NCBI GenBank assembly: GCA_028683835.1
Contig: JAQUHB010000008.1
Coordinates: 1 to 64,000 of the forward strand
Origin: Sulfurimonadaceae bacterium
GTDB lineage: Bacteria; Campylobacterota; Campylobacteria; Campylobacterales; Sulfurimonadaceae
Length of the DNA stretch: 64,000 bases
Direction: 5' to 3'
Below, one piece after another: positions 1 through 64,000 of the stretch. The notes under the pieces were generated by a model. It was not told the DNA's origin. It saw only the letters and a list, made by a program, of their open reading frames with translations, and did not search any database. Numbering within the stretch: position 1 is the first letter of the stretch; the number at the start of each line of letters is the position of its first letter. Position numbers and translations under genes: made by a program.

Positions 1-152
1 AAACTTTAGGTCTCTTCGTTTGTGGACGGGAATTATAGACAAATCAGGAATGGATGTCAAGAGGTTTTTGGGGGAATTTTAAAGAAATTTGGAATTTATG
101 AGATTTTTGTGGGAATTCGTAATAAATCCCCCCGCTTTTTCATTCGGTTTGC

Positions 153-1529
153 TTATAAAATGAAGATTCTTATACGCTTTGCTTTAATATTTATCTCTTT
201 TAATTTAGAGATTTTATCTGCATTACAATCTCTTTTGATCGCAACATATGCATCTTTTTGTAAAATATCTATATTACCTATACAATCTTTATCTAATCCC
301 AAAGTTTTTATGAATGTTCCTACGATATCTCCGGCACGGATCTTATCTTTTTTTCCCGCAAGAAGATGAAGCGTTATATATTTTGCTTGAATCGGTTGTT
401 TGCTCTTACATGTAAGTGTTTTGAGTTCTACTTCTTCTATATCTGTTTTTACAAGTTCTTTAATAGCATCTAGTTGGTCAATGTCGCTCTCGCTGTATAA
501 ACTTATACTTATTCCCTCATCACCCGCTCTTGCAGTTCTTCCGACTCTGTGAAGATAAACCTCTTTATCTTGGGGAAGATCATAGTTGATAACTAAGGAT
601 ATATCTTTGATATCTATCCCACGAGCTGCAAGATTTGTGGTGACTAAAATCGGTATGCTTTTATTTGCAAACATCAGTAACATCTCATTTCTAATATTTT
701 GCTCCAAACCGCCGTGAAGAAACTCTGCATCAAATCCATCATTATAGAGTTTATGCGTTACTTCTTCAACATCTATCTTCGTGTTACAAAATATGATCGC
801 AGAATCTGGTCTATATGAAAGAAGAACCGTTTTGAGCGCATTATATTTATCCTCTTTTTTGACCTTACATGTAAGCTGTTTTAAATATCCCTCATTATCT
901 TCATCTATTGTCACTGTTTTTGGATTATGCATCACATTTTTGACAAGAGTTTTTATATTATCTGGATAGGTCGCTGAAAATAAAAGAGTTTGCAGTTTTG
1001 AGGGTAATTTTGTTTTGATGTAGGAGATGTCGTCATAAAATCCCATATCGAGCATTCTATCTGCTTCATCGAGAACTAACATTTTGATATGGCTAAACTC
1101 TATCGTTTCTTCACCTTTATGCTCTATGATTCGTCCCGGTGTGCCTACTACGACGTGTGCACCTTTTTCAAGAGAACGTCTTTGTGCACCTAAAGATTCC
1201 CCGCCATAAATTGTAACTATCTTTACATTATGTTGTAAACGTGCGAGTTTACGAAGTTCAGTTGCGACTTGCTCACAAAGTTCACGAGTGGGGCAGATAA
1301 CCAAAAACTGTACATCAAAGTTCTTGACATCGAGGTTTTGAAGTATCCCTATTCCAAAAGCGATCGTTTTTCCACTGCCTGTTTTAGACTTTGCAATAAG
1401 ATCATCACCTTGCAAAACGATAGGAATCGCTTTTTTTTGGATCGTAGTCATTGATGAAAAATTCAATGATTCGAGATTTTCTAAGAGTTTTCGTTCTAAA
1501 TTTAATGAAGAGAATTTGTTTTCTGGCAT
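153..1529 (-). CDS. dbpA: DEAD-box ATP-dependent RNA helicase DbpA
   Basis: This is a cytoplasmic ATP-dependent RNA helicase of the DbpA branch, which acts on 23S rRNA during large-subunit assembly. The protein has about 458 residues. The first RecA-like domain carries the P-loop SKTGSGKT, the PTREL and GTPGR motifs, DEADRML and SAT. The second has HRVGRTARAG. The last ~75 residues match the DbpA RNA-binding domain (LLAGKKDKIRAGDIVG, then an IG.IDI..Y.AV-type stretch), which separates it from RhlE or CsdA helicases. I chose the ATG at 1529; a TTG six bases upstream is possible, and neither has a strong Shine-Dalgarno. Two perfect copies of the CTTACATGTAAG palindrome lie inside it, both read as Leu-Thr-Cys-Lys. 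Confidence 0.93.
   Translation of the reverse strand: MPENKFSSLNLERKLLENLESLNFSSMTTIQKKAIPIVLQGDDLIAKSKTGSGKTIAFGIGILQNLDVKNFDVQFLVICPTRELCEQVATELRKLARLQHNVKIVTIYGGESLGAQRRSLEKGAHVVVGTPGRIIEHKGEETIEFSHIKMLVLDEADRMLDMGFYDDISYIKTKLPSKLQTLLFSATYPDNIKTLVKNVMHNPKTVTIDEDNEGYLKQLTCKVKKEDKYNALKTVLLSYRPDSAIIFCNTKIDVEEVTHKLYNDGFDAEFLHGGLEQNIRNEMLLMFANKSIPILVTTNLAARGIDIKDISLVINYDLPQDKEVYLHRVGRTARAGDEGISISLYSESDIDQLDAIKELVKTDIEEVELKTLTCKSKQPIQAKYITLHLLAGKKDKIRAGDIVGTFIKTLGLDKDCIGNIDILQKDAYVAIKRDCNADKISKLKEINIKAKRIRIFIL
405..416. repeat. Perfect CTTACATGTAAG palindrome, copy 1
   Basis: Inside dbpA, read as Leu-Thr-Cys-Lys. Confidence 0.8.
864..875. repeat. Perfect CTTACATGTAAG palindrome, copy 2
   Basis: Inside dbpA, 459 bases from copy 1, again read as Leu-Thr-Cys-Lys. 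Confidence 0.8.
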
Positions 1530-1597
1530 GTTCAATCTTTTTTACGACAGTATAGCACATATGCTATTTTTGGCATGAATCGTGCTAAGTGGCCAGT

Positions 1598-2038
1598 ATG
1601 TATATATCAACATTCAGCACCTACGTCGGTTCGGTTCAGCCATATAACAAACAGCAGCCGGCAGCGCCATCCAAATCTGAGAGCAGTTTTAAAGAGCTTC
1701 TAGCACAAAAGCAGTTAGCTGCGTATACTCTCAATAAATCGTTTCCCGTAGATTATGTCAATAAAGAAAGTACACTTTTTAATCAGATCAGAATGCAAAC
1801 TCCAAAAGATACTGATACATCTAAAAGTCTAGAAGAAAGCACCAATGTAAGCAGTTTTGATCTTTTAAAGACAAGAACTGACATCTATATGGCAAACACA
1901 GATAAAATGAAATCTTTTAATAAATATACCCAGCCACTCACACCAAATCTCGGTGATATCAAATTTCAAATCCAAAAACAAAAGATAGCAAACATCTATC
2001 TCAGTAACGATGCCTACTTCAATAAAATAGCGATTTAG
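1598..2038 (+). CDS. Hypothetical protein, about 146 residues
   Basis: I do not recognise a named family. The protein is hydrophilic, has no signal peptide or membrane segment, and is rich in Lys, Ser, Thr and Asn. The N-terminus is Tyr/Ser/Thr-rich and likely disordered. A QKQKIANIYLSNDAYF-like C-terminus is predicted helical and could be a short interaction segment. It is divergent from dbpA, 68 bases away, and convergent with the small secreted protein at 2093-2398. I took the ATG at 1598; a GTG at 1589 is in frame and neither start has a clear Shine-Dalgarno. Sustained reading frame and normal codon use support it as a real gene; function is unknown. Confidence 0.6.
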   Translation: MYISTFSTYVGSVQPYNKQQPAAPSKSESSFKELLAQKQLAAYTLNKSFPVDYVNKESTLFNQIRMQTPKDTDTSKSLEESTNVSSFDLLKTRTDIYMANTDKMKSFNKYTQPLTPNLGDIKFQIQKQKIANIYLSNDAYFNKIAI

Positions 2039-2092
2039 ACTAATATTTAAATTCCTTACACATTTTACTTATTAGTCTATGCTCCCCTTTTC

Positions 2093-2398
2093 CTATAGGG
2101 GTAAAAAATGCCATCCATTCTTAGCCCAATAATATTTTTGCTTATCTCCTCCATTTGTTGTTAATGTCACTTCCCCATAACCTATTGTTTTATCCTTACA
2201 ATTTATTCTAGTTTCTCTTATGACACTACCACCTAAAGAAGAGCTGCTTCCTGTCATTCCTTCTAATACATATTTATTCGCTTCTTTAAATGATCCTACT
2301 AAATACTGAGTATTATCAGTTTTTCCATCATATACAACTTTCCACTCTGAAGCAAATATTGAAGCACTCAATAAGGTAACCATTAAATATTTTTTCAT
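2093..2398 (-). CDS. Small secreted protein of unknown function
   Basis: The predicted precursor has 101 residues. The start at 2398 is fixed by a good Shine-Dalgarno (AAGGA, six bases before ATG) and by the signal peptide that follows (MKKYLMVTLLSASIFAS, cleavage probably after SIFA). The mature part is about 85 residues, rich in Gly, Ser, Thr and Tyr, with one WKVVYDGKT-type opening strand and a WAKNGWHFLPL end, suggesting a small periplasmic beta-rich protein. A single Cys lies mid-protein. No family is recognised and there is no operon partner; the neighbour on the right, pyrF, is 306 bases away. Expected location is the periplasm. Confidence 0.6.
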   Translation of the reverse strand: MKKYLMVTLLSASIFASEWKVVYDGKTDNTQYLVGSFKEANKYVLEGMTGSSSSLGGSVIRETRINCKDKTIGYGEVTLTTNGGDKQKYYWAKNGWHFLPL

Positions 2399-2704
2399 GA
2401 CTTGTCCTTTTTTTGCATTAAAAAAGCTTACTAGAAATAAAGTGTACTTCAATTACATAATTTAAGCTACTAAAATCCGAGGACGGTAAACTAATTAATT
2501 TCATTGTCATTTTTTATCACGTCCTGCTTTCTTCTTTTTGGTATATCCAAAATAGATATTTAATTACGTGTATAAAAATTATTTTTCATAAAATATTGAC
2601 TTTTTCTAACATTGCATGTACATGATAAGTATAATTTGGACTAGAAGAATAAAAGTGGCTTAAAAGAGAGTGCGTATCTTAAATACACACTATCACTACG
2701 CAGG
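2399..2704. other. Intergenic stretch, no gene seen
   Basis: This 306-base AT-rich gap lies between the small secreted protein and pyrF, both on the minus strand. I see no open frame worth calling and no tRNA. It should contain the minus-strand promoter for the secreted protein. It also holds a plus-strand TATAAT at 2630-2635 with no plus-strand gene beyond it, and the candidate pyrF terminator listed separately. The TTGACT at 2596-2601 is 28 bases from that TATAAT, too far for a normal -35/-10 pair. Confidence 0.5.
2660..2690 (-). terminator. Candidate rho-independent terminator of pyrF
   Basis: Read on the minus strand, an 8-base stem (GTGTGTAT pairing with ATACGCAC, one G-U wobble) with a 5-base loop is followed by TCTCTTTTAA. 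It begins about 15 bases after the pyrF stop. The U-tract is short, so this is moderate evidence only. Confidence 0.45.
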
Positions 2705-3388
2705 TTAGAGCTTTTGTAAAATTTTTTCAACGATCTCGGCAGGATTTTGTGCTTGATAGATTGGGCGTCCGACAACGATGAAATCTACCATTGCAGAGTG
2801 TGCAAAGTCGATATCTGCTACGCGTTCTTGATCGCCTGCATCTTCGCCGAAGGGACGGATTCCCGGAGTAAGTGTCATAAACTCTTTGGAAGTAATATTT
2901 TTGATCGATGCACTTTCAAAAGCACTACACACAACGCCATCAAGTCCGCTCTCATACGCATCATGCGCAAACTTGTCTGCTTTGGAAGCGATATTTTCAT
3001 TATAGATATACGAAAACTCCTCTTCATTAAAAGAGGTAAGAGCCGTTACGGCTAAGACGATCGGACGGTTTTCATATTTTTCTAATCGTTTCATTACCGT
3101 ACTCATCGCTTTTTTACCAGCACTTGCGTGGACGTTGAACATATCTACGCCAAGGCCCATGATAGATTCTGCCGCGTCTGCCATTGTATTTGGAATATCA
3201 TAAAGTTTGAGGTCTAAAAAGATTTTAAAATCAGGATTGATCGCTTTAATCGCATAAATGAATTCGGCTCCATCGCGGATGAATGAGCGAAAACCGACTT
3301 TGAGCCAAACGTCATACTCTTTTATTTTTTCTACAAGTGCTAAGTTTTCCTCTTTTGTAGGAAGATCAAGTGCGATACAAAGTTGCAT
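2705..3388 (-). CDS. pyrF: Orotidine 5'-phosphate decarboxylase
   Basis: PyrF converts orotidine monophosphate to UMP, the last step of de novo pyrimidine synthesis, in the cytoplasm. The 227-residue length is normal for the bacterial family. The N-terminus LCIALDLP gives the first strand of the TIM barrel, and [14 protein letters not shown] carries the Asp-Lys-Asp catalytic signature around residues 60-72. The phosphate-binding end is seen in [10 protein letters not shown] and VVGRPIYQA. It appears to be transcribed alone: acs lies upstream on the same strand with a hairpin between them, and a candidate terminator follows. Confidence 0.97.
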
Positions 3389-3461
3389 AGTTTCTCTTTT
3401 TTACGAAATTATATCATTTTTAGAAAACTTTCATGCGAAGTGCGCTGTGGGTGTAAGAGAG

Positions 3462-3490
3462 TTTCCGTGCTAAAAAACTTAACACGGAAA
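3462..3490 (-). terminator. Strong hairpin downstream of acs
   Basis: A perfect 8-base inverted repeat (TTTCCGTG and CACGGAAA) can be extended inward by four weaker pairs to a 12-pair stem with a 5-base loop. It sits 12 bases after the acs stop. There is no clear U-tract on the minus strand, so it may mark an RNA 3' end after processing rather than a classical terminator. Confidence 0.5.
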
Positions 3491-3502
3491 AATAAAAGAG
3501 GA

Positions 3503-5461
3503 TTAACCTTTAACCATTTTTTCGATTTTTGCAACTACCGTCGGATCTTCAAGTGTCGAGATATCCTGAGTGATCGCTTCACCTTTTGCAATAGAGCGAA
3601 GAATACGACGCATGATCTTTCCTGAACGTGTTTTTGGAAGACCTGGTGCAAATAAAATGTCATCACATAAAGCGATATTTCCTATCTCTTTTTGAATAAC
3701 TTTATTGATAGATTTCATTTCTTCCAGCTCATCAGCCACTCCGTCATCAGATTTAAGTACAATATAGGCGAAAATCCCTTCACCTTTTATCTCATGCGGT
3801 TTTCCAACAACTGCAACTTCTGCAACATTTGGATGTTTTTTGATTGCCGCTTCAACTTCGGCAGTTCCCATTCTGTGACCAGAAACGTTTATAACATCAT
3901 CCGTACGACCAGTGATTGTGATGTATCCATCAGCATCATAATTTGCGCCATCTCCTGTGAAGTAAACAGGTTTACCATCTTTTTTGACATCACCAAAATA
4001 AGATTTTACAAATCTCTCAGGGTCACCCCAGATTCCACGAATCATCGCTGGCCAAGGACGTGTTACACACATATATCCACCCTCGCCAACTTCTGCTTTT
4101 TCACCAGTTTGTGGGTCTAAAATCTCAGCCATAATTCCTGGTAGTGGAAATGTCGCACAAGCAGGTTTGATCGGCGTAGCACCCGGAAGAGGAGAAACAA
4201 TATGTCCACCCGTTTCAGTTTGCCAATATGTATCTACGATCGCACATCTGCTTCCACCAACTGCTTCATAATACCATTTCCATGCAGGAGGATCGATTGG
4301 TTCACCAACTGTTCCAAGAACTTTAAGACTAGATAAGTCATATTTTGCTGGCTCTTCTTCGCCCATTTTGTGTAAAACACGAATTGCTGTTGGAGCTGTA
4401 TAGAATTGGTTGATTTTATACTCTTCAACCATTTTCCAAGGACGTCCAGCATCTGGATATGTTGGAACACCCTCAAACATAATCGTTGTCGCACCCATCG
4501 CAAGAGGTCCATAAACGATGTAAGTATGTCCTGTAATCCAGCCTACATCTGCCGTACACCAATAAGTGTCATTTTCTTTAACGTCAAATACCCATTCCAT
4601 AGTCATCTGTGCCCAAAGGATATACCCAGCTGAGTTATGTTGCACACCTTTTGGTTTGCCAGTTGAACCTGAAGTATAAAGCAAGAAAAGTGGATCTTCT
4701 GCATCCATCACCTCTGGTTCACATGTAGTCGGTTGGTGTTTGATAAGTTCATTGTATGAGTAATCACGTCCGGCCACCCAAGTCACATCTTCGCCATTTC
4801 GCTCAACAATCAAAACTTTTTCAACCGGTGTTTTGCCGCTTAATGCTTCATCAACAACCGGCTTTAACATATAAGGCTTATCTTTTCTAAATGCACCATC
4901 GGCAGTGATCACTACTTTTGCCTCCGCATCAGCAATACGATCACGTAACGCTTCAGCAGAAAAACCGCCAAATACGATTGAGTGGATCGCACCGATTCTT
5001 GCACATGCAAGCATTGCATATGCCGCTTCAGGAATCATCGGCATATAGATAACAACACGGTCACCTTTTTTGACACCAAACTCATTTTTAAGTAAATTTG
5101 AAAAACGATTTACATTGTAATAAAGTTCAAGATAAGTGATAATCTGTTTATCGCCTCTGTCACCCTCAAAAATAATAGCCGCTTTATTTTTGCGAGACTC
5201 TAAATGACGATCGATACATTGAGCTGAAACATTTAGTTTTCCACCCTCAAACCATTTTACAAAAGGAAAATTGCTTTCATCCATTACATTTGTAAACGGT
5301 TTTATCCAAGAAAGTTTCTCTTTTGCGTAAGAACCCCAAAAACCTTCATAATCTTTCATCGCATAATCTTGTAGAGCCTGATACTCACACATATTTTTAA
5401 TTCTAGCCGTTTTTGCAAACTCTTCATTTGGTTTAAAAACTGGTTTTACGTTGTCTGACAT
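3503..5461 (-). CDS. acs: Acetyl-CoA synthetase (AMP-forming)
   Basis: Acs activates acetate to acetyl-CoA through acetyl-AMP in the cytoplasm. The 652 residues match the usual length. The AMP-binding P-loop [11 protein letters not shown] lies near residue 265. The [10 protein letters not shown] core motif follows, then [13 protein letters not shown] at the hinge. The C-terminal [11 protein letters not shown] contains the lysine that is acetylated to control Acs in other bacteria. It is the last gene of the acetate operon. Its ATG overlaps the stop of the preceding exonuclease gene by one base (TAATG), consistent with translational coupling. The pairing with actP and yjcH supports acetate scavenging. 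Confidence 0.97.
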
Positions 5462-6081
5462 TAATTTTTCTCCTTGGTTAGTTTTAAATATATCATAGCT
5501 GTCATGATGGCATCATTGACTGCATTATGTGCTCCCATATCCGGGACCTTACAATTTTTGAGGATTGTATCGAAGCGTAAATCAATATTACCTTGCGGTA
5601 TTAACGTAATCGTTTTCTCAAAATAGATTTCAGAAACTTCAATCATTTTGTTCGGCAATGTTATACCCAACATAGGTTTTATATACCGATTTATCATCGC
5701 TACATCAAACTCTAAATAATATCCAATTAAGGCTCTAGAACCAATAAAATTTAAAAAGTTTTTTACAGCTTCTGCAGGATCTTTCGCATCAATGAGATCA
5801 CACTCCCTAATTCCGTGAATCAAAATGCTTTTTGAATCAATATTTTTTGAATTTTTGAGATAGATTTCAAAGGTTTGTGAAGTGAGTATTCTATTCTCTT
5901 TTATTTTCACCGCACCGATTGAAAGTATCTCATCATTTTTAGTGTCAAGTCCCGTTGTTTCCGTATCAAAAACGACATATTCACCACTGCTATCTTCTTC
6001 AAATAAAAAGGAAAAGCTTGGATCTTTCAAATTTGCAAGATTACGTTTTTTTTTCCAGTTTGCATAAAGTGATATAAACAT
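5461..6081 (-). CDS. DnaQ-like DEDDh 3'-5' exonuclease
   Basis: The 206-residue protein has the three Exo motifs of the DnaQ/RNase T superfamily. Exo I is FDTETTGLD near residue 38, Exo II is a YYLEFDVAM stretch, and Exo III is HNAVNDA, giving the DEDDh active site. No BRCT, UvrC or polymerase domain is attached, so it is a stand-alone exonuclease rather than a replicative epsilon subunit. It sits between the cNMP/CBS/nucleotidyltransferase gene and acs with one-base overlaps on both sides, so it is co-translated with acetate genes. The same neighbourhood is known in other proteobacteria, where its role is unclear. Confidence 0.85.
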
Positions 6082-7895
6082 CAGCTCACCATATTCAGAT
6101 GAAAATGAAAAGTCATAAATTTTTTCAATTTATTGACAACTTTAAAGCTGTCTTTGAGAAGATCTATCTCTATTTTTTGTAACTTTTTCGGATTGATATA
6201 GTTCATCTCGTCAAGATTTTTTGCTTCTAACATCGCTTGAAGTCTTATCGACGACAAAGTATCAAAACACTCAATAAGTTCTGTCGCAAATGTTTTGTCA
6301 AATGTCCCTTGATTGTTCAATGCTTTTATTCTCTCGATGGTGTTCGTTACATCGATTCTATACTCAAAAGAGAGTGTTCTTATCCCATGAACCAGGGCAA
6401 AAATACCCCCTTTTTTAAGATCAAGTTTATTTTCATGTTGTTTTTCTAAAATAAATCTTGAGAACAAAGAAAGCGGTGTTTCAAAACTTAAAGCCGCTTT
6501 TGCCATATGCGCGAGCACATCAGTCCGTGAACTAAAGTTACTGTGTAAGAAATTTTTGAGATTATCAAGTAAAGTTTTATCTCCCGCAAGAGATTTTGCA
6601 TCTAAAAAGATACTCAGACTTTGCAAACTATCCGAGCTTAAACTCTCAACCCAAATACTAATCTGCTCTTTATAAGCCGATTCACTTTGTCTCCAAAAAG
6701 GGTTACTTACCATTACATTGCCCGGACATGGCGGAAAGCCCAGATCAAGCAGATAAGCGTTTAAACGTATCATCGGTTCTTTAAAAAGTTCTATATCCAC
6801 TCCATCTCTAATAATAAGTGCATTGTCTTGATCCGTTTTTATACTCTGCTCTTCTCGACCCTCTGAGCCCATAACCAATAAAGCGCAATCTTTTTGCAAC
6901 TCTTCATCTACACAGATATCAAAAAGTTTTTTATAAATTTTTTCATTGAGAGTTGCGATGAGTTTTGTGATATAACGAACTTTTACCCCTTTTGCATCAA
7001 GGGAAATGATAATATTTTTAAGCTCTTTTTGAAGATTTTTCAACTCATCGAGATTTTCCGCTTTTTCTATTTGTACCATCACAAGATGAGAATGATTTGC
7101 AAAGTAACTTAAAAGGTCAAGCTGTTCGAGCACTCCCTTGACTTCACCTTTGTCTATAACAATGACTCTTTTAATACTTTTTTGTGTCATCAGTAAAAGA
7201 GCATTAAATAAAAAATCGTTGTAATCAATACTCACCACATTTTTTGAAGCGATCTTTTCAATAGACTCTTCAACCGATATCTTTCCTAAAAGAACACCTT
7301 CTTTAAGATTAGTGTCTGTAACGATGGCATAAGTTGTTGGAGTCTTAACCAAAATAATGCTGGCTTTTAACTCTTTTTGTCTGAGAAGCGCATCGTAAAT
7401 AGTTGTTCTCTCATCTACAATACAGGCATTATGAAGATAAATATCACTTATTTTTGCTATCAAAAACGGTGAGAGGTCGCTTTGGTTGTGGTACTCTTTG
7501 AGTTGTTGGTGACGACTTATGAAGTCTTGTAAAAAATAACTTTGTACATCTTTATTCTCTAAAAGAGTTAAAAAATCATCTTTTTTTATCTCATAGCAGA
7601 TAAGGTCTTCATCCACTACAAATTTTCCTTCTGTTTGTCCATAGATTAAGGCATCAGCATCAAAACTGTCACCTGAAACATAAAAATTATAAACTTCGTC
7701 ATCAATCAACTCTGAGACAGAACCTTTGATGATGATATAAAAAGCGATAGAAGAAAGCGTTTTAGAGATGAGCAGAGTCCCTCTTGGATAATAAGCAATA
7801 TCCATTTTTTGCATCAGATCATCCAGTATGGTTGGGCTTAAAAGCCCAAATGGGTGGATAGACTCGATTAGTTTTCTCTGCTCAAATATACTCAT
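6081..7895 (-). CDS. cNMP-binding, CBS and DUF294 nucleotidyltransferase protein
   Basis: The 604-residue protein is a cytoplasmic multidomain regulator. Residues ~15-125 resemble a cyclic-nucleotide-binding fold (YYPRGTLLI, IIKGSV). Residues ~145-275 form a CBS pair (VDERTTIYDAL and a second IDYNDFLFNALLLM repeat). Residues ~285-430 form a DUF294 GlnD-like nucleotidyltransferase with MGSEGREEQ and KTDQDNALI, and the C-terminus is the associated helical domain. The transferase motif looks intact. It is found with acs/actP in many bacteria, and presumably senses a nucleotide and controls acetate uptake or use; its target is not known to me. It lies two bases after the actP stop. Confidence 0.85.
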   Translation of the reverse strand: MSIFEQRKLIESIHPFGLLSPTILDDLMQKMDIAYYPRGTLLISKTLSSIAFYIIIKGSVSELIDDEVYNFYVSGDSFDADALIYGQTEGKFVVDEDLICYEIKKDDFLTLLENKDVQSYFLQDFISRHQQLKEYHNQSDLSPFLIAKISDIYLHNACIVDERTTIYDALLRQKELKASIILVKTPTTYAIVTDTNLKEGVLLGKISVEESIEKIASKNVVSIDYNDFLFNALLLMTQKSIKRVIVIDKGEVKGVLEQLDLLSYFANHSHLVMVQIEKAENLDELKNLQKELKNIIISLDAKGVKVRYITKLIATLNEKIYKKLFDICVDEELQKDCALLVMGSEGREEQSIKTDQDNALIIRDGVDIELFKEPMIRLNAYLLDLGFPPCPGNVMVSNPFWRQSESAYKEQISIWVESLSSDSLQSLSIFLDAKSLAGDKTLLDNLKNFLHSNFSSRTDVLAHMAKAALSFETPLSLFSRFILEKQHENKLDLKKGGIFALVHGIRTLSFEYRIDVTNTIERIKALNNQGTFDKTFATELIECFDTLSSIRLQAMLEAKNLDEMNYINPKKLQKIEIDLLKDSFKVVNKLKKFMTFHFHLNMVS

Positions 7896-7897
7896 GA

Positions 7898-9562
7898 TTA
7901 ATGCTCAGACGCACCTTCAGCACCGATACCAGTTTGACTTCTGATAAATTGTGCTTCAAAAGCTTCACGCTCAACTTTTGCACTCTCTGAATTATCTGTA
8001 ACTGAGAAGATATAGATTCCCACAAATGCCGCTATTACAGAAAATAGTGCCGGATATTTGTATGGAAAAATAGGTGCTGCATTTTTAAGTAAATCTACCC
8101 AAACAGTTGGTCCGAGAATTACAAGTATTACCGCTGTTGCAAGTCCAATAGCCCCACCTATAACAGCACCGCGAGTTGTCAGTTTTCTCCAGTACATAGA
8201 CAAGAAAAGGATCGGGAAGTTTGCAGATGCCGCAATAGCAAAAGCAAGACCCACAACAAACGCAATGTTTTGTTTCTCAAATGCAATACCCATGATGATA
8301 GCTACGATACCAAGTCCTACAGTCGCTATTTTAGAAACTTGCATCTCTTTAAGACCATCAACCTGCCCTTTTTTCCAGACAGAAGCATAAAGATCATGAG
8401 AGATTGCAGATGCGCCCGCAAGAGTCAGACCCGATACTACCGCTAAAATAGTAGCAAAAGCAACAGCTGAGATAAACCCTAAGAAGAAATCTCCACCAAC
8501 AGCATGTGCTAAGTGAATCGCTGCCATATCGTTTCCGCCTAAAATTGGAGAACCGCCATCAATCGCTTGTTTCGCCATATCCAAATATTGAGGGTTTTTG
8601 AAAACCATAACTATCGCACCAAAGCCGATGATAAAAGTTAATATATAAAAATACCCGATAAAACCTGTCGCATAAAAAACTGATTTACGTGCTTCTTTTG
8701 CATCACTCACTGTAAAAAATCTCATAAGTATATGTGGAAGACCAGCTGTACCAAACATCAACGCTACTGCAAGTGAGATAGCAGAGATCGGATCACTTAC
8801 AAGTTTACCCGGACTCATAATAGAGATATCTTTAAGTTCAGTCGCAGTTGCAAAAAGTTTTCCAAAACTAAAATCATAATGAGCCATAACAGCTATAGCC
8901 ATAAATGTAGCACCCGCAAGGAGTAAAAACGCTTTTACGATCTGTACCCAAGTCGTTGCAAGCATACCGCCGAATGTTACATAAAGAACCATCAATACAC
9001 CAACTAAGATAACAGCCACTTCGTACTGAAGACCAAAAAGAAGTTGGATAAGTTTACCAGAACCAACGATTTGAGCGATTAAATATAAAATAACTGTCGT
9101 GATAGAACCAAATGCCGCTAAAGTACGGATTGGCCCTTGGCGGAGTCTGTAAGACGCAACGTCTGCAAATGTGTATTTTCCAAGATTTCTTAAAGGTTCA
9201 GCAATCATGAAAAGAATGATCGGCCAACCAACTAGAAAACCGATAGAGTAGATAAGACCATCATACCCTTTCGCATAAACAAGACCTGAGATACCAAGAA
9301 AAGACGCCGCAGACATATAATCTCCCGCGATTGCCATACCATTTTGAAAACCTGTGATTCCCCCACCTGCTGTATAAAAATCTTTTGCACTTTTTGTACG
9401 TTTTGCAGCCCAGTAAGTAATACCCAAAGTAGCACCCACAAAGATAAAAAACATGACGATTGCCGACATATTTAATCCTTGTTTTTGCACTTCCCCTGTG
9501 ATTGCATCTGAAGCAAAAAGAGTGAGCGCAGAAAGAATTAAGAAAGTTAAAACTCTTTGCAT
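7898..9562 (-). CDS. actP: Cation/acetate symporter ActP
   Basis: This is a sodium:solute symporter of the inner membrane that imports acetate and related short monocarboxylates. The 554 residues include an N-terminal signal-like segment ([16 protein letters not shown]) typical of ActP and about 13 hydrophobic segments. SSS-family motifs include [20 protein letters not shown] near residues 65-84 and a [16 protein letters not shown] stretch near residue 270. The gene overlaps the yjcH stop by one base and precedes the cNMP/CBS protein. Operon context with acs confirms the assignment better than sequence alone, because SSS proteins vary in substrate. Confidence 0.94.
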
Positions 9563-9876
9563 TACATATCCTTAACTGAATTTTTAATTTTGTTTGAAAG
9601 ATCATCAAACTCTGTATTTGCTCTTTTTGTATAGATACCTGTAAGGATAAAAGCAAAGACAATAACAGCCATACCTATTGGAATACCTATCGTTGTAACT
9701 GAGTCACTTGACATCGGTGTTCCAAGCAAAGTCGGATCAAACGCTATCGTCAAAATAAATGCGAAATACACTACTAATATCGCTATAGTGAGTTTGATTG
9801 AAAACGCAGTACGTTTTGCAACCAGCTCTATATAATTCGGATCATTTTTGATCTTTTCTACGAGTTCTTTTTTCAT
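9562..9876 (-). CDS. yjcH: DUF485 inner-membrane protein YjcH
   Basis: The 104-residue protein has two hydrophobic segments (about residues 28-48 and 60-84) and a short charged C-terminus, as in DUF485/YjcH proteins. These almost always precede actP and probably act as a small accessory subunit of the symporter. It begins 20 bases after the porin stop, and its own stop overlaps the actP start by one base. Confidence 0.9.
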
Positions 9877-9896
9877 AAAATCATTCCTTTTTTTGT

Positions 9897-11243
9897 TTAG
9901 AAGTTATAGTTTGCTATAACTCTGTATTCATCCCAGCCAAGAGGTTTTCCAGCTGTTGATTCAGCAAAATTTCTTGGAAAGTTTCCACGTAGTTTCAATT
10001 CAAGATTTTTCACAGCTGCTGGTTTATAAGCAATATCAAAACCCGGTTCTGTCGCTGTTCTTGCAATACCATAACCACTGTTTTTATCCATATCAAATGA
10101 TGCATAATACGCTGATGCCAAAACATTTGCACCAAGGTTTTTAAAATCATAAGAAACAGCTACCTTAGTTGCTTTTGTTCCAGCCATAAACTGATGACGT
10201 GTTACCATCCCTTGCGTGTAAGCCGGCATTCCACCCCATGGCGTAATTGTAGCTTTATTTAGTGCAACTAACCCTGTAGGAGCAGAACCTGAATCATCTT
10301 TACTTTGTTCAGAGTAAGCGATATAAGCGCTTGCGTCACCTACAGCAACATTAAATTTTCCTGCTGCAAAAAGAGAGTTAACATCGCCTGCATATCTACT
10401 GCCCACTGCATTTTCTTTAATGATTTGCCCCGATAATGACGGCTTGATTTTATCAGTCAAAAGACAATTCCAACCTACATTTACTTCACCATAAACAGCA
10501 TTTAAAATATCGTAAGCGTAATAATCCCATACTTGCGCTTTTATACTTTTAGTCGGTGCATATGTTGCAGATGCGACTGTTACGCCATCAGTATCTTTAC
10601 CGACTGCATAACTTCCCATATTTAAAAAATCACCTGTCTTATCTACGTTGATTTGATATGTATAACCCGATGTAGCAGACAATACAGCTGATGCCGGAGC
10701 ATAAGTCGCTGCATAATAAGCACGTCCGAAACTTCCCTGAGCAAATTTTGTCACTTGCGCCAAAAGCAAAGTAGTATTTGGAATATCTTTATTTGTCAAA
10801 ACATAGGCTTCAAAAAGACTCGGAAGTGTTCTGGCATCATCAGAACCAGCTAATGGAGTATCAAGTTTTTGACGTCCACCTTTGAATGTCGTGTTATTGT
10901 ATTTGTATTGTAAATATGCTTCACCTAAGATTGAATACCCTTCACTATTTTTTCCAAATAATGAAGGATCTTTATCTGGAGATGATGCTACTTCATTCGT
11001 TGTATAAAATGCAGTTCCAAAACTAAGACCTTTATAATCAGCCGTTTCAAACTTCAAATTACCACCAAGAGAGGTAGCATTACGGTGTAAAGTTTTCGTT
11101 CCCTCAAACTGTCTATCTATGTAAAAAGCACGAATCTGCCCACTTATATTCCCATCTTTAAACATTGAACTCAGATCATCTGTTGCATTTGCAGATGTGA
11201 GTAATCCAATTGCCACTAAACTCATGATTAAATTTCTTTTCAT
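9897..11243 (-). CDS. Outer-membrane porin, OprD-like
   Basis: The 448-residue precursor has a signal peptide (MKRNLIMSLVAIGLLTSANA). The opening DLSSMFKDGNISGQIRAFY is the typical first strand of OprD-family channels in Campylobacterota. The rest is beta-barrel-like, with alternating aromatic and polar residues, an FKGGRQKLDTPLA signature and a C-terminal aromatic (NYNF) for BAM recognition. A good Shine-Dalgarno (AGGAGA) precedes the ATG. As first gene of the acetate operon it probably passes acetate or similar small acids across the outer membrane; that substrate is inferred from context only. Confidence 0.87.
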   Translation of the reverse strand: MKRNLIMSLVAIGLLTSANATDDLSSMFKDGNISGQIRAFYIDRQFEGTKTLHRNATSLGGNLKFETADYKGLSFGTAFYTTNEVASSPDKDPSLFGKNSEGYSILGEAYLQYKYNNTTFKGGRQKLDTPLAGSDDARTLPSLFEAYVLTNKDIPNTTLLLAQVTKFAQGSFGRAYYAATYAPASAVLSATSGYTYQINVDKTGDFLNMGSYAVGKDTDGVTVASATYAPTKSIKAQVWDYYAYDILNAVYGEVNVGWNCLLTDKIKPSLSGQIIKENAVGSRYAGDVNSLFAAGKFNVAVGDASAYIAYSEQSKDDSGSAPTGLVALNKATITPWGGMPAYTQGMVTRHQFMAGTKATKVAVSYDFKNLGANVLASAYYASFDMDKNSGYGIARTATEPGFDIAYKPAAVKNLELKLRGNFPRNFAESTAGKPLGWDEYRVIANYNF

Positions 11244-11356
11244 TTTTCACTCTCCTAAGTTATTAGGGTAATCTTAAATGAGAAAAATAGCATGAACGTA
11301 GCATTATCACTTATTAGAAAAACAAATCGCTTCTTTATTCTATATGATACAAAAAG

Positions 11357-12241
11357 TTACAGTTTCTTTTCTTCTTTTTGAACTATACTTACAGAGCAAG
11401 TCATTCCAGCTGCTATAGTGAAACCTTTTGGAACACTGTCTATATGTATTCGCACTGGAATACGCTGAGCCAGACGTACCCATGTAAAAGTTGGATTAAC
11501 ATTTGCCAAAAGTCGCTGATCGGTAACATTATCCCTATCAGAGATCCCACTTGCAATACTCTCGATATGCCCTTTAACTATATAATCAGTTCCAAGCATA
11601 TTCATACGCGCTTCTTCCCCTACATGTAAGAGTGAAAGTTTGTTCTCCTCAAAATATCCATACACCCAAAAAGAGTCTTTTTTGATCATCGCCATATGAC
11701 TCTCGCCTCTTTGGATGTAATCTCCCTTACGCATAAGAAGATTACTTACCCAGCCATCACATGGAGCTTTAACCTCAGAGCGATGTAAATCAAGTTCAGC
11801 GGTTTCAACTTGTGTTAATGTTTCTTCATATTTAGCTTTTGCTACAGCGACTTCAAGCTGAGCATCGTTACGATTTTCCTCAGACATCACCTCATCACTC
11901 AGATCTGCGCGTCTTTGATATTGGTTTTGTTTCATCTCATATTCTGCTTTTCTTAACTTGCTTATCGCTTTTGCAGCAGCTAAGGCGTGTTCAAACCTTA
12001 CTTTATCAATAGCAAAAAGTAGATCGCCGCGTTTAACAAATTGATTGTCAATAACAGCAACATTAGTTACTAAACCGCTTACATCAGGCGCTATCATCAC
12101 AACCTCAGCACGAACACGCCCATCGCGCGTCCAAGAGCTATTCATATAGTTGTTCCATAGTTTAAATCCCAGGAAAAGAGCCAGACCGACAACGCTAAGT
12201 GTAATCAAATAACGTAAAATTTTAAAGAATGTGTTTTTCAT
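11357..12241 (-). CDS. HlyD-family periplasmic adaptor (AaeA-like)
   Basis: This is a membrane-fusion subunit linking an inner-membrane pump to a TolC-type channel. The start at 12241 has a strong Shine-Dalgarno (GAGGA, five bases away), giving about 294 residues. One N-terminal transmembrane helix (residues ~8-28) is followed by a lipoyl/biotinyl half (SWTRDGRVRAEVVMIAPDVSG). Next come a helical hairpin (residues ~85-140), the second lipoyl half (EVKAPCDGWVSNLL) and a beta-barrel domain. RDGRVRA..V.IAPDVSG is typical of EmrA/AaeA members that pair with FUSC pumps. It is last in the tolC-aaeB-aaeX-aaeA order; the substrate is probably an aromatic acid or lipophilic compound. Confidence 0.87.
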   Translation of the reverse strand: MKNTFFKILRYLITLSVVGLALFLGFKLWNNYMNSSWTRDGRVRAEVVMIAPDVSGLVTNVAVIDNQFVKRGDLLFAIDKVRFEHALAAAKAISKLRKAEYEMKQNQYQRRADLSDEVMSEENRNDAQLEVAVAKAKYEETLTQVETAELDLHRSEVKAPCDGWVSNLLMRKGDYIQRGESHMAMIKKDSFWVYGYFEENKLSLLHVGEEARMNMLGTDYIVKGHIESIASGISDRDNVTDQRLLANVNPTFTWVRLAQRIPVRIHIDSVPKGFTIAAGMTCSVSIVQKEEKKL

Positions 12242-12248
12242 AAGTTCC

Positions 12249-12449
12249 TCAGTGATAGATATATAAACATGGTAAAGTAAAAAAACAGACAAAAAGAGCT
12301 ACTTTAAAAAGCCCAGGATGCCAAACATGACGATATAAACCAGTTTCAGCGATAATTCCATCAATTGTAATTTGTAAAATTGCAACGATTACAAAAATCG
12401 GTAAAAGTGTAGGCATCTGAACGCCATACAAAGTGATATCTAAGGGCAC
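12249..12449 (-). CDS. DUF1656 small membrane protein (AaeX-like)
   Basis: The 66-residue protein has two hydrophobic helices and matches the DUF1656/AaeX family that sits between FUSC pumps and HlyD-type adaptors. It starts with GTG, preceded by a near-perfect Shine-Dalgarno (AAGGAGG), and overlaps the end of the pump gene by 10 bases. The adaptor starts seven bases after its stop. Its precise role in the pump is unknown. Confidence 0.88.
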   Translation of the reverse strand: MPLDITLYGVQMPTLLPIFVIVAILQITIDGIIAETGLYRHVWHPGLFKVALFVCFFTLPCLYIYH

Positions 12450-14548
12450 AGTTCCTCCTTGAACACAGGGATTGCGACTCTGCTTAATAAAATAGTCTTA
12501 ATAAGTGAAAGCTGAGCAATGATATGGATCTCCTCTTTTTGCTTTATATGTAAGGAAGCTATTGTGCCCTCAAGTGACTTTAGCAAAGTTTGTTTTGACA
12601 CCTCTGTTGGTGTTTGAAAATACTCTTTTATTGATTCTAAAGTCTTATCGACAAGTACAGACTCTCTATCAAGTCGGTTGAGATTTCTTCTTATTCTCAT
12701 AATCGCACCGCCTATCTCTAAAGTTGTCAATAACCACTCATATACAAGCCGACTTGAACGAACATTGAGACGTCCTTGCGTTGAAAACTGCTGTATCATA
12801 TCTCGTCCCATACTCTCTAGTGATCCGCGTTGAAGATTTAAAGGTCCATGGCAAAGATAAATGATCTGTCCCCGTAAAACTTTTGCCACCCTTTTTTGTG
12901 AAAGTGAACATGACCAAAAGTTCACAAGTATATACGCCGCACCAGCAAAACTGACCCCAAGCAAAGAAGCAATGGTTGTTTCTAAAAAAGTTGTCGGATC
13001 TATTTTATAGTAAAGATCAAAAGAGCTCTGAGACATAAATAAAAATACAAATCCCAAAGAGAATCCTGTCCATTTAGGTCTTGTAGTCATCCATCCGACA
13101 AACATAAAAACAGGTGCGATAACAAGAGCAAGAGTATAAACATCTGTCGTAAACTCCGGCACGATATAAAAATCATACAAAGCCGCCATAGCAGCCGCAC
13201 TCACAGCTCCTTTTAAAAAGTTTGTCACAGCGTCCAAAGGTCTTGGAAGTGTACCAATGAGTAAACCGATAACGACAGACATCGTAATAGTGATAGTGGC
13301 GTATTTCCAACTACTTAATATCCAAAATGCCATCGTCACAAGCAACACGCCGCTTCCACGAAGTGCCGCAAGAGCGACAAGCACGTTATCCGTGTGTGTT
13401 TTAAAACGTACGACTCTGGTCAATTCTTTGCTCACGTTTCCTGAACTTTTGAGTTTAAGGTATGCATAATAACTGTTTACATAAATAAAATACTCATCCA
13501 CAACCCTACTTATGAGATAAGCAGCAGAATTAAATGCGTCATATTCATCACTTTTTAAATCTATTGGCACATAAGAATGCATACTTTGCTTTAACTCTGT
13601 GAGTTGATTTATCATATTCACAAAGCCTATATCATCCAACTTAGGGATACTTTGCAACACTTTTGTAAATGGAACATACAGCTCTTTTATAGCATCAACA
13701 CTCTGAATTGAAGCTCGCAGTTCTAACTCTCTGATAATATTTTTGAGTGAATGAAAAGTTGTTGAAAGATGCATAAACTCTAAGTTCAACTGTTCAAGAT
13801 AAAGTCTATTCCGTTTGTCTGTTACACTTTCGAAAGCACTATTTACAGCAATGGCATGGACACCGACCACTCCGCTTGAAAACTTTACGGCATCTACATC
13901 TTTTGTATCTTGTGCACCAAAGAGTGAATTTATATTTCCAAATGATGTAAAAACATTTTCAAATCTTTCTCTCTCATTCATATCTAATGAATCGGAAAGT
14001 TTTCTTGGAAAAAGAACTTCACTCACAACTGTCGCACAGAGTATTCCAACCATTACTTCAGAAAAGCGCGAAGTAGCGATATGAAATATCTCCATTGGCT
14101 GCTCAATAACGGGAAGTGCCACGATACATAAAGTGTATCCTGCCAAAACAAAGCCGTATGACTGAAAATTTCTATACTTTACACCGGCTGCGGTAGTTAT
14201 CCCGATCCAAATCGCAAAGAAAAAAATAAATAATTTTGGCTCTTGTGCAAAAGCTCCAATCATAAAAACAGACATGATAACGCCTGCAATCGTTCCAAGA
14301 ACTCTGTAATAACTTTTTGAAAAAACAAGACCGCTCTGAGGTTGCATGACAATAAACGTCGTAAATATTGCCGTTCTGGGATCGGATAAAGTCAAAGTCA
14401 TTGAGACGAACATCGCAAGCAAAGCGGCGATTGTCGCTTTTACCATATAAATGAGTGTCGGCGCATCTTTGATCAACCATTCTCTAAAAGCATTTTTTAC
14501 ATAAATAGCGAGATACTGGCTTGATGGTACCACTTTACTTAACAACAT
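12440..14548 (-). CDS. FUSC-family efflux pump (AaeB-like)
   Basis: This inner-membrane pump belongs to the aromatic-acid exporter (AaeB/FUSC) family. The chosen ATG at 14548 gives about 702 residues and has GAGG seven bases upstream; longer frames from upstream non-ATG codons run into tolC. Two blocks of about five or six transmembrane segments (residues ~35-190 and ~400-560) are separated by a cytoplasmic helical region, the usual FUSC repeat. DPRTAIFTTFIVMQPQSG near residues 60-80 is a typical FUSC stretch. It overlaps the 3' end of the channel gene by 14 bases and aaeX by 10, so the tripartite pump is one transcript. Confidence 0.87.
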   Translation of the reverse strand: MLLSKVVPSSQYLAIYVKNAFREWLIKDAPTLIYMVKATIAALLAMFVSMTLTLSDPRTAIFTTFIVMQPQSGLVFSKSYYRVLGTIAGVIMSVFMIGAFAQEPKLFIFFFAIWIGITTAAGVKYRNFQSYGFVLAGYTLCIVALPVIEQPMEIFHIATSRFSEVMVGILCATVVSEVLFPRKLSDSLDMNERERFENVFTSFGNINSLFGAQDTKDVDAVKFSSGVVGVHAIAVNSAFESVTDKRNRLYLEQLNLEFMHLSTTFHSLKNIIRELELRASIQSVDAIKELYVPFTKVLQSIPKLDDIGFVNMINQLTELKQSMHSYVPIDLKSDEYDAFNSAAYLISRVVDEYFIYVNSYYAYLKLKSSGNVSKELTRVVRFKTHTDNVLVALAALRGSGVLLVTMAFWILSSWKYATITITMSVVIGLLIGTLPRPLDAVTNFLKGAVSAAAMAALYDFYIVPEFTTDVYTLALVIAPVFMFVGWMTTRPKWTGFSLGFVFLFMSQSSFDLYYKIDPTTFLETTIASLLGVSFAGAAYILVNFWSCSLSQKRVAKVLRGQIIYLCHGPLNLQRGSLESMGRDMIQQFSTQGRLNVRSSRLVYEWLLTTLEIGGAIMRIRRNLNRLDRESVLVDKTLESIKEYFQTPTEVSKQTLLKSLEGTIASLHIKQKEEIHIIAQLSLIKTILLSRVAIPVFKEELCP

Positions 14549-15953
14549 TTTTATCCTCATAACCGCCACCAAGTGCTTTTATAAGATTCACTTCCAATAA
14601 AGCTTTTGCATCATGCAAGTCAACTTCGTTTAATCCTGCAAGTGTCACTTCTCTTTGTGCTTCAAGATATGGTAATTTGTTTGTAAGTCCTACATTAAAT
14701 TTTTGCTGTGCTATTTTTACATTTAACTCTTTTGCTTCGACTTCTCTTACATGTAAGGCTAATTCTGAATCTAAAATATTTGATTTCTTTAACGTTGCAA
14801 CCACTTCATTTGCAGCTTTTATAACAACATTATTATAATCATTAACAGAACTGTTATAGTCGCTTGTTTGCGTCGCAAGATTTGCTTTTCGTTCTCCGCC
14901 ATCAAAAAGAGGCAAAGAAAAAGCAGATCCTAAAGATGGAGCGAAAGAGCTGTATCCAAGAAATTTAGCCAAATCAAACGAGACGAAACCTATCATCGCA
15001 GAGAGGCTGATATTTGGATAAAACTGAGCCTTTGCATGTTCTATATTTTGTCCCTTACTTAGCACTATGTACTTTTGCACTGTAATATCCGCTCTATGTG
15101 CGATAAGATTTAAAACAACTTCTTTTGGCAAAGGGGTTTTAAAACTTTTTATGTTTGGTGCGTTCCACTTATCTGCAACTGAAGGCATAAATCCGCCTAA
15201 TATCGCTATACTCTCTTTTTTGCCTTCAATCGAGCGTTTAAGCATTTGTATTTGTCTCTCTACCTGTGCGATTTCAGACTTTTTAGTATTAAATAAACTG
15301 GCATTACTAAGTCCGCTTTTCAAGTTTTTATAGCAGATATTTTGTTCTTGTGTCAACAGAGATTTTAATTCCAAAAGAACCTGAACTCTTTTTTCGTCAA
15401 AATCCCAAGAAAGATATATCTCACAAATAGTGGTTGAAAGTAAGAGCTTTATCTCATCAATATAAGCTTTTTGAGCCATGGCACTATATTTTGCCGACTG
15501 AATTTTAGAACCCCGTGAATTCCAAAAATCAAAATCATAATTGAGAGACAAACCCGTTTGATAGAGACTCTCAGTTCCTCCACCTAGAGGAGGTGGAAAA
15601 ATGTAGTTTTCACTAAAACGCTCACGAGAAACTGCTGCATTGGCTGAAATACTAGGTAGATTTGCGGCTTGTGTTGATGCGATGATACTATTTGCCTGAG
15701 CATATTTTGCTTCTATACTTTTAATACTCGGGGAACTACCGAGGGTAAGAGCTATGATCTTATCAAGCTGTGTATCACCGTAATCTTTATACCAATCGAC
15801 TTTGAGTTTCGCACTATCAGAGATTGCACCGTTTTTTTCAATATCATCTTTGATATCGAGTTTTTGAAGAGGCTTTTGTATTTCTATTTTAGGAACACAC
15901 GCACTAAAAAACAAAAGAGGTAATAACAATAAAAAAGGTAATTTAAGACTCAT
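14535..15953 (-). CDS. TolC/NodT-type outer-membrane efflux lipoprotein
   Basis: This is the outer-membrane channel of a tripartite efflux system. I chose the ATG at 15953 because it gives a lipoprotein signal peptide with lipobox LFFSAC (Cys about residue 19); the longer frame only adds an unconvincing N-terminus. The remaining ~450 residues form two OEP repeats, with YDFDFWNSRGSK and LPLFDGGERKANL as the equivalent equatorial motifs. It is the first gene of the operon with the FUSC pump, DUF1656 and HlyD-type proteins. The divergent AraC-type regulator starts 120 bases away. A perfect CTTACATGTAAG copy lies inside, read as Leu-His-Val-Arg. Confidence 0.9.
   Translation of the reverse strand: MSLKLPFLLLLPLLFFSACVPKIEIQKPLQKLDIKDDIEKNGAISDSAKLKVDWYKDYGDTQLDKIIALTLGSSPSIKSIEAKYAQANSIIASTQAANLPSISANAAVSRERFSENYIFPPPLGGGTESLYQTGLSLNYDFDFWNSRGSKIQSAKYSAMAQKAYIDEIKLLLSTTICEIYLSWDFDEKRVQVLLELKSLLTQEQNICYKNLKSGLSNASLFNTKKSEIAQVERQIQMLKRSIEGKKESIAILGGFMPSVADKWNAPNIKSFKTPLPKEVVLNLIAHRADITVQKYIVLSKGQNIEHAKAQFYPNISLSAMIGFVSFDLAKFLGYSSFAPSLGSAFSLPLFDGGERKANLATQTSDYNSSVNDYNNVVIKAANEVVATLKKSNILDSELALHVREVEAKELNVKIAQQKFNVGLTNKLPYLEAQREVTLAGLNEVDLHDAKALLEVNLIKALGGGYEDKNVVK
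14746..14757. repeat. Perfect CTTACATGTAAG palindrome, copy 3
   Basis: Inside the tolC-type gene, read in another frame as Leu-His-Val-Arg. Confidence 0.8.
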
Positions 15954-16057
15954 TTTCCACCCATAAAATTTCGAAATTATATTTGTTTTAAAACTCTTAT
16001 ACCATACATATAAACACATAATAAGTTACATTATTTGTCATAAAAGTTATCAATTAT

Positions 16058-16066
16058 TGCTATAAT
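16058..16066 (+). promoter_or_regulatory. Extended -10 promoter of the AraC-type regulator
   Basis: TGCTATAAT is a perfect extended -10 box. It ends only seven bases before the ATG at 16074, so transcription would start at or next to the start codon. The mRNA would be leaderless, or a downstream ATG (16122) could be used. Confidence 0.5.
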
Positions 16067-16073
16067 TACATTT

Positions 16074-16952
16074 ATGAAAAAAGATATCGCACTCCATCGA
16101 ACAAAGATCACAAATGACCTAATGCATTATATCTACGATAATATCGATTCGCAAATCAACTTAGACACACTAAGCCAAGATTTTCATCTATCGAAATTTC
16201 ACATGCATCGCATTTTCAAGCAGGAATTTGACTCCAATATCTATGAAACCATAGTATCTATACGGCTTCAAAAAGCTTCCAATCTTCTTATCACAAATAA
16301 AAATTCTACTATATCAAAAATATCTTCAATTTGTGGTTATAGCTCTCAAACCTCTTTTATACGAGCGTTTGGTGCAAGATTTGGGATGAGTCCGAAGAAA
16401 TGGAGAAAAGGTGGATATATGGAGTATTCAAATCAGATTATCAACGACGTTCCAAAAGGTTTGACCTCAGATATCCAATACAATAAACTCTCACCTGTGA
16501 TAAAAAAGATGCCTTCATTTGAACTTTATTATATCCGTCATCACGGATATGATGAAAGCATAAAAAAGTGTTGGCAACAGATTCAAGCACTTGTCTTAAG
16601 TGAAGAGATTGAAGACTATACACAAATCGCCATTTATCATGATAATCCCATCATCACACCGCTCAAAGAGTGTAACTATGTCGCTTGTTTCAAGGTTGAA
16701 GATAAAACAAAACTCTCTACTATCAAACTACCCTCATTTGAAGTACATGCAGGAGTCTATGCGGAGTTTAGCGCGCAAGGTTATCATGATGATATCTTAA
16801 AACTGGTACAGCAAATCTATCATGAATGGCTTCCAACAAGCGGTTTTGAAACCACAAACAAGCCTCCATACGCCATCTATGAACAGAACAACTTTTTAAA
16901 TGAAAAGGGTTTTTTCTCGCTTAAATATTATGTTCCTATCATCCTTGTATAA
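16074..16952 (+). CDS. AraC-family regulator with GyrI-like effector domain
   Basis: The 292-residue transcription factor has an N-terminal AraC DNA-binding domain (residues ~10-112). Two helix-turn-helix motifs are visible, around NLDTLSQDFHLSKFHMHRIF and ISKISSICGYSSQTSFIRAF, closed by GMSPKKWR. Residues ~130-290 resemble the GyrI/AraC effector-binding fold found in Rob and related multidrug regulators, ending in a YAIYEQN...FSLKYYVPI strand pattern. It is divergent from the efflux operon and is the best candidate for its activator, probably binding the exported compound. Its 3' end abuts the convergent response-regulator gene with no gap. Confidence 0.88.
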   Translation: MKKDIALHRTKITNDLMHYIYDNIDSQINLDTLSQDFHLSKFHMHRIFKQEFDSNIYETIVSIRLQKASNLLITNKNSTISKISSICGYSSQTSFIRAFGARFGMSPKKWRKGGYMEYSNQIINDVPKGLTSDIQYNKLSPVIKKMPSFELYYIRHHGYDESIKKCWQQIQALVLSEEIEDYTQIAIYHDNPIITPLKECNYVACFKVEDKTKLSTIKLPSFEVHAGVYAEFSAQGYHDDILKLVQQIYHEWLPTSGFETTNKPPYAIYEQNNFLNEKGFFSLKYYVPIILV

Positions 16953-17609
16953 TTATGGTTTGTCTATCATATAGCCCATCCCGCGTACATTAATGATAAC
17001 ATCTTCATGAAGTGATTTTTTAAGGCGGTTGATCTCTGCGCGAATAGTTGCGTTATCTACGATATTTTCATCCCAGACGTAAAGGGAAAACTGTTCAAAA
17101 TCTACGACTCGGCCACGGTTACGTGCGAGCAAATCTATGATTTGGGATTGTCTTTTTGTAAGGACTTGCGACTCTCCCTGAAATATAAGCGTATTGTGTT
17201 CCTGATCGTAACTGTAGTTTTTCGATAGGCGCAGATGTACACGCGGTACATCATTTGAAAGTTTAATCCTATCAAGGCGAAGAGCAAGTTCCTTTAAGTG
17301 AAACGGTTTTTTCAGATAATCATAACATCCCAAATTATATGCGCGTGATATATCCTCGATATCTACCAAAGCACTGATATAAATAGTCGGCGCATGAATT
17401 TTTAGTTCATGCAAACGCTCTAAAAATGTAAGCCCATCTAAACCGGGAACATTGATATCAAGGATAAGAAGATCATAACTCTTGCTTTTTAAGTCGTCAA
17501 AAGCTTTCAGTCCATCAAAATAGGTATCGACACTGTGCCCCTCAGACTCTAAAAACTCTTGGATCGATTCATTAAGCATCACCTCATCTTCTAGAAGTAA
17601 AATTTTCAT
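16953..17609 (-). CDS. OmpR-type response regulator
   Basis: The 218-residue protein has a receiver domain (residues 1-115) with acidic pair ED at 7-8, phosphoacceptor Asp in LLILDINVPG (about residue 52), switch Ser in IYISAL and Lys in YLKKPF. The C-terminal winged helix (residues ~135-218) ends in INVRGMGYMIDKP, typical of OmpR/PhoB-type DNA-binding domains. It follows its partner kinase, overlapping by one base. The regulated genes are not evident from position; the convergent AraC gene shows no link. Confidence 0.93.
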   Translation of the reverse strand: MKILLLEDEVMLNESIQEFLESEGHSVDTYFDGLKAFDDLKSKSYDLLILDINVPGLDGLTFLERLHELKIHAPTIYISALVDIEDISRAYNLGCYDYLKKPFHLKELALRLDRIKLSNDVPRVHLRLSKNYSYDQEHNTLIFQGESQVLTKRQSQIIDLLARNRGRVVDFEQFSLYVWDENIVDNATIRAEINRLKKSLHEDVIINVRGMGYMIDKP

Positions 17610-18826
17610 TATTCACCCATCATCTTAAATTTATAGCTGAAGGTTGTTCTCTCATCTTGTGACTCTAAAGATATCAAAACACTCTCCTCTTTACATATAC
17701 TGTTTACAAGCTGTAAACCTATTCCAAATCCTTCTCGAGACTTATTTTCCCTATAATAGGCATCAAAAATTTTATCTGTATTTTTAATCGTTTTTGATCT
17801 GCTTCCCATCGAAAGCTCTATCAAAGTTCCATCTTCTTTAAGGCTTACATGTACACTCTCATCTGCAAGGGTATATTTGATCGCATTGGTAATTGTATTG
17901 TCAATAATCCGTTGCAGTTTTGTTTCATTAAAGTAAATATATCTTCCCTTTAGCTCAGTATGATAGAAGAACTTTACCTTTGAAAGCTCCGCAACCTCCG
18001 CAAAAAAGTCAAGTCTTGAAACTAAAAAAAGATCCAGATCAATAGCCATTTTTGGATACTCAACTTGATCTTTTTTTACAAGATAACTCAGATCATCATA
18101 AATATTAAAGATATTTTTAGCCGCCGCTTCTATTTTGGAGAGCTGTCTGTCTTTTTGATTTTTCATCACAAACAGTTCTATGCTGGTAAGTATCACACTC
18201 AAAGGGGTATTGGTCTCATGAACCGTGTATCGTAAAAACTCTTTTTGTGCTTGAAGTATCTCATCTTTTTGTGCTTTCTCTATCAACAGCGTTTCATTGA
18301 TACGTTTGAGATCACCCGCTTTTTCTCTTACTTTATCTTCTAGACTTACATTGAGTTCTTTGAGAGTTTCCTTTTGTTCACGAATAGTATCAAGCATCTC
18401 ATTGATATGCCAAACCATCTGTTTAAAATCTTCAAAAACAACGGTATTCTCATCGATAACTTTATCATTATGCGCAGCATCTTTAAAAAAGTTTAAAAAC
18501 TTTTCAATATCTCTTTGTAAAAAAGCGTTAAATATCTTAAAAAATCCAAGTGCAATTCCAAAGAGAATAAAAGAGAGTGTAACGATTGCCAAAATAGTTT
18601 TGATCAAAACAGATTTTAGAATTTCCTCTTTGTGCTTTATAATTTGCTCGTCAGGGAGGTTGCTACTTTGCATCAAATGGCTATTGGCCAAAGATTTTTC
18701 ATAATCATGGTACATATCTGAAACCAATAAAATCACAAAAAGCATGCTAAATAAAAAGATGATAACTATCGTAATAATATTGGCTTTTTTAATACTCATA
18801 GTTTTAAAAAAAAGTTTCATTTTCAT
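17609..18826 (-). CDS. Membrane sensor histidine kinase
   Basis: This is the partner kinase of the adjacent OmpR-type regulator. It has two transmembrane helices (about residues 12-36 and 78-100 from the chosen start), with a short periplasmic loop of about 40 residues that leaves little room for a classical ligand domain. A coiled coil follows (residues ~145-195), then the dimerisation helix with HETNTPL as phosphoacceptor box, N-box NTITNAIKYTL and G-box GFGIGLQLVNSI. I chose ATG 18826; ATG 18853 is in frame and would add nine residues. Kinase and regulator are probably one transcript. Confidence 0.9.
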   Translation of the reverse strand: MKMKLFFKTMSIKKANIITIVIIFLFSMLFVILLVSDMYHDYEKSLANSHLMQSSNLPDEQIIKHKEEILKSVLIKTILAIVTLSFILFGIALGFFKIFNAFLQRDIEKFLNFFKDAAHNDKVIDENTVVFEDFKQMVWHINEMLDTIREQKETLKELNVSLEDKVREKAGDLKRINETLLIEKAQKDEILQAQKEFLRYTVHETNTPLSVILTSIELFVMKNQKDRQLSKIEAAAKNIFNIYDDLSYLVKKDQVEYPKMAIDLDLFLVSRLDFFAEVAELSKVKFFYHTELKGRYIYFNETKLQRIIDNTITNAIKYTLADESVHVSLKEDGTLIELSMGSRSKTIKNTDKIFDAYYRENKSREGFGIGLQLVNSICKEESVLISLESQDERTTFSYKFKMMGE

Positions 18827-18869
18827 AATGCGATTATGACACAAAATAGACATCTTGTAAAACTTTGAC

Positions 18870-18875
18870 TATAAT
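18870..18875 (+). promoter_or_regulatory. -10 box upstream of the cyclophilin gene
   Basis: A perfect TATAAT lies 30 bases before the ATG at 18906, leaving a short leader that contains an AAAGGCG Shine-Dalgarno. No -35 box is convincing, as is usual for this phylum. Confidence 0.5.
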
Positions 18876-18905
18876 TGCAAAAATAAAATAATTAAAGGCG
18901 AAACA

Positions 18906-19412
18906 ATGGCATTTTTTGGAAAAGAGTTGAAAAAATACGAGATCAATGAAGATGAATTAGCAAAAGCACAATGGGCAAAAATGACAACAAGCAAGGGTGT
19001 TATGTGGATAAAGCTTTATCCTGAAGAAACTCCTATCACTGTAACAAACTTTGCTCACTTGGTAAATGAAGGTTTCTATAACGGTCTTGATTTTCACCGT
19101 GTTATCCCTGGATTTATGGCTCAAGGCGGCTGTCCTACAGGAAGTGGAACAGGCGGACCAGGTTGGGCTATCCCTTGTGAGACTAAGAAAAATACGCACA
19201 AACATGTAAAAGGTACACTTTCAATGGCTCATGCTGGACCAAACACAGGTGGAAGCCAGTTTTTCATCTGTTTCGTTCCTTGTCCTCACCTTGATGGCGG
19301 ACACACCGTTTTTGGCGGCATTGAAGCTACAGATGCAGAGAGTATGGCTGTTTTAGATTCTTTAAAGATGAAAGACAAAATCGAATCTGTTGAAATCTTA
19401 GAATCTAAATAA
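18906..19412 (+). CDS. Cyclophilin-type peptidyl-prolyl isomerase
   Basis: The 168-residue enzyme catalyses cis-trans isomerisation of prolyl bonds. There is no signal peptide, so it is cytoplasmic. Cyclophilin motifs are clear: FHRVIPGFMAQGG (catalytic Arg and Phe) near residues 53-65, SMAHAGPNTGGSQFFI, and LDGGHTVFGG. It starts a plus-strand run with the zinc-ribbon-like protein 12 bases downstream, then queH and the mutarotase. Confidence 0.95.
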   Translation: MAFFGKELKKYEINEDELAKAQWAKMTTSKGVMWIKLYPEETPITVTNFAHLVNEGFYNGLDFHRVIPGFMAQGGCPTGSGTGGPGWAIPCETKKNTHKHVKGTLSMAHAGPNTGGSQFFICFVPCPHLDGGHTVFGGIEATDAESMAVLDSLKMKDKIESVEILESK

Positions 19413-19424
19413 TCGATAATAACT

Positions 19425-19979
19425 ATGTGCAACTGTTTTGAAGTAAAATTACAAGAGATCAATATACGGATCAGACATCTTCAAAATGTGAGCGATGTTC
19501 ACTCCTCTTGGGCTGATATCGCTCTCAACCTTAAAGAGAACTCAGAGATCGGAGTTTCCGTACAATCTTTCTATAAAATCGAAAATAGTTCAAATCCTCT
19601 GCAAGAGATAAAAAATAATACTTTTTTTATCCCTTTCACGTATTGCCCTTTTTGCGGAGAAACTCTTTTAGTGGAAGAACCTAACGCTGTTTTATCTGAA
19701 CAAGAGCTTGAAGATAAGGAAGCTTTTGCAACTTTTACGAAACTTGAAGAGGATTTAGAAGAAAGATTTAGCAATATTACAGTCAAAAATCTGAATGAAG
19801 CTTATGACATCTGTTACCTTTTCTTAGAACAAATAAATCTAGCATTTACCGTTACAAAGTTCAATGAAGAAAATAGAATGCTTATCCTTTATAAAGGTCA
19901 TTTTGATGACCATTCCATCGAGATCTTCCTTGAAGCTGATGAAGATGAGGGAAATATCTATACGGTAACGGTTTTTTAA
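19425..19979 (+). CDS. Hypothetical protein with zinc-ribbon-like cysteines
   Basis: The 184-residue cytoplasmic protein opens with MCNCFE and has YCPFCGETL near residues 70-78. Two CxC/CxxC pairs about 68 residues apart could form one zinc site. The C-terminal half is acidic and helix-rich, then ends in a beta-like segment. I do not recognise a named family; N-terminal CxCF plus CPFCG proteins are common small zinc-binding proteins. It lies between cyclophilin and queH, four bases before the queH ATG, so it is probably cotranscribed. No function is assigned. Confidence 0.65.
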   Translation: MCNCFEVKLQEINIRIRHLQNVSDVHSSWADIALNLKENSEIGVSVQSFYKIENSSNPLQEIKNNTFFIPFTYCPFCGETLLVEEPNAVLSEQELEDKEAFATFTKLEEDLEERFSNITVKNLNEAYDICYLFLEQINLAFTVTKFNEENRMLILYKGHFDDHSIEIFLEADEDEGNIYTVTVF

Positions 19980-19983
19980 ACCG

Positions 19984-21081
19984 ATGCTAGTACATATCTG
20001 CTGCTCCGTTGATAGCCACTTTTTTTTAGAAAAACTCCAAAATGACTTTCCAGAGGAAAAGCTAACAGGCTTTTTTTATGATCCAAATATCCATCCATAT
20101 TCTGAATACCAACTTCGATATCTTGATGTACAGCGTTCATGTAAACGCCTTGGTATCAACCTTTTAGAGGGTGAATATGACTTTGAAGCTTGGATGATTG
20201 CTGTTCGTGGTTTAGAAAAAGAGCCTGAAAAAGGTAAACGCTGTGAAGTCTGTTTCGATAAACGCTTTGATGTAAGTGCGCATAAAGCCTTAGAGCTTGG
20301 CGAAAAAAAGATGACAACCACACTTTTGGTAAGTCCACTCAAATCGCAAGAACAGCTCAAACGCGTCGGCGATGAATTTTACAAAAAAAATGGAGTTGAG
20401 TTTATTGCCGTTGATTATAGAAGCGGCGGCGGAACGAACGACCAAAGTCGTGTAACAAAAGAGGAACAGTTGTATCGTCAAGATTATTGCGGCTGTATTT
20501 TTGGGCTTACGATGCAAAGAGAGTCTCAGGACAAACTGATGGATGAGATGTTTTCTCCACTCTCTGGTACCATAATGCCAGCTTCCATAGAAGAGCGTTT
20601 GAAACTCTATAAAAAAAGAATGGAATTTGAAGATGAAGGCAAAGAATACAAAATAGTCAAACATAAATTTTTAAACTACAGACAGCTTACATGTAAACTC
20701 ACTCAAGGCAAAAAAAACTCCATTCCTGCGTATGCACTCTCTTACTCGACATTGCCAAGAAAACGTGCAGAAGGGAGGATAGAATTTGAAATTGAAGGCA
20801 TCCACTTTTTCAATCGTGATGAGATCCGATTTCTTACCTTGGCAAAGTTTAATGAGCTTACAAGCAAAGCTTTTTCATCTCTTACTGAGCTTATTTATAA
20901 CCCTTTATCCTTCAAAGATGAGCTCGATTTACGCTATAAAATCACACAAAACATCTATGATCTCACGCCAATTATTGTCGTTAAAACTATCACAAATGAG
21001 AAGTTTTCTTTAACTCTTGAGGCAAAAACTTATGAAGATACCAAAGAAATTTTAGTGGAATTATCAGATGGTAGAGTTTAA
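19984..21081 (+). CDS. queH: Epoxyqueuosine reductase QueH
   Basis: QueH (formerly DUF208) reduces epoxyqueuosine to queuosine in tRNA, replacing the unrelated QueG in many bacteria. The N-terminus MLVHICCSVD has the vicinal Cys pair at residues 6-7, and GKRCEVCFDKRF and QDYCGC supply further cysteines for the iron-sulfur and redox sites. The 365-residue length exceeds the core family (about 200). The extra ~150 C-terminal residues look like the extension seen in Campylobacterota. The ATG is four bases after the previous gene, and its 3' end overlaps the next by 14 bases. It contains an 11-of-12 copy of the CTTACATGTAAG palindrome. Confidence 0.9.
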   Translation: MLVHICCSVDSHFFLEKLQNDFPEEKLTGFFYDPNIHPYSEYQLRYLDVQRSCKRLGINLLEGEYDFEAWMIAVRGLEKEPEKGKRCEVCFDKRFDVSAHKALELGEKKMTTTLLVSPLKSQEQLKRVGDEFYKKNGVEFIAVDYRSGGGTNDQSRVTKEEQLYRQDYCGCIFGLTMQRESQDKLMDEMFSPLSGTIMPASIEERLKLYKKRMEFEDEGKEYKIVKHKFLNYRQLTCKLTQGKKNSIPAYALSYSTLPRKRAEGRIEFEIEGIHFFNRDEIRFLTLAKFNELTSKAFSSLTELIYNPLSFKDELDLRYKITQNIYDLTPIIVVKTITNEKFSLTLEAKTYEDTKEILVELSDGRV

Positions 21082-21916
21082 AACTTTCTCAAATGGATTT
21101 CCTTATATTGAAGTAACAAATAGCGTTTCTAGTGCAAAAATAGCACTTCAGGGAGCACATATTTTTGAGTATAAAAAAGATGGGAAGAACGAACTTTTAT
21201 GGCTGAGTTCACTTGCACAATTCGAAGAAAATAAACCTATTCGAGGCGGGATTCCCATTTGCTGGCCTTGGTTTGGACCTCATAGTGAACCTTCTCTTCC
21301 TCAACACGGTTTTGCAAGAATCAGCCTCTTTAGCTTTATTTCTTGTGATGAAAAAGATGATATAACGAGTGTTGTAACTCTTAAACTCACGGACTCTCCA
21401 AAAAGTAAAATTCTCTGGGATTTTAGCTTTGAACTTCTTGTCACTATCTCCATCTCAAAAGAGCTGTATGTAAGTATAAAAACAACTAACACTGATATAA
21501 AAGAGTTCAAAATTACAGAAGCACTTCATACGTATTTGAACGTTGAGAATATTTTAGATGCCGAAGTTTTTGGTGTCAAAAAGAGCACCTATTTCGATCA
21601 ACTCAGTAAAACTATGAAAGTACAAAAAAATGATTTACATATAGATCAAGAGATTGACAGAATCTATATCAATCCTAATAATAAACTCACTTTAAAAGAG
21701 AAAAATCGCACTATTTTCTTACAAAACAGCCATTCAAACTCCCTCGTCATCTGGAATCCTTGGAGAGAGAAAGTAAAATCGATTAAAGATATGCAAGATC
21801 ATGAATATAAAAATATGTTGTGCATTGAGAGTGCAAATGTGCTTGATGACTCCAAAATTGTCCAACCTGACCGCTCAATAACTCTCAGTTTAAAACTTTC
21901 TTCTATCTCATATTAA
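21068..21916 (+). CDS. yeaD: D-hexose-6-phosphate mutarotase (YeaD-like)
   Basis: The 282-residue protein belongs to the aldose-1-epimerase fold. The YeaD branch signature RGGIPICWPWFGPH appears near residues 58-71 and QHGFARI soon after, giving the catalytic His. A Glu near the C-terminus would complete the site. It interconverts anomers of glucose-6-phosphate-type sugars. It overlaps queH by 14 bases, so the two are translationally linked although no metabolic link is evident. Confidence 0.87.
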   Translation: MVEFKTFSNGFPYIEVTNSVSSAKIALQGAHIFEYKKDGKNELLWLSSLAQFEENKPIRGGIPICWPWFGPHSEPSLPQHGFARISLFSFISCDEKDDITSVVTLKLTDSPKSKILWDFSFELLVTISISKELYVSIKTTNTDIKEFKITEALHTYLNVENILDAEVFGVKKSTYFDQLSKTMKVQKNDLHIDQEIDRIYINPNNKLTLKEKNRTIFLQNSHSNSLVIWNPWREKVKSIKDMQDHEYKNMLCIESANVLDDSKIVQPDRSITLSLKLSSISY

Positions 21917-21945
21917 CATTTATTTCGGTAAAATGTCCGACTTAA

Positions 21946-21951
21946 TATAAT
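21946..21951 (+). promoter_or_regulatory. -10 box of the fabZ-lpxA-clpX-mreBC block
   Basis: A perfect TATAAT lies 15 bases before the fabZ ATG, followed by an AAGG Shine-Dalgarno at 21954-21957. It sits in the only gap (50 bases) before this tightly packed run of genes. Confidence 0.5.
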
Positions 21952-21966
21952 ATAAGGTTTTAATAA

Positions 21967-22410
21967 ATGATGGATGTTATAGAGATTCAAGAAATTATCC
22001 CGCACCGCTTTCCATTTTTGCTTGTTGACAGAGTTACTGAAGTCACAAACGGTGAAAGTTTAATAGGCTACAAAAATGTAAGTATCGGCGAACAAGTTTT
22101 TCAAGGTCACTTTCCAGGCCACCCGATTTATCCAGGCGTTATGATCTTAGAGGGTCTTGCACAAGCTGGCGGAATTTTAGCGTTTAAAAGCATGGATATG
22201 ACAAAAGAACAAGCGGCGGAGAAAGTCGTTTATTTTATGAGTATCGACAATGCAAAATTCCGTGCTCCTGTTCGTCCTGGTGATCGTTTAGAGTACAGAG
22301 TTAGTGTCCTCAAAAATAAAGGTTCTATCTGGTTACTCGATGGTAAAGCTTATGTTGATGATAAAATAGTCGCACAAGCTGAGCTCAAAGCGATGGTTGT
22401 AGACAAATAA
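21967..22410 (+). CDS. fabZ: 3-hydroxyacyl-[ACP] dehydratase FabZ
   Basis: FabZ dehydrates beta-hydroxyacyl-ACP in fatty acid elongation. The 147-residue hotdog-fold protein has [13 protein letters not shown] with the catalytic His, and [20 protein letters not shown] with the catalytic Glu. It starts a core block with lpxA, clpX, mreB and mreC whose order is conserved in Campylobacter and Helicobacter. Its stop overlaps the lpxA ATG by one base (TAATG). Confidence 0.97.
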
Positions 22411-23192
22411 TGAATAAAATATCTCACTTAGCTATCATCGAGGATGGTGCTGTTATTGGAGAAAATGTAGAGATTGGAGCATATTGTTTTATCTCTGCTG
22501 AGGCAACTATCGGCGATGGTACAATTATTGATCAAGGAAGCTGTATTTACGGCAAGACAACACTTGGCAAAAACAACCATGTATTTTCTCACTCCGTCCT
22601 TGGCTCAGTTCCTCAGGATCTTAAATTTGGCGGCGAAGATGTAGAACTCATCATCGGCGACAATAACAAAATAAGAGAGTTTACACTTTTTAATCCTGGA
22701 ACAAAAGGTGGTGGAGGAAGAACAATCATTGGCAATCACAACCTTTTTATGGGTTATGTACATATCGGTCATGATGTTATCATCGGAAATCACTGTATCT
22801 TAGCAAATGCGGCAACTCTTGCTGGACATGTTGAGATGGGTGACTATGTTGTTATCGGCGGTATGACTCCTATTCACCAATTTGTTCATATCGGTGACTT
22901 TGCTATGATCGCTGGAGCTTCAGCATTGGCGCAAGATATTCCCCCTTTTTGTATGGCTGAGGGAAATCGTGCAAGTATCAGAGGTTTAAATCTCACAGGT
23001 CTTAGACGCCACATGGAAAGAACTGACATAGATGATCTGAAATCAGCATATCGTGATCTTTTTGAATCAGGACAACCGCTTAAAGATGTTGCAAACAATC
23101 TTTTAGAAACAAGCCCAAACCATCTTGTACAACAAATTTGTAATTTTATTATTAAAACAAAACGCGGTATTCCGTTTGAGAGGAAAATATAA
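22410..23192 (+). CDS. lpxA: UDP-N-acetylglucosamine acyltransferase LpxA
   Basis: LpxA adds the 3-hydroxyacyl chain to UDP-GlcNAc, the first step of lipid A synthesis. The 260 residues show the left-handed beta-helix hexapeptide repeats throughout the first two thirds (for example [17 protein letters not shown]). The HVHIGHDV-type region is present as [14 protein letters not shown] with the catalytic His. The helical C-terminus is complete. It overlaps fabZ and clpX by one base each. Confidence 0.97.
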
Positions 23193-24433
23193 TGATTCAT
23201 AGACACTGTAGTTTTTGTGAAGCAAAAGAAAGTGATGAAAATCCATTAATCGCCGGGAACGGTGTGTATATCTGTAAAAACTGTGTTTTTTCAGCGTATA
23301 AGATTATGTTTGGCGACGAACATGAGAGTAAAGAAAACAGCAAAAAATTAGTTGAAGCCGTTGGCGAGCTTATGACTCCAAAAGAGCTTGATAAATTTTT
23401 AGGTCAGTATATTATTGGCCAAGAACGTGCAAGAAAACTTTTAAGCGTTGCCGTGTACAACCATTACAAAAGAATCTTTAAAACACACGACGTTCAGGAT
23501 GATGATACGGAAATCGCAAAATCAAACGTTCTTTTAATCGGCCCAACAGGAAGCGGTAAAACGCTTTTAGCTCAGACTATCGCACGTGTTTTAAACGTAC
23601 CTATCGCCATCTCAGATGCTACAAGTCTTACTGAAGCTGGATATGTAGGTGAAGATGTTGAAAACATTCTTACACGTTTGCTTCAAGCAGCCGATGGCGA
23701 TATAGAACGTGCACAACAAGGAATCGTCTTTATCGATGAAGTGGATAAGATCTCAAGAATGAGTGAAAACCGTTCAATCACGAGAGATGTTTCAGGTGAA
23801 GGCGTTCAGCAAGCACTTCTTAAAATCATCGAGGGTTCAATGGTCAACATCCCGCCAAAAGGCGGACGCAAACACCCAAATCAAGAATTTACTCAGATCG
23901 ACACTTCTGGAATTCTTTTTATCTGTGGGGGTGCCTTTGATGGACTCGAAGAGATCCTCAAGAAAAAACAGGGTGAGAATGTTCTTGGATTTGGACATGA
24001 TAAAAAAAGCCAAAAAGAGCGAAAACCAACTTTTGATATGGTAGAACCGGAAGATTTAGTACATTATGGACTTATCCCTGAGCTTATCGGGCGTTTACCG
24101 ATCATCGCATCTTTAAGTGAAATCAGCGAAGAGCAAATGGTAAGAATTTTAACAGAGCCAAAAAATTCTCTTGTTCGCCAATATAAAAAACTGTTTGCTA
24201 TCGACAACGTTGAACTTAACTTTGAAGAGGATGCATTATTGGCAATCGCCAAAAAATCAATCGAGAGAAAAACTGGTGCACGTGGACTAAGAGCTATTTT
24301 AGAAGAAAATATGATCGACATCATGTATGAACTCCCTGAATACAACGGTTATGAAGTTATCGTCACACAAGATGTTATTGACAACGGTGAGAAGCCTATT
24401 TACGTCAAAAAAACTGAGAAAAAAACTGCATAA
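23192..24433 (+). CDS. clpX: ATP-dependent protease ATPase subunit ClpX
   Basis: ClpX is the AAA+ unfoldase of the ClpXP protease. The 413 residues begin with the zinc-binding domain (HCSFC and CKNC), followed by the AAA+ module with P-loop [10 protein letters not shown], Walker B FIDEVDKI and sensor region. [12 protein letters not shown] and the [11 protein letters not shown] sensor-2 stretch complete the C-terminal small domain. The ATG overlaps the lpxA stop (TAATG). The IGF-type ClpP-docking loop seems to be LGFG, as is common in the phylum. Confidence 0.97.
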
Positions 24434-24445
24434 GGCATAGAAACT

Positions 24446-25483
24446 ATGATACTAAATAAATTAATTGGACTCTTTTCAAACGATCTTTCCATAGATCTCG
24501 GTACCGCAAATACTTTAGTAATCGCTAAAGGAAGAGGTATTATTATCAACGAGCCTTCAGTCGTTGCTGTAAAAACTGAAAAATATGGTCAACAGCGGGT
24601 ATTGGCTGTCGGTCATGAAGCAAAAGAGATGGTCGGTAAAACTCCAGGTAATATTAAAGCGATCCGTCCGATGCGAGATGGTGTCATCGCTGACTTTGAT
24701 ATGACCGAGAAGATGATAAGAAAATTCATCGAAAAAGCACATGGAAGAAAAAGCCTTATAAGCCCACGCATCATCATCTGTGTTCCATATGGTCTGACAC
24801 AAGTTGAGCGTAAAGCTGTTCGTGAATCAGCACTTAGTGCAGGTGCCAGAGAAGTTTTCCTCATTGAAGAACCAATGGCAGCAGCAATCGGTGCCGGGAT
24901 TGATATCCGTCAGCCTCAAGGAAACTTAGTGGTCGATATTGGTGGCGGTACTACTGAAATAGGTGTTGTTTCTCTTGGTGGTCTTGTTTTATCAAAATCT
25001 ATCCGCGTTGCGGGAGATAAACTTGATAAAGCGATCGTGGATTATGTCAAAAGAAAATACAATCTCCTAATTGGCGATAGAACTGCAGAGGTGATCAAAA
25101 TCGCTATAGGTACAGCTATGCCTCTTGAAGAGGAATTAAATATCGTTGTAAATGGACGTGATCAAGTAGAAGGACTTTTGAGTTCTATCGAGCTTACAAG
25201 TGAAGATGCAAGAGAAGCAATGCGCGAGCCACTTCGTGAAATCTCTGAAGCCTTACGTGATGTTTTGGAACAAATGCCACCAGACCTTGCCGGAGATATC
25301 GTAAATAACGGTATTATCCTTACAGGTGGTGGAGCTTTGATCCGTCATCTTGATAAATTTTTATCAGATATCGTAAAAATACCTGTTTATGTAGCAGATG
25401 AGCCTCTTTTGGCTGTTGCTCGTGGCACAGGTCGCGCTCTAGAGGAGATAGATTTACTACAAGAACTTTTTGAGAATGAATAA
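24446..25483 (+). CDS. mreB: Rod-shape determining actin homologue MreB
   Basis: MreB forms membrane-associated filaments that guide lateral wall synthesis. The 345-residue protein has the actin-fold phosphate-1 loop SIDLGTANTLV, the VVDIGGGTTEIGV phosphate-2 motif and the adenosine motif LTGGGALIRHL. The N-terminal amphipathic region is MILNKLIGLFS. It is 12 bases after clpX and overlaps mreC by eight bases, so MreB and MreC are cotranslated. Rod-shaped or curved-rod cells are expected. Confidence 0.98.
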   Translation: MILNKLIGLFSNDLSIDLGTANTLVIAKGRGIIINEPSVVAVKTEKYGQQRVLAVGHEAKEMVGKTPGNIKAIRPMRDGVIADFDMTEKMIRKFIEKAHGRKSLISPRIIICVPYGLTQVERKAVRESALSAGAREVFLIEEPMAAAIGAGIDIRQPQGNLVVDIGGGTTEIGVVSLGGLVLSKSIRVAGDKLDKAIVDYVKRKYNLLIGDRTAEVIKIAIGTAMPLEEELNIVVNGRDQVEGLLSSIELTSEDAREAMREPLREISEALRDVLEQMPPDLAGDIVNNGIILTGGGALIRHLDKFLSDIVKIPVYVADEPLLAVARGTGRALEEIDLLQELFENE

Positions 25484-26237
25484 GGGTTTACTTGTTTTCT
25501 TTACAATCTTTATAGTACTGCTTGGCGGTGCTATATACTACTCTACGACTATACAATCTCCATTTATATCACTTTCAAATGCCGTTCAAAACAGCTACTT
25601 TAACTCTATAAAATCTTTTTCTGATGGACTCGATGAACATTTTCATCAGCAACAACGCATACAAGAACTGACTCAAAAACTCGAACACTGTGATAGAGAT
25701 CATCTTCTTATGCAACAACTTTCATCAGAACTCAATAGTATTTACAAAGAAAGCAATACAACTCTCAAAACTGACCCTAACATCCAACTTGTACGCACTG
25801 TTTCTTATGTAAAGTTTTCAGATATCAATAAACTTTGGTTACAAATGAAGGATTTTAATTCTTCAAAAATTTATGGTCTTGTAGCTAAAGACAGTGTCGC
25901 AGGTATTGCAGTAGCCTATGGGAATAAACCTATCGCTCTTCTTAATGGAGATATGAAATGTACTTATACAGTTTATATTGGAGACAATAGTGCTCCTGGG
26001 ATTGCCCGAGGAAATAATGACGGTACCATTATCGTGAACTTCATTCCCTCTTGGATGTCCATAAAAGTGGGAGATGAAGTTGTTTCTTCAGGATTAGATA
26101 AACTTTTTTTCAAAGGGATGAAGGTAGGAAAGGTCACTGCAATTAAAACCTCACAAGGCTATCAAGTCGCTGTCGTCTCCCCTTATTATAAGTCAAAAGA
26201 ACCAAGATATTTTTATCTTATCAAAGAGGTATTATGA
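25476..26237 (+). CDS. mreC: Rod-shape determining protein MreC
   Basis: MreC is an inner-membrane protein whose periplasmic part scaffolds the elongation machinery. From ATG 25476 it has 253 residues: one transmembrane helix (residues ~4-24), a coiled coil (residues ~45-85) and the two beta-barrel lobes typical of MreC (VGDEVVSSGLDKLFFKGMKVG near the end). It overlaps mreB by eight bases and the following MipA-like gene by four (ATGA). No mreD follows, as in many Campylobacterota. Confidence 0.92.
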   Translation: MNKGLLVFFTIFIVLLGGAIYYSTTIQSPFISLSNAVQNSYFNSIKSFSDGLDEHFHQQQRIQELTQKLEHCDRDHLLMQQLSSELNSIYKESNTTLKTDPNIQLVRTVSYVKFSDINKLWLQMKDFNSSKIYGLVAKDSVAGIAVAYGNKPIALLNGDMKCTYTVYIGDNSAPGIARGNNDGTIIVNFIPSWMSIKVGDEVVSSGLDKLFFKGMKVGKVTAIKTSQGYQVAVVSPYYKSKEPRYFYLIKEVL

Positions 26238-26980
26238 AGTTTTTAGTTTTTTTATTTCTACTCATCACACAAATTGTTGCGCAAACGCAAACGACACCGT
26301 TGTCAATAGGTGCAGGTCCTTATTTTCAAACACAACCATATAAGGGTACTGACACAAAAGTAGTACCTTCACCAGTTGTATTTTTTGACAATAATCTTTT
26401 TTATGTCAGATGGACTCGCGTAGGCGTTTATTTTTTAGGAGATAAAAAAGATGATTTTAGCTGGGCATTTTCATTGAGTGCTGAACCCCAACCTTTAGGG
26501 TATGCCTCAAAAGATTCATCTGCTCTTGCTGGAATGAGTAATAAAGAGAGCAGTATTCAAGGGGGTCTTGGATTTGACATGAAGTATAAAGAAACTTTTT
26601 TCAATGCTGTTTTATTTCAAGATCTTTTAAACAACAGCAACTCATATATTGCAAGAGCCGAACTCGGACAACATATAAAACTTGACAATTGGGATCTATA
26701 TCCAAGTCTCATGGTAAGCTACCACGCAGCAAAGTTCAATGACTATTATTATGGCGTCAGTTCAAACGAAGCAACACCCCAAAGAGCAGCATATTCTCCA
26801 TCATCCAGTGTCGACCTCTCGTTTGAAAGCTACGCAAAATATGAGTTTTCAAAAGAGTGGTCTACTTTGCTCAACTTTCGTGCTGACTATCTAGGCAAGT
26901 CGGAGCAAAACTCTCCAATCGTTTCAGACAAATATATGTTCAGTGGTTTAGTTTCCGTAATGTACAAGTTTTATTTTTAA
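26234..26980 (+). CDS. MipA/OmpV-family outer-membrane protein
   Basis: The 248-residue precursor has a signal peptide (MKFLVFLFLLITQIVAQ) and a beta-barrel pattern, opening with IGAGPYFQTQPYKGTD and closing with MYKFYF, a terminal aromatic suited to outer-membrane assembly. The family includes MipA, a scaffold linking the lytic transglycosylase MltA to penicillin-binding proteins. The ATGA overlap with mreC ties it to wall elongation in this operon. A peptidoglycan role is plausible but inferred from context. A CTTACATGTTAAG near-palindrome follows its stop. Confidence 0.82.
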   Translation: MKFLVFLFLLITQIVAQTQTTPLSIGAGPYFQTQPYKGTDTKVVPSPVVFFDNNLFYVRWTRVGVYFLGDKKDDFSWAFSLSAEPQPLGYASKDSSALAGMSNKESSIQGGLGFDMKYKETFFNAVLFQDLLNNSNSYIARAELGQHIKLDNWDLYPSLMVSYHAAKFNDYYYGVSSNEATPQRAAYSPSSSVDLSFESYAKYEFSKEWSTLLNFRADYLGKSEQNSPIVSDKYMFSGLVSVMYKFYF

Positions 26981-27017
26981 TGTCTTACATGTTAAGAATA
27001 TTTGAGATAATTCACCT

Positions 27018-27431
27018 TTAAAACTTAGTAGCTTTTGTCAACTTAGAAAAGTTAATACCCTTTAATCCACCAATCTTACCTGCAATTTTTTCCACTACAG
27101 AAGGTGTACCTTTAATCATTATAGTTTCAAGACAATTATTATGATCTATGTGAACGTGTGTTGTACATAAAATATTTACATGTTCATCATGCTGTATCTC
27201 AGCCATCTTTTGCAGTAATCCTCTTTGGTGATGATCATAAATAAGGGTCAAAACACCCACGACTTCCTCCTCTTCATTTTTCCAGCTCTCTTCAACAAGC
27301 TGTTCTCTGATAAGATCACGCATAAATTCAGAACGGGATACATGCCCTTTATCTAAAATTTGGCGATCCAATGCGATGAGAAGGTCCTCTTCTAATGAGA
27401 TACTAAAGCGTATTATCGCATCACTGGCCAT
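27018..27431 (-). CDS. nikR: Nickel-responsive regulator NikR
   Basis: The 137-residue regulator has an N-terminal ribbon-helix-helix domain ([18 protein letters not shown]) and a C-terminal ACT-like metal domain. All four nickel ligands are present with the canonical spacing: His81, His92, His94 and Cys100 in [25 protein letters not shown] Shine-Dalgarno precedes ATG. It is divergent from the TonB-dependent receptor, whose leader contains a match to a Helicobacter-type NikR box. It probably represses that receptor, and perhaps itself, when nickel is plentiful. Confidence 0.95.
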
Positions 27432-27540
27432 TGTAAAACTCCATCAACTAATTTTTTCTATTTTATCAAAAAACTGCTTTTGAAGATAAAAATTGAATAG
27501 ATATTCATGTTTTAATAAATATTTAAAGACAATACAGAAA

Positions 27541-27565
27541 TAATACTAAAATAAAAAAAATATTA
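27541..27565 (+). promoter_or_regulatory. Candidate NikR operator upstream of the TonB-dependent receptor
   Basis: TAATA, 15 bases, TATTA fits the TRWYA-N15-TRWYA pattern that I recall for Helicobacter NikR boxes. It is nested in a 7-base inverted repeat (AATAATA 27539-27545 and TATTATT 27561-27567). The repeat ends 13 bases before the receptor ATG, where a bound repressor would block initiation. AT-richness makes chance matches possible. Confidence 0.45.
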
Positions 27566-27580
27566 TTAAAAGGGAATTCT

Positions 27581-29623
27581 ATGAAGAAAAAGAGTTTACG
27601 CATCAGTAGAACTGCAGCAACACTTTTAATACCTCTAAGTGTTTTTGCCGGCGGAGAACAAAAAGTAGATAGTGCATTACTTCCGCAAATCACAGTACAA
27701 GCCCCGCAAGATGCACTTGATACAACAGATGCCGCAACTGAGGGAACGATCAGCGCAAAACAGATACAAAATAGACCTATTCTTCGTCCCGCAGAGGTGC
27801 TTGAGACAGTCCCTGGCCTCATTGTCACTCAGCATAGCGGCGATGGAAAAGCAAACCAATATTTTCTTCGCGGGTTTAGTCTTGATCATGGAACCGACTT
27901 TTATACCACGCTCGATGGAATGCCTATTAATCTACCGACCCATGCGCACGGACAAGGGTATAGTGATCTCAACTTTCTTATTCCTGAACTTATTTCGAAT
28001 ATAGAATATAAAAAAGGGCCATACTACGCAGATGAAGGAGATTTTGCATCGACAGGAAGTGCACACATCAAATACGCAGACTCTATGCCTTACGGCTTGG
28101 CAAGTGCCACGGTGGGAAGTTTTGAAAATAGAAGAGTTATGAATGCAGACTCTTATGACTTAGATGGCGGAAAACTTCTCTATGCCTTAGAGTATTATCA
28201 TAATAACGGTCCTTGGAAAATACCTGAAGGGTATGAAAGATTCAACGGTGTCGTGAGTTATGCAAAAAAAGACTCAGACAACAGCTACAAAGTAACTGCA
28301 ATGGCTTATAAAGGTGACTGGGATGCCACAAATCAAGTCCCTCTGCGAGCTATCAACGACGGTACAATCGACAGATATGGTTCACTCGATTCAAGTGACG
28401 GTGGAGGAACACACCGCTACAGTCTCTCATGCCAGTATACCCATTACGGTAGTGACGCTACCACAAAAGCCAATGCTTACATCATCGATTACGGACTCGA
28501 TCTTTTTTCAGATTTTACCTATTATCTCGATCATCCCACACAAGGAGATCAGTTTGAGCAAAAAGATTCCCGTACAATTATGGGAGCTTCTATCGAGCGA
28601 ATAAGCAGCGGTTCCCTATTTGGTAAAGAGAGTATCAACACTTACGGTTTGCAAGTTCGTAACGATTTTATTGAAGTCGGTCTTTATAACACCCAAGATC
28701 GCCAACGCTTTAATACGGTAAGTCTTGACCATGTACAAGAAACAAGTGCGGGACTCTACTATCAAAATGAAATGACGCTTACAGATAAAATACGCGCAAT
28801 TGCCGGAATAAGAGGCGATCTATTTCGATTTGAGGATAAAAGTGACGTAGTTACATCAAACTCCAGAACAAAAAGCGCAGGAGTTTTAAGTCCCAAACTC
28901 AGTTTAATTTTTGGTCCGTGGGCAGATACAGAGATCTTTTTAAACGGCGGCTATGGATACCATAGCAACGACGCGCGCGGTGTGACTCAATCTAGTGATG
29001 CCGCGACTCCACTTGTTGTCACAAAAGGCGCAGAGATCGGCGTAAGAACACAGGCGATAGAACATTTGCAAAGTTCACTTGCATTTTGGATGATGGATAG
29101 CGATTCGGAACTTGTTTTTGCAGGTGATACTGGCGGTACAGAACCTACAGGTCCTGCTCGACGTATGGGAATAGAATGGGCTAACTACTGGACACCAAAA
29201 CCGTGGTTTATATTAGATGCCGATTTTGCACTCTCTCAAGCTCGCTACAAAAACCCCTCAGAGTCAGGTGGAGCATATGTACCAGAAGCGATGGAGAAAA
29301 CGGCATCGATCGGAGCGACAGTCACCGGATATAAAGAGTATTTCGGTGGTATGCGTCTGAGATACTTCGGAAGCCGCGCTTTAATCGAAGATAATTCTGT
29401 CCGCTCACAACCTTCTACTCTTGTTAATCTAAAAGCAGGACGCCATTTAACAAAACAGATCGATTTAAGCTTTGATGTTTTAAACCTCTTTAACACTCAA
29501 ACCTATGACATAGAATACTATTATGAATCTCAAATGAAAACAGAAAGCTCTTCTGTGAACGATTATATGGTGCATCCGGGAGAACCACGCTCTATACGAC
29601 TGACACTCAGTTATAAGTATTAA
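27581..29623 (+). CDS. TonB-dependent outer-membrane receptor, probably for nickel
   Basis: The 680-residue receptor has a signal peptide (residues 1-22, ending SVFAGG), a plug domain (residues ~35-160) with the TonB-box-like segment LPQITVQAPQ, and PGLIVTQHSGDGKANQYFLRG. A 22-strand barrel follows, ending LTLSYKY. A good Shine-Dalgarno (AGGGA) precedes ATG. It is divergent from nikR with a candidate NikR box, and followed by exbB-exbD-tonB, so it likely imports nickel or a nickel complex. Its last ~60 codons are repeated in diverged form at 31383-31577. The nickel assignment is inferred from context. Confidence 0.87.
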   Translation: MKKKSLRISRTAATLLIPLSVFAGGEQKVDSALLPQITVQAPQDALDTTDAATEGTISAKQIQNRPILRPAEVLETVPGLIVTQHSGDGKANQYFLRGFSLDHGTDFYTTLDGMPINLPTHAHGQGYSDLNFLIPELISNIEYKKGPYYADEGDFASTGSAHIKYADSMPYGLASATVGSFENRRVMNADSYDLDGGKLLYALEYYHNNGPWKIPEGYERFNGVVSYAKKDSDNSYKVTAMAYKGDWDATNQVPLRAINDGTIDRYGSLDSSDGGGTHRYSLSCQYTHYGSDATTKANAYIIDYGLDLFSDFTYYLDHPTQGDQFEQKDSRTIMGASIERISSGSLFGKESINTYGLQVRNDFIEVGLYNTQDRQRFNTVSLDHVQETSAGLYYQNEMTLTDKIRAIAGIRGDLFRFEDKSDVVTSNSRTKSAGVLSPKLSLIFGPWADTEIFLNGGYGYHSNDARGVTQSSDAATPLVVTKGAEIGVRTQAIEHLQSSLAFWMMDSDSELVFAGDTGGTEPTGPARRMGIEWANYWTPKPWFILDADFALSQARYKNPSESGGAYVPEAMEKTASIGATVTGYKEYFGGMRLRYFGSRALIEDNSVRSQPSTLVNLKAGRHLTKQIDLSFDVLNLFNTQTYDIEYYYESQMKTESSSVNDYMVHPGEPRSIRLTLSYKY

Positions 29624-29637
29624 TAACTACTTGCTAA

Positions 29638-29868
29638 ATTTTAAAAAATCAAACGGCTCCCTCATATGTAACGGTTGATTTAAAAGTAAGCAAACAGCTC
29701 GATAAAAACTTCAATATCTATGCAGGAGCTAAAAATCTGTTTGCTTATGTGCAAACAGATAAACAATTGCCTCTCTTTTATGATAGGGCAGGAAATATAG
29801 ATGTGGGTTACATCTGGTACCCACTTCGTAACAGAACACTCTACACAGGTATAAAAGCAACATTTTAA
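29638..29868 (+). pseudogene. 5'-truncated remnant of a second TonB-dependent receptor
   Basis: An open frame with no plausible start encodes about 76 residues that form the last barrel strands of a TonB-dependent receptor. Visible are TVDLKVSKQLDKNFNIYAGA, then KNLFAYV, and near the stop YIWYPLRNRTLYTGIKATF. It is not similar to the end of the intact receptor at 27581-29623, so it derives from a different receptor gene. Its stop falls directly at the exbB Shine-Dalgarno (TAAGGAG). The lost gene was therefore probably the native first gene of a receptor-exbB-exbD-tonB operon. The 5' part is missing; the break is between 29624 and about 29645. Confidence 0.75.
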
Positions 29869-29878
29869 GGAGTAAACA

Positions 29879-30307
29879 ATGCAACAACACTACAAAGATA
29901 TTTTAGACATCGTCATCTTCGCCCTTTTGGGACTTATGAGTATCATCTCATTTGGTGTGGGGTTTGAGAGAACCCTTTTTTACAAACGCTTACATGTAAG
30001 CGAGTATACAAATAAAAAAGAGCTTGAGATTGATCTTGGAAACAACCTCACCATCATCTCAACCATCGCATCCAATGCTCCCTATGTGGGGCTTTTGGGT
30101 ACGGTGTTTGGGATCATCCTCACTTTCTTTACCATTGGGGCAAACGGCATGACAGACAGCGGGGCTATTATGACGGGCCTTGCCCTTGCACTCAAAGCCA
30201 CTGCTTTTGGTCTGCTTGTGGCGATTCCCTCTATTGTCTTTCACAATTACCTTGTAAGAAAGATGGAGGTGCTTTTAATGAGATGGGATATTCACAATGG
30301 CGATTAA
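29879..30307 (+). CDS. exbB: ExbB/TolQ-type proton-channel protein
   Basis: ExbB uses the proton gradient to energise TonB at the inner membrane. At 142 residues it is the short form usual in Helicobacter and relatives. Three transmembrane helices are seen: residues ~10-27, ~62-84 (APYVGLLGTVFGIILTF, the conserved channel motif) and ~98-120 (ALALKATAFGLLVAIPSIV). AAGGAG lies seven bases before ATG. It overlaps exbD by 11 bases. A perfect CGCTTACATGTAAGCG 16-base palindrome (29987-30002) lies inside, read as Leu-His-Val-Ser. Confidence 0.92.
   Translation: MQQHYKDILDIVIFALLGLMSIISFGVGFERTLFYKRLHVSEYTNKKELEIDLGNNLTIISTIASNAPYVGLLGTVFGIILTFFTIGANGMTDSGAIMTGLALALKATAFGLLVAIPSIVFHNYLVRKMEVLLMRWDIHNGD
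29987..30002. repeat. CTTACATGTAAG palindrome, copy 4, extended to 16 bases
   Basis: Inside exbB. CGCTTACATGTAAGCG is palindromic over 16 bases and is read as Leu-His-Val-Ser. Confidence 0.8.
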
Positions 30308-30674
30308 AAAGATAGAATCGATAAACGTCATTCCCTTTATCGATATCATGCTCGTACTTCTTGCCATTGTCTTGACTACTGCTACTTTTATAGCAAAAGG
30401 GGCTATCAAAGTCGATCTTCCAAAAGCATCTGCTGCGAGTGCGAAGGTAGAAAAACCCCATGATATCACTCTGACTAAAGAGGGTAAACTCTATCTTGAC
30501 GGTGTTGCCACAACAAACGAAAAACTGCTTAGCTCTCTTGGCACTGTTTCAAAAGAGACGACTATTATCATTAACGGTGATGCGAAGATGAACTATGAGT
30601 ATTTCGTGAGTACGATCGATACTCTCACAAATGCGGGGTACACTCATCTCTCTATCAGTACAAAAAAAGAATGA
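30297..30674 (+). CDS. exbD: ExbD/TolR-type biopolymer transport protein
   Basis: The 125-residue protein has one N-terminal transmembrane helix with the essential membrane Asp in INVIPFIDIMLVLLAIVL (about residue 16) and a small periplasmic domain ending in the ISTKKE tail. It pairs with ExbB to drive TonB. It overlaps exbB by 11 bases and ends four bases before the tonB ATG. Confidence 0.93.
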   Translation: MAIKKIESINVIPFIDIMLVLLAIVLTTATFIAKGAIKVDLPKASAASAKVEKPHDITLTKEGKLYLDGVATTNEKLLSSLGTVSKETTIIINGDAKMNYEYFVSTIDTLTNAGYTHLSISTKKE

Positions 30675-30678
30675 TACT

Positions 30679-31368
30679 ATGCTAAAGAAAAGTATCGCAC
30701 TCTCTACGCTCTTACATGTAAGCGTGGGAGCCGCTCTTTTTTTTCTCTTCATATTGCAACATCCACCTATAAAGCCAAAGGTAGTTTCCATCACTTTTGT
30801 GGCACTCCCGACACACTTACATGTAGAGCAAAAAAAGATTGAATCCCAACTAAAACAAAGTGTGCAAAAACCCTTACTTGTAAAGCAGCAAGAGGTCAAA
30901 CAACCGCCTTTGCCTGTGCAAGAAAGTAAGCCTATAGTAAAACAAGAAGAGATCAAAAAAACTGTTGAGACAAAACCTATTGAAACCAAAACACTAGAGA
31001 AGCCAAAAGAGGTTATCAAAGAGACTCCGCCTCAGGTAAAAAAGGTCGAACCTACACTCGCTAGTGCTGAGAGTAAAAATATAAAAAACAGATATCTAGG
31101 GATTATTTATCAAAGTATCGATAAGCTCAAAGTGTATCCAAAGAATGCCAAAAGGCTTGGACAAAGCGGAACTGCCAAAGTAACCTTTACTGTTTTGGCG
31201 GATGGAACTATAACAAATATCTCACTCAAAGACTCATCGGGATTTGCCACCCTTGACGATGCGGCCAAAAAGATACTCATCACTCTGGCAAAAACTGCCC
31301 CCATACCAAAGGAACTCAATGAGCAAAACATGAGTATTACTGTGCCTATTGTTTATAAAGTGGAGTAA
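30679..31368 (+). CDS. tonB: TonB energy-transducing protein
   Basis: From ATG 30679 the protein has 229 residues: one N-terminal transmembrane helix (residues ~10-28), a long Lys/Pro/Glu/Gln-rich periplasmic linker (residues ~40-135), and a C-terminal TonB domain (residues ~140-229). That domain shows the YPKNAKRLGQSGTAKVTFTV signature and SITVPIVYKVE at the end. It spans the periplasm to energise the receptor upstream. A perfect CTTACATGTAAG (30711) and a 10-of-12 copy (30816) lie in its first 150 bases, unusually dense. Confidence 0.93.
   Translation: MLKKSIALSTLLHVSVGAALFFLFILQHPPIKPKVVSITFVALPTHLHVEQKKIESQLKQSVQKPLLVKQQEVKQPPLPVQESKPIVKQEEIKKTVETKPIETKTLEKPKEVIKETPPQVKKVEPTLASAESKNIKNRYLGIIYQSIDKLKVYPKNAKRLGQSGTAKVTFTVLADGTITNISLKDSSGFATLDDAAKKILITLAKTAPIPKELNEQNMSITVPIVYKVE
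30711..30722. repeat. Perfect CTTACATGTAAG palindrome, copy 5
   Basis: Inside tonB, read as Leu-His-Val-Ser. A 10-of-12 copy follows at 30816-30827. Confidence 0.8.
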
Positions 31369-31382
31369 CACATAAACCTTAA

Positions 31383-31577
31383 TGTCAATCTCTGTTAATA
31401 GCAGGACACCATTTAAATTTAAGCTTTGATGTTTTAAACCTCTTTAACACTCAAACCTATGACATAGAATACTATTATGAATCTCAAATGAAAACTGAAA
31501 GCTCTTCTGTGAACGGTTATATGGTGCATCCGGGAGAACCGCGTTCTATACGGCTGACACTCAGTTATAAATATTAG
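31383..31577 (+). pseudogene. Diverged duplicate of the TonB-dependent receptor 3' end
   Basis: Bases ~31401-31577 align with the last ~190 bases of the intact receptor (about 29435-29623). There are roughly nine substitutions, an in-frame loss of 12 bases (removing Thr-Lys-Gln-Ile and changing the next residue), and a 5-base deletion at the 5' edge. Most substitutions are silent (aca/act, cca/ccg, cgc/cgt, cga/cgg, aag/aaa); Asp to Gly and Arg to His are the clear replacements. The frame stays open for about 58 codons to its own TAG. There is no start, so it is a non-functional fragment derived from a once-functional homologue. Confidence 0.85.
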
Positions 31578-31661
31578 TTTCTTCCATGTAAAGGGATTGA
31601 GAATCTTTACATAGAAACCATTTTTCCTTTAAAAATCATCAAATTTTAAGTGCTTTTTTCG

Positions 31662-31667
31662 TATAAT
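31662..31667 (+). promoter_or_regulatory. -10 box of carB
   Basis: A perfect TATAAT lies 36 bases before the carB ATG, giving a leader of about 30 bases with an AAAGG Shine-Dalgarno. No clear -35 is seen. Confidence 0.5.
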
Positions 31668-31703
31668 AAAAAAATTTTGTACAAACTTTTCTAAAGGTTA
31701 AAA

Positions 31704-34700
31704 ATGCCAAAACGCACTGATATAAAAACCATACTTTTAATTGGATCAGGTCCGATCATCATCGGTCAAGCTTGTGAATTTGATTATTCCGGAACTCAAG
31801 CAGTAAAGACTCTTAAAGAGCTTGGATATAGAGTTGTCCTTATCAACTCAAATCCGGCAACAATTATGACTGACCCAGAATTTGCAGACCGCACATATAT
31901 CGAACCAATCAAAGAAGATATCATTGCCGAGATAATAAAAAAAGAAAAAGTTGATGCTATTCTTCCTACAATGGGTGGACAAACAGCACTTAACGTCGCA
32001 ATGAAAATGCATGAAAAAGGGATGTTGGAGGGAATTGAGTTCCTTGGAGCAAACCCTGAGGCTATTCATAAAGGTGAAGATAGACAAGCTTTTAAAGAAG
32101 CAATGCTAAAACTCGGTATGGACCTTCCGTTTTCCAGATATGCTTACAATCTTGATGAAGCGGTGAGCGCAGCTGAAGAGATAGGTTTTCCAACTATCAT
32201 CCGTGCTTCGTTTACTCTAGCAGGCGGAGGGAGCGGAGTCGCTTATAACATCGACGAATTCAAAAAGCTTGCAGCTCGCGGTCTTGCAGAATCTCCTGTG
32301 AATGAAATCTTGATCGAAGAATCTCTTCTTGGCTGGAAAGAGTATGAGATGGAAGTTATCCGTGATAAAGCAGATAACTGCATCATCGTATGTTCTATAG
32401 AAAACTTCGACCCGATGGGTGTTCATACGGGCGATAGTATTACGGTTGCACCTGCACTGACACTTACAGATAAAGAGTATCAGCGTATGCGTGATGCTTC
32501 ATTTGCTATTCTTCGTGAGATCGGTGTTGACACGGGCGGAAGTAATGTTCAATTCTCAGTTGATCCTAAAACCGGACGTATGATCGTTATCGAGATGAAT
32601 CCTCGTGTTTCTCGTTCATCTGCTCTTGCAAGTAAAGCAACAGGATATCCTATCGCAAAAGTTGCAACACTTTTAGCTGTGGGCTTTACTCTTGATGAGA
32701 TCGAAAACGACATCACCGGAACGCCTGCGGCATTTGAACCGGTTATCGATTATATCGTGACAAAGATCCCTCGCTTTACTTTTGAAAAATTCCCTGAAGC
32801 TGAAAATACACTAAGTACGAGTATGAAATCAGTCGGTGAAGTTATGGCGATCGGACGTACTTTTAAAGAGTCAGTACAAAAAGCACTTTGTTCTTTAGAA
32901 ACGGGACTTCGAGGCTTTGACGAACTTGACTGTGATGATGAGACAATGATTCATGAGATCCGTCGTCCAAATGCTGACCGTATCCTTTATGTTGCAGAAG
33001 GCTTTAGACGCGGTATGAGTGTTGAAGATATCTTCAATGCTTGTAAAATCGATCCATGGTTTTTATGCCAACTAGAAGAGATCATCAACGCAGAAAAAAC
33101 AATTACAACAGAAACTTTAAAAGATGAGAAAGTTTTGAGAAAACTCAAATCTGACGGCTTTTCAGATATGAAAATTGCTCAACTTATCGAGAAAAACTCT
33201 TCTCAAAAAGTTAGTGAAAACGATGTTTATACGGCGAGAAAAGCTCTTGATATCCATTTAGAATACAACGAAGTAGACACTTGTGCGGCTGAATTTTTAG
33301 CACTTACTCCATATTTGTATTCAACGACAAACATCACAAAACTTCCAGATGTCAAACCTCGTCAAAGCGATAGAAAAAAAGTAATGATCATTGGTGGCGG
33401 ACCAAACAGAATCGGTCAAGGGATTGAGTTTGACTACTGTTGTGTTCACGCGGCATTTGCTCTTAAAGAGATGGATATCGAGACTATCATGTACAACTGT
33501 AATCCTGAAACAGTTTCCACAGATTATGATACTTCAGATGTTCTTTACTTCGAACCTATCGATTTTGAACATGTCCGCGAAGTGATCGAGAATGAAAAAC
33601 CAGACGGAATCATCGTGCATTTTGGCGGTCAAACTCCGCTTAAACTTGCAAATGCTCTTACAAATATCGGAGCAAATATCTCAGGAACGACAGCGGCAGT
33701 TATCGACCTTGCTGAGGATAGAGAAAAGTTCTCAGAGTTTGTAATCAACAACAATCTCAAACAACCGGAAAATGGTCTTGCTCGTACAAAAGAGGAATCT
33801 TATGTTATAGCACAAAGACTTGGTTATCCAGTTTTAGTTCGCCCATCTTATGTTCTTGGCGGGCGTGGAATGCGCATTGTTTACAATGAGGATGAACTCA
33901 AAAAATATATGGATCTTGCAGTTTCTGTTAGCAATGATGCTCCAGTTTTAGTGGACAAATTTCTAGATCAGGCAATTGAACTTGATGTCGATGCTATTTG
34001 TGATGGCGTAGATGTCTATATCGGCTCAGTCATGCAACACATCGAAGAAGCGGGAATCCACTCAGGCGACAGCGCTTGTTCATTACCTCCTATGAATCTT
34101 ACCGATACGATGATCAGACAAGTGGAAGAGCAGACAAAAACTATCGCTCTTGGTCTTGGTGTTCGCGGTCTTATGAATGTTCAGTATGCTATTTATGAAG
34201 GTGAGATCTATCTTATCGAGGTCAATCCTCGTGCTTCTCGTACAGTTCCATTTGTTAGTAAAGCGACAGGGATTCCTTTAGCAAAAGTCGCTACTCGCGT
34301 TATGATGGGGGAAACACTGAGAAGCGCTTTAGAGTATTATGACAAATATGATGTTGTGATGGAAGAAGACACAATCTTAAAACCTCGCCTTAAAAACCAT
34401 GTCGCAGTAAAAGAAGCAGTTTTCCCTTTCAATAAACTCTATGGCGCAGACTTGGTGTTGAGTCCTGAGATGAAGTCTACGGGGGAAGTTATGGGTATAA
34501 GTAAAAACTTCGGTATCAGTTTTGCAAAAGCGCAACTCGCAGCCGGAAACAATATCCCGACATCTGGAACAGCGTTTTTATCTTTCATCGATATGGATAA
34601 AAAACACGCGCCGGAAATCGCAAAAGGTCTTATCGATCACGGCTTTAAAATTATCGCGACTGGTGGAACAGCGAAGATTATTAATGATGCTGGTCTTGCG

Positions 34701-34961
34701 TGTGAAACTGTTCTAAAGATTTCAGAAGGTCGTCCAAATATCGAAGACCGTATGAAAAATGGAGAGATTCAATTGGCTATAAACACTTCAGATAATAACA
34801 CATCAAAAAAAGATGCTGTTGTGATCCGTCAAGAAGTTTTACGCCGTAATATTCCATATTTTACAACTCTCAGTGCAACTCGTGCAACGATAGAGGCTTT
34901 GGGTGAGATGAAAGATCCTGCTTGGAATGAACCTCAAGCTTTACAGGATTTTTTAGCTTAA
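31704..34961 (+). CDS. carB: Carbamoyl-phosphate synthase large subunit
   Basis: CarB makes carbamoyl phosphate for arginine and pyrimidine synthesis with the CarA amidotransferase. The 1085 residues have the usual tandem ATP-grasp halves. Each opens with a paired [19 protein letters not shown] / [17 protein letters not shown] stretch and contains an EMNPR or EVNPR metal site. The C-terminal methylglyoxal-synthase-like regulatory domain (residues ~945-1085, [14 protein letters not shown]) is complete. In Campylobacter jejuni carB closely follows mreC; here the nikR-to-tonB segment lies between them. It probably leads the operon to the right. Confidence 0.98.
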
Positions 34962-34962
34962 A

Positions 34963-35394
34963 ATGTCAATTATTTTAGCACAGACAGATACAACTGTCGG
35001 TTTTTTATCTGCTGATGCTAAACTTCTCGAAGAGGTCAAATCACGCCCTCTTGGAAAAGAATTTTTAAAAGTTTATCCATCTTTTGAAGCCTTTAAGGCA
35101 GATGGAAACAGAGTTCCGAAAAAATATAAAAACTTTGTCAGAAGATCAGAAAAAACGACTTTTATTATCAAAAACAGAGCTTCAAGAATCGTCAAAAACA
35201 ATCCCCATCTTCAAGTGTTACAAAAATATCCTTGGCTGTATTCCACTTCTGCAAATAAAAGCGGTCACAAGTTTGATAAAGATTTCTGTATAAGTAAAAG
35301 CGATATAATCATAGAGGATAGCCGAGGTTTAAATGAATGTAGCCCATCAAAAATTTACAAACTCAACTTTAGCAAAATCAGGAAAGTAAGATGA
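34963..35394 (+). CDS. Short Sua5/YrdC-type threonylcarbamoyl-AMP synthase-like protein
   Basis: The 143-residue protein matches the Sua5/YciO/YrdC fold in shortened form: LAQTDTTVGFLS corresponds to the usual PTDTVYGL start, KSRPLGKEFLKVYP to the KxRP region and STSANKSG to the nucleotide-binding motif. The typical family member has about 190-200 residues, so several loops are missing. Short versions are normal in Campylobacterota and presumably make the tRNA t6A precursor. The ATG is one base after the carB stop, and it overlaps the next gene by four bases (ATGA). Confidence 0.8.
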   Translation: MSIILAQTDTTVGFLSADAKLLEEVKSRPLGKEFLKVYPSFEAFKADGNRVPKKYKNFVRRSEKTTFIIKNRASRIVKNNPHLQVLQKYPWLYSTSANKSGHKFDKDFCISKSDIIIEDSRGLNECSPSKIYKLNFSKIRKVR

Positions 35395-35966
35395 AGCATA
35401 TAAATAGTCTCGCAGGCAGTATTGCACTTGGAAGTGCAGGTATTGTCTTAATGAACGTGCTTGGAGGATGTAGCCAAGAAGAAAAAAAAGAGCAAAATAA
35501 ATTTTTAGTCATTGAGCAGCTTACAAATGGAAAATATGTCGTGGTTGAGGAGATGCCAACAGAGGGACCAAGCCGTGCGATCATCCGCTCAAAAGATGCC
35601 AATGGCACGGTAACTGAGCGTATTATGAGCCAAGATGAGATGAAAAATCTTGCTTCTCAAGAATACAATAAATACCAAAACGGCGGTTCAGAACTCAACC
35701 ACGAAGGTGGAAGTGAAGGAATGGGTCTTGGTGGAACTATCCTTGCAGTTGCGGCAGGAAGTTTGCTTGGACATATGGTAGGAAACGCACTTATGAACAA
35801 TTCAAATTTTGCCAACAAGGCAAACAGTGTAAACCGCTCAGCATATTCTCGCTCAGCTATGGGCGGTGCGGCAAACAGTTCTGGAAGTTCAGCAAAAAAA
35901 AGCTTTTTTGGCGGTAGCGGTAGTGGAAGCTCGAAGACATCTTCGGGCGGATTTTTCGGAGGCTGA
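35391..35966 (+). CDS. UPF0323 family lipoprotein
   Basis: The 191-residue lipoprotein has a signal peptide with lipobox VLGGC (Cys about residue 27). The mature part has a central charged domain and a Gly/Ser/Asn-rich C-terminal third with a short hydrophobic patch (GGTILAVAAGSLLGHMVG) and an FFGGSGSG / GGFFGG tail. This matches UPF0323, a Campylobacterota lipoprotein family usually found next to the glutathionylspermidine-synthase-like gene, as here. Its function is unknown; membrane anchoring at the periplasmic face or outer membrane is expected. Confidence 0.85.
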   Translation: MKHINSLAGSIALGSAGIVLMNVLGGCSQEEKKEQNKFLVIEQLTNGKYVVVEEMPTEGPSRAIIRSKDANGTVTERIMSQDEMKNLASQEYNKYQNGGSELNHEGGSEGMGLGGTILAVAAGSLLGHMVGNALMNNSNFANKANSVNRSAYSRSAMGGAANSSGSSAKKSFFGGSGSGSSKTSSGGFFGG

Positions 35967-35968
35967 AA

Positions 35969-37147
35969 ATGATAAATCTTAAATCAATTAAATCGATCGA
36001 TGATAAAGCTCTAGAAGAAATAGGCTTTACTTGGCATACAGATAGCGATGGAAGTAAATATGTTAGTGATAAACTTGTTCTAGTTACACATCAAGAAGCA
36101 GAGGATTACTATGAAGCCATCAATGAGCTTTATGAGATGTACACAAAAGCAGCTGAGTATGTGATAGAAAATAATCTTTTCTTTGAGATAGGTATCCCTT
36201 TTAATCTTGTAGAGATGATCAAAAAAAGCTGGGAAAATGATGTACATTGGCATGTGTACGGAAGATTTGATCTTGCCGGTGGGATCGATGGTAAACCCAT
36301 AAAACTCATAGAATTCAATGCCGACACACCCACATCACTTTTTGAAACAGCCCTGCTTCAATGGGCACTTTTAAAGTTTAACAATATGGACGAGGATGAA
36401 CAGTTTAACAACGTTTATGACGCACTTCGTGATAACTTTCGCCGTCTGATCACTCTCTTTGATGATCCGGAACTCTTTGATGAGCGTTATGATGGATGGA
36501 AAATACTTTTTTCTTGCGTCGAGGGAAATGCTGAAGAGGAAGTTACAACAAGACTTTTACAGCAAATTGCCACAGATGCAGGATTTAACACCTATTTTGA
36601 GTATATCCAAAATGTGCGTTTTAATGATGAAGAGATATGCGATGCAAATGACAATCCTTATGAATATTGGTTTAAACTCTATCCTTTTGAAGATATCGCC
36701 CATGATGAGCCAGAACTTGCAACGATGCTGACACATGTGATGGAAAATCAAAAAGCGATTTTGCTCAACCCTCCATACGCCCTACTCTTTCAGTCAAAAG
36801 GGATAATGAAGATACTCTGTGACCTTTTTCCAGACTCGCCATATCTACTTAAAACATCATTTGAACCCTTACCTGTAAAGTGTGTTGAGAAGCCTCTATT
36901 TGGACGCGAGGGTGCAAATACGAAAGTTCTCTCAAGTAGTGGCGATGTTTTAAAAGCAAATGACGGACCTTATGGAAACTATAAAAAAGTTTATCAGGAA
37001 TATGTCGAATTTCCACAAGACAACAATGGCAATAAATACCAAGCAGGCGTCTTTTTTGCTTATGAAGCGTGTGGTCTTGGATACCGTTGTGGCGGTGAAA
37101 TTTTAGATAATATGAGCAAATTCGTCGGTCATGTTTTGGTAAACTGA
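35969..37147 (+). CDS. Glutathionylspermidine synthase-like ATP-grasp protein
   Basis: The 392-residue protein belongs to the family of the C-terminal synthetase domain of glutathionylspermidine synthase. LIEFNADTPTSLFE near residues 112-125 gives a metal-binding ATP-grasp segment, and EPLPVKCVEKPLFGREGAN supplies the nucleotide-binding lysines. YQEYVEFPQ and VFFAYEACGLGYRCGG are conserved near the end. Stand-alone members (YgiC/YjfC type) have no proven substrate; peptide-amine ligation is the expected chemistry. It directly follows UPF0323, a pairing conserved in the phylum, and its stop overlaps the next ATG. Confidence 0.85.
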   Translation: MINLKSIKSIDDKALEEIGFTWHTDSDGSKYVSDKLVLVTHQEAEDYYEAINELYEMYTKAAEYVIENNLFFEIGIPFNLVEMIKKSWENDVHWHVYGRFDLAGGIDGKPIKLIEFNADTPTSLFETALLQWALLKFNNMDEDEQFNNVYDALRDNFRRLITLFDDPELFDERYDGWKILFSCVEGNAEEEVTTRLLQQIATDAGFNTYFEYIQNVRFNDEEICDANDNPYEYWFKLYPFEDIAHDEPELATMLTHVMENQKAILLNPPYALLFQSKGIMKILCDLFPDSPYLLKTSFEPLPVKCVEKPLFGREGANTKVLSSSGDVLKANDGPYGNYKKVYQEYVEFPQDNNGNKYQAGVFFAYEACGLGYRCGGEILDNMSKFVGHVLVN

Positions 37148-37656
37148 TGAAAAACTGGAACTTTAAAAAACTCCTTAGAGAAGCAGCTATTTTTGCTGTA
37201 CTACTTTTTATATTTAGCAATGCACTGAGCTATCTCAAGTCGCCAGATTTAGGTAACAAAAAACTCCCTGAATTTCAAGCAACTATGCTTAATGAAAAAA
37301 CCTTTGACTCCTTACAAGTAAAGCATGATAAACCACTTCTTATCCATTTCTGGGCAACTTGGTGTCCTACATGTAAGATGGAAAACAGCACCATTGATGC
37401 ACTTTCTAAAAAGTTTGACGTTATTACGATTGCCGTCAATTCAAAAAGTGACGCAGATATCAAAGCATTTTTAAAAGAAAAAAATCTTAGCTTTCAAGTT
37501 ATCAACGATACAAATTCCAGCCTTGCAGAACACTTTCATGTAAGCGGTTTTCCAACTACATTTATCTACAACAAAGATGGGAATCTCGAGTTTAGTGAAG
37601 TTGGTTACAGCTCATACATTACACTTTATCTCAAACTTTTGTACGCTAGCAGGTAA
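37147..37656 (+). CDS. Membrane-anchored thioredoxin-like (TlpA/ResA-type) protein
   Basis: The 169-residue protein has one N-terminal transmembrane helix (residues ~12-30) and a periplasmic thioredoxin fold with WATWCPTC at residues 69-76 and a cis-Pro in SGFPTTFIY. It is likely a periplasmic thiol-disulfide reductase for cytochrome maturation or envelope proteins. It sits just upstream of batA; TlpA-like proteins near Bat genes are known elsewhere. It overlaps the upstream synthetase-like gene by one base. Confidence 0.87.
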   Translation: MKNWNFKKLLREAAIFAVLLFIFSNALSYLKSPDLGNKKLPEFQATMLNEKTFDSLQVKHDKPLLIHFWATWCPTCKMENSTIDALSKKFDVITIAVNSKSDADIKAFLKEKNLSFQVINDTNSSLAEHFHVSGFPTTFIYNKDGNLEFSEVGYSSYITLYLKLLYASR

Positions 37657-37662
37657 GATATT

Positions 37663-38565
37663 TTGGGACATTTTGAGTTCGAGCACCCTTGGGTATTTTT
37701 ATTACTTGTACTCATTATCTGTATTTACAGATGTCCGGCAACTTTTAAAAAAATTATCTTCCCACATCTTGAGTTGTTTAGTTTAAAGACAAGCTGGTTC
37801 AATAAAGAAAGATTATTCTATTCTCTCATCTTAACACTTTTAGTCACCGCTCTTGCCTCGCCTATCACTTATGATGCCAAATCCAGCCAGCAAAGAAAAG
37901 GACGTGATCTTGTTTTTGTACTTGATTGCAGTGGTTCTATGGGTGAGAGCGGATTTAGTAAAGAACATTCAGAACAAAGTAAATTTGATGTACTAAAAGG
38001 GGTGATCTCAAAATTTATCAAAGAACGATTTGATGACAATGTCGGTGTCACGGTTTTTGGCTCATACGCATTTTCAAGTGTTCCGCTCACTTACGATATG
38101 AATGCGGTTGCCTATCTTATCAATTTTTTGGATGTGGGAATAGCTGGAGAAAATACCGCTATCGGCGAGGCAATTGCAAATGCCACGCAGCTTTTAAAAA
38201 TGGGTCAGGCAAAAGAAAAAGTGATGCTTTTGATTACCGATGGCTATCATAACAGTGGTACGATTTCGCCTAAAGGTGCACTTGATATTGCCGTGAAAAA
38301 CAATATTAAGATCTACACCATCGGCATTGGAAAAAAAGGGGATTATGATGAAGCTCTTTTAAAACTCATAGCGACCGATTCTCATGCGAAAATGTTTGGA
38401 GCTTCCGACGCTTCAAAGCTCGAAGATATCTATAAAGAGATAGACAAACTTGAACCAAGCCAGATACGTTCGCAAAACTATCTTAACAAGCAACTTTTAG
38501 CCTTCTATCCGCTACTTGCTGCTGCACTCTTGCTTTTAGCCTTGATCTATAAAAGGAGGGTATAA
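37663..38565 (+). CDS. batA: VWA-domain membrane protein BatA
   Basis: The 300-residue protein has N-terminal hydrophobic segments (residues ~10-25 and ~50-68), a von Willebrand A domain with an intact MIDAS motif DCSGS at residues 88-92, and a C-terminal transmembrane helix just before the end (LLAFYPLLAAALLLLALIY). This is the BatA layout. I see no ATG or GTG nearby, so the start is the TTG at 37663, which gives the typical FEHPWVFLLL opening and has AGGT upstream. The last base overlaps the next gene. Bat proteins are linked to envelope stress and metal-dependent assembly. Confidence 0.85.
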   Translation: MGHFEFEHPWVFLLLVLIICIYRCPATFKKIIFPHLELFSLKTSWFNKERLFYSLILTLLVTALASPITYDAKSSQQRKGRDLVFVLDCSGSMGESGFSKEHSEQSKFDVLKGVISKFIKERFDDNVGVTVFGSYAFSSVPLTYDMNAVAYLINFLDVGIAGENTAIGEAIANATQLLKMGQAKEKVMLLITDGYHNSGTISPKGALDIAVKNNIKIYTIGIGKKGDYDEALLKLIATDSHAKMFGASDASKLEDIYKEIDKLEPSQIRSQNYLNKQLLAFYPLLAAALLLLALIYKRRV

Positions 38566-40157
38566 TGAGCTTTCTTTATCCTTGGGTATTTTTCACACTT
38601 ATCCCACTCTATTTTCTTTATAAAAGAAATCAGCAGAGTAGTATGAAATCACACTTTTTAGAAAATAAAAAAATGCAACAAAGACAAATAAAACTGCTTT
38701 ATCTCTCGCTTGCTTTTTTACTTCTCGCTCTTACTCGCCCAGTAATACAAAATGCACCTATTGAAGAAAAATTTGATGCGCAAGATTATATCATCGCTCT
38801 TGATGCCTCTTTTTCCATGCAAGCAGATGATATCAAGCCCACCCGTTATGAAGCTTCTAAAAGTCTGATAGAAGAGCTTTTAAAATTACATCCAAAAGAC
38901 AGATTTTCACTCTTTGCTTTTACTTCAAAGACTCTGCTTATCTCACCGCCAACAACTGATACAGCTATCAGTATTATGGCACTTGATGCGCTAAACCCTG
39001 CTAATATTCTTACAAAAAGTACCGACCTCAAACAGCTTTTTGAAACAATCGGGAAGACATCTGCACAAAAGAAAAACCTCATCATCTTCACTGATGGAGG
39101 AGATGAATCAGACCTAAATGAACTACTTAATATATGCAAAAAAAACTCTATCATACCCTATATTGTAGCAACTGCGACTAAGAATGGAGTTGCTCTTAAA
39201 AAAGATGGTATGACGATTAAAGATCAATACAGTTCACTCGTCATCTCACGTATAAATCCAATATTAAAGGATTTAGCAACTTCCAGCAATGGAAAATATT
39301 ATGAATTTAGCTCTTCTACTTTCGCACAACTTTCAGATGATATTTCATCAAATAAGGGAAAGAAAAATGATGCGATGATTCAGGTAAAAAGCTATCTTGA
39401 ACTTTATTTTATTCCTCTTCTGATCGCGATTTTTCTTTTTTTAGCGAGTGTGACGAAGCTTCATCAGCTCTATTTTCTAACTCTTTTTCTCTTTTTGCCG
39501 TACTCTGTAAAAGCTGATATTATCGATTTTTACCATTTCTCCAAAGCAGATAAAGCGTTTAGCAACAAACAATATCTACAAGCTGCAAAAGAGTTTGAAA
39601 AAGCAACTCCGAGTGTGCAAAGTTACTATAACATAGCAAGTTCTTACTATAAAGCTGGTCAGTACAAAAAAGCACTGGAATATTTCGACAAGATACAGAC
39701 CAAATCTAAAATAGTCAAGCAAAAGATCTTTTACGATATGGCAGGATGTGCCATTCACTTACAACGATATGACAGAGCAGAAGTTTTTTACGAGCAGGCT
39801 TTAGCGCTTGGAGAGGACAAAGACGCTCTTTATAACCTAACTCTTTTACAAAGACTAAACCTTAAGACCGGTGTCAATATCTTCGATATGATGCCTCCAA
39901 AAGATCCACAGAGCAAAAAGAACAGTTCTAAAAAAACTGGGACAGTGAGTGATGATAAAAAAGAGGGCGGCGGTAAAAGTGGTTCCAGCCAACAAGCCGG
40001 CGAAAGTAGCAACGGTGCGAGTGATGCCAAGAAAGGCGACACGCAAAAAGCGGAACAAAACACCCAAAAATCATCATCAAAAAATCAATACCAAATGGGA
40101 TACCGCTCTTACGAAATGATTAACAAAGGATATACAGATGAAAAAGAACCTTGGTAA
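38565..40157 (+). CDS. BatB-BatC fusion: VWA plus TPR membrane protein
   Basis: The 530-residue protein joins two usual Bat proteins. Residues ~1-310 are BatB-like: two N-terminal helices, a VWA domain with MIDAS DASFS at residues 80-84, and a helix near residue 280. Residues ~330-430 carry tetratricopeptide repeats (SYYNIASSYYKAGQYKKALEYF and similar), as in BatC. The last ~80 residues are a low-complexity Ser/Gly/Lys-rich tail. It overlaps batA by one base and batD by 20. Fused BatB-BatC is known in proteobacteria. It probably forms a periplasmic complex with BatA and BatD. Confidence 0.85.
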   Translation: MSFLYPWVFFTLIPLYFLYKRNQQSSMKSHFLENKKMQQRQIKLLYLSLAFLLLALTRPVIQNAPIEEKFDAQDYIIALDASFSMQADDIKPTRYEASKSLIEELLKLHPKDRFSLFAFTSKTLLISPPTTDTAISIMALDALNPANILTKSTDLKQLFETIGKTSAQKKNLIIFTDGGDESDLNELLNICKKNSIIPYIVATATKNGVALKKDGMTIKDQYSSLVISRINPILKDLATSSNGKYYEFSSSTFAQLSDDISSNKGKKNDAMIQVKSYLELYFIPLLIAIFLFLASVTKLHQLYFLTLFLFLPYSVKADIIDFYHFSKADKAFSNKQYLQAAKEFEKATPSVQSYYNIASSYYKAGQYKKALEYFDKIQTKSKIVKQKIFYDMAGCAIHLQRYDRAEVFYEQALALGEDKDALYNLTLLQRLNLKTGVNIFDMMPPKDPQSKKNSSKKTGTVSDDKKEGGGKSGSSQQAGESSNGASDAKKGDTQKAEQNTQKSSSKNQYQMGYRSYEMINKGYTDEKEPW

Positions 40158-41289
40158 AATATTTTTATTGTTATTACTTCCATTTACACTCCTGGGAGAT
40201 TCAAATCTTGCAGATTTTTCTCTTAGCGTAAATAAAAAAGATGTTGTAATAAAAGAGCCCATCGAGATCACTTTCCAAGCGAAACAAAAAGATTATACAA
40301 ATTCGATGTTTTTCTTTTTAGAGATTAAGAAAAATGATGCTTATGAGGTAGTTCTTTTAGATCAAGTTACAAAGAAAATCTCAAATCACAATTCATCAAC
40401 AACATTCAAATATCTTCTTTTTCCTCTAAAATCTGGCGATATCGATGTAAATTTTGATTTTACTATTAAAGTTGCAAGTGATGGTGATTTGGCCAAAATT
40501 TACACGGGAGGAAGAGACAATGTCAAATGGATGGATACTCTCAATTCAAAAGTCGAAGTCCCCTCTTTACACTTGCATGTAAGTCCTTTAAGCCAAAAGG
40601 TTGATCTTGTAGGTGATTTTACTCTTGATGCCAAATTACAAAAAAGTGATATCAATCAATACGGCTCTGCAAATATCCGCTATACGCTCAGCGGTGCAGG
40701 ATATACTGAAAAAAATCTTCAATTACTCAGTAAGATTCCCAATGTAACCGCTTTTTCACAAGTAACAGACCTTGTCTCAAAAGCTACATCAAACGGTTAT
40801 GAGATCAGAAGAGAATATTCTTATGCTCTGTCTTCAAAAAGCAATTTTACAATTTTGCCCATAGAGATCAAAGCTTATTCTCCAAAACAGAACAAATACT
40901 ACACGCTGAAATCTTCAAGCTATGATATAAAAGTCTCTTCCATTGACCCAAAAACTCTTATCGATAACAAAGAGTTTCCACCAACTAAAAGCTATGATTT
41001 TGAGAATCTAAAAGATATTGGTATCGCTCTTTTGATATTTTTGGCAGGATTTGTCAGTGCAAAAGTCGCACCTTCACTCAACTTTCAAAGAGGAAAAAGA
41101 GAAAAAAGAGGAAAGTTTCAAGATATTAAAGAGAGTAAAACGCCCAAAGAACTCATGATAGTTTTACTACAAAACTATAAAACCTCTATTACAGAAAAAT
41201 ATATAAACGAGCTAGAGCTTTTGGAGTATAAGAAATCAGATATAAGTTTTCAGAAGATAAAATCCGATCTATTAAAAAATATTATGTAA
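40138..41289 (+). CDS. batD: BatD-like membrane protein
   Basis: The 383-residue protein has a signal peptide (KIFLLLLLPFTLLGDS) and immunoglobulin-like periplasmic repeats (LSVNKKDVVIKEPIEITF; PSLHLHVSPLSQKVDLVGDF). One transmembrane helix near residues 296-315 (IGIALLIFLAGFVSAKVA) precedes a basic cytoplasmic tail. This matches BatD/oxygen-tolerance proteins. It overlaps the VWA/TPR gene by 20 bases. No MoxR ATPase or DUF58 gene is adjacent, although these usually accompany Bat genes. Confidence 0.83.
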   Translation: MKKNLGKIFLLLLLPFTLLGDSNLADFSLSVNKKDVVIKEPIEITFQAKQKDYTNSMFFFLEIKKNDAYEVVLLDQVTKKISNHNSSTTFKYLLFPLKSGDIDVNFDFTIKVASDGDLAKIYTGGRDNVKWMDTLNSKVEVPSLHLHVSPLSQKVDLVGDFTLDAKLQKSDINQYGSANIRYTLSGAGYTEKNLQLLSKIPNVTAFSQVTDLVSKATSNGYEIRREYSYALSSKSNFTILPIEIKAYSPKQNKYYTLKSSSYDIKVSSIDPKTLIDNKEFPPTKSYDFENLKDIGIALLIFLAGFVSAKVAPSLNFQRGKREKRGKFQDIKESKTPKELMIVLLQNYKTSITEKYINELELLEYKKSDISFQKIKSDLLKNIM

Positions 41290-41347
41290 CCATATTGAGA
41301 TAGTTGTGCAATAAGATTTCAGCAATAAATCTGTTTGAGGTCAACTT

Positions 41348-41524
41348 ATGGAACTAAAAATACAACAAGTTCAACAACGTCTCATCAAGCGTTATTTCAT
41401 AGCGAATGAAAATGCATCGATTATCATTGATGAAGAATATGAGTTTATCGAAGAGTGCTTGCATGCATCAATGAGTGTCGAAGAGGTCGCTCAAGAACTT
41501 ATTAATATCTATATGGTGGCTTAA
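41348..41524 (+). CDS. Small protein, 58 residues
   Basis: This short frame lies in the gap before the acyltransferase gene. It starts at ATG 41348, about ten bases after a GAGGTC sequence, and ends with TAA one base before the acyltransferase TTG. The sequence is acidic and helix-forming (MELKIQQVQQRLIKRYF; a middle DEEYEFIEECLHASMSVEEV; end INIYMVA), with one Cys and no signal peptide. No known family is recognised. Tight spacing suggests translational coupling to the next gene, and the coding frame is intact. Confidence 0.55.
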   Translation: MELKIQQVQQRLIKRYFIANENASIIIDEEYEFIEECLHASMSVEEVAQELINIYMVA

Positions 41525-41525
41525 G

Positions 41526-43238
41526 TTGCAAGTCTCTGTACAAAATTACCTTGAACACAACTATGATGGATTCAATAAACTTCCTACAATTTTAAAAAAT
41601 ATCTCAACAACCCTACTTCGCAAACTCTTTCATGAGAGTGAAGTCAACAGTTTTTTAGACAAACACCAGCACAAAGATGCTTATGGCTTTGTCGAAGCTG
41701 TTTTAGACCATTTTGAAGTGGACATTACGATCCACAAAAATCAACTTCAGCGCATACCAAGCTATGGCAGATGTGTCGTCATCGCAAACCATCCTCTGGG
41801 TGCTCTTGATGCACTTGCTCTTTTATATGTTTTAAAAGATATTCGTAAAGATATCAAGATCGTCGCGACGACATTTTTAGCTTCTATCGAAAACCTTCAA
41901 GATCTTATCGTTCCTGTGGATAACATTCGCGGGAAAATGGACAAGAGCTCGTTAGAAAGGATGTATGATGCACTCAAAAAAGAGCAACTCTTGATTCTTT
42001 TTCCCTCAGGCGAAGTAAGTCGTGCAAGGGTCAACGGGATCAAAGATACCAAATGGAGAAGCGGATTTTTACGTATTGCTTCAAAGATGCAAGCACCGAT
42101 ATTGCCTATCTTTATAGGTGCAAAAAACAGCAAGTTGTTTTATACACTTTCTAGTTTCAATAAATCACTTGCGACTATAACGCTTCCAAATGAGATGTTT
42201 AAATTTCAAGGAAAAAAGATAGAGTTCAAGATTGGGAAGATGATCCCTTATGATAGTTACAATATCCCTTCACTCACAATTAAGGATACAGTCAAACTTC
42301 TTAAAAAACATCTTGAACGCTTGAGTACAAATAAATCTTGTCTCTTTAAAACACAAAATGAGATAGCACTTGCAGAAAACCATCAAGAACTTAAAACTGA
42401 GCTTTTAAAAGCAAAAGAACTCGGTGAAACAAAAGATGGTAAAAAGATTTATCTTTATTCTTCAGCTGAAGAAAGTTCTGTTTTAAAAGAAATAGGACGT
42501 CTGCGAGAGATCAGTTTTCGTCACGTTAAAGAGGGAAGCGGAAAGAAAAGAGATATCGACGAATATGATCTTATCTATGAGCATATCGTTCTTTGGGATG
42601 ATAAAGATGGTGAAATCATAGGTTCATATAGAGTTGCAAAATCCAAAGATATTCTTCATACCTATGGCAAAGAGGGATTATATACTGCAACTTTATTTGA
42701 TTATCAAGAAAGTTTTCAAGAATATATGAGAGAAGGACTTGAACTTGGACGCAGTTTTATCCAGCCCAAATACCAAAACTCAAGAGCACTCGATTATCTT
42801 TGGCAAGGGATTGGTGCCTATCTCCGGAACAATCCAGATATCCGTTATATGTTTGGTCCAGTCAGTATCTCAAAATCTTATAATTATGAATCTACGGCGA
42901 TGATGATCTACTTTTATATGAACTATTTTGGATCAACCCTCTTACATGTCAAGCATAAAGAGCGTTTTATACTCTCTTCTCATCTTGAAATTGAGTTTGA
43001 AACAATGTTTGAACACAATAACTTTAAAAAAGATCTCATCACTCTTCGTGATAAACTGCAACTCCAAGGACTTGCGATTCCAACACTCTACAAACAGTAT
43101 AGTGATCTTTGTGAAGATGGTGGAGTTATGTTTACTGACTTTGGATTGGACAAAGATTTTAATGATTGTGTGGATGGTTTTATCATCGTAGATATAAGCA
43201 AGCTCAAACCGCATAAAAGAGAGCGATATCTCGGTTAA
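41526..43238 (+). CDS. OlsF-like bifunctional acyltransferase
   Basis: The ~570-residue protein joins two acyltransferase domains. Residues ~75-290 resemble a PlsC/lysophospholipid O-acyltransferase with NHPLGALDAL as active-site stretch and FPSGEVSRAR as glycerophosphate-like motif. Residues ~310-560 resemble the GNAT-type N-acyltransferase of OlsB/hemolysin-like proteins (LREISFRHVKEG, LELGRSFIQPKYQNSRALDYLWQG, FGPVSISKSY). This O-acyl then N-acyl order is that of OlsF, which makes ornithine lipids; an aminolipid product is inferred. I chose the TTG at 41526, one base after the small gene's stop with GGTGG upstream; the longer frame would overlap that gene. Confidence 0.75.
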   Translation: MQVSVQNYLEHNYDGFNKLPTILKNISTTLLRKLFHESEVNSFLDKHQHKDAYGFVEAVLDHFEVDITIHKNQLQRIPSYGRCVVIANHPLGALDALALLYVLKDIRKDIKIVATTFLASIENLQDLIVPVDNIRGKMDKSSLERMYDALKKEQLLILFPSGEVSRARVNGIKDTKWRSGFLRIASKMQAPILPIFIGAKNSKLFYTLSSFNKSLATITLPNEMFKFQGKKIEFKIGKMIPYDSYNIPSLTIKDTVKLLKKHLERLSTNKSCLFKTQNEIALAENHQELKTELLKAKELGETKDGKKIYLYSSAEESSVLKEIGRLREISFRHVKEGSGKKRDIDEYDLIYEHIVLWDDKDGEIIGSYRVAKSKDILHTYGKEGLYTATLFDYQESFQEYMREGLELGRSFIQPKYQNSRALDYLWQGIGAYLRNNPDIRYMFGPVSISKSYNYESTAMMIYFYMNYFGSTLLHVKHKERFILSSHLEIEFETMFEHNNFKKDLITLRDKLQLQGLAIPTLYKQYSDLCEDGGVMFTDFGLDKDFNDCVDGFIIVDISKLKPHKRERYLG

Positions 43239-43240
43239 AT

Positions 43241-43256
43241 ACGCTCTCAAGAGCGT
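43241..43256 (+). terminator. Hairpin after the acyltransferase gene
   Basis: ACGCTC, loop TCAA, GAGCGT is a perfect 6-base stem starting two bases after the stop. The downstream sequence is AT-rich but lacks a U-run, so this is a weak terminator candidate. Confidence 0.4.
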
Positions 43257-43362
43257 CTAATATATACTATCATGTGAAATGAATCTGTCCAATAAATTCT
43301 TCTCGTTGTCGTTATATACAATATCTTCTCTACTGCACTCGTTAATTTAGAATATTAAAGGA

Positions 43363-43368
43363 TATAAT
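43363..43368 (+). promoter_or_regulatory. -10 box of the diguanylate cyclase gene
   Basis: A perfect TATAAT lies 41 bases before the ATG at 43410, with a GGAG Shine-Dalgarno at 43400-43403. This supports a separate transcript for the cyclase. Confidence 0.5.
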
Positions 43369-43409
43369 AATCACATTGATGTAAAGAATATTTATATTCG
43401 GAGTAAAGT

Positions 43410-44690
43410 ATGAAAATCGTAGAAAAATATTTTTCTGAAATAGAACAATGCGTTAATGACTTTAACATTACTTTGGAAAGTCTGCAATCGAGTTATTCAA
43501 ATGAACTTCTTTATACTCAGGCGATTAGGGAATATAAAAAATTGTTTTTAAAACTTCTCCTATCAGAATCTGAAAATGATATTAAAAAAAATACAGAAAC
43601 TTTAGTGTTTTATACCATTGAAAATGATATCTCATATCTGTTCTTGTACAGTGAGCTCATAACCGTCGTACGCAATTTTTTGGGCAATCTCTTGGAAAAA
43701 CATGATTTTGAATATATCAATGAAATTAACTATTTTTTTAAAGAGCATGAGAATCGTGTTACTGTTTTATATCTACAAAGGTTTTTAAAACAACTTAAAC
43801 TAAAAAATGAGTTGCGACTATCACATATGTCAGTTATGGCAGATAAAAAGTTTATGATTCATTATGAAAGTCACATTAGATGGATAATAGATCTTATCTT
43901 ATATATAGAAAAGAATAAGTTTGGAGATAACTATCCACAGCTTAACCCATCTCTTTGTGACTTTGGAAAATGGCTGCATTCTGCTACAACTTCATACCTC
44001 ATTACGACGGCTCATTTTCAAATTATAGAAAAACTGCATATCAATTTACATGATTTAGCAGCAAATGTGATAAAGCATTGTAAAAGTAATGACATTAATC
44101 CGTCAACTTTAATCCATCTATTGCAAAAAATCGATTACTACTCACTTGAAATAGGCAATGAAATAGCTTTTTTAAATGAGATCGAAGAGAGTGCAAAAGA
44201 CCCTCTCACCCACCTACTTACAAGAAGACTCTTTAATAAGATCATGATAAATAAACTTGACATCGCAAAAGTGACAGGTAGAGAATTTGCTATGATCATG
44301 TGCGATCTTGATCACTTTAAACAAATTAATGATACTTATGGACATGCTATTGGTGATTTGGTATTACAACATTTCTCAAATATATTGGAACGTAATCTAC
44401 GCAAATCAGATTATATATTTCGTTTTGGCGGAGAAGAATTTATAGTCTTACTCTCCATGACAAATAAAGACGAAGCTCTTAGTCTTGCTCAAAAAGTTTG
44501 TGATGCGACAGCATTATCTGAAATTGTACTAGAGAACGTAACTATCAAATATACAGTAAGCATAGGAACTATCTCCATTATAGTAGATACCAAAACAGCT
44601 ATTAATCAGGAGACAATTGATAATTATATTTCTAAAGTCGATGAAAAGCTTTATCTTGCTAAAAAGCGCGGCAGAAACCGAGTGGAATAA
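43410..44690 (+). CDS. Diguanylate cyclase with CZB zinc-sensing domain
   Basis: The 426-residue cytoplasmic protein makes cyclic di-GMP. The C-terminal GGDEF domain (residues ~255-426) has GGEEF at 340-344 and an intact inhibitory I-site RKSD at 331-334. Residues ~150-245 resemble a CZB domain, with a His in SHIRW (155), CDFGKWL (Cys183) and two His in LHINLHDLA (210 and 214) as zinc ligands. This resembles E. coli DgcZ, where zinc inhibits activity. An extra N-terminal ~145 residues are helical and unassigned. It has no membrane segments. It is convergent with the molybdoenzyme operon. Confidence 0.88.
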   Translation: MKIVEKYFSEIEQCVNDFNITLESLQSSYSNELLYTQAIREYKKLFLKLLLSESENDIKKNTETLVFYTIENDISYLFLYSELITVVRNFLGNLLEKHDFEYINEINYFFKEHENRVTVLYLQRFLKQLKLKNELRLSHMSVMADKKFMIHYESHIRWIIDLILYIEKNKFGDNYPQLNPSLCDFGKWLHSATTSYLITTAHFQIIEKLHINLHDLAANVIKHCKSNDINPSTLIHLLQKIDYYSLEIGNEIAFLNEIEESAKDPLTHLLTRRLFNKIMINKLDIAKVTGREFAMIMCDLDHFKQINDTYGHAIGDLVLQHFSNILERNLRKSDYIFRFGGEEFIVLLSMTNKDEALSLAQKVCDATALSEIVLENVTIKYTVSIGTISIIVDTKTAINQETIDNYISKVDEKLYLAKKRGRNRVE

Positions 44691-44806
44691 TACAAAATCT
44701 TCTCTAACCTCCAAAGAACTGAAATAACGCAGTATCTCTGGAACTTTGCAAAGCCTACAATAAGACAGTTACATAAATTTATCTCTATATTATACTTGGA
44801 CACTTA

Positions 44807-45265
44807 TCATGTAAAAAACTCTACAAACACTTTATCTAAATATTTTTTTGTATTTTCTACTTTTTCTATCTTTGCATCAAAAATAGGTTTAGATGAAGGG
44901 AAACGCTCTGAATATTCACGATAAAGATCACATTTCATATCCATATTTTTCACAAATTGATCCATAACAAGTTTCATGTCATCTGGTGTTGCGATCCAGC
45001 GCATAAAGTTTTGAAACATTCTTTCTCTAACATCAAGAGCAAAGTGTTCATCAAGCTCTGCTGCCATCGCTTTTAAATCCCATCTTGAGAAATAAATACC
45101 GCTTTTGTTTGGAGGCATAACCTCTTTATACATAGCAACAAGGTAGTCAGGATAATCTTCACGAGCATCACTTTCACATTCACCCGTATCACAATTTCCT
45201 TGCATTACATTACTTTGAAGAGCCTCTAATTCGCTTCTTAGTTCATTTAAATCGTTAACGTCCAT
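44807..45265 (-). CDS. Hypothetical protein, last gene of the molybdoenzyme operon
   Basis: The 152-residue acidic, helix-rich protein has no signal peptide. A short Cys pair (GNCDTGEC) lies near residues 23-30 and another Cys near residue 111. I do not recognise a family. The all-helical composition with Met- and Trp-containing segments (YFSRWDLKAMAAEL, RMFQNFMRWIATPDDM) is reminiscent of TorD-like chaperones, but no motif confirms this. It overlaps the upstream gene by 11 bases, so it belongs to the operon. A maturation or assembly role is inferred from position only. Confidence 0.65.
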   Translation of the reverse strand: MDVNDLNELRSELEALQSNVMQGNCDTGECESDAREDYPDYLVAMYKEVMPPNKSGIYFSRWDLKAMAAELDEHFALDVRERMFQNFMRWIATPDDMKLVMDQFVKNMDMKCDLYREYSERFPSSKPIFDAKIEKVENTKKYLDKVFVEFFT

Positions 45266-46019
45266 TTTGTAAATCCTCTATTAAATGTAGTGTATAAAAA
45301 TCAAGTAGCTTATCGAAGCCGACATATTCGTTTAAGTGCTTCATACTTGAAAAGGTTTTTGAATCTTTTAAATCCAGATTCATCTTTGCTCCTCTTGTGA
45401 TGACTGAAGAGATATCATCAAAAGTCGTATCTATAAGTAGATCAAAGTCGCTAAAATCAACCCCATTTGGACTAAGAAAGTTTATATCTATGTTTATATC
45501 TAAAGCTTGACCCATAGATAAAAGAGTTTCTATCTGTTGATCATAATAAGCAACCTCATATCCATCCAATAAAAGAATAGCTAAAGCCTTCGCAAGTGGT
45601 TTATCTCCGATAATTGCGATCTTTTTGATACTTTTATCTGAGTCTATAAACTCTTTTACAACATTACCAGAGATAAACTCTCCGTAAAGTGTTTGTCCTA
45701 CTCTTTTTACAAAGTCACAACCACCACATCTTTTGACCACTTCTGAAGAACTATCCAAAAGGTCTAAAATATTTTCTTGATACTCAAGTCCCAGCATTGC
45801 GCCGTTAACATGAGATTTTTTCATATTTGCTAAAGTAAAATAAAAGTCATCTTCTCGTATGTTCATCGGTATCATCATACCGTCCATACTCGCTTCTTTA
45901 AGCGCTTTATTGAAGTTATGACTCAATCTGTTTGTCGATGCAGAGATGGCAATATAGCCATAAAGTATAGTTTGCGGTCCTATTCTGTCATCGAGGTTCA
46001 TAGAGTTCTCTTCGTTCAT
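45255..46019 (-). CDS. Degenerate shikimate-dehydrogenase-like protein
   Basis: The ~254-residue cytoplasmic protein looks like the two-domain AroE fold. Residues ~18-110 (LYGYIAISASTNRLSHNFNK, then HVNGAMLGLEYQENILDLL) follow the substrate-binding domain pattern. Residues ~125-225 look like a Rossmann domain (KIAIIGDKPLAKALAILLL, LLIDTTFD). The usual catalytic Lys motif (NVTIPHK) is absent, being replaced by GAMLGLE. It therefore probably does not reduce dehydroshikimate. A CGGC near residue 97 is unusual. I chose ATG 46019; ATG 46022 is adjacent. It overlaps the ferredoxin gene and belongs to the molybdoenzyme operon. Its role is unknown. Confidence 0.6.
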   Translation of the reverse strand: MNEENSMNLDDRIGPQTILYGYIAISASTNRLSHNFNKALKEASMDGMMIPMNIREDDFYFTLANMKKSHVNGAMLGLEYQENILDLLDSSSEVVKRCGGCDFVKRVGQTLYGEFISGNVVKEFIDSDKSIKKIAIIGDKPLAKALAILLLDGYEVAYYDQQIETLLSMGQALDINIDINFLSPNGVDFSDFDLLIDTTFDDISSVITRGAKMNLDLKDSKTFSSMKHLNEYVGFDKLLDFYTLHLIEDLQNGR

Positions 46020-47125
46020 CATAACCCCCATAACTCTCTTGCCTCTTTCTCTTCGACTAAACATCTTGGGCAAAGCTTTTCGCCCTCTTTATACGCAAAA
46101 TAAACGCCACATTCATCACAGCGTTTGATATCAAATTTGATCAGCTCTTCACTTTTTGGTTCAAAAAAGTTTTTAAGATTAAAACTTGGTTTTACTGTCA
46201 GTGATTTTGGTTCACATACATCATGACAGCTTGCACATCTCACACAGGCAAGAGAATTAAAAGCAATAAAAGAACTTTTTATATCAGAACTAAGAGCTCC
46301 GGTTGGACAGATACGGTAACACATCTGACAATCCGTACATGTAGAAGCATCAATGTTTTTTTGCGATATGAAAGAGATATCTTTTATGCTGATGGTATGA
46401 AAGATTTCTGGAACTTCAGTGCGCTTCATCGCCATCAAAAGTAAACTTCTACGCTGTGGTACTTTTTTTTGTTTTATTTTTGCAATATCACTAAGCATTA
46501 TCTCATGAGACTTCAACTCATCATCACCAGCTTCAACTTGGTTTAGAAACTGCTGTTGAATCTGAGAAACACGTTTGAGTGAGTCTTTTGAGAGCAGTTC
46601 TCTTCGTGAGATTACCTCTTTTTCTTCCTTTACAGGAAGTTCTTCTAAAGGGACAAGAGCCTCTACATTCAAGCGTTTTGTTTGCGTCATTGCTTCTAGT
46701 AAAAAGTTTGTTTCCTCTGCTCTATTTTTTATAAGTTCAAGATTTGTTTTAGCGATCGCACAAAAAGCGCATGGACCTATATCAAGAGTTATATCCTCTT
46801 TAGAAAAAAGAGAAAGACTTAAAAGTTCCTCTACACTTAAAGCAGCAATACAAGGAAGTTCACTCTTACATGTAAGCACTTTTTGATCTGTTTCCATAAA
46901 TTTGAAGATAAAATTAATAGGATTAAAATCATCCAAACTGTAAGCCGCAGTCGGACAAGCTGCGCCACATCCGCCACATCCAACACATTCGCTTGGAGTA
47001 AAAGAGACTACAGAGTTATTGATCTTTATCGTCTCTACCGGACAAACCTCTACACAAGTGTTACATGTAGCATTTTTATTACTCGAGTGAACACATTTTG
47101 ATACATCTAAAGTAAGTAAACTCAT
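46019..47125 (-). CDS. Multi-cluster ferredoxin-like protein with C-terminal zinc ribbon
   Basis: The 368-residue cytoplasmic protein carries four cysteine clusters typical of [4Fe-4S] sites. The N-terminal pair is C11, C21, C24, C28 and C47, C50, C53, C57. A second pair starts at CTDCQMCYRICP and CVRCASCHDVCEP near residues 275-315. A CAFCA pair lies near residue 118, and the C-terminus has CDECG...CPRC, a zinc-ribbon-like site. A coiled region (residues ~130-240) separates the pairs. It lies between the TorD-type chaperone (4-base overlap) and the AroE-like gene, and could carry electrons to or assist the molybdoenzyme. A perfect CTTACATGTAAG lies inside. Confidence 0.82.
   Translation of the reverse strand: MSLLTLDVSKCVHSSNKNATCNTCVEVCPVETIKINNSVVSFTPSECVGCGGCGAACPTAAYSLDDFNPINFIFKFMETDQKVLTCKSELPCIAALSVEELLSLSLFSKEDITLDIGPCAFCAIAKTNLELIKNRAEETNFLLEAMTQTKRLNVEALVPLEELPVKEEKEVISRRELLSKDSLKRVSQIQQQFLNQVEAGDDELKSHEIMLSDIAKIKQKKVPQRRSLLLMAMKRTEVPEIFHTISIKDISFISQKNIDASTCTDCQMCYRICPTGALSSDIKSSFIAFNSLACVRCASCHDVCEPKSLTVKPSFNLKNFFEPKSEELIKFDIKRCDECGVYFAYKEGEKLCPRCLVEEKEARELWGL
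46865..46876. repeat. Perfect CTTACATGTAAG palindrome, copy 6
   Basis: Inside the multi-cluster ferredoxin gene, read as Leu-Thr-Cys-Lys. Confidence 0.8.
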
Positions 47126-47772
47126 ATGTTATAGTTATACCCATTCTCTTTTAAATGAGTCAAATATTCAAAATCACTCATCATAAATTCGAGTGCAAGT
47201 TCTGCTGCGTCAAAATAAAATGCACTTCCCGCTTCTGATTTGACATTGAGTAAATACATTGGTGCCCACTCTAAAAGATGCTCTTTTAAGAAGTTATACT
47301 CGATCTCTGCAATCTCGGCTGCGATTAGAGGCTGTCCATCTTCAAGAGCTTTATACTCAGCTTCACAAAGTTTATACATAAATTCAAGTTCAACACCGAT
47401 ATGATCTGCACTCATAACACGTGCGACATCAAGCTCAACTCTAAAATCAAAGTCATTATAAAGTGCTTGTACAGGATTATCTCCGCCTGTTTCCATCATC
47501 TGATCATCTCTTCTATAAAAAGACTCGTAAGGGATAAGGTGCATTAAAAAAAGGTTAGTAAAATCAACATTTAGGTATTTTTCTATAAGATCTTTATTAC
47601 CCATTTGTTTACGTTTTTCCCATTTTTCAAATGATGGAAAAAAAGAGAGCATATTTTCATCTTCGATTATTGATTTTAATAGCGTTTCATCAACTTCTGT
47701 CATTAAGATTCTAGAGATAAGAGCATAAATATTTACACGTGATAATTGTTCTATTTGAAGAGCTTCTTGCAT
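47122..47772 (-). CDS. TorD-family molybdoenzyme chaperone
   Basis: The 216-residue, largely helical protein has the chaperone pattern of TorD/DmsD/NarJ types: an N-terminal helix pair (NIYALISRILM), LFLMHLIPYESFYRRDD near residues 73-90, where the conserved YES-type region lies, and EYNFLKEHLLEWAPMYL near residue 160. Such proteins bind the twin-arginine signal peptide and help cofactor loading of the molybdopterin subunit. It lies directly downstream of that subunit (72 bases), which has a twin-arginine signal. Confidence 0.82.
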   Translation of the reverse strand: MQEALQIEQLSRVNIYALISRILMTEVDETLLKSIIEDENMLSFFPSFEKWEKRKQMGNKDLIEKYLNVDFTNLFLMHLIPYESFYRRDDQMMETGGDNPVQALYNDFDFRVELDVARVMSADHIGVELEFMYKLCEAEYKALEDGQPLIAAEIAEIEYNFLKEHLLEWAPMYLLNVKSEAGSAFYFDAAELALEFMMSDFEYLTHLKENGYNYNI

Positions 47773-47844
47773 ATAAAAGTACCTTTAGGAAAATGTTTGT
47801 GAAGTATATTAAAGCGCCACTTGATGTGGGCTTTAATATGATTG

Positions 47845-50800
47845 TTATATCTCTTTAATCGTAACTTCGTAAGCTTTGTCTGAAACTTTAGATCCAGGAC
47901 GAGGCATATGATGTGGACGACGCATTGTATCGCCAGCTTTAAGTGGGCGAGTCAACTGGTCTCTCCACCCTTGGTATACTTTGAAGTTATTTTCATAGTT
48001 AACTACGATATCACCAATTTTGTCATCAGCCTTAGCAAGTTCTAAACTTACTTTTTGGTGCCATCCGTGGTTACCCGCGATTGGATCTGGATGTGCCGCA
48101 GCAACAGCATTTTGCCATGAACCACTTAGACCATCCCACCAGATATTTTCAAGATCTTTGTTATATTCTTTAAACTGCCATACATCATGACGTGGTTTAA
48201 TTCCCTCAACTGGTTTGAGCGTTCCCACTTTACCATCATTTGTCATGTCATATCTAGGAGCACCAACACCCATGATTCCTAATCTATGTTCAAAACCTGG
48301 GATCTCTACAGAGTCTTTTAGTTTCCAACGACCAGCATGGTGTGAACAAGCTAGAACACCTGGACGAGTTGCTTCAGTCGGTACAGCCATAGCGATAAAA
48401 TAGCCACTTTCTAAATTAGTTACTGTATCCGTAATTTTCACACGTACTGCATCACCGCGCTTTATACCAAGTTTCTCTGCATCTTTTGTATAGATCCAGA
48501 TCGGGTTATGGTTTTGTGAAATCTCCATCAAGTGTTTAGAGTTCACAGAACGTGTGTGAATGTTATACGGTAAACGATAGATCGTATTTAAAGCAAACTC
48601 ATTATCACCCTTCATATAGCTGTGGTGAACTTGTGTTACAAGATGCTTCATTTTTTCATACTCACCATCATTACGTGGATAAACAGGTACTGCATACTCC
48701 GGCCATTTCCAATCAGCAAGCCACTCAACAAAGAAATCAAGTTTTTTACTTGGTGTATGAAACCCTTGATGAACTTTTCCGTTAATTTCAACACCGATTG
48801 AGTGCTTATGACCAGCTTCTTCCATCCATAAAGTGCCAAATTTATCTTTTGTAACTTCACTTTTTGGAATCTTTTTACCTTCATAAGTATAACTCGTGCC
48901 ATCAAATGCCAGCGGAGCTTCTTGAGGCTTATAAACATCAGTTTTTTCAGTCCAAGCACCATGATCACGTAAATATTCATATACAGGAAATTCAGCCGCT
49001 GGATACAACGTTTTAGCGGTCTCGGATAATCTTGGTAAAAGACTGATCGCTGCATCGAAATACTCAGGCACAGTAACACATCGAGACGGATCTTTTTTAG
49101 ATGCCCAATATTTTTGAATACCTAAGCTTCCATCTTTATCAACATGGTGATAAATAATATTTGCCCAGAATTCTGTTTCTTCCCAGATCTCGCCCAAACC
49201 ATATTTCATGTGGGCTTCAAGCGTCGCACGAGTTGGATCTTTTGCTTTCCAGCCCATTTTTTCAGCTGCTACACGTAAAACCGCTTGACGGAACTCTAAA
49301 CGAGCTTCTGGTTTAGACGGTGTAGACTGTTGGTCATGACGTTCACCTGCAAGTCCTACAGGAAGGATATAGTCACAATACCAGTTTGTCTCACTCCATG
49401 TAGGAGCAAGGTTGAATGACAGCTCAACTTTCGCTTCATTTTTCAACACCTCTATCCATCTAAATCCATCTGGATTAATCCAAACTGGATTATACATACG
49501 CGGGAAATATACAGAAAGCTTCGTAGGTACGTTTACACCTTTAGCCTGCCATTTTTTCTGCCACTCTGTATCAGAGAGCAAGTGTGGTAACAAGTAACTC
49601 ATCTCATATGTACAAAGAGGGAATTCAGGCGGCCACATAAGTTCATTCCAAGCATCTACCTTAGGTGGTTTTTCACCTGCAACTGTCGCCTTGTCTCCCT
49701 CACCAGCGAGAGAAATCTCATGCCAATGGTGTAGTCCTGTGCCACCAATATCTCCTTGCATCGCACCACGAACTACAAGTGATAAGAAACCAGCACGAGT
49801 ATTCATCCATCCACCGCGGTGACCGATTGTTCCTGCACGCCAGAGATATGAAGCTATTTTATTTCCAGCACCAATATACATATCCCAAAGTTGGTCAAGT
49901 TTATAACCCATACCTTCCATTTTACACTCTTTGAGAACGAACTCTTTCGTGTATGGAGCATATAACTCTTTTGCTAATTCAATAAAATCTGCATAGCTCT
50001 CACCCGTTGGAACTTTAGAGATATAGCCATAACCAACCATCTTTTGCAAGTGCTCTTTGTTTGCCATCAAACGATCCCAGTTCACCCATTCGCGAACAAA
50101 ATCATGCGCAACTAAATCATCTCCATTTTTATCTTTTTCATGTAAGACACGGTTTACAAGGTAGAGATAAAGCGCTGCCTCTGTCCCTGGCCATACTGGT
50201 AACCAAAGATCAGCCATACCAGCAGAGTTACTCATACGTGGATCAATAACAACCATTTTTGCGCCGCGTTTACGAGCATCAGCTATGTAACCTGCTGATT
50301 GTTGGAAGTAGTGTCCCGCATCTGCCGCGTGAGATGATTGTAAGAAAATCAGATTTGCATTTGCCCAATCCGGAGAGTTTCTATCATCATTTGTCCATTG
50401 GATTGTTCCCTGACGAGCACCTGCTGAACAGATGTTCGTGTGTGAATTATATCCATCAATTCCAAGTGTATATGGAACACGCGGACCAAAACCGTTTTCA
50501 TTTGGACGACCAACATGATATATAATCGATTTTTTAGACAGTTCATCACCAACTTTGATAGTATCATGCATTTTCTTACCAATCTCAGCCATAGCGATAT
50601 CCCAGGTAACACGAACCCATTTACCCTCACCACGTTTTGAACCTGGAGCACGTTTTAGTGGAAATGGAATACGATCTGGATCGTACATTTGAGAAGTTAC
50701 AGCATAACCTTTTGCACAGTTACGTCCACGAGAACCTGTATGTAATGGATTACCCATATACTTACGAACTGTCATCGTATCTTTATTAACCCATGCAGTA

Positions 50801-51120
50801 AGACCACAACCTGCTTCACAGTTTGAACAAACTGTTGGAACTAGCATAAAGTTGTTGACTTTGATACCATCTGGATTTTCTTTACTTTGTACACCGTGAC
50901 GTTCTATACCGCCGCGTTTCCAATCAGTACCGTCTAGTTCAGCAAAATTATCCCACTCTTTCAAAGGAGGATAAAAAGACAAAGAATTCGGAGTATTAGT
51001 AAATTTTGATTCTGCAACAGATTCTGCAACAGCATCTGTACTAAATACACCCTTCGCTAATGTAACGCCTGCAACAGTAAATGCAGCGCCTTTTAAAAAT
51101 GTTCTTCTTTCTAAATACAT
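47845..51120 (-). CDS. TAT-exported molybdopterin oxidoreductase catalytic subunit
   Basis: The 1091-residue catalytic subunit has a twin-arginine signal (RRTFLKGAAFTVAG, from residue 5), so it works in the periplasm. The [4Fe-4S] motif CSNCEAGCG...RNCAKGY lies near residues 96-140. The molybdopterin domains follow, with TNICSAGARQG near residue 230 where the Mo ligand is expected (Cys candidate). The size fits tetrathionate (TtrA) or selenate (SrdA) reductase-type enzymes better than the ~760-residue PsrA/PhsA. The B-C-A order is shared with ttrBCA and srdBCA. The substrate (tetrathionate, polysulfide, selenate, arsenate or similar) cannot be decided from sequence. Confidence 0.87.
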   Translation of the reverse strand: MYLERRTFLKGAAFTVAGVTLAKGVFSTDAVAESVAESKFTNTPNSLSFYPPLKEWDNFAELDGTDWKRGGIERHGVQSKENPDGIKVNNFMLVPTVCSNCEAGCGLTAWVNKDTMTVRKYMGNPLHTGSRGRNCAKGYAVTSQMYDPDRIPFPLKRAPGSKRGEGKWVRVTWDIAMAEIGKKMHDTIKVGDELSKKSIIYHVGRPNENGFGPRVPYTLGIDGYNSHTNICSAGARQGTIQWTNDDRNSPDWANANLIFLQSSHAADAGHYFQQSAGYIADARKRGAKMVVIDPRMSNSAGMADLWLPVWPGTEAALYLYLVNRVLHEKDKNGDDLVAHDFVREWVNWDRLMANKEHLQKMVGYGYISKVPTGESYADFIELAKELYAPYTKEFVLKECKMEGMGYKLDQLWDMYIGAGNKIASYLWRAGTIGHRGGWMNTRAGFLSLVVRGAMQGDIGGTGLHHWHEISLAGEGDKATVAGEKPPKVDAWNELMWPPEFPLCTYEMSYLLPHLLSDTEWQKKWQAKGVNVPTKLSVYFPRMYNPVWINPDGFRWIEVLKNEAKVELSFNLAPTWSETNWYCDYILPVGLAGERHDQQSTPSKPEARLEFRQAVLRVAAEKMGWKAKDPTRATLEAHMKYGLGEIWEETEFWANIIYHHVDKDGSLGIQKYWASKKDPSRCVTVPEYFDAAISLLPRLSETAKTLYPAAEFPVYEYLRDHGAWTEKTDVYKPQEAPLAFDGTSYTYEGKKIPKSEVTKDKFGTLWMEEAGHKHSIGVEINGKVHQGFHTPSKKLDFFVEWLADWKWPEYAVPVYPRNDGEYEKMKHLVTQVHHSYMKGDNEFALNTIYRLPYNIHTRSVNSKHLMEISQNHNPIWIYTKDAEKLGIKRGDAVRVKITDTVTNLESGYFIAMAVPTEATRPGVLACSHHAGRWKLKDSVEIPGFEHRLGIMGVGAPRYDMTNDGKVGTLKPVEGIKPRHDVWQFKEYNKDLENIWWDGLSGSWQNAVAAAHPDPIAGNHGWHQKVSLELAKADDKIGDIVVNYENNFKVYQGWRDQLTRPLKAGDTMRRPHHMPRPGSKVSDKAYEVTIKEI

Positions 51121-51131
51121 CTATAACCTCT

Positions 51132-52028
51132 TTAGCTTAAGTTCAATAATTGTGGAATGATCAACCAGACATGTTTAACAATCCATAGACCTGCGATTGC
51201 CAATATTGCCGCTAGTTTCAATAAACTTTCACTTTTACTTGAAATACTAAGTAAAACTAAAACCATCGGTACTATGAAAGCCATTAGTTGACCTAACCAG
51301 AACATCGTTGTATATTGCCCCGCACCTTTCACTGCTTGTAGAGTTACCATAACTTCCTCAGCCTTCATCGGTCCAAACACCATTTCACTCATGTAAATGA
51401 TAAATGCCATTGCAGCACTTAAACCAAGAATAATTCCTAAATCTCTTTTTGCTGCATATGGAAGTTTTTTGCCCATCAAAATAAGAGTTGCAGAACCAGT
51501 CAATGTAGCAGCAAGTATCATCTGCACAGCTTCAGTTGGCATTTGCCATAGTTCACGAGCTGTTGCTTCAGCCATAATAGCAGCCGTATAAAGTGTTACA
51601 GGGATAGAGATAATTACAGCCAACGGTAACAACTTATCAAAAGATGCTGTATCTTTTTTCAAAAAGACCATATATGCCATCAAGAAAAGTAATCCAACTA
51701 AACCAGTTACAATCCATGCACCAACTGCAATCGCCGACGTAAGATGTGGATGTGTAAAGATATGCCAGAATCTAAACATCTGATGTAAATCTATGACCGT
51801 AAAGAGTAGAAAAATGTGAATAAACACAATTGAAACTACAATTACAGGAAAACGTAAATATCCTGCTTCATTTGGATACTTTTTAAGCAGATAAAAAAGC
51901 ATAAAGATAACACCCGTACCAATGCTTTTTGCCCACATATTCATAGTAATAATCCAACCCCAAACGATACTTGGTAAAGCGACGTCTAAAGTTACTACTG
52001 CGTGTGTTGCTTCAACTACTGTATGCAT
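51132..52028 (-). CDS. NrfD/PsrC-type membrane anchor subunit
   Basis: The 298-residue protein has about eight transmembrane helices and the NrfD/PsrC-type motif FRFWHIFTHPHLTSAIAVGAW near residues 85-105. This family binds quinone and passes electrons between the quinone pool and the FeS subunit without haem. It overlaps the FeS gene by one base and precedes the catalytic subunit by 11 bases, as expected for a complex iron-sulfur molybdoenzyme. Confidence 0.9.
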   Translation of the reverse strand: MHTVVEATHAVVTLDVALPSIVWGWIITMNMWAKSIGTGVIFMLFYLLKKYPNEAGYLRFPVIVVSIVFIHIFLLFTVIDLHQMFRFWHIFTHPHLTSAIAVGAWIVTGLVGLLFLMAYMVFLKKDTASFDKLLPLAVIISIPVTLYTAAIMAEATARELWQMPTEAVQMILAATLTGSATLILMGKKLPYAAKRDLGIILGLSAAMAFIIYMSEMVFGPMKAEEVMVTLQAVKGAGQYTTMFWLGQLMAFIVPMVLVLLSISSKSESLLKLAAILAIAGLWIVKHVWLIIPQLLNLS

Positions 52029-52663
52029 TAGTGGTGTCCTCCTACTGGTAAGTGAGTCAATTTATTAAATAGTGAATAACCTTCAATACGCTCAGATGCT
52101 AATGGATTTAGATTTACATCACCGCCACCTACATAGTAATGATGAGGGTCTGTACCTTTTTCAGGTTTTCTCACTCTTGTATCTCTATGATCTTGAATAT
52201 ATTTGCTTATATTTGATGTTGGATCATCCAAATCACCAAAAATATTTGCTTCAACTGGACAGGCAACCACACAAGCTGGCATCATGCTAGACGCAATACG
52301 GTGCGCACAATATGTACATTTATCTGCTGTTTGTGTTTCAGGATCTATATAAATAGCACCATATGGACAAGCCATAATACAACCAGCACATCCGATACAA
52401 CGTTCTTTATCTATATTAACAATCCCATTGTCAATATAGTGCAAAGCACTTACTGGACAGATACGCTCACAAGGTGCATTCGCACAATGGTTACAACGTA
52501 ATGGAGTAAATGTACGCTTTGTTTCAGGGTACATTCCAACATCTATATACTTAACGCGAAGTCTCCATGTACTGAGTGGAACTTCATTTTCCACCTTACA
52601 TGCCACCTCACAACCTTTACATCCCATACAAAGATGTAAATCAACTAGAAAGCCCAATTGCAT
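52028..52663 (-). CDS. Four-cluster FeS electron-transfer subunit
   Basis: The 211-residue protein is a DmsB/NrfC/PsrB-type subunit with four [4Fe-4S] motifs: CMGCKGCEVACK near residue 12, CNHCANAPCERICP near residue 57, CIGCAGCIMACP near residue 89 and CTYCAHR...CVVACP near residue 117. There is no signal peptide; it is probably exported with the twin-arginine catalytic subunit. It is first in the operon, so its upstream gap (52664-52930) must hold the operon promoter. Confidence 0.93.
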   Translation of the reverse strand: MQLGFLVDLHLCMGCKGCEVACKVENEVPLSTWRLRVKYIDVGMYPETKRTFTPLRCNHCANAPCERICPVSALHYIDNGIVNIDKERCIGCAGCIMACPYGAIYIDPETQTADKCTYCAHRIASSMMPACVVACPVEANIFGDLDDPTSNISKYIQDHRDTRVRKPEKGTDPHHYYVGGGDVNLNPLASERIEGYSLFNKLTHLPVGGHH

Positions 52664-52930
52664 ATACTCTCCTTCACCTACTCTAGTAGATATTTAGCGT
52701 TTTATTAGTAGAACTAATTTTTATTATAAAAATACCGTACAACACGACACTTACTGCATTTTCGCTGATTGATATTAGCCTATGTTTCTTTAACTGAAAC
52801 TAAAATTGTATTAATTTTTTTGATAAAAGTGTGATAAATGAGGATTTGAGTAATAAGAGAAGAAAGATTATTTTTTATAATATATGAACGAGAACTCTTA
52901 TAGAAAGAGTTCATCAATTTTATTTAATAT
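52664..52930. other. Promoter gap between the molybdoenzyme operon and hisD
   Basis: This 267-base AT-rich gap has no gene. It must hold the minus-strand promoter of the molybdoenzyme operon and the end of hisD transcription. It contains short direct and inverted TAGTAGA/TAGTAGAAC elements at about 52684 and 52708, and a perfect hairpin at 52892-52912. I see no regulator-specific site I can name. Confidence 0.45.
52892..52912 (-). terminator. Hairpin downstream of hisD
   Basis: GAACTCTT and AAGAGTTC form a perfect 8-base stem with a 5-base loop, 19 bases after the hisD stop. Following bases on the minus strand are mixed, without a clean U-run, so the terminator call is moderate. Confidence 0.45.
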
Positions 52931-54220
52931 CTAATTAAGTCGAACGCGTACCGACTGTTCATGTGCAGTCAAACCTTCAGTATTGGCTATCATCGCACAA
53001 GCTTCTCCGATCTCATTGATAGCTTTAGAACTAAATGAGATGATAGAGCTTTTTTTCATAAAATTTTCTACTCCAAGCGGAGAGTAAAACTTTGCCGTTC
53101 CACCCGTTGGAAGTGTGTGATTTGGTCCTGCTACATAATCGCCTATCGCTTCAGGAGTATTGTGTCCCAAAAAGATAGCTCCTGCATGCTTTATATACGG
53201 TAGTAGTTCAAAAGGATTATTTGTCGCCACTTCAAGGTGTTCTGGCGCTATCTTATTCATAAGAATTATTGCTTCGTCCATCGTTTTGGATACTATGATT
53301 GCTCCACGCTCTTCTATAGATTTTCTCGCTATCTCTTCTCGAGGCAGTTTTATGAGCCAGTTTTCTATCTCTTTTTTTACCTCTTGTGCCAGTTTTTCAG
53401 ATGTAGTTATAAGGATAGAACTTGCCATCTCATCATGTTCAGCCTGAGAAAGCATATCTATAGCCATATGTGAAGGATTAGCACTTTCATCAGCTAAGAT
53501 TCCTATCTCACTTGGTCCTGCGATCATATCTATGTTCACGTCACCAAAAACCATCTTTTTTGCAGTTGCCACAAAGATATTTCCCGGTCCTGTAATAACA
53601 TCCACTTTTGGAATCGTCTCAGTGCCATACGCCATAGCAGCTATCGCGCTCGCACCTCCGACCTTATAGACTTCACTCACTCCACAAAGATGACAAGCTG
53701 CAAGAAGAAGTTCATTTGGCTCATTGTCAGGTGTCGGAGTACAAATAACTATCTTCTCGACTCCCGCAACTTGAGCAGGAATAACATTCATCAAAAGTGA
53801 AGATGGATAAGCGGCTTTTCCACCAGGAATATATAACCCTGCAGAATCAACAGGCGTCACTTTTTGGCCCAAAATCGTTCCATTTTCTTCTGTATCAAAC
53901 CAGCTTTTTGGTTTTTGTTTTTGGTGATAGACTTTGATGCGATCATACGCAAGATGTAAAGCGGCTTTAAGATCTTTATCCAGTACATCATAAGCGTTTT
54001 TCATCAGTGTCACATCTATTTTTAAATCAGCATCATTTTTAGGAGTCCACTTATCAAACTTAGCGATGTGTGATTTTAACGCACTGTTTTTATCTTTTTT
54101 GATCTCATCAATAATACTACCAACGATAGTGCTTACATGCACCATATCCATCTTACCGCGACCTAATAGTTCTTCAAATTGTGCCTCAAAATTTTGCGAG
54201 GAAGTAGTTGTAAAAATCAT
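52931..54220 (-). CDS. hisD: Histidinol dehydrogenase
   Basis: HisD oxidises L-histidinol to histidine in two NAD-dependent steps. The 429 residues match the family. Visible motifs are the VDSAGLYIPGG stretch near residue 130, VDVITGPGNIFVATAKK, MLSQAEHDEMASS with catalytic or zinc-site residues, and GPNHTLPTGG near residue 375. It is followed by no other his gene here. It overlaps the upstream thioredoxin-like gene by four bases (ATGA). Confidence 0.97.
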   Translation of the reverse strand: MIFTTTSSQNFEAQFEELLGRGKMDMVHVSTIVGSIIDEIKKDKNSALKSHIAKFDKWTPKNDADLKIDVTLMKNAYDVLDKDLKAALHLAYDRIKVYHQKQKPKSWFDTEENGTILGQKVTPVDSAGLYIPGGKAAYPSSLLMNVIPAQVAGVEKIVICTPTPDNEPNELLLAACHLCGVSEVYKVGGASAIAAMAYGTETIPKVDVITGPGNIFVATAKKMVFGDVNIDMIAGPSEIGILADESANPSHMAIDMLSQAEHDEMASSILITTSEKLAQEVKKEIENWLIKLPREEIARKSIEERGAIIVSKTMDEAIILMNKIAPEHLEVATNNPFELLPYIKHAGAIFLGHNTPEAIGDYVAGPNHTLPTGGTAKFYSPLGVENFMKKSSIISFSSKAINEIGEACAMIANTEGLTAHEQSVRVRLN

Positions 54221-54666
54221 AATCTGCTCTTCATATAGTTAATTTGTTGTTCTTGTTTTTGTATAGCAAAACTTTTTGATACCGTATCCAAAATCTTTAA
54301 AAGATTTTTTTCGTCCACAGCACCCATGATAGGCTCACTCATAGCTTTTCCCTCATCATCCAAAAACCAGATAGTTGGAGTAGCAGGACGCCAAAACTCT
54401 TCTGGAAAAGCGTCATCATCATCATCTGTATATGCGATGTATGTTACATAGTCTTTATTTAATGTTTCTATAACAGCATCTTTTGAAAGCGTTTCTTTTT
54501 CAAGCATAACACAGTATTTACATGTATGACGCGAAACGATAAACATGATTGGTTTTTGTACTATATCTGCTTGAATCAGCGCATTTTTAAAGCTTTTTTG
54601 TAAAGCAAGTTCAGATCCAAAAAGATTCATAAATACTATTAACGCGAGTAAAACAATTTTTTTCAT
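54217..54666 (-). CDS. Periplasmic thioredoxin-like protein
   Basis: The 149-residue precursor has a signal peptide (MKKIVLLALIVFMNLFGS) and a thioredoxin fold with RHTCKYCVMLEKETL near residues 46-60 (CKYC active site) and a cis-Pro region PATPTIWFLD. It resembles DUF255/SoxW-type periplasmic thioredoxins. It is coupled by overlap to aroK upstream and hisD downstream. No specific partner is evident. Confidence 0.82.
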   Translation of the reverse strand: MKKIVLLALIVFMNLFGSELALQKSFKNALIQADIVQKPIMFIVSRHTCKYCVMLEKETLSKDAVIETLNKDYVTYIAYTDDDDDAFPEEFWRPATPTIWFLDDEGKAMSEPIMGAVDEKNLLKILDTVSKSFAIQKQEQQINYMKSRL

Positions 54667-55178
54667 AACTTAGCCTTTTTTTGGATCTCTTTTACGATAT
54701 CTTCGACACTTTTATCCGTAACATCTATAACGATATCTGCAACTTTTTTATATTGTGCTTCTCTCTCAGTATAAAGAGCTTTTGCACGTTCAAGATCTTG
54801 CATCAATGGACGTTTTTTAAGCTTACTGGCTGCATTTGGATGATTCATGATTCTCCCATGAATTTTTTCAAAAGGGGAATCTAACAAAATAACCGTTCCA
54901 ATTTTATTAAGGTTTTTGACTTTATAAAATCCGCCACCAGTTGAGATGAGCGTATCTTTTACACTTTTTTCAAGCCACTTTGCAACTTTAAATTCTATAT
55001 CTCTAAAATACACTTCACCCTCAGCTGCAAAGATCTTTTTGATACTTCTATTTTCCATACTTTCTATGATGTCATCTGTATCGAGTGCAACAATTCCAAG
55101 TTGCTTAACCATTTCACGAGCCACACTACCCTTTCCAACACCCATAAAACCTATCAATACAATATTTTTCATTCTCAT
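54663..55178 (-). CDS. aroK: Shikimate kinase
   Basis: AroK phosphorylates shikimate in aromatic amino acid synthesis. The 171-residue length is normal. The P-loop is GFMGVGKGSV, in which the usual Ser/Thr after the Lys is Gly. DTDD near residue 34, the GGGF substrate loop and RPLMQDLERAK lid region are present. Apart from the P-loop change it looks complete. A second in-frame ATG at 55172 is an alternative start. It overlaps the thioredoxin-like gene by four bases. Confidence 0.9.
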   Translation of the reverse strand: MRMKNIVLIGFMGVGKGSVAREMVKQLGIVALDTDDIIESMENRSIKKIFAAEGEVYFRDIEFKVAKWLEKSVKDTLISTGGGFYKVKNLNKIGTVILLDSPFEKIHGRIMNHPNAASKLKKRPLMQDLERAKALYTEREAQYKKVADIVIDVTDKSVEDIVKEIQKKAKL

Positions 55179-55268
55179 TTTTCTTTATTTTAATTTCTTA
55201 ATTGACGAGGATTATACTTTAAATGGGCTGACATGCACTTAAAGGAATTTTTGACTACAATACTTTTT

Positions 55269-55583
55269 ATGAATAAGGATAAACACAATATCTTCAAAAA
55301 TCTTATAGAACCTAAAGTAGGCGATGAGATCTTTAGCACTCTTTTAGAGCATAAAAATATCAAGATCGAGCTTATAAACTCCAACTCCGTCATATATGGA
55401 AAGAGTTATCAACAAGAACAAGATGAATGGATTCTTCTACTAGAAGGTGAAGCAACTTTAGAAGTTGAAGGCGTTGCACAGCTTTTAAAAACTGGAGATT
55501 ATCTTTTTATATCAGCACAAACCGTACATAGAGTTCTTTTTACAGATAAAAAAACTCTATGGCTTGCGATTCATGTTTTCTAA
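55269..55583 (+). CDS. Small cupin-domain protein
   Basis: The ~104-residue protein has a single conserved cupin beta-barrel: [22 protein letters not shown] forms the first metal-motif region (one Glu, few His) and [17 protein letters not shown] the second (His). Small cupins have varied roles, so no function is assigned. I used ATG 55269; a TTG at 55251 with AAAGGA upstream is possible. It overlaps the convergent chemoreceptor gene by four bases. Confidence 0.75.
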
Positions 55584-57169
55584 CTTCTAAACTCATCTAT
55601 TCTTGATTTAAGAGAATTTGCAACTTCTAGAAGTTTTGTAGATTCACTGTCTATCATATTAACGCTATTTTCATTTTGTCTTGAGTATTCATCTATTTGA
55701 TTGACTTTCTCAATAATCCACTCGATATTTTTTACTATTTCATGCATATCATCAAAAGATTTATCGGCTACCTCAAGTGAATAATTCATAGCATCAGAAG
55801 TGATATTTATTTTATTTTCAACATCAGATGAGATATCTGTCAAAGCTGATAAATTTGAAGCATTATGTCCCATACTGTCGCTCACATCATTGATAGACTG
55901 AACGATTGTTCCTATGCTTATTTCTATTTGCATAAGACTTTTTTGCGTGCGCTCTGCAAGTTTTCTCACCTCATCTGCTACAACGGCAAATCCACGACCA
56001 TGTTCTCCAGCACGCGCCGCTTCGATGGCCGCATTTAATGCTAAAAGATTTGTCTGATCTGCAATATCTTTGATGATATTGAGAACATCTTTTACATTAT
56101 TCGCATCACTTTTCAAACCCTCAAGTTGATGTGAAAGTTCAGTTTCAACTTCCATATACTGATCTACTTTATAAACAAGATTACTTAACGCATCTTTTGC
56201 AGTTAAAAGCTCTGCACTTGCAGATGAGATATGCTGTTGCGTTTCTTTGGTAACTTCAATCGATCGTCCTAATATCGTTTTAATCGAACCTGTTTTTTGT
56301 GTTGTTTGGTTTACGATATCTCGCTCTTTTGAGATACTTTTATTGATCAATTCTGCTTGATCCGACATATTTCTTGCTATGGAAGTATTTTTATCACCCA
56401 GATTTTTAACTTCATTTACAGTATCTTGGACAACTTCTATAAAACTGTTTACTGATGACGCGGCATATGCAAACTCATCTTTGCCTGAAGCTTGAATACG
56501 TTTTGTCAAATCTTTATCACCCTCAACCAAAGAATGTGCACGATTTCCAAGATCTTCAAGTGGAGCAATAATAGCCCTTGAAAAAAACCAGATCACAATA
56601 GCTACGAAAACAAAACATATCGCTAATAAATAAAGGAGTAAAGTCACTTGGGTATGCTTAATCTCAGCATCATTTCCCTCTAATGAAACTGTCATATCCA
56701 TAACACCCAACACATCGCCTTTTTGGACATTACCATGACACTGCAGACATTTTTCATCTGCAATAAGAGGTTTTAAGAGACGTATCGAATGATGAGGATT
56801 TTGCAATTCTATAGTAGTGGATTTTTTAGTATTAAAGACATCAAGCACTGCACTGTCTTGACTTACTTTATCAGCAAGTCCAAAAAGCTCGATCACTTTT
56901 GAAGATTTTGAAACACTGATATTATCGACTCCAGTGATAATATGCTGCGATTCTTTAAGAGTATCGTTAACAACGGCTGGGTCTCCGGAAATCATACTTC
57001 TAGAAAGTGTTTGAAAAACAGAACCACTCAACATCTGTAAAGATTTTTGAGCTGTTTGATTGGAAAAAGCATTAAATGTAGCTGAAAGATAGACATAAAT
57101 TCCTAAAATACCAAATAAACTAATCACGATAGTAGAAAACATAATTTTTGATTTTACCGTTGAAAGCAT
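55580..57169 (-). CDS. Methyl-accepting chemotaxis protein with periplasmic haem motif
   Basis: The 529-residue chemoreceptor has two transmembrane helices (residues ~8-28 and ~165-190), a periplasmic domain between them, HAMP (residues ~190-245) and the cytoplasmic signalling hairpin with the conserved tip sequence [20 protein letters not shown] near residue 380. The periplasmic domain contains CLQCH at residues 141-145, a c-type haem attachment motif, set in [20 protein letters not shown], which fits the DUF3365/Tll0287-like haem domains. It probably senses redox or gas. Chemotaxis signalling to CheA/CheW is expected; none is in this window. Confidence 0.88.
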
Positions 57170-57274
57170 TTTAAATCCCTATTTATTTCATTGGACATTA
57201 TTGTAGCACATCGAAAGCTATATTAAAAGAAGAATTTAGTACAATCCTACCATAAAATAATAAGGTTGATAGAT

Positions 57275-58354
57275 ATGAGTACACGTATTTTAAATTTAGT
57301 GAAACCTGGTGTATTATCCGGTGATGATGTCAGTAAAGTTTACAATGCCGCTAAAGTGCTAGGATTTGCTATACCTGCTGTAAACGTTGTTGGTACAGAT
57401 TCTATCAATGCTGTTTTAGAAGCTGCAAAGATTGTGAATTCTCCTGTTATTATCCAATTTTCAAATGGCGGTTCAAGTTATTATGCTGGAAAAGGTATAA
57501 GCAACGAAAATGAAAAAGCAGCGATTGTCGGTGCTATCTCAGGGGCCAAACATGTACATCTTATGGCTGAAGCATATGGCATTCCTGTTATCCTCCATAC
57601 AGATCACGCAGCGAAAAAACTTCTCCCTTGGATAGATGGTTTACTTGATGCGAGTGAAGCGCATTTTCAAGCAACTGGAAAACCACTTTTTAGTTCACAC
57701 ATGCTTGATCTTTCGGAAGAGCCGATAGAAGAAAATATTGCTATATGTAAAGAGTATCTCAAACGTATGGACAAGATCGGAATGACTTTGGAAATCGAGC
57801 TTGGTGTTACAGGCGGAGAAGAGGATGGCGTAGATAACTCTCATCTTGATAACGCTTTGCTTTATACTCAGCCTGAAGAGGTCGCTTATGCATATGAGCA
57901 ACTTTTAGAAGTAAGTCCTAGATTTACTATTGCTGCTTCATTTGGAAATGTTCACGGAGTTTATAAGCCAGGGAATGTTGTCCTGACTCCAAAAATCCTT
58001 GATAACTCTCAAAAATATATTCAAGAGAAATTCAATACTGCGGAAAAACCTGTAAATTTTGTATTTCATGGTGGAAGCGGTTCAACTTTAGAAGAGATCC
58101 GCGAAGCAATTAGCTATGGTGTTATCAAGATGAACATCGACACAGATACACAGTGGGCTACTTGGATCGGTGTAAAAGAGTACGCTGAGAAGTATCATGA
58201 TTACCTACAAGGTCAAATCGGAAATCCAGAGGGTGAAGAGAAACCAAATAAAAAATATTATGATCCAAGAAAATGGCTGAGAGCTGGGCAAGAAACGCTT
58301 GTAAAACGCGTGAAAGAGGCATTTACTGACCTAAATGGTTTAGATCGAAACTAA
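57275..58354 (+). CDS. fba: Fructose-bisphosphate aldolase, class II
   Basis: This zinc-dependent aldolase interconverts fructose-1,6-bisphosphate and two triose phosphates in the cytoplasm. The 359-residue protein has the HTDHAAKKLLPW zinc-ligand stretch near residue 108, HGVYKPGNV and HGGSGSTLEE phosphate-binding motifs. I chose ATG 57275 with AAGG upstream; a TTG nine bases earlier is possible. Its proximity to the PEB4-type gene matches the peb4-fba neighbourhood in Campylobacter jejuni. The 3' end overlaps the convergent gene by 15 bases. Confidence 0.95.
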   Translation: MSTRILNLVKPGVLSGDDVSKVYNAAKVLGFAIPAVNVVGTDSINAVLEAAKIVNSPVIIQFSNGGSSYYAGKGISNENEKAAIVGAISGAKHVHLMAEAYGIPVILHTDHAAKKLLPWIDGLLDASEAHFQATGKPLFSSHMLDLSEEPIEENIAICKEYLKRMDKIGMTLEIELGVTGGEEDGVDNSHLDNALLYTQPEEVAYAYEQLLEVSPRFTIAASFGNVHGVYKPGNVVLTPKILDNSQKYIQEKFNTAEKPVNFVFHGGSGSTLEEIREAISYGVIKMNIDTDTQWATWIGVKEYAEKYHDYLQGQIGNPEGEEKPNKKYYDPRKWLRAGQETLVKRVKEAFTDLNGLDRN

Positions 58355-59233
58355 TCCTTTATACTTATAACGTTCCAACATACTTGCATTTCCGGTGGTT
58401 CCGCCGCTGTGAATGTAAAGTATCTCTTCATCGGTTTGCTCCAATAGCATCTTCCAAAGTTTTGGTGCATATACTAAATCAAAAACTATTCCCGCCTCTA
58501 GAAGCCTTGTATATAAGTCGAAAAACTCTTTATATGGCTTTGCAAAATGGTATTTTTTCTCAGATTCTAAGATTATTAAATTATTCGGTATTTTCTCTAA
58601 TGCTGACATTTGCTCTAAAAGATAAGCTTTATCTCCAATAGTTGGAGTCGTATAGACTTTATATTCTGGCAATGCAAGAGCCAGATAAAGAGCTGTCGTT
58701 CCAGTTCCTGCTGGAGTTGCTAGACTTCGTACACTCGTAGGGCACTTCGCATGTAAGGCAGAGTCAAGTATCTCTTTTGCCAGTTCTTCTACACCAACTC
58801 TTGCGCTTTGATCCGCTCCACCTTGATGCACGACAAAAGTTTTTTCATCCAAATTCAAAGTTAATGTTGCTATAAAATCTCGATACAAGTGATCATCTAA
58901 CTCTTTGTGAATCATATCAAGAGAAAGGGCCTGAGCATAGTTGGAGTCTGAGTTTTCTTTTATATGCAAAGGTTTTGTATAGTATTCAAAGACCCAGCCT
59001 TTTTTGTTACACAGTGCTGCAAGGGAAAGCATAGCGTTGGATTGAGTGCCACCATAAGAAATTATTTTGGTGAGATTTTCGCTTGGAGTATTGATAAGTG
59101 CATAGAGTTTTCTATATTTGTTTCCGCTGAGATAGGGATCTAGTAGATCATCACGTTTGACATAGAAAGTTCTTCCATCGAAAATAAACTTTTCGATGGA
59201 AGAGAGAGAGCTGTTATTTTTTTGCTGGAACAA
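58340..59233 (-). CDS. PLP-dependent D-cysteine desulfhydrase/ACC deaminase-like protein
   Basis: The 297-residue enzyme is a fold-type II PLP protein. LSGNKYRKLYAL near residues 34-45 has the Schiff-base Lys, YGGTQSNAML binds the phosphate side, and TPAGTGTTALYLAL and SGGTTGNASM are the glycine-rich motifs. This matches the ACC deaminase/D-cysteine desulfhydrase family, which takes D-cysteine or similar amines. The only reasonable start is TTG 59233, overlapping the PEB4-type gene by 20 bases. Confidence 0.85.
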   Translation of the reverse strand: MFQQKNNSSLSSIEKFIFDGRTFYVKRDDLLDPYLSGNKYRKLYALINTPSENLTKIISYGGTQSNAMLSLAALCNKKGWVFEYYTKPLHIKENSDSNYAQALSLDMIHKELDDHLYRDFIATLTLNLDEKTFVVHQGGADQSARVGVEELAKEILDSALHAKCPTSVRSLATPAGTGTTALYLALALPEYKVYTTPTIGDKAYLLEQMSALEKIPNNLIILESEKKYHFAKPYKEFFDLYTRLLEAGIVFDLVYAPKLWKMLLEQTDEEILYIHSGGTTGNASMLERYKYKGLVSI

Positions 59234-60056
59234 TTTTCGCAGTTTTTTGTAGATCTTGCATTTTTGCTTGAACTACAGTCTTAAACTTGTCCATTTTTAG
59301 GCGTTGTGCTATAAAGTTTTTCACTTCACTTAACGCTAACATACGCGCAGGTTTTTTCTCTTTTAGGTAAATAACATGGTATCCAAATTCACTTTTTACA
59401 GGCGTAGTAGTAATAGTTCCTACATTCATACTAAATACAGCTTTATCAAAAGCTGGAACCATCTGACCTTGAGCAAACGTACCTAAATCTCCACCTTTTG
59501 GAGCAGAAGGACCTGTCGAACTTGTTTTAGCTAAAGCCATAAATTTAGTTTCTAAATCAGCAGCTTTTAAATATTTTAGCTGGCTGATAATTTTGTTTGC
59601 TTCGTCTTCAGTTTTTACTAAAATGTGGTAAGCATGAACACTCTCTTTTTCTTGGAATTCAGCTTTATTTTTGTTGTAATAATCACTGATCTCTTTGTCT
59701 GTTACACTCACTTTATCAGCGACTTTCTTTTGCCAGATTTGAACTGCCAATCTTTTTTTAACTTGTTCACTCACTTTTGTGAATTCATCTTTAAACTCTT
59801 TGCTTTTTTCTATACCTTGCTTTTTAGCATCATCATAAACAACCTCTTGCATCACCATCTCTTGAAGAATACGCTGACCCAATTCTTGTTGTTTGTCTTG
59901 AGGTAAAGATGTGAATCTTCCCTGAGTTGCTTGCATCAAAGCTTCATTGACTTCATCTGAAGTAATAGCTTTACCATTTACAGTTACTAATGTGTTTGCA
60001 CTTAACGTTGCTGCAACTAATACTGCAGAACTTAAAACTCTTTGTACTAAATTCAT
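59214..60056 (-). CDS. PEB4/SurA-type periplasmic peptidyl-prolyl isomerase
   Basis: The 280-residue precursor has a signal peptide (ending ATLSA), a SurA-like N-terminal chaperone domain (residues ~25-135) and a parvulin-type rotamase domain (residues ~140-245) with HAYHILVKTEDEANKI and GGDLGTFAQGQMVPAFDKAV. A short basic tail ends PAKK. This matches PEB4/CBF2 of Campylobacter jejuni, which folds outer-membrane proteins. The neighbouring fba gene is also adjacent in Campylobacter. Confidence 0.9.
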   Translation of the reverse strand: MNLVQRVLSSAVLVAATLSANTLVTVNGKAITSDEVNEALMQATQGRFTSLPQDKQQELGQRILQEMVMQEVVYDDAKKQGIEKSKEFKDEFTKVSEQVKKRLAVQIWQKKVADKVSVTDKEISDYYNKNKAEFQEKESVHAYHILVKTEDEANKIISQLKYLKAADLETKFMALAKTSSTGPSAPKGGDLGTFAQGQMVPAFDKAVFSMNVGTITTTPVKSEFGYHVIYLKEKKPARMLALSEVKNFIAQRLKMDKFKTVVQAKMQDLQKTAKIVPAKK

Positions 60057-60110
60057 CTATTCCCTTTTTTTCTTAGTTAAAGTATTTTAATAGGATTATA
60101 CCAACAATTA

Positions 60111-62072
60111 TTAAACAAAATTATCTATCGTGCTCTTTGTCATAAACTTTTCACTTAAATATCGATCGATCACTTGAAGCAAAAACTCTCTATCAATTGG
60201 CTTTGCCAAATGTGCATCCAAACCTGCACTGAGTATTCTCTCTCTATCCCCTGAAAGAGCATGTGCCGTCAGAGCAATAACTGGCGTAAAAACTCTTCGT
60301 TTTTTATCATACTCTTTAATCAGTCGGGTAGCGACGATCCCATCCATAACCGGCATATCTATATCCATCAATACGAGATCGAAATCTTCCTTTAAGAACA
60401 TATCAATGGCAATTTGCCCATTAAGAGCTGTTGAAACATTGTAATTTTTTTGCTCAAGAATAGTTTTTAGAAGCTTCTGATTGATCTCATTATCTTCAGC
60501 CACTAAAATTTTCGCTGTATACAAGCTAGAATCTGGAGACTTAAATGATGAATGCTTGATTTGTTCTTTTGGAATCTTTTTCCAGATAACTTTGAGTACA
60601 TCATAGAGTTTGTTAGGTAACAAAGGCAATACCACAAATCCCTCTATCTTATCAGCAGCAGCAGCCTCATACCTCTTTTTTGCATCTTTATGACCAACTT
60701 GGATTATTTGTAAGTTCGGATAATATGCTTTGATAGCATCTGCCCGTGAGGAACTGATATGATCGGTCAAAATAAAAAATGCTGTAGCACTGCTAAGCTC
60801 TCTATGAGCCAACCCATCGATCTCGACAACTTCTACTTCAAACTTTTTGAGGTAATTTTCAAGTACTTTAAGTTGTATACTAGAACCGCTTTCTTCTGCC
60901 CAAACACATACTTTAGTTCCATGAACAAACTCATATGGAGTCTTTTCTTCTATCTTGTGCAAAATCTCAAAATAAAAACGACTTCCTTTTCCAAGCTGAC
61001 TTTTTACTTTTAACTGAGAGTTTAAAAGAGTTAATAACTTATGAGAAAGATTTAGCCCAATACCTATCCCCTCTTGTGCTATTCTTTGTTTATCATAAAT
61101 AGCCGCAAACGGCCTTAATATACTTTTCATTCTATCTTGAGAAATACCGATGCCATTATCACTAACAGAATATTCTACCATGACATTATCATTGTTATAT
61201 CTTGCTTTAAGTTCAACGATAATCTTTCCATCTGCATTTTTAGAATATTTGATTGCGTTTGATATAAGATTTGAAAGAACTTTTTTTATCTTATCAAAAT
61301 CTCCTAACATCACTTGAGGAAGGTGTGGATCAATCAGAAAAAATATTTGTTGATTATGATTTTCCACTACAACACTGTATTCGCTTGAAAATCTTTCGAA
61401 CTCTTCAAAAGGTTTAAAGAGCACCTCTTTTTGGAGGGCAACACCACTCTCGATTTGCATCAGTTCTAAAAGATTTTCTATATTGCTCATCATCATATGC
61501 GCACTGTTGTCTATATTGAGAAGGTATTCTTTTTGAGACTTATCTAAATTCGTATCTTTTAAAAGTTCTGTATAGCCGATGATGCTATTCATCGGTGTTC
61601 TAAATTCATGCGAGATATTTGTCAAGAATTGTTTTTTTAAACTTTCAAAATATGCATGCGCCTTTTTAGCTCTTTCTATAATAAATTGATTTTCAAGCAA
61701 GAGAAGATGTAAAACGACACCGTTTAAGGCAAAACTTTGCAATCTTAAACTACATAAAATAATCTCTCCGGTTTTGTTTTTGATATTAATACAGTGGTCT
61801 TGCCCCTCTTCAATGTGTTGAATCCAATCATAATGCGTAACATCAACACACCCCTCTTTTGGTTCAACAAGTTTTGTCATATCATTATGATATGCATTCA
61901 AAAATTCATCATAGGTTTCAAATCCCAACGCTTCATAAGTTGAATAGTTACAACCTAAAAGTTCACCATTATCATCTAAAATAAAAAATAGATGCTTTTC
62001 AAGTTTAGCGAAGGCTATGATAACTTCAGCGTGATCTGGGAACTGTTCAATTACTTTAGTAAATCCTTGCAT
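60111..62072 (-). CDS. Hybrid histidine kinase with C-terminal receiver
   Basis: The 653-residue cytoplasmic protein has no membrane segment. Residues ~20-140 look like a PAS domain (HLFFILDDNGELLGCNYSTYEALGF). HisKA follows with ISHEFRTPMNSI near residue 175, then an HATPase with NLISNAIKYSKN and DNGIGISQD. A second response-like domain (residues ~400-500, degenerate) precedes a complete receiver at the end (residues ~515-640) with phosphoacceptor Asp in VLMDIDMP. It starts one base after the stop of the upstream kinase gene. Input ligand unknown. Confidence 0.88.
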   Translation of the reverse strand: MQGFTKVIEQFPDHAEVIIAFAKLEKHLFFILDDNGELLGCNYSTYEALGFETYDEFLNAYHNDMTKLVEPKEGCVDVTHYDWIQHIEEGQDHCINIKNKTGEIILCSLRLQSFALNGVVLHLLLLENQFIIERAKKAHAYFESLKKQFLTNISHEFRTPMNSIIGYTELLKDTNLDKSQKEYLLNIDNSAHMMMSNIENLLELMQIESGVALQKEVLFKPFEEFERFSSEYSVVVENHNQQIFFLIDPHLPQVMLGDFDKIKKVLSNLISNAIKYSKNADGKIIVELKARYNNDNVMVEYSVSDNGIGISQDRMKSILRPFAAIYDKQRIAQEGIGIGLNLSHKLLTLLNSQLKVKSQLGKGSRFYFEILHKIEEKTPYEFVHGTKVCVWAEESGSSIQLKVLENYLKKFEVEVVEIDGLAHRELSSATAFFILTDHISSSRADAIKAYYPNLQIIQVGHKDAKKRYEAAAADKIEGFVVLPLLPNKLYDVLKVIWKKIPKEQIKHSSFKSPDSSLYTAKILVAEDNEINQKLLKTILEQKNYNVSTALNGQIAIDMFLKEDFDLVLMDIDMPVMDGIVATRLIKEYDKKRRVFTPVIALTAHALSGDRERILSAGLDAHLAKPIDREFLLQVIDRYLSEKFMTKSTIDNFV

Positions 62073-62073
62073 A

Positions 62074-64000
62074 TTACACCATCATTTCTAAAAGATATTT
62101 ATTCAAAATTAAATCTAATTTATTTCTTGTAAGCGGCTTAGAAAGATAATCATCTAAACCTGCTCTTAGTAATCTTTCCCTATCCCCTTCCATTGCCAGT
62201 GCTGTAACTGCGATGATAGGCATCGTATGTCCATTTTTAACAAGATGTTCTTTGATCTCTTTTGTTGCGATCACCCCATCTTTTATTGGCATATCTATAT
62301 CCATAAAAACAATATCAAAATCTTTATGGTTGCAGATATCAACAGCTTCCTGTCCATTTGACGCCGTTACTACGTTAATATTATATTCCTGCAACAAGAT
62401 TTTTATAAGTCTTTGATTGATCAGATTGTCTTCGACAACTAAAGCTAACATCCCTGATTTGATCTGTTTTTGTACCGCTTTTTTCTCATCACTACGTAAG
62501 AAAAGTTTATCAAGGTGTTCAAAAAGATTTGCAGGTAATAAAGGCTTCTTTATAACTTCATTCACAAGGTTTTTAACCTCATCACGTAAAGACTCACCTA
62601 TATCAAGCATAAAAACCACAGGCACTTTTTTAGGATATTGATTAAAGTCTGTAATCCATGTAAGATTTGACTGTGACGCTACAATATATAAAGCATCTAT
62701 ATCATTATAAAGTTCTTTATCGAGAATATTGACTTTTGTAGCACCCATCGAAAAAGAACGTAAGTATGTCGTTAAAAGATTTGCATCATCAATTTTACTT
62801 TCATCAAGAAGTAAAACTTTAACATTTTTATGAGGAATCATTGCAAAAGAGTATCCACTGTATCGTGCAAAGTCGAGTGAAAATGAGAAGACAGACCCGA
62901 TTCCATCTTCACTTTGAATTTTAAGTTCCCCACCCAAAAGAGCAACTAGACCATAAGAAAGACTGAGTCCAACACCAAGTCTCTGATCTGGCTGATCCGA
63001 AGAGATAAAAGGCTGAGTAATTTCTGAAAGTCGGTTTACCGATATCCCTTTGCCATTATCTTTTACACTAAATCCTATACTACATCCGCCATTAGGATTT
63101 TTTTTGAGCAGTTTTATTTCTACAATGATTTTACCATCTCTCGCAGTAAACTTGATAGCATTTTGAACAAGGGAGTTAATAATTTGCCTTATTTTATGGA
63201 TATCACCTTCAAGCATTTTTGGAATTTTTGGGTCCATAAAAAAACCTATATGCAACCCTTTTGCGTATCCCTCTTCTACAAAAAATGTGACAAGCTCTTT
63301 AATCTCATCGATCAAGGAAAATTCAACGTTATTGAGGCTCAAACGTCCGCTTTGAATCTGGGATAGGTCCAATAAAGCTTCTATATTTGACATCAAACTT
63401 TTCGCCGAGTTGTTTGTCATTTTCAGATATTCAGCTTGAGTAGGATTTAAATGACTTTTTTCAAGAAGATATAAAAAGCCAAGAATAGCATTCATAGGGG
63501 TGCGGAACTCATGTCCAATATTGGAGAGGATCTTTGTCTTAAGAGCCTCAATATCACTTGCTTTAGCTTTGGCTTCTTCAAGTTCAGTAACATTTTTGAG
63601 CTCTAAGATATAAAGCTCATTTTTTTCTCTTTTATATACTGTATTTTTTACTATAAAATTTAGTATTCGACCATCTTTACTCTTTGCTGTGACATAATGA
63701 TCATTTTTTTTATGGATGCGGATATAATCCATCCAACTTTTATCATCTTCAGTAAATATCTCTTCAGATTCTGAAATAAAAACTTCTCTAATACTTCCGT
63801 AACGATTTTTAAAATCCTTAATATTTTCAAATCCGAAAAGTTGAAAAAATGTTCCATTAGCACCAATATAACCACTCTGTTTATTGAAAAACAAAATTGT
63901 AGAATCATTCAGATCCAAAAGCTTATAAAAGAGTGTTTTATCTACAACTTCCTGCTCATCTAAAAAACTGGTAGTTATGCTATTTGTCTTACTGAAAAGT
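62074..64000 (-). CDS. Hybrid histidine kinase, N-terminus beyond the window
   Basis: The reading frame is open to the right edge, so the true start lies outside. Within the window are a PAS domain (STILFFNKQSGYIGANGTFF; FRFFIVKNTV-like linker), HisKA with GHEFRTPMNAILG, HATPase with LVQNAIKFTARDG and DNGKGIS, and a receiver at the C-terminal end with Asp in IVFMDIDMP and KPLT. The domain order is the same as in the kinase directly downstream, with clear sequence similarity, so they are tandem paralogues. A TTG at 63918 would be a false start; in-frame codons upstream show no stop. Confidence 0.87.
   Translation of the reverse strand, partial: LFSKTNSITTSFLDEQEVVDKTLFYKLLDLNDSTILFFNKQSGYIGANGTFFQLFGFENIKDFKNRYGSIREVFISESEEIFTEDDKSWMDYIRIHKKNDHYVTAKSKDGRILNFIVKNTVYKREKNELYILELKNVTELEEAKAKASDIEALKTKILSNIGHEFRTPMNAILGFLYLLEKSHLNPTQAEYLKMTNNSAKSLMSNIEALLDLSQIQSGRLSLNNVEFSLIDEIKELVTFFVEEGYAKGLHIGFFMDPKIPKMLEGDIHKIRQIINSLVQNAIKFTARDGKIIVEIKLLKKNPNGGCSIGFSVKDNGKGISVNRLSEITQPFISSDQPDQRLGVGLSLSYGLVALLGGELKIQSEDGIGSVFSFSLDFARYSGYSFAMIPHKNVKVLLLDESKIDDANLLTTYLRSFSMGATKVNILDKELYNDIDALYIVASQSNLTWITDFNQYPKKVPVVFMLDIGESLRDEVKNLVNEVIKKPLLPANLFEHLDKLFLRSDEKKAVQKQIKSGMLALVVEDNLINQRLIKILLQEYNINVVTASNGQEAVDICNHKDFDIVFMDIDMPIKDGVIATKEIKEHLVKNGHTMPIIAVTALAMEGDRERLLRAGLDDYLSKPLTRNKLDLILNKYLLEMMV

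Follow-up and report, generated by a model that had tools for sequence, protein, structure and literature searches.

A 4.6-kb segment of likely nickel-uptake genes interrupts a conserved gene block between mipA and carB in a sulfur-oxidising Sulfurimonadaceae bacterium (genome G000), and among the species compared it is specific to this one. We favour, with somewhat better than even confidence, the reading that it is a lineage-specific island for NikR-controlled nickel uptake that took two or more steps to form. It would represent a nickel-uptake operon caught in assembly, in which a regulator-receptor cassette gained an energiser module and scars mark the origins of the pieces.

Within the window (the whole 64,000-nucleotide stretch of DNA that was analysed), the order from mipA to carB is nikR on the reverse strand followed on the forward strand by an intact TonB-dependent receptor gene (TBDR A), a receptor 3' fragment (fragment B), exbB, exbD, tonB and a second receptor 3' fragment (fragment A'). 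The left flank is a mipA-like outer-membrane protein gene (26234..26980, +; Pfam MipA E 6.5e-39) and the right flank is carB (31704..34961, +), recognised by the amino acid identity of its product to that of congeners (91–97% to five, 82–83% to the other two). The nickel-responsive regulator gene nikR (27018..27431, −) encodes an N-terminal ribbon-helix-helix and a C-terminal nickel-binding domain (Pfam RHH_1 and NikR_C, the latter at E 1.5e-28, both over cut-off), and its product also exceeds the cut-offs of NCBIfam NikR models; a His/Cys-rich stretch, which we take to comprise the ligand residues, is conserved in 5/5 aligned NikR proteins. TBDR A (27581..29623, +), a putative nickel-complex receptor, has the Plug (59.6 bits) and TonB_dep_Rec_b-barrel (72.1 bits) Pfam domains of a TonB-dependent outer-membrane receptor, both above cut-off. 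The energiser genes are exbB (29879..30307, +; Pfam MotA_ExbB), exbD (30297..30674, +) and tonB (30679..31368, +; Pfam TonB_C E 1.2e-17, 64.6 bits, cut-off 24.6). ExbB passes the exbB2 equivalog TIGR02805 (164.7 bits, cut-off 135.35); ExbD matches the general Pfam ExbD model (E 4e-27) and fails the ExbD_2 equivalog TIGR02804 (108.1 bits, cut-off 123.45). These Pfam and NCBIfam matches, together with alignments, bear out the gene content and coordinates of a first-pass annotation, which had placed nikR, a receptor, exbB, exbD, tonB and two receptor 3' fragments between mipA and carB.

The order fabZ-lpxA-clpX-mreB-mreC with carB close by is, we assume, that of Campylobacter jejuni. Thirty-nine relatives were fetched at one genome per species, of which 35 were informative (mreC upstream of carB on the stretch examined) and four were not. 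The mreC-carB gap measures 51–1628 bp in all 35 informative relatives and 5466 bp in the window, and none of the 35 carries nikR, TBDR A, TBDR B, exbB or exbD in the interval, these being the queries on which the absence counts are based (for TBDR B, 571 of the 700 residues). All seven congeners lack the segment and have mipA adjoining carB. The first-pass annotation's view that a conserved block has been interrupted is thereby upheld; a shared arrangement in all close relatives, which would have spoken against it, was seen in none of the seven congeners.

The two fragments point to different origins. Fragment B (29643..29868, +) comprises 74 codons and a stop and matches the 3' end of a TBDR B-type receptor elsewhere in the same genome (G000:C15:1508-1733) at 70% DNA identity (E 3e-26) and 70% amino acid identity. 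Similarity to the C15 contig continues through exbB-exbD-tonB (29643–31355, 70.8% DNA), so that fragment B and the energiser genes are collinear with a receptor-exbB-exbD-tonB locus. At C15 and at G001:C78 in a congener, the TBDR B-type receptor is intact 5' of exbB-exbD-tonB; these loci lie at other genomic places and share about 71–75% DNA identity with the module in the window. Read from this collinearity, fragment B represents the end of the receptor gene usually found just before exbB-exbD-tonB, brought along in truncated form. Receptor matches to fragment B were found at E 1e-8 in five of 398 genomes of the order, with C15 the best (70%) and the other four at 59–64%.

Fragment A' (31391..31577, +; left edge approximate) is a decayed second copy of the TBDR A 3' end (29430–29622), to which it aligns at 89.6% over 193 columns (E 7e-72). 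The copies differ by deletions and by eight substitutions in 162 bp, six of them silent; the count includes a first difference that touches a deletion edge and is uncertain. The mostly silent changes look as if both copies had diverged under selection, or the silent substitutions could have arisen in the working copy, TBDR A. Within a few bases, fragment A' passes into a spacer (31578..31703) that is alignable with the mipA-carB spacer of congeners. Because fragment A' abuts this native region upstream of carB, TBDR A was probably in place before fragment B-exbB-exbD-tonB entered its 3' end.

We envisage that a cassette of nikR, TBDR A and their regulatory region would first have entered the mipA-carB spacer, and that the 3' end of TBDR A would then have received the truncated TBDR B tail with exbB-exbD-tonB. 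Most probably, homologous recombination within TBDR A made one junction and an illegitimate join after tonB the other, which would have placed a whole TBDR A upstream and left its old 3' end beside carB as fragment A'. Homology-facilitated illegitimate recombination (PMC3240628), with one end joined by homology and the other illegitimately, would keep the gene whole at one junction and strand a remnant at the other; in the window we infer such an event from this footprint. The fragments support the appearance of assembly in more than one step, proposed in the first-pass annotation over one clean insertion. Its further suggestion of recombination between receptor genes stands in part: the fragments do flank exbB-exbD-tonB, but they derive from different receptor families and only fragment A' repeats the intact TBDR A. 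Since fragment B is the module's own receptor tail, recombination between receptors A and B is not required, and the arrangement suggests that the module, tail included, landed within the 3' part of TBDR A.

The segment might instead have been put together beforehand, whether in a donor or at a different locus, and have entered between mipA and carB whole, with both fragments already present. We regard this as possible but doubtful. The nikR-TBDR A pair has differing surroundings across other genomes, from which it appears to wander between loci, and in a Sulfuricurvum genome (G092) TBDR A has a TBDR B-type receptor as its neighbour, so the parts can meet elsewhere. Counting against the two-step reading, the intermediate mipA-nikR-TBDR A-carB arrangement lacking the module was not found among the genomes compared. 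Against entry in one piece, TBDR A and this type of exbB occur together at none of the loci examined in 228 genomes of the family, and it would make the ending of fragment A' exactly at the native spacer a coincidence. Parts of both kinds, module and nikR-TBDR A, share about 69–77% DNA identity with all other copies compared, a divergence too great for recent local duplication of either; no exact donor of either was found among these genomes. The receptors of the window, G002 and G001 form one group in the tree (86/86), so the tree gives no evidence that TBDR A was transferred over a long distance. That the nikR-TBDR A pair native to the genus moved here from beside hypA is not favoured, with amino acid identities of 74% and 72% versus 97% for CarB, but keeps some probability since the same tree joins the three receptors. 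A mosaic origin of TBDR A was rejected, as 60-residue windows gave no clean switch of nearest relative.

The assignment to nickel draws on the surroundings of the receptor family and on the region between nikR and TBDR A, which are 150 bp apart. Two elements occur in 7/7 divergent nikR-receptor intergenics, and the window cassette retains both. The palindrome TGAAY-N4-RTTCA (27494..27507, as TGAAT-N4-ATTCA), derived from the same seven intergenics in which it was counted, is expected by chance 0.82 times per 64 kb. The candidate NikR operator TAATA-N15-TAWTA (27541..27565, as TAATA-N15-TATTA; 0.99 expected per 64 kb) is present in 0/5 upstream regions that lack an adjacent nikR, and its half-site spacing is that of the Helicobacter pylori consensus. 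The published operator TRTTA-N15-TAWTA is matched at 9/10 positions in the window, a score reached by 103/300 shuffles, and at 10/10 in four of the seven intergenics. We predict that, with nickel in ample supply, NikR represses transcription from the receptor promoter, and that under scarcity TBDR A, energised by ExbB-ExbD-TonB, imports a nickel complex through the outer membrane. No terminator-like site was found on the + strand between receptor and exbB (29623 to 29879), and the energiser set, now downstream of TBDR A, may be co-transcribed with it. The imported nickel would supply the [NiFe] hydrogenases that the genome encodes.

TBDR A could, however, import a non-nickel substrate such as a siderophore or cobalamin, its proximity to nikR reflecting shared control or chance, although we think this unlikely. 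Among NCBIfam models, TIGR01783 (a siderophore-receptor subfamily) matches it best, at 85.2 bits well below the cut-off of 223.5, followed by B12-receptor models far under their cut-offs; profile searches found no relative of known structure, and at least 19 of the 46 named loci of the family (28/46) showed no nikR in the DNA covered. The receptor family occurs in Campylobacterota, Betaproteobacteria and Verrucomicrobia, and what favours nickel is its repeated linkage in such distant bacteria to nikR and, at some loci, to hypA, NicO and hydrogenase genes: nikR lies within 6 kb of the receptor at 18/46 loci, the receptor is linked to hypA in G002, and in L163 it is found with NicO, nikR and a hydrogenase subunit. 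A receptor family otherwise filed near siderophore receptors thus gains, through NikR and hydrogenase-gene linkage, a testable nickel function.

The motif TTACATGTAA is abundant in the source genus (48–756 copies per genome) and in genera g3, g5 and g6 (193–1061), with 0–10 copies per genome in most of the remaining family. Near-copies with one mismatch each lie at the ends of the insert (26985 and 31582), and exact copies lie within the module (29990 and 30712). That TTACATGTAA is the clade's uptake or recombination signal, by which nickel-uptake cassettes would move through preferential uptake or recombination of DNA bearing it, strikes us as improbable; a literature text search for it, and a broader one, gave nothing evidently on point among the matches listed.

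We consider it improbable that the module is an internal duplication of the C15 locus, which is the best match for ExbB in the family (84%) and for fragment B in the 398 genomes of the order. Recent copying is rejected on divergence, given the 70.8% identity of the module DNA and an exbB third-position identity of 49% to C15, no closer than the 56% to G001. A draft-assembly artefact is very improbable: the genome is an 88-contig draft and probably metagenome-assembled, since its nearest named relatives are, but each flank runs into its expected neighbour, the contig that encloses the entire segment measures 98.6 kb and the two TBDR A ends differ at eight aligned positions and by deletions. An ancestral segment lost from all relatives, for which no supporting point was found, is hardly credible when 35/35 informative relatives across family and order lack it and those having the parts carry them at other loci.

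Assembly at the locus in successive steps, the reading we prefer, would have given a system resembling that of Helicobacter: likely NikR-controlled nickel uptake across the outer membrane, equipped with a dedicated TonB energiser and serving [NiFe] hydrogenase. According to passages in PMC5385501, PMC13367063 and PMC3856676, TonB2-ExbB2-ExbD2 of H. pylori is required for nickel, exbB2-exbD2-tonB2 is divergent from nikR, and the NikR consensus has half-sites spaced by N15. Both systems combine NikR, a TonB-dependent receptor (FrpB4 in H. pylori) and an exbB2-type energiser set, with nikR divergent from receptor or energiser and operator half-sites 15 nt apart. PMC3856676 offers a further parallel in NikH of Helicobacter mustelae, a NikR-linked TonB-dependent nickel receptor also from the Campylobacterota; TBDR A is likened to FrpB4 and NikH by nikR linkage. 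The segment differs from the H. pylori locus in that nikR is divergent from the receptor rather than from the energiser genes, which here follow the receptor gene and are separated from it by a receptor scar. This is a known kind of system in a new arrangement.

The DNA upstream of carB was examined in 39 of 59 relatives (36 of the family and three of the order, with 20 order-level relatives left out), and mreC was present in the examined stretch in 35 of these, G014, G016, G023 and G026 being uninformative. The mreC–carB gap is 51–1628 bp in all 35 informative relatives versus 5466 bp in the window, and nikR, TBDR A, TBDR B, exbB and exbD are absent between the two genes in every one of the 35. 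In the seven congeners, only 115–169 bp separate the end of mipA from carB. The first-pass annotation's claim that a nickel/TonB segment was inserted in a conserved block is thus borne out, and the interval comparison that it proposed finds the block uninterrupted in each informative genome.

From left to right the genes are mipA, nikR (27018–27431, minus strand), the intact TonB-dependent receptor gene TBDR A (27581–29623, plus strand), fragment B, exbB, exbD, tonB, fragment A' and carB. Fragment B (29643–29868) is a receptor tail only, of 74 open codons and a stop. In sequence comparison, it resembles the receptor on contig C15 of the same genome, where an intact receptor-exbB-exbD-tonB locus is found; the resemblance starts at 29643, 19 bp past the TBDR A stop, and extends on across exbB, exbD and tonB. 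Within fragment B, at 29735–29760, lies a stem of 10 bp closed by a 6-base loop, and on the minus strand a run of Ts comes after it; no such stem-loop is visible in the aligned sequence from C15. Fragment A' starts ∼22 bp past the tonB stop, duplicates about 190 bases from the 3' end of TBDR A, and carries a 5-bp and a 12-bp deletion relative to it, neither of which is present in the relatives' genes. The earlier suggestion of assembly by recombination between receptor genes is partly right: fragment B is the end of a receptor of the kind that belongs to the module and travelled with it, which leaves fragment A' alone as an argument for recombination within a receptor gene.

Fragment A' gives way within a few bases to sequence aligning with the congeners' mipA–carB spacer, and a TBDR A therefore probably stood beside carB ahead of the module's arrival. 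Over the last 162 bp, TBDR A and fragment A' differ by eight substitutions, six of them silent; the first of the eight abuts a deletion and is therefore uncertain. Were the copy decaying freely, at least six silent changes in eight would arise with a probability of 0.001 at equal rates and 0.02 with transitions only, suggesting that most of the changes arose under selection. Such a pattern would be expected if A' and A derive from different alleles, A' being a remnant of its own, or if it was A that acquired the changes. A homologous join at one end and an illegitimate join at the other, as described in PMC3240628, would account for the layout in a single event; an alternative route would be a tandem array that subsequently underwent deletions.

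ExbB and ExbD of the energiser module (fragment B-exbB-exbD-tonB) are together 84.6% identical to those of C15 and 79.7% to those of congener G001, and third positions of exbB are alike at 49% and 56%, respectively; judged by sequence, the module, like nikR-TBDR A, is not recent. On C15 and on contig C78 of G001, receptor-exbB-exbD-tonB adjoins the same helicase-like gene and is probably the genus's own copy. The edge of C15 (L056, 1–22) lies ∼20 bp past the stop of the genome's second tonB, the one at this locus.

TBDR A is found in three and nikR in two of the eight genomes of the genus. Matches to TBDR A at E 1e-3 occur in 51 of 228 family genomes, and at ≥64% identity in just 14 of the 228, own genome counted. 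The nikR-TBDR A cassette adjoins a DUF695 gene and hypA in congener G002, adjoins a nitrogenase-type gene in Sulfuricurvum genome G110, and lies close to ferredoxin-like genes (by eye) in G096. TBDR A stands without an adjacent nikR in G092, divergent from a TBDR B-type receptor, and in G001 (L091, contig C4, 2655–11926), with a group II intron reverse transcriptase downstream. Given these differing surroundings, the cassette wanders between genomic places. Beyond the reverse transcriptase in G001 are three integrase-like genes, one Pfam-confirmed and phage-type. The window's genome contains DNA matching both flanks of the G002 site, the cassette itself being absent there; in L143 (contig C57, 22000–37000), two PAS/chemoreceptor-type genes (by eye) lie at ∼6750–8500, where G002 has the cassette beside hypA. 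Identity between the window and G002 is 74% for TBDR A, 72% for NikR and 97% for CarB. The receptors of the window, G002 and G001 group at 86/86 in the receptor tree, a grouping that fits transfer inside the genus or fast evolution.

A side result, the abundance of the perfect 10-bp palindrome TTACATGTAA, may outweigh the insert in importance. It occurs seven times in the window (406, 865, 14747, 20687, 29990, 30712 and 46866) versus 0.14 expected, 321 times in the genome (reversed control, 1), and 48–756 times per genome in all eight genomes of the genus. Among 61 sampled family genomes it is abundant in the seven sampled from genus g1, two of g3 (866 and 896), four of g5 (193–354), two of g6 (794 and 1061) and one of g2 (G114, 340), with 0–10 copies in the remaining 45. 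The base at −1 is C in 71 of 112 strand readings. It is similar in kind to highly iterated palindromes or to DNA uptake sequences; none of the papers listed by literature searches matched. Two exact copies lie in the module and near-copies at the insert ends, but copies also occur at the congeners' empty sites, so a causal link to the insertion is speculative.

A nikR gene lies within 6 kb of a TBDR A-family receptor at 18 of 46 named loci, including loci of Betaproteobacteria (receptor identity 46–51%), and L163 has a NicO permease, NikR and a [NiFe] hydrogenase subunit around such a receptor. [NiFe] hydrogenase genes are present in the window's genome. The window's ExbB scores over the exbB2 model cut-off and its ExbD below that of ExbD_2. 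No plus-strand terminator-like site was found between TBDR A and exbB, so the module may share the receptor's promoter, an arrangement that would amount to operon capture.

The window's NikR is of the standard type by domain and family models and alignment. All seven divergent nikR-receptor intergenics examined contain TGAAY-N4-RTTCA and TAATA-N15-TAWTA at near-constant spacing, both motifs being derived from these same sequences; two pairs are near-identical, leaving fewer than seven independent cases. Against the Helicobacter pylori NikR consensus TRTTA-N15-TAWTA (PMC5385501), four of the seven score 10/10, matched by 11 to 31 of 300 shuffles, and the window's scores 9/10, equalled by 103 of 300. 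The exbB-exbD-tonB genes of H. pylori lie divergent to nikR (PMC5385501), and a tonB2 mutant has less nickel and lower urease activity (PMC13367063). The half-site spacing of TAATA-N15-TAWTA is the same as that reported for H. pylori NikR in PMC5385501.

Follow-up and report, generated by a model that had tools for sequence, protein, structure and literature searches.

Sulfurimonas and Sulfurovum are abundant chemoautotrophs at vents and redox clines, and the described systems with which the locus reported here is compared include the molybdoenzymes PsrABC/PhsABC, TtrBCA and SoeABC, the last of which is cytoplasmic and has no TAT leader. Every sequenced Sulfurimonas has a homologue of PSR (PMC4584964), and the expression of psrABC has been taken by some authors as sulfur reduction (PMC9122950). 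The window analysed here (a stretch of 64,000 nucleotides from a Sulfurimonadaceae bacterium) carries a real, conserved operon, which joins an enzyme from a mis-assigned clade within a known superfamily to a module of accessory genes. All seven open reading frames that an earlier note had grouped into a molybdoenzyme operon at 44807-52663 are present on the minus strand, either overlapping their neighbours or at most 72 bp apart:

52028..52663, minus strand: B subunit, an FeS protein of 211 aa with 16 Cys arranged as four [4Fe-4S] motifs and without a TAT motif
51132..52028, minus strand: C subunit, an NrfD/PsrC membrane anchor of 298 aa (PF03916, 2.8e-13) with 8 hydrophobic segments by hydropathy
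47845..51120, minus strand: A subunit, the Mo-bisPGD catalytic subunit of 1091 aa, with a Pfam match and the TAT motif ERRTFLKG
47122..47772, minus strand: TorD/NarJ-family chaperone of 216 aa (PF02613, 9.5e-16)
46019..47125, minus strand: cytoplasmic polyferredoxin of 368 aa with 24 Cys
45255..46031, minus strand: AroE-like putative pseudoenzyme, 258 aa counted from ATG (TIGR00507, 1.5e-7)
44807..45265, minus strand: acidic all-helical protein of 152 aa, pI 4.58, of no known family or fold

The order of FeS, anchor and catalytic genes given in that note, with a catalytic subunit of about 1091 residues, is the one found, and its count of three extra downstream genes is right if TorD is included in the standard set. 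With a Mo-bisPGD domain and an N-terminal [4Fe-4S] site (Cys98/101/105/135) in A, a four-cluster B subunit and a membrane anchor, the encoded enzyme has the features of a complex iron-sulfur molybdoenzyme of the DMSO reductase superfamily. The Mo-ligand position of A is Cys231, within SHTNICSAGAR; among 15 diverse homologues the Cys at this position is invariant, and the TAT motif is conserved as well. The best NCBIfam match of B was the TtrB model, at 200.5 bits below the cut-off of 416. The TorD gene product scored 58.5 bits with PF02613, above the gathering score of 22.2, and belongs to the TorD/NarJ family, and the cysteines of the polyferredoxin make up four 4Fe-4S motifs, a Cys4 site in the middle and, at the C-terminus, a CxxC...CxxC ribbon. 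Promoter-like and terminator-like sites in the operon were no more numerous than in shuffled sequence. Shikimate-kinase-like, thioredoxin-like and hisD genes (52931-55178) lie immediately upstream of the operon, and the same trio precedes it in the majority of those Sulfurimonas-type loci whose flanks are long enough.

The affinity of the catalytic subunit was examined in a tree of 44 sequences (LG+G4), which contains several long branches and whose reference groups are TtrA, PhsA, ArrA-like and type II enzymes rather than SoeA, SrdA or SreA. The window A family forms a single clade (support 100/100), and its sister group consists of leaderless proteins from Rhodococcus, Thermomicrobium and haloarchaea (joint support 100/100), with the A subunit of Azoarcus KH32C branching outside both. 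TtrA, PhsA, ArrA-like and type II enzymes are each a separate clade with full support; the phylogeny that the earlier note had proposed thus puts A within none of the tested TtrA, PhsA/PsrA and ArrA-like clades. None of the NCBIfam equivalogs reached its cut-off with A: the PhsA model gave 119 bits (cut-off 694) and the TtrA model 56.9 bits (cut-off 1750), placing A outside PsrA/PhsA and outside TtrA. From the tetrathionate-type layout claimed earlier, therefore, the B-C-A order of TtrBCA was recovered, but not the affinity to TtrA. The subunit is likewise distinct from ArrA, with its separate clade and with HVGRPNENGF where ArrA-like proteins show RGRYT, the references being ArrA-like sequences that score below the ArrA cut-off; it also differs from the leaderless SoeABC by its conserved TAT motif. 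In the alignment, the signatures HVGRP(N/G)E(N/D)GF, SHTN(I/V)CS and SHH.G(R/Q)W are largely common to the leaderless relatives and unlike their counterparts in PhsA, TtrA and ArrA-like proteins. An AlphaFold model of A (mean pLDDT 43, from 15 sequences) was set aside. Judged from these sequence comparisons, the window enzyme is a distinct clade of complex iron-sulfur molybdoenzymes that does not belong by descent to the polysulfide, tetrathionate or arsenate reductases.

Gene order was compared across 78 named loci from public genomes, apparently all Campylobacterota, and 20 more from whole genomes; genomes G362, G300 and G084 are taken here to be those of S. denitrificans DSM 1251, Sulfurovum NBC37-1 and Nitratiruptor SB155-2, respectively. 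The A subunits of the S. denitrificans type (L083, L148-L156 and L189) are longer, at about 1127-1146 aa, and their match to the window protein is split by an insertion near its residue 942. On a record labelled as a Sulfurovum mangrovi plasmid (L105, 9956-13296), the A gene runs unannotated across three reading frames, so it is frameshifted or contains sequencing errors; the same record also has dapE, gatC and similar genes.

Sulfurimonas, Sulfurovum and a number of further families keep the order B-C-A-TorD-ferredoxin-AroE-acidic. Conservation of the seven-gene order, a check that the earlier note had suggested, is far beyond chance, since the downstream part is complete and in order at 51 loci among those with at least 4 kb downstream. 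In genomes of the S. denitrificans type B-C-A stands alone, and TorD-ferredoxin-AroE-acidic forms an intact cluster far off (near 0.50 Mb and near 1.57 Mb, respectively, in G362). At some loci A is followed by TorD and the acidic gene only; in G085, the one genome of this kind tested, the ferredoxin and AroE-like genes are adjacent to each other at another site. The enzyme and a strong match to the acidic protein occur together in 66 genomes, and the acidic protein occurs without the enzyme in a single one, near a contig end. The enzyme-only genomes come mostly from a larger sample of 397, and the acidic gene is in fact present in G003 and G011, two of these genomes; in G042 the enzyme without an acidic match lies near a contig end, and G040 has B-C-A with no strong acidic-protein match. 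The four genes are thus a module that relocates as a unit; the scattering in relatives that would have spoken against the earlier proposal was looked for, and the genes move together instead.

The TAT leader and TorD co-occur, and the leaderless relatives are devoid of the module. In five of these relatives (L106, L107, L108, L109 and L147) B and C are one polypeptide, and several have an adjacent Mrp/NBP35 ATPase, which possibly stands in for the TorD module. A literature search for a module of TorD, AroE and ferredoxin returned nothing; an accessory module with an AroE-derived pseudoenzyme has no description in the literature searched.

The AroE-like family aligned with true AroE by hhalign over 182 columns (97.5% probability, E 5e-12), and the window protein scored 30.9 bits with TIGR00507, far from the cut-off of 200.2 for shikimate dehydrogenase. 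The catalytic residues of the E. coli enzyme are Lys65 and Asp102. Their equivalents in the window protein are Q and S, and both were lost in all ten aligned members, being replaced by Q/R/A/W and S/L/I/V/T/F/Q. A genuine aroE lies elsewhere in the source genome, and in many lineages the AroE-like proteins have about 120-165 residues and no Rossmann domain. Because of these three features a pseudoenzyme is the best reading of the protein. AlphaFold predicted the acidic protein to be all-helical (mean pLDDT 83.8), and neither its sequence nor its fold (Foldseek) gave a significant match in the PDB. Weak matches to Pfam RhoGEF and other eukaryotic families were rejected as chance likeness among helical proteins.

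Weaker homologues of the acidic protein adjoin another operon (L168-L176, L181 and L182, with Nitratiruptor as L172). It runs in the order rhodanese, type II DMSO-reductase-family catalytic subunit, FeS subunit, heme subunit, TorD and polyferredoxin, accompanied by divergent genes for an LRV protein, an acidic paralogue and ApbC. The catalytic subunit matched TIGR03479 at 772.7 bits, below the cut-off, the FeS subunit was above its cut-off, and the heme subunit is ethylbenzene-dehydrogenase-like with a cytochrome c domain. The ferredoxin belongs to the family of the window polyferredoxin, with 24 of 24 Cys kept. In Nitratiruptor a sox/DsrE block adjoins this type II operon. The two enzymes are of different subfamilies and both are TAT-exported, and the module proteins are leaderless; for this reason cytoplasmic assembly of the enzyme appears the likelier role of the module, fitting it better than substrate-specific electron transfer. 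The earlier suggestion of a distinct maturation or electron-transfer system is accordingly borne out as to a conserved, dedicated module, and its first half is the likelier one, since a version accompanies a second type of molybdoenzyme.

The A enzyme was found in one copy each in 85 of 397 Campylobacterota genomes, and almost every sulfur-oxidising bacterium of the Sulfurimonas/Sulfurovum type sampled has one copy. Its families differ from the Campylobacterota families that hold PhsA, ArrA-like or TtrA-like enzymes, which were counted with strict thresholds in smaller samples, so that the exclusivity covers close members only. S. autotrophica OK10 (G170) has the full operon and additionally two separate PhsA-like enzymes. 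Its reported PsrA clusters with that of Nitratiruptor SB155-2, apart from non-vent species (PMC4584964), and in pairwise comparison its window-type enzyme gives 69.0% with that of SB155-2 and 60.3% with that of S. denitrificans. A 691-aa formate-dehydrogenase-like protein, considered as the literature PsrA of S. denitrificans, shows the wrong pattern (57.6% to SB155-2 vs 80.4% to S. denitrificans) and was dropped. Since the similarity pattern of the window enzyme fits the published grouping and that of the alternative does not, this comparison of sequences makes it very probable that the Sulfurimonas literature means the window enzyme when it speaks of PsrA. The enzyme could be matched to none of psrA1-psrA4 of Sulfurovum indicum (PMC10045233), whose reported Cys positions and absent TAT motif disagree. 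The earlier framing of the substrate as unknown had overlooked this probable literature name as well as the sulfur context.

Sulfurovum NBC37-1 has the operon immediately after soxXYZAB and genes for a soxH-like hydrolase, a thioredoxin-like and a DsrE-like protein, on the same strand. Six other Sulfurovaceae-type loci (seven counting NBC37-1; 37 loci compared) share part or all of this sox/DsrE block. It was found in none of the Sulfurimonas-type loci, in which the operon is beside hisD instead; the sox adjacency is limited to Sulfurovaceae, where it was probably inherited once. Farther away, the leaderless relative of Rhodococcus is preceded by dsrE and tusA, and those of two haloarchaea stand beside rhodanese and a TauE-family sulfite exporter, with no sulfur gene near that of Natrinema halophilum. 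The gene context thus indicates sulfur chemistry, with oxidation into quinone as its probable form. As to physiology, S0 is a donor in all species for which it is reported, S. autotrophica reportedly uses O2 and fails to grow with H2 or nitrate, and the authors themselves cautioned that growth tests were limited (PMC4584964). Together, physiology and context favour a reaction in which sulfane or zero-valent sulfur is oxidised and quinone takes up the electrons.

The proposed model draws on the gene content, motifs, clade, distribution, co-occurrence and module behaviour observed. Genes B, C and A would form a TAT-exported, periplasm-facing, Cys-ligated bis-PGD Mo enzyme, in which electrons pass from A through the four [4Fe-4S] clusters to the NrfD-type anchor and the quinone pool. 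An inorganic sulfur compound, acting mainly as electron donor, is the likeliest substrate; the candidates are sulfane sulfur, zero-valent sulfur and other intermediates linked to Sox. TorD, polyferredoxin, AroE-like pseudoenzyme and acidic protein would make up a cytoplasmic maturation module that prepares A before export by FeS and molybdenum cofactor insertion and quality control. As a whole, a TAT-exported sulfur-oxidising molybdoenzyme feeding quinone together with a four-gene cytoplasmic maturation module is a reading we hold with moderate confidence. Points that speak against it are the confinement of the sox adjacency to Sulfurovaceae, the Natrinema halophilum relative with its lack of sulfur neighbours, the published interpretation of psrABC expression as sulfur reduction (PMC9122950), and G040. 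A wider claim is offered tentatively, as one that may well prove too broad: the module (TorD, a 24-Cys polyferredoxin, a dead AroE derivative and a helical protein without known fold) could be an undescribed assembly machine for TAT-exported Mo enzymes, and its principal client a conserved quinone-reducing sulfur oxidase that has gone unrecognised in bacteria of the Sulfurimonas, Sulfurovum and Nitratiruptor types, where it is misnamed polysulfide reductase.

An important question is whether the enzyme is instead a genuine polysulfide reductase, respiratory or S0-activating, in which hydrogenase-derived quinol reduces periplasmic polysulfide. This agrees with the psrABC name and the reading as S0 reduction in the literature (PMC4584964, PMC9122950), as well as with the Cys ligand and the B and NrfD subunits common to PsrABC. 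We nevertheless regard it as unlikely: A falls outside the PhsA/PsrA clade and well short of its model score, the enzyme is absent from families with PhsA/PsrA-type proteins above the cut-off, and S. autotrophica has its PhsA-like enzymes besides. H2-driven polysulfide respiration in particular is disfavoured because S. autotrophica, with its full operon, is reported to use neither H2 nor nitrate. The same physiological record weighs against sulfite dehydrogenation as the only role, because sulfite reportedly does not support growth of the operon-bearing S. denitrificans and S. autotrophica, with S. denitrificans lacking sorAB (PMC4584964). A periplasmic quinone-linked sulfite dehydrogenase, like SoeABC but on the other side of the membrane, is hence quite improbable, even though TauE and rhodanese beside the haloarchaeal relatives, the existence of leaderless cytoplasmic relatives and the sox neighbourhood in Sulfurovum would suit it.

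Membership in the Ttr/Srd/Arr group, as a reductase of tetrathionate, selenate or arsenate, would explain the B-C-A order as in ttrBCA and the B subunit nearest the TtrB model, but it is highly improbable, with TtrA and ArrA-like proteins in separate, fully supported clades (in a tree without SrdA) and in other Campylobacterota families. As for the accessory genes, the four 4Fe-4S motifs of the ferredoxin and the Rossmann-like region kept by the long AroE-like form could point to a cytoplasmic electron-transfer or regulatory branch formed by the ferredoxin, AroE-like and acidic proteins. Such a branch is improbable compared with maturation: mature A is exported by TAT out of reach of cytoplasmic carriers, relatives of these proteins are found with an enzyme of another type, and many lineages have lost the Rossmann domain.

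Transcripts of psrABC have so far been read as environmental sulfur reduction, and these readings would change if the gene codes for a separate, probably oxidative enzyme. If the sulfur-oxidase model is true, the quinone-level entry point of sulfur electrons becomes testable. The accessory module, for its part, would be a new assembly route for exported molybdoenzymes via a repurposed biosynthetic enzyme fold.

Compared with known systems, the window operon resembles PsrABC/PhsABC in its Cys-ligated Mo-bisPGD A subunit with TAT leader, four-cluster FeS subunit and NrfD anchor, but its A has 1091 aa against about 760 in theirs, and it has the B-C-A order, a separate clade, another taxonomic range and four accessory genes. 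With TtrBCA it shares the B-C-A order and a similar length of A (TtrA of an E. coli plasmid has 1021 aa), whereas the clades are separate and the ttr locus examined has ttrR and a sensor kinase without ferredoxin, AroE or acidic genes. A TtrBCA-like operon was also seen beside ars genes on a Citrobacter arsenatis plasmid (L144), with its FeS subunit annotated as DsrO and its TtrA-like subunit at 663 of 1750 bits, well below the TtrA cut-off. The B-C-A-TorD genes of Azoarcus sp. KH32C pAZKH (L110, 6245-14558) are followed by three small genes and a homologous 368-aa polyferredoxin; its A, however, has 879 aa and is 26% identical, and the operon lies beside ars genes. Its neighbours are arsA/arsB, a PhnD-type binding protein, a histidine kinase and a sigma-54 regulator. 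The enzymes of Rhodococcus jostii pRHL3, Thermomicrobium and haloarchaea are full-length relatives (35-39% identity) with the same active-site motifs, but they are leaderless, with B and C fused and without the TorD module. The Campylobacterota type II operon has homologues of TorD, ferredoxin and the acidic protein; it differs by a type II A, an ethylbenzene-dehydrogenase-like heme/cytochrome c subunit in an operon without NrfD, and the presence of ApbC and LRV protein without an AroE-like one. Finally, the AroE-like protein is homologous to AroE over the substrate-binding and Rossmann domains, but in its family the catalytic Lys and Asp are gone, as is the Rossmann domain itself in many lineages.
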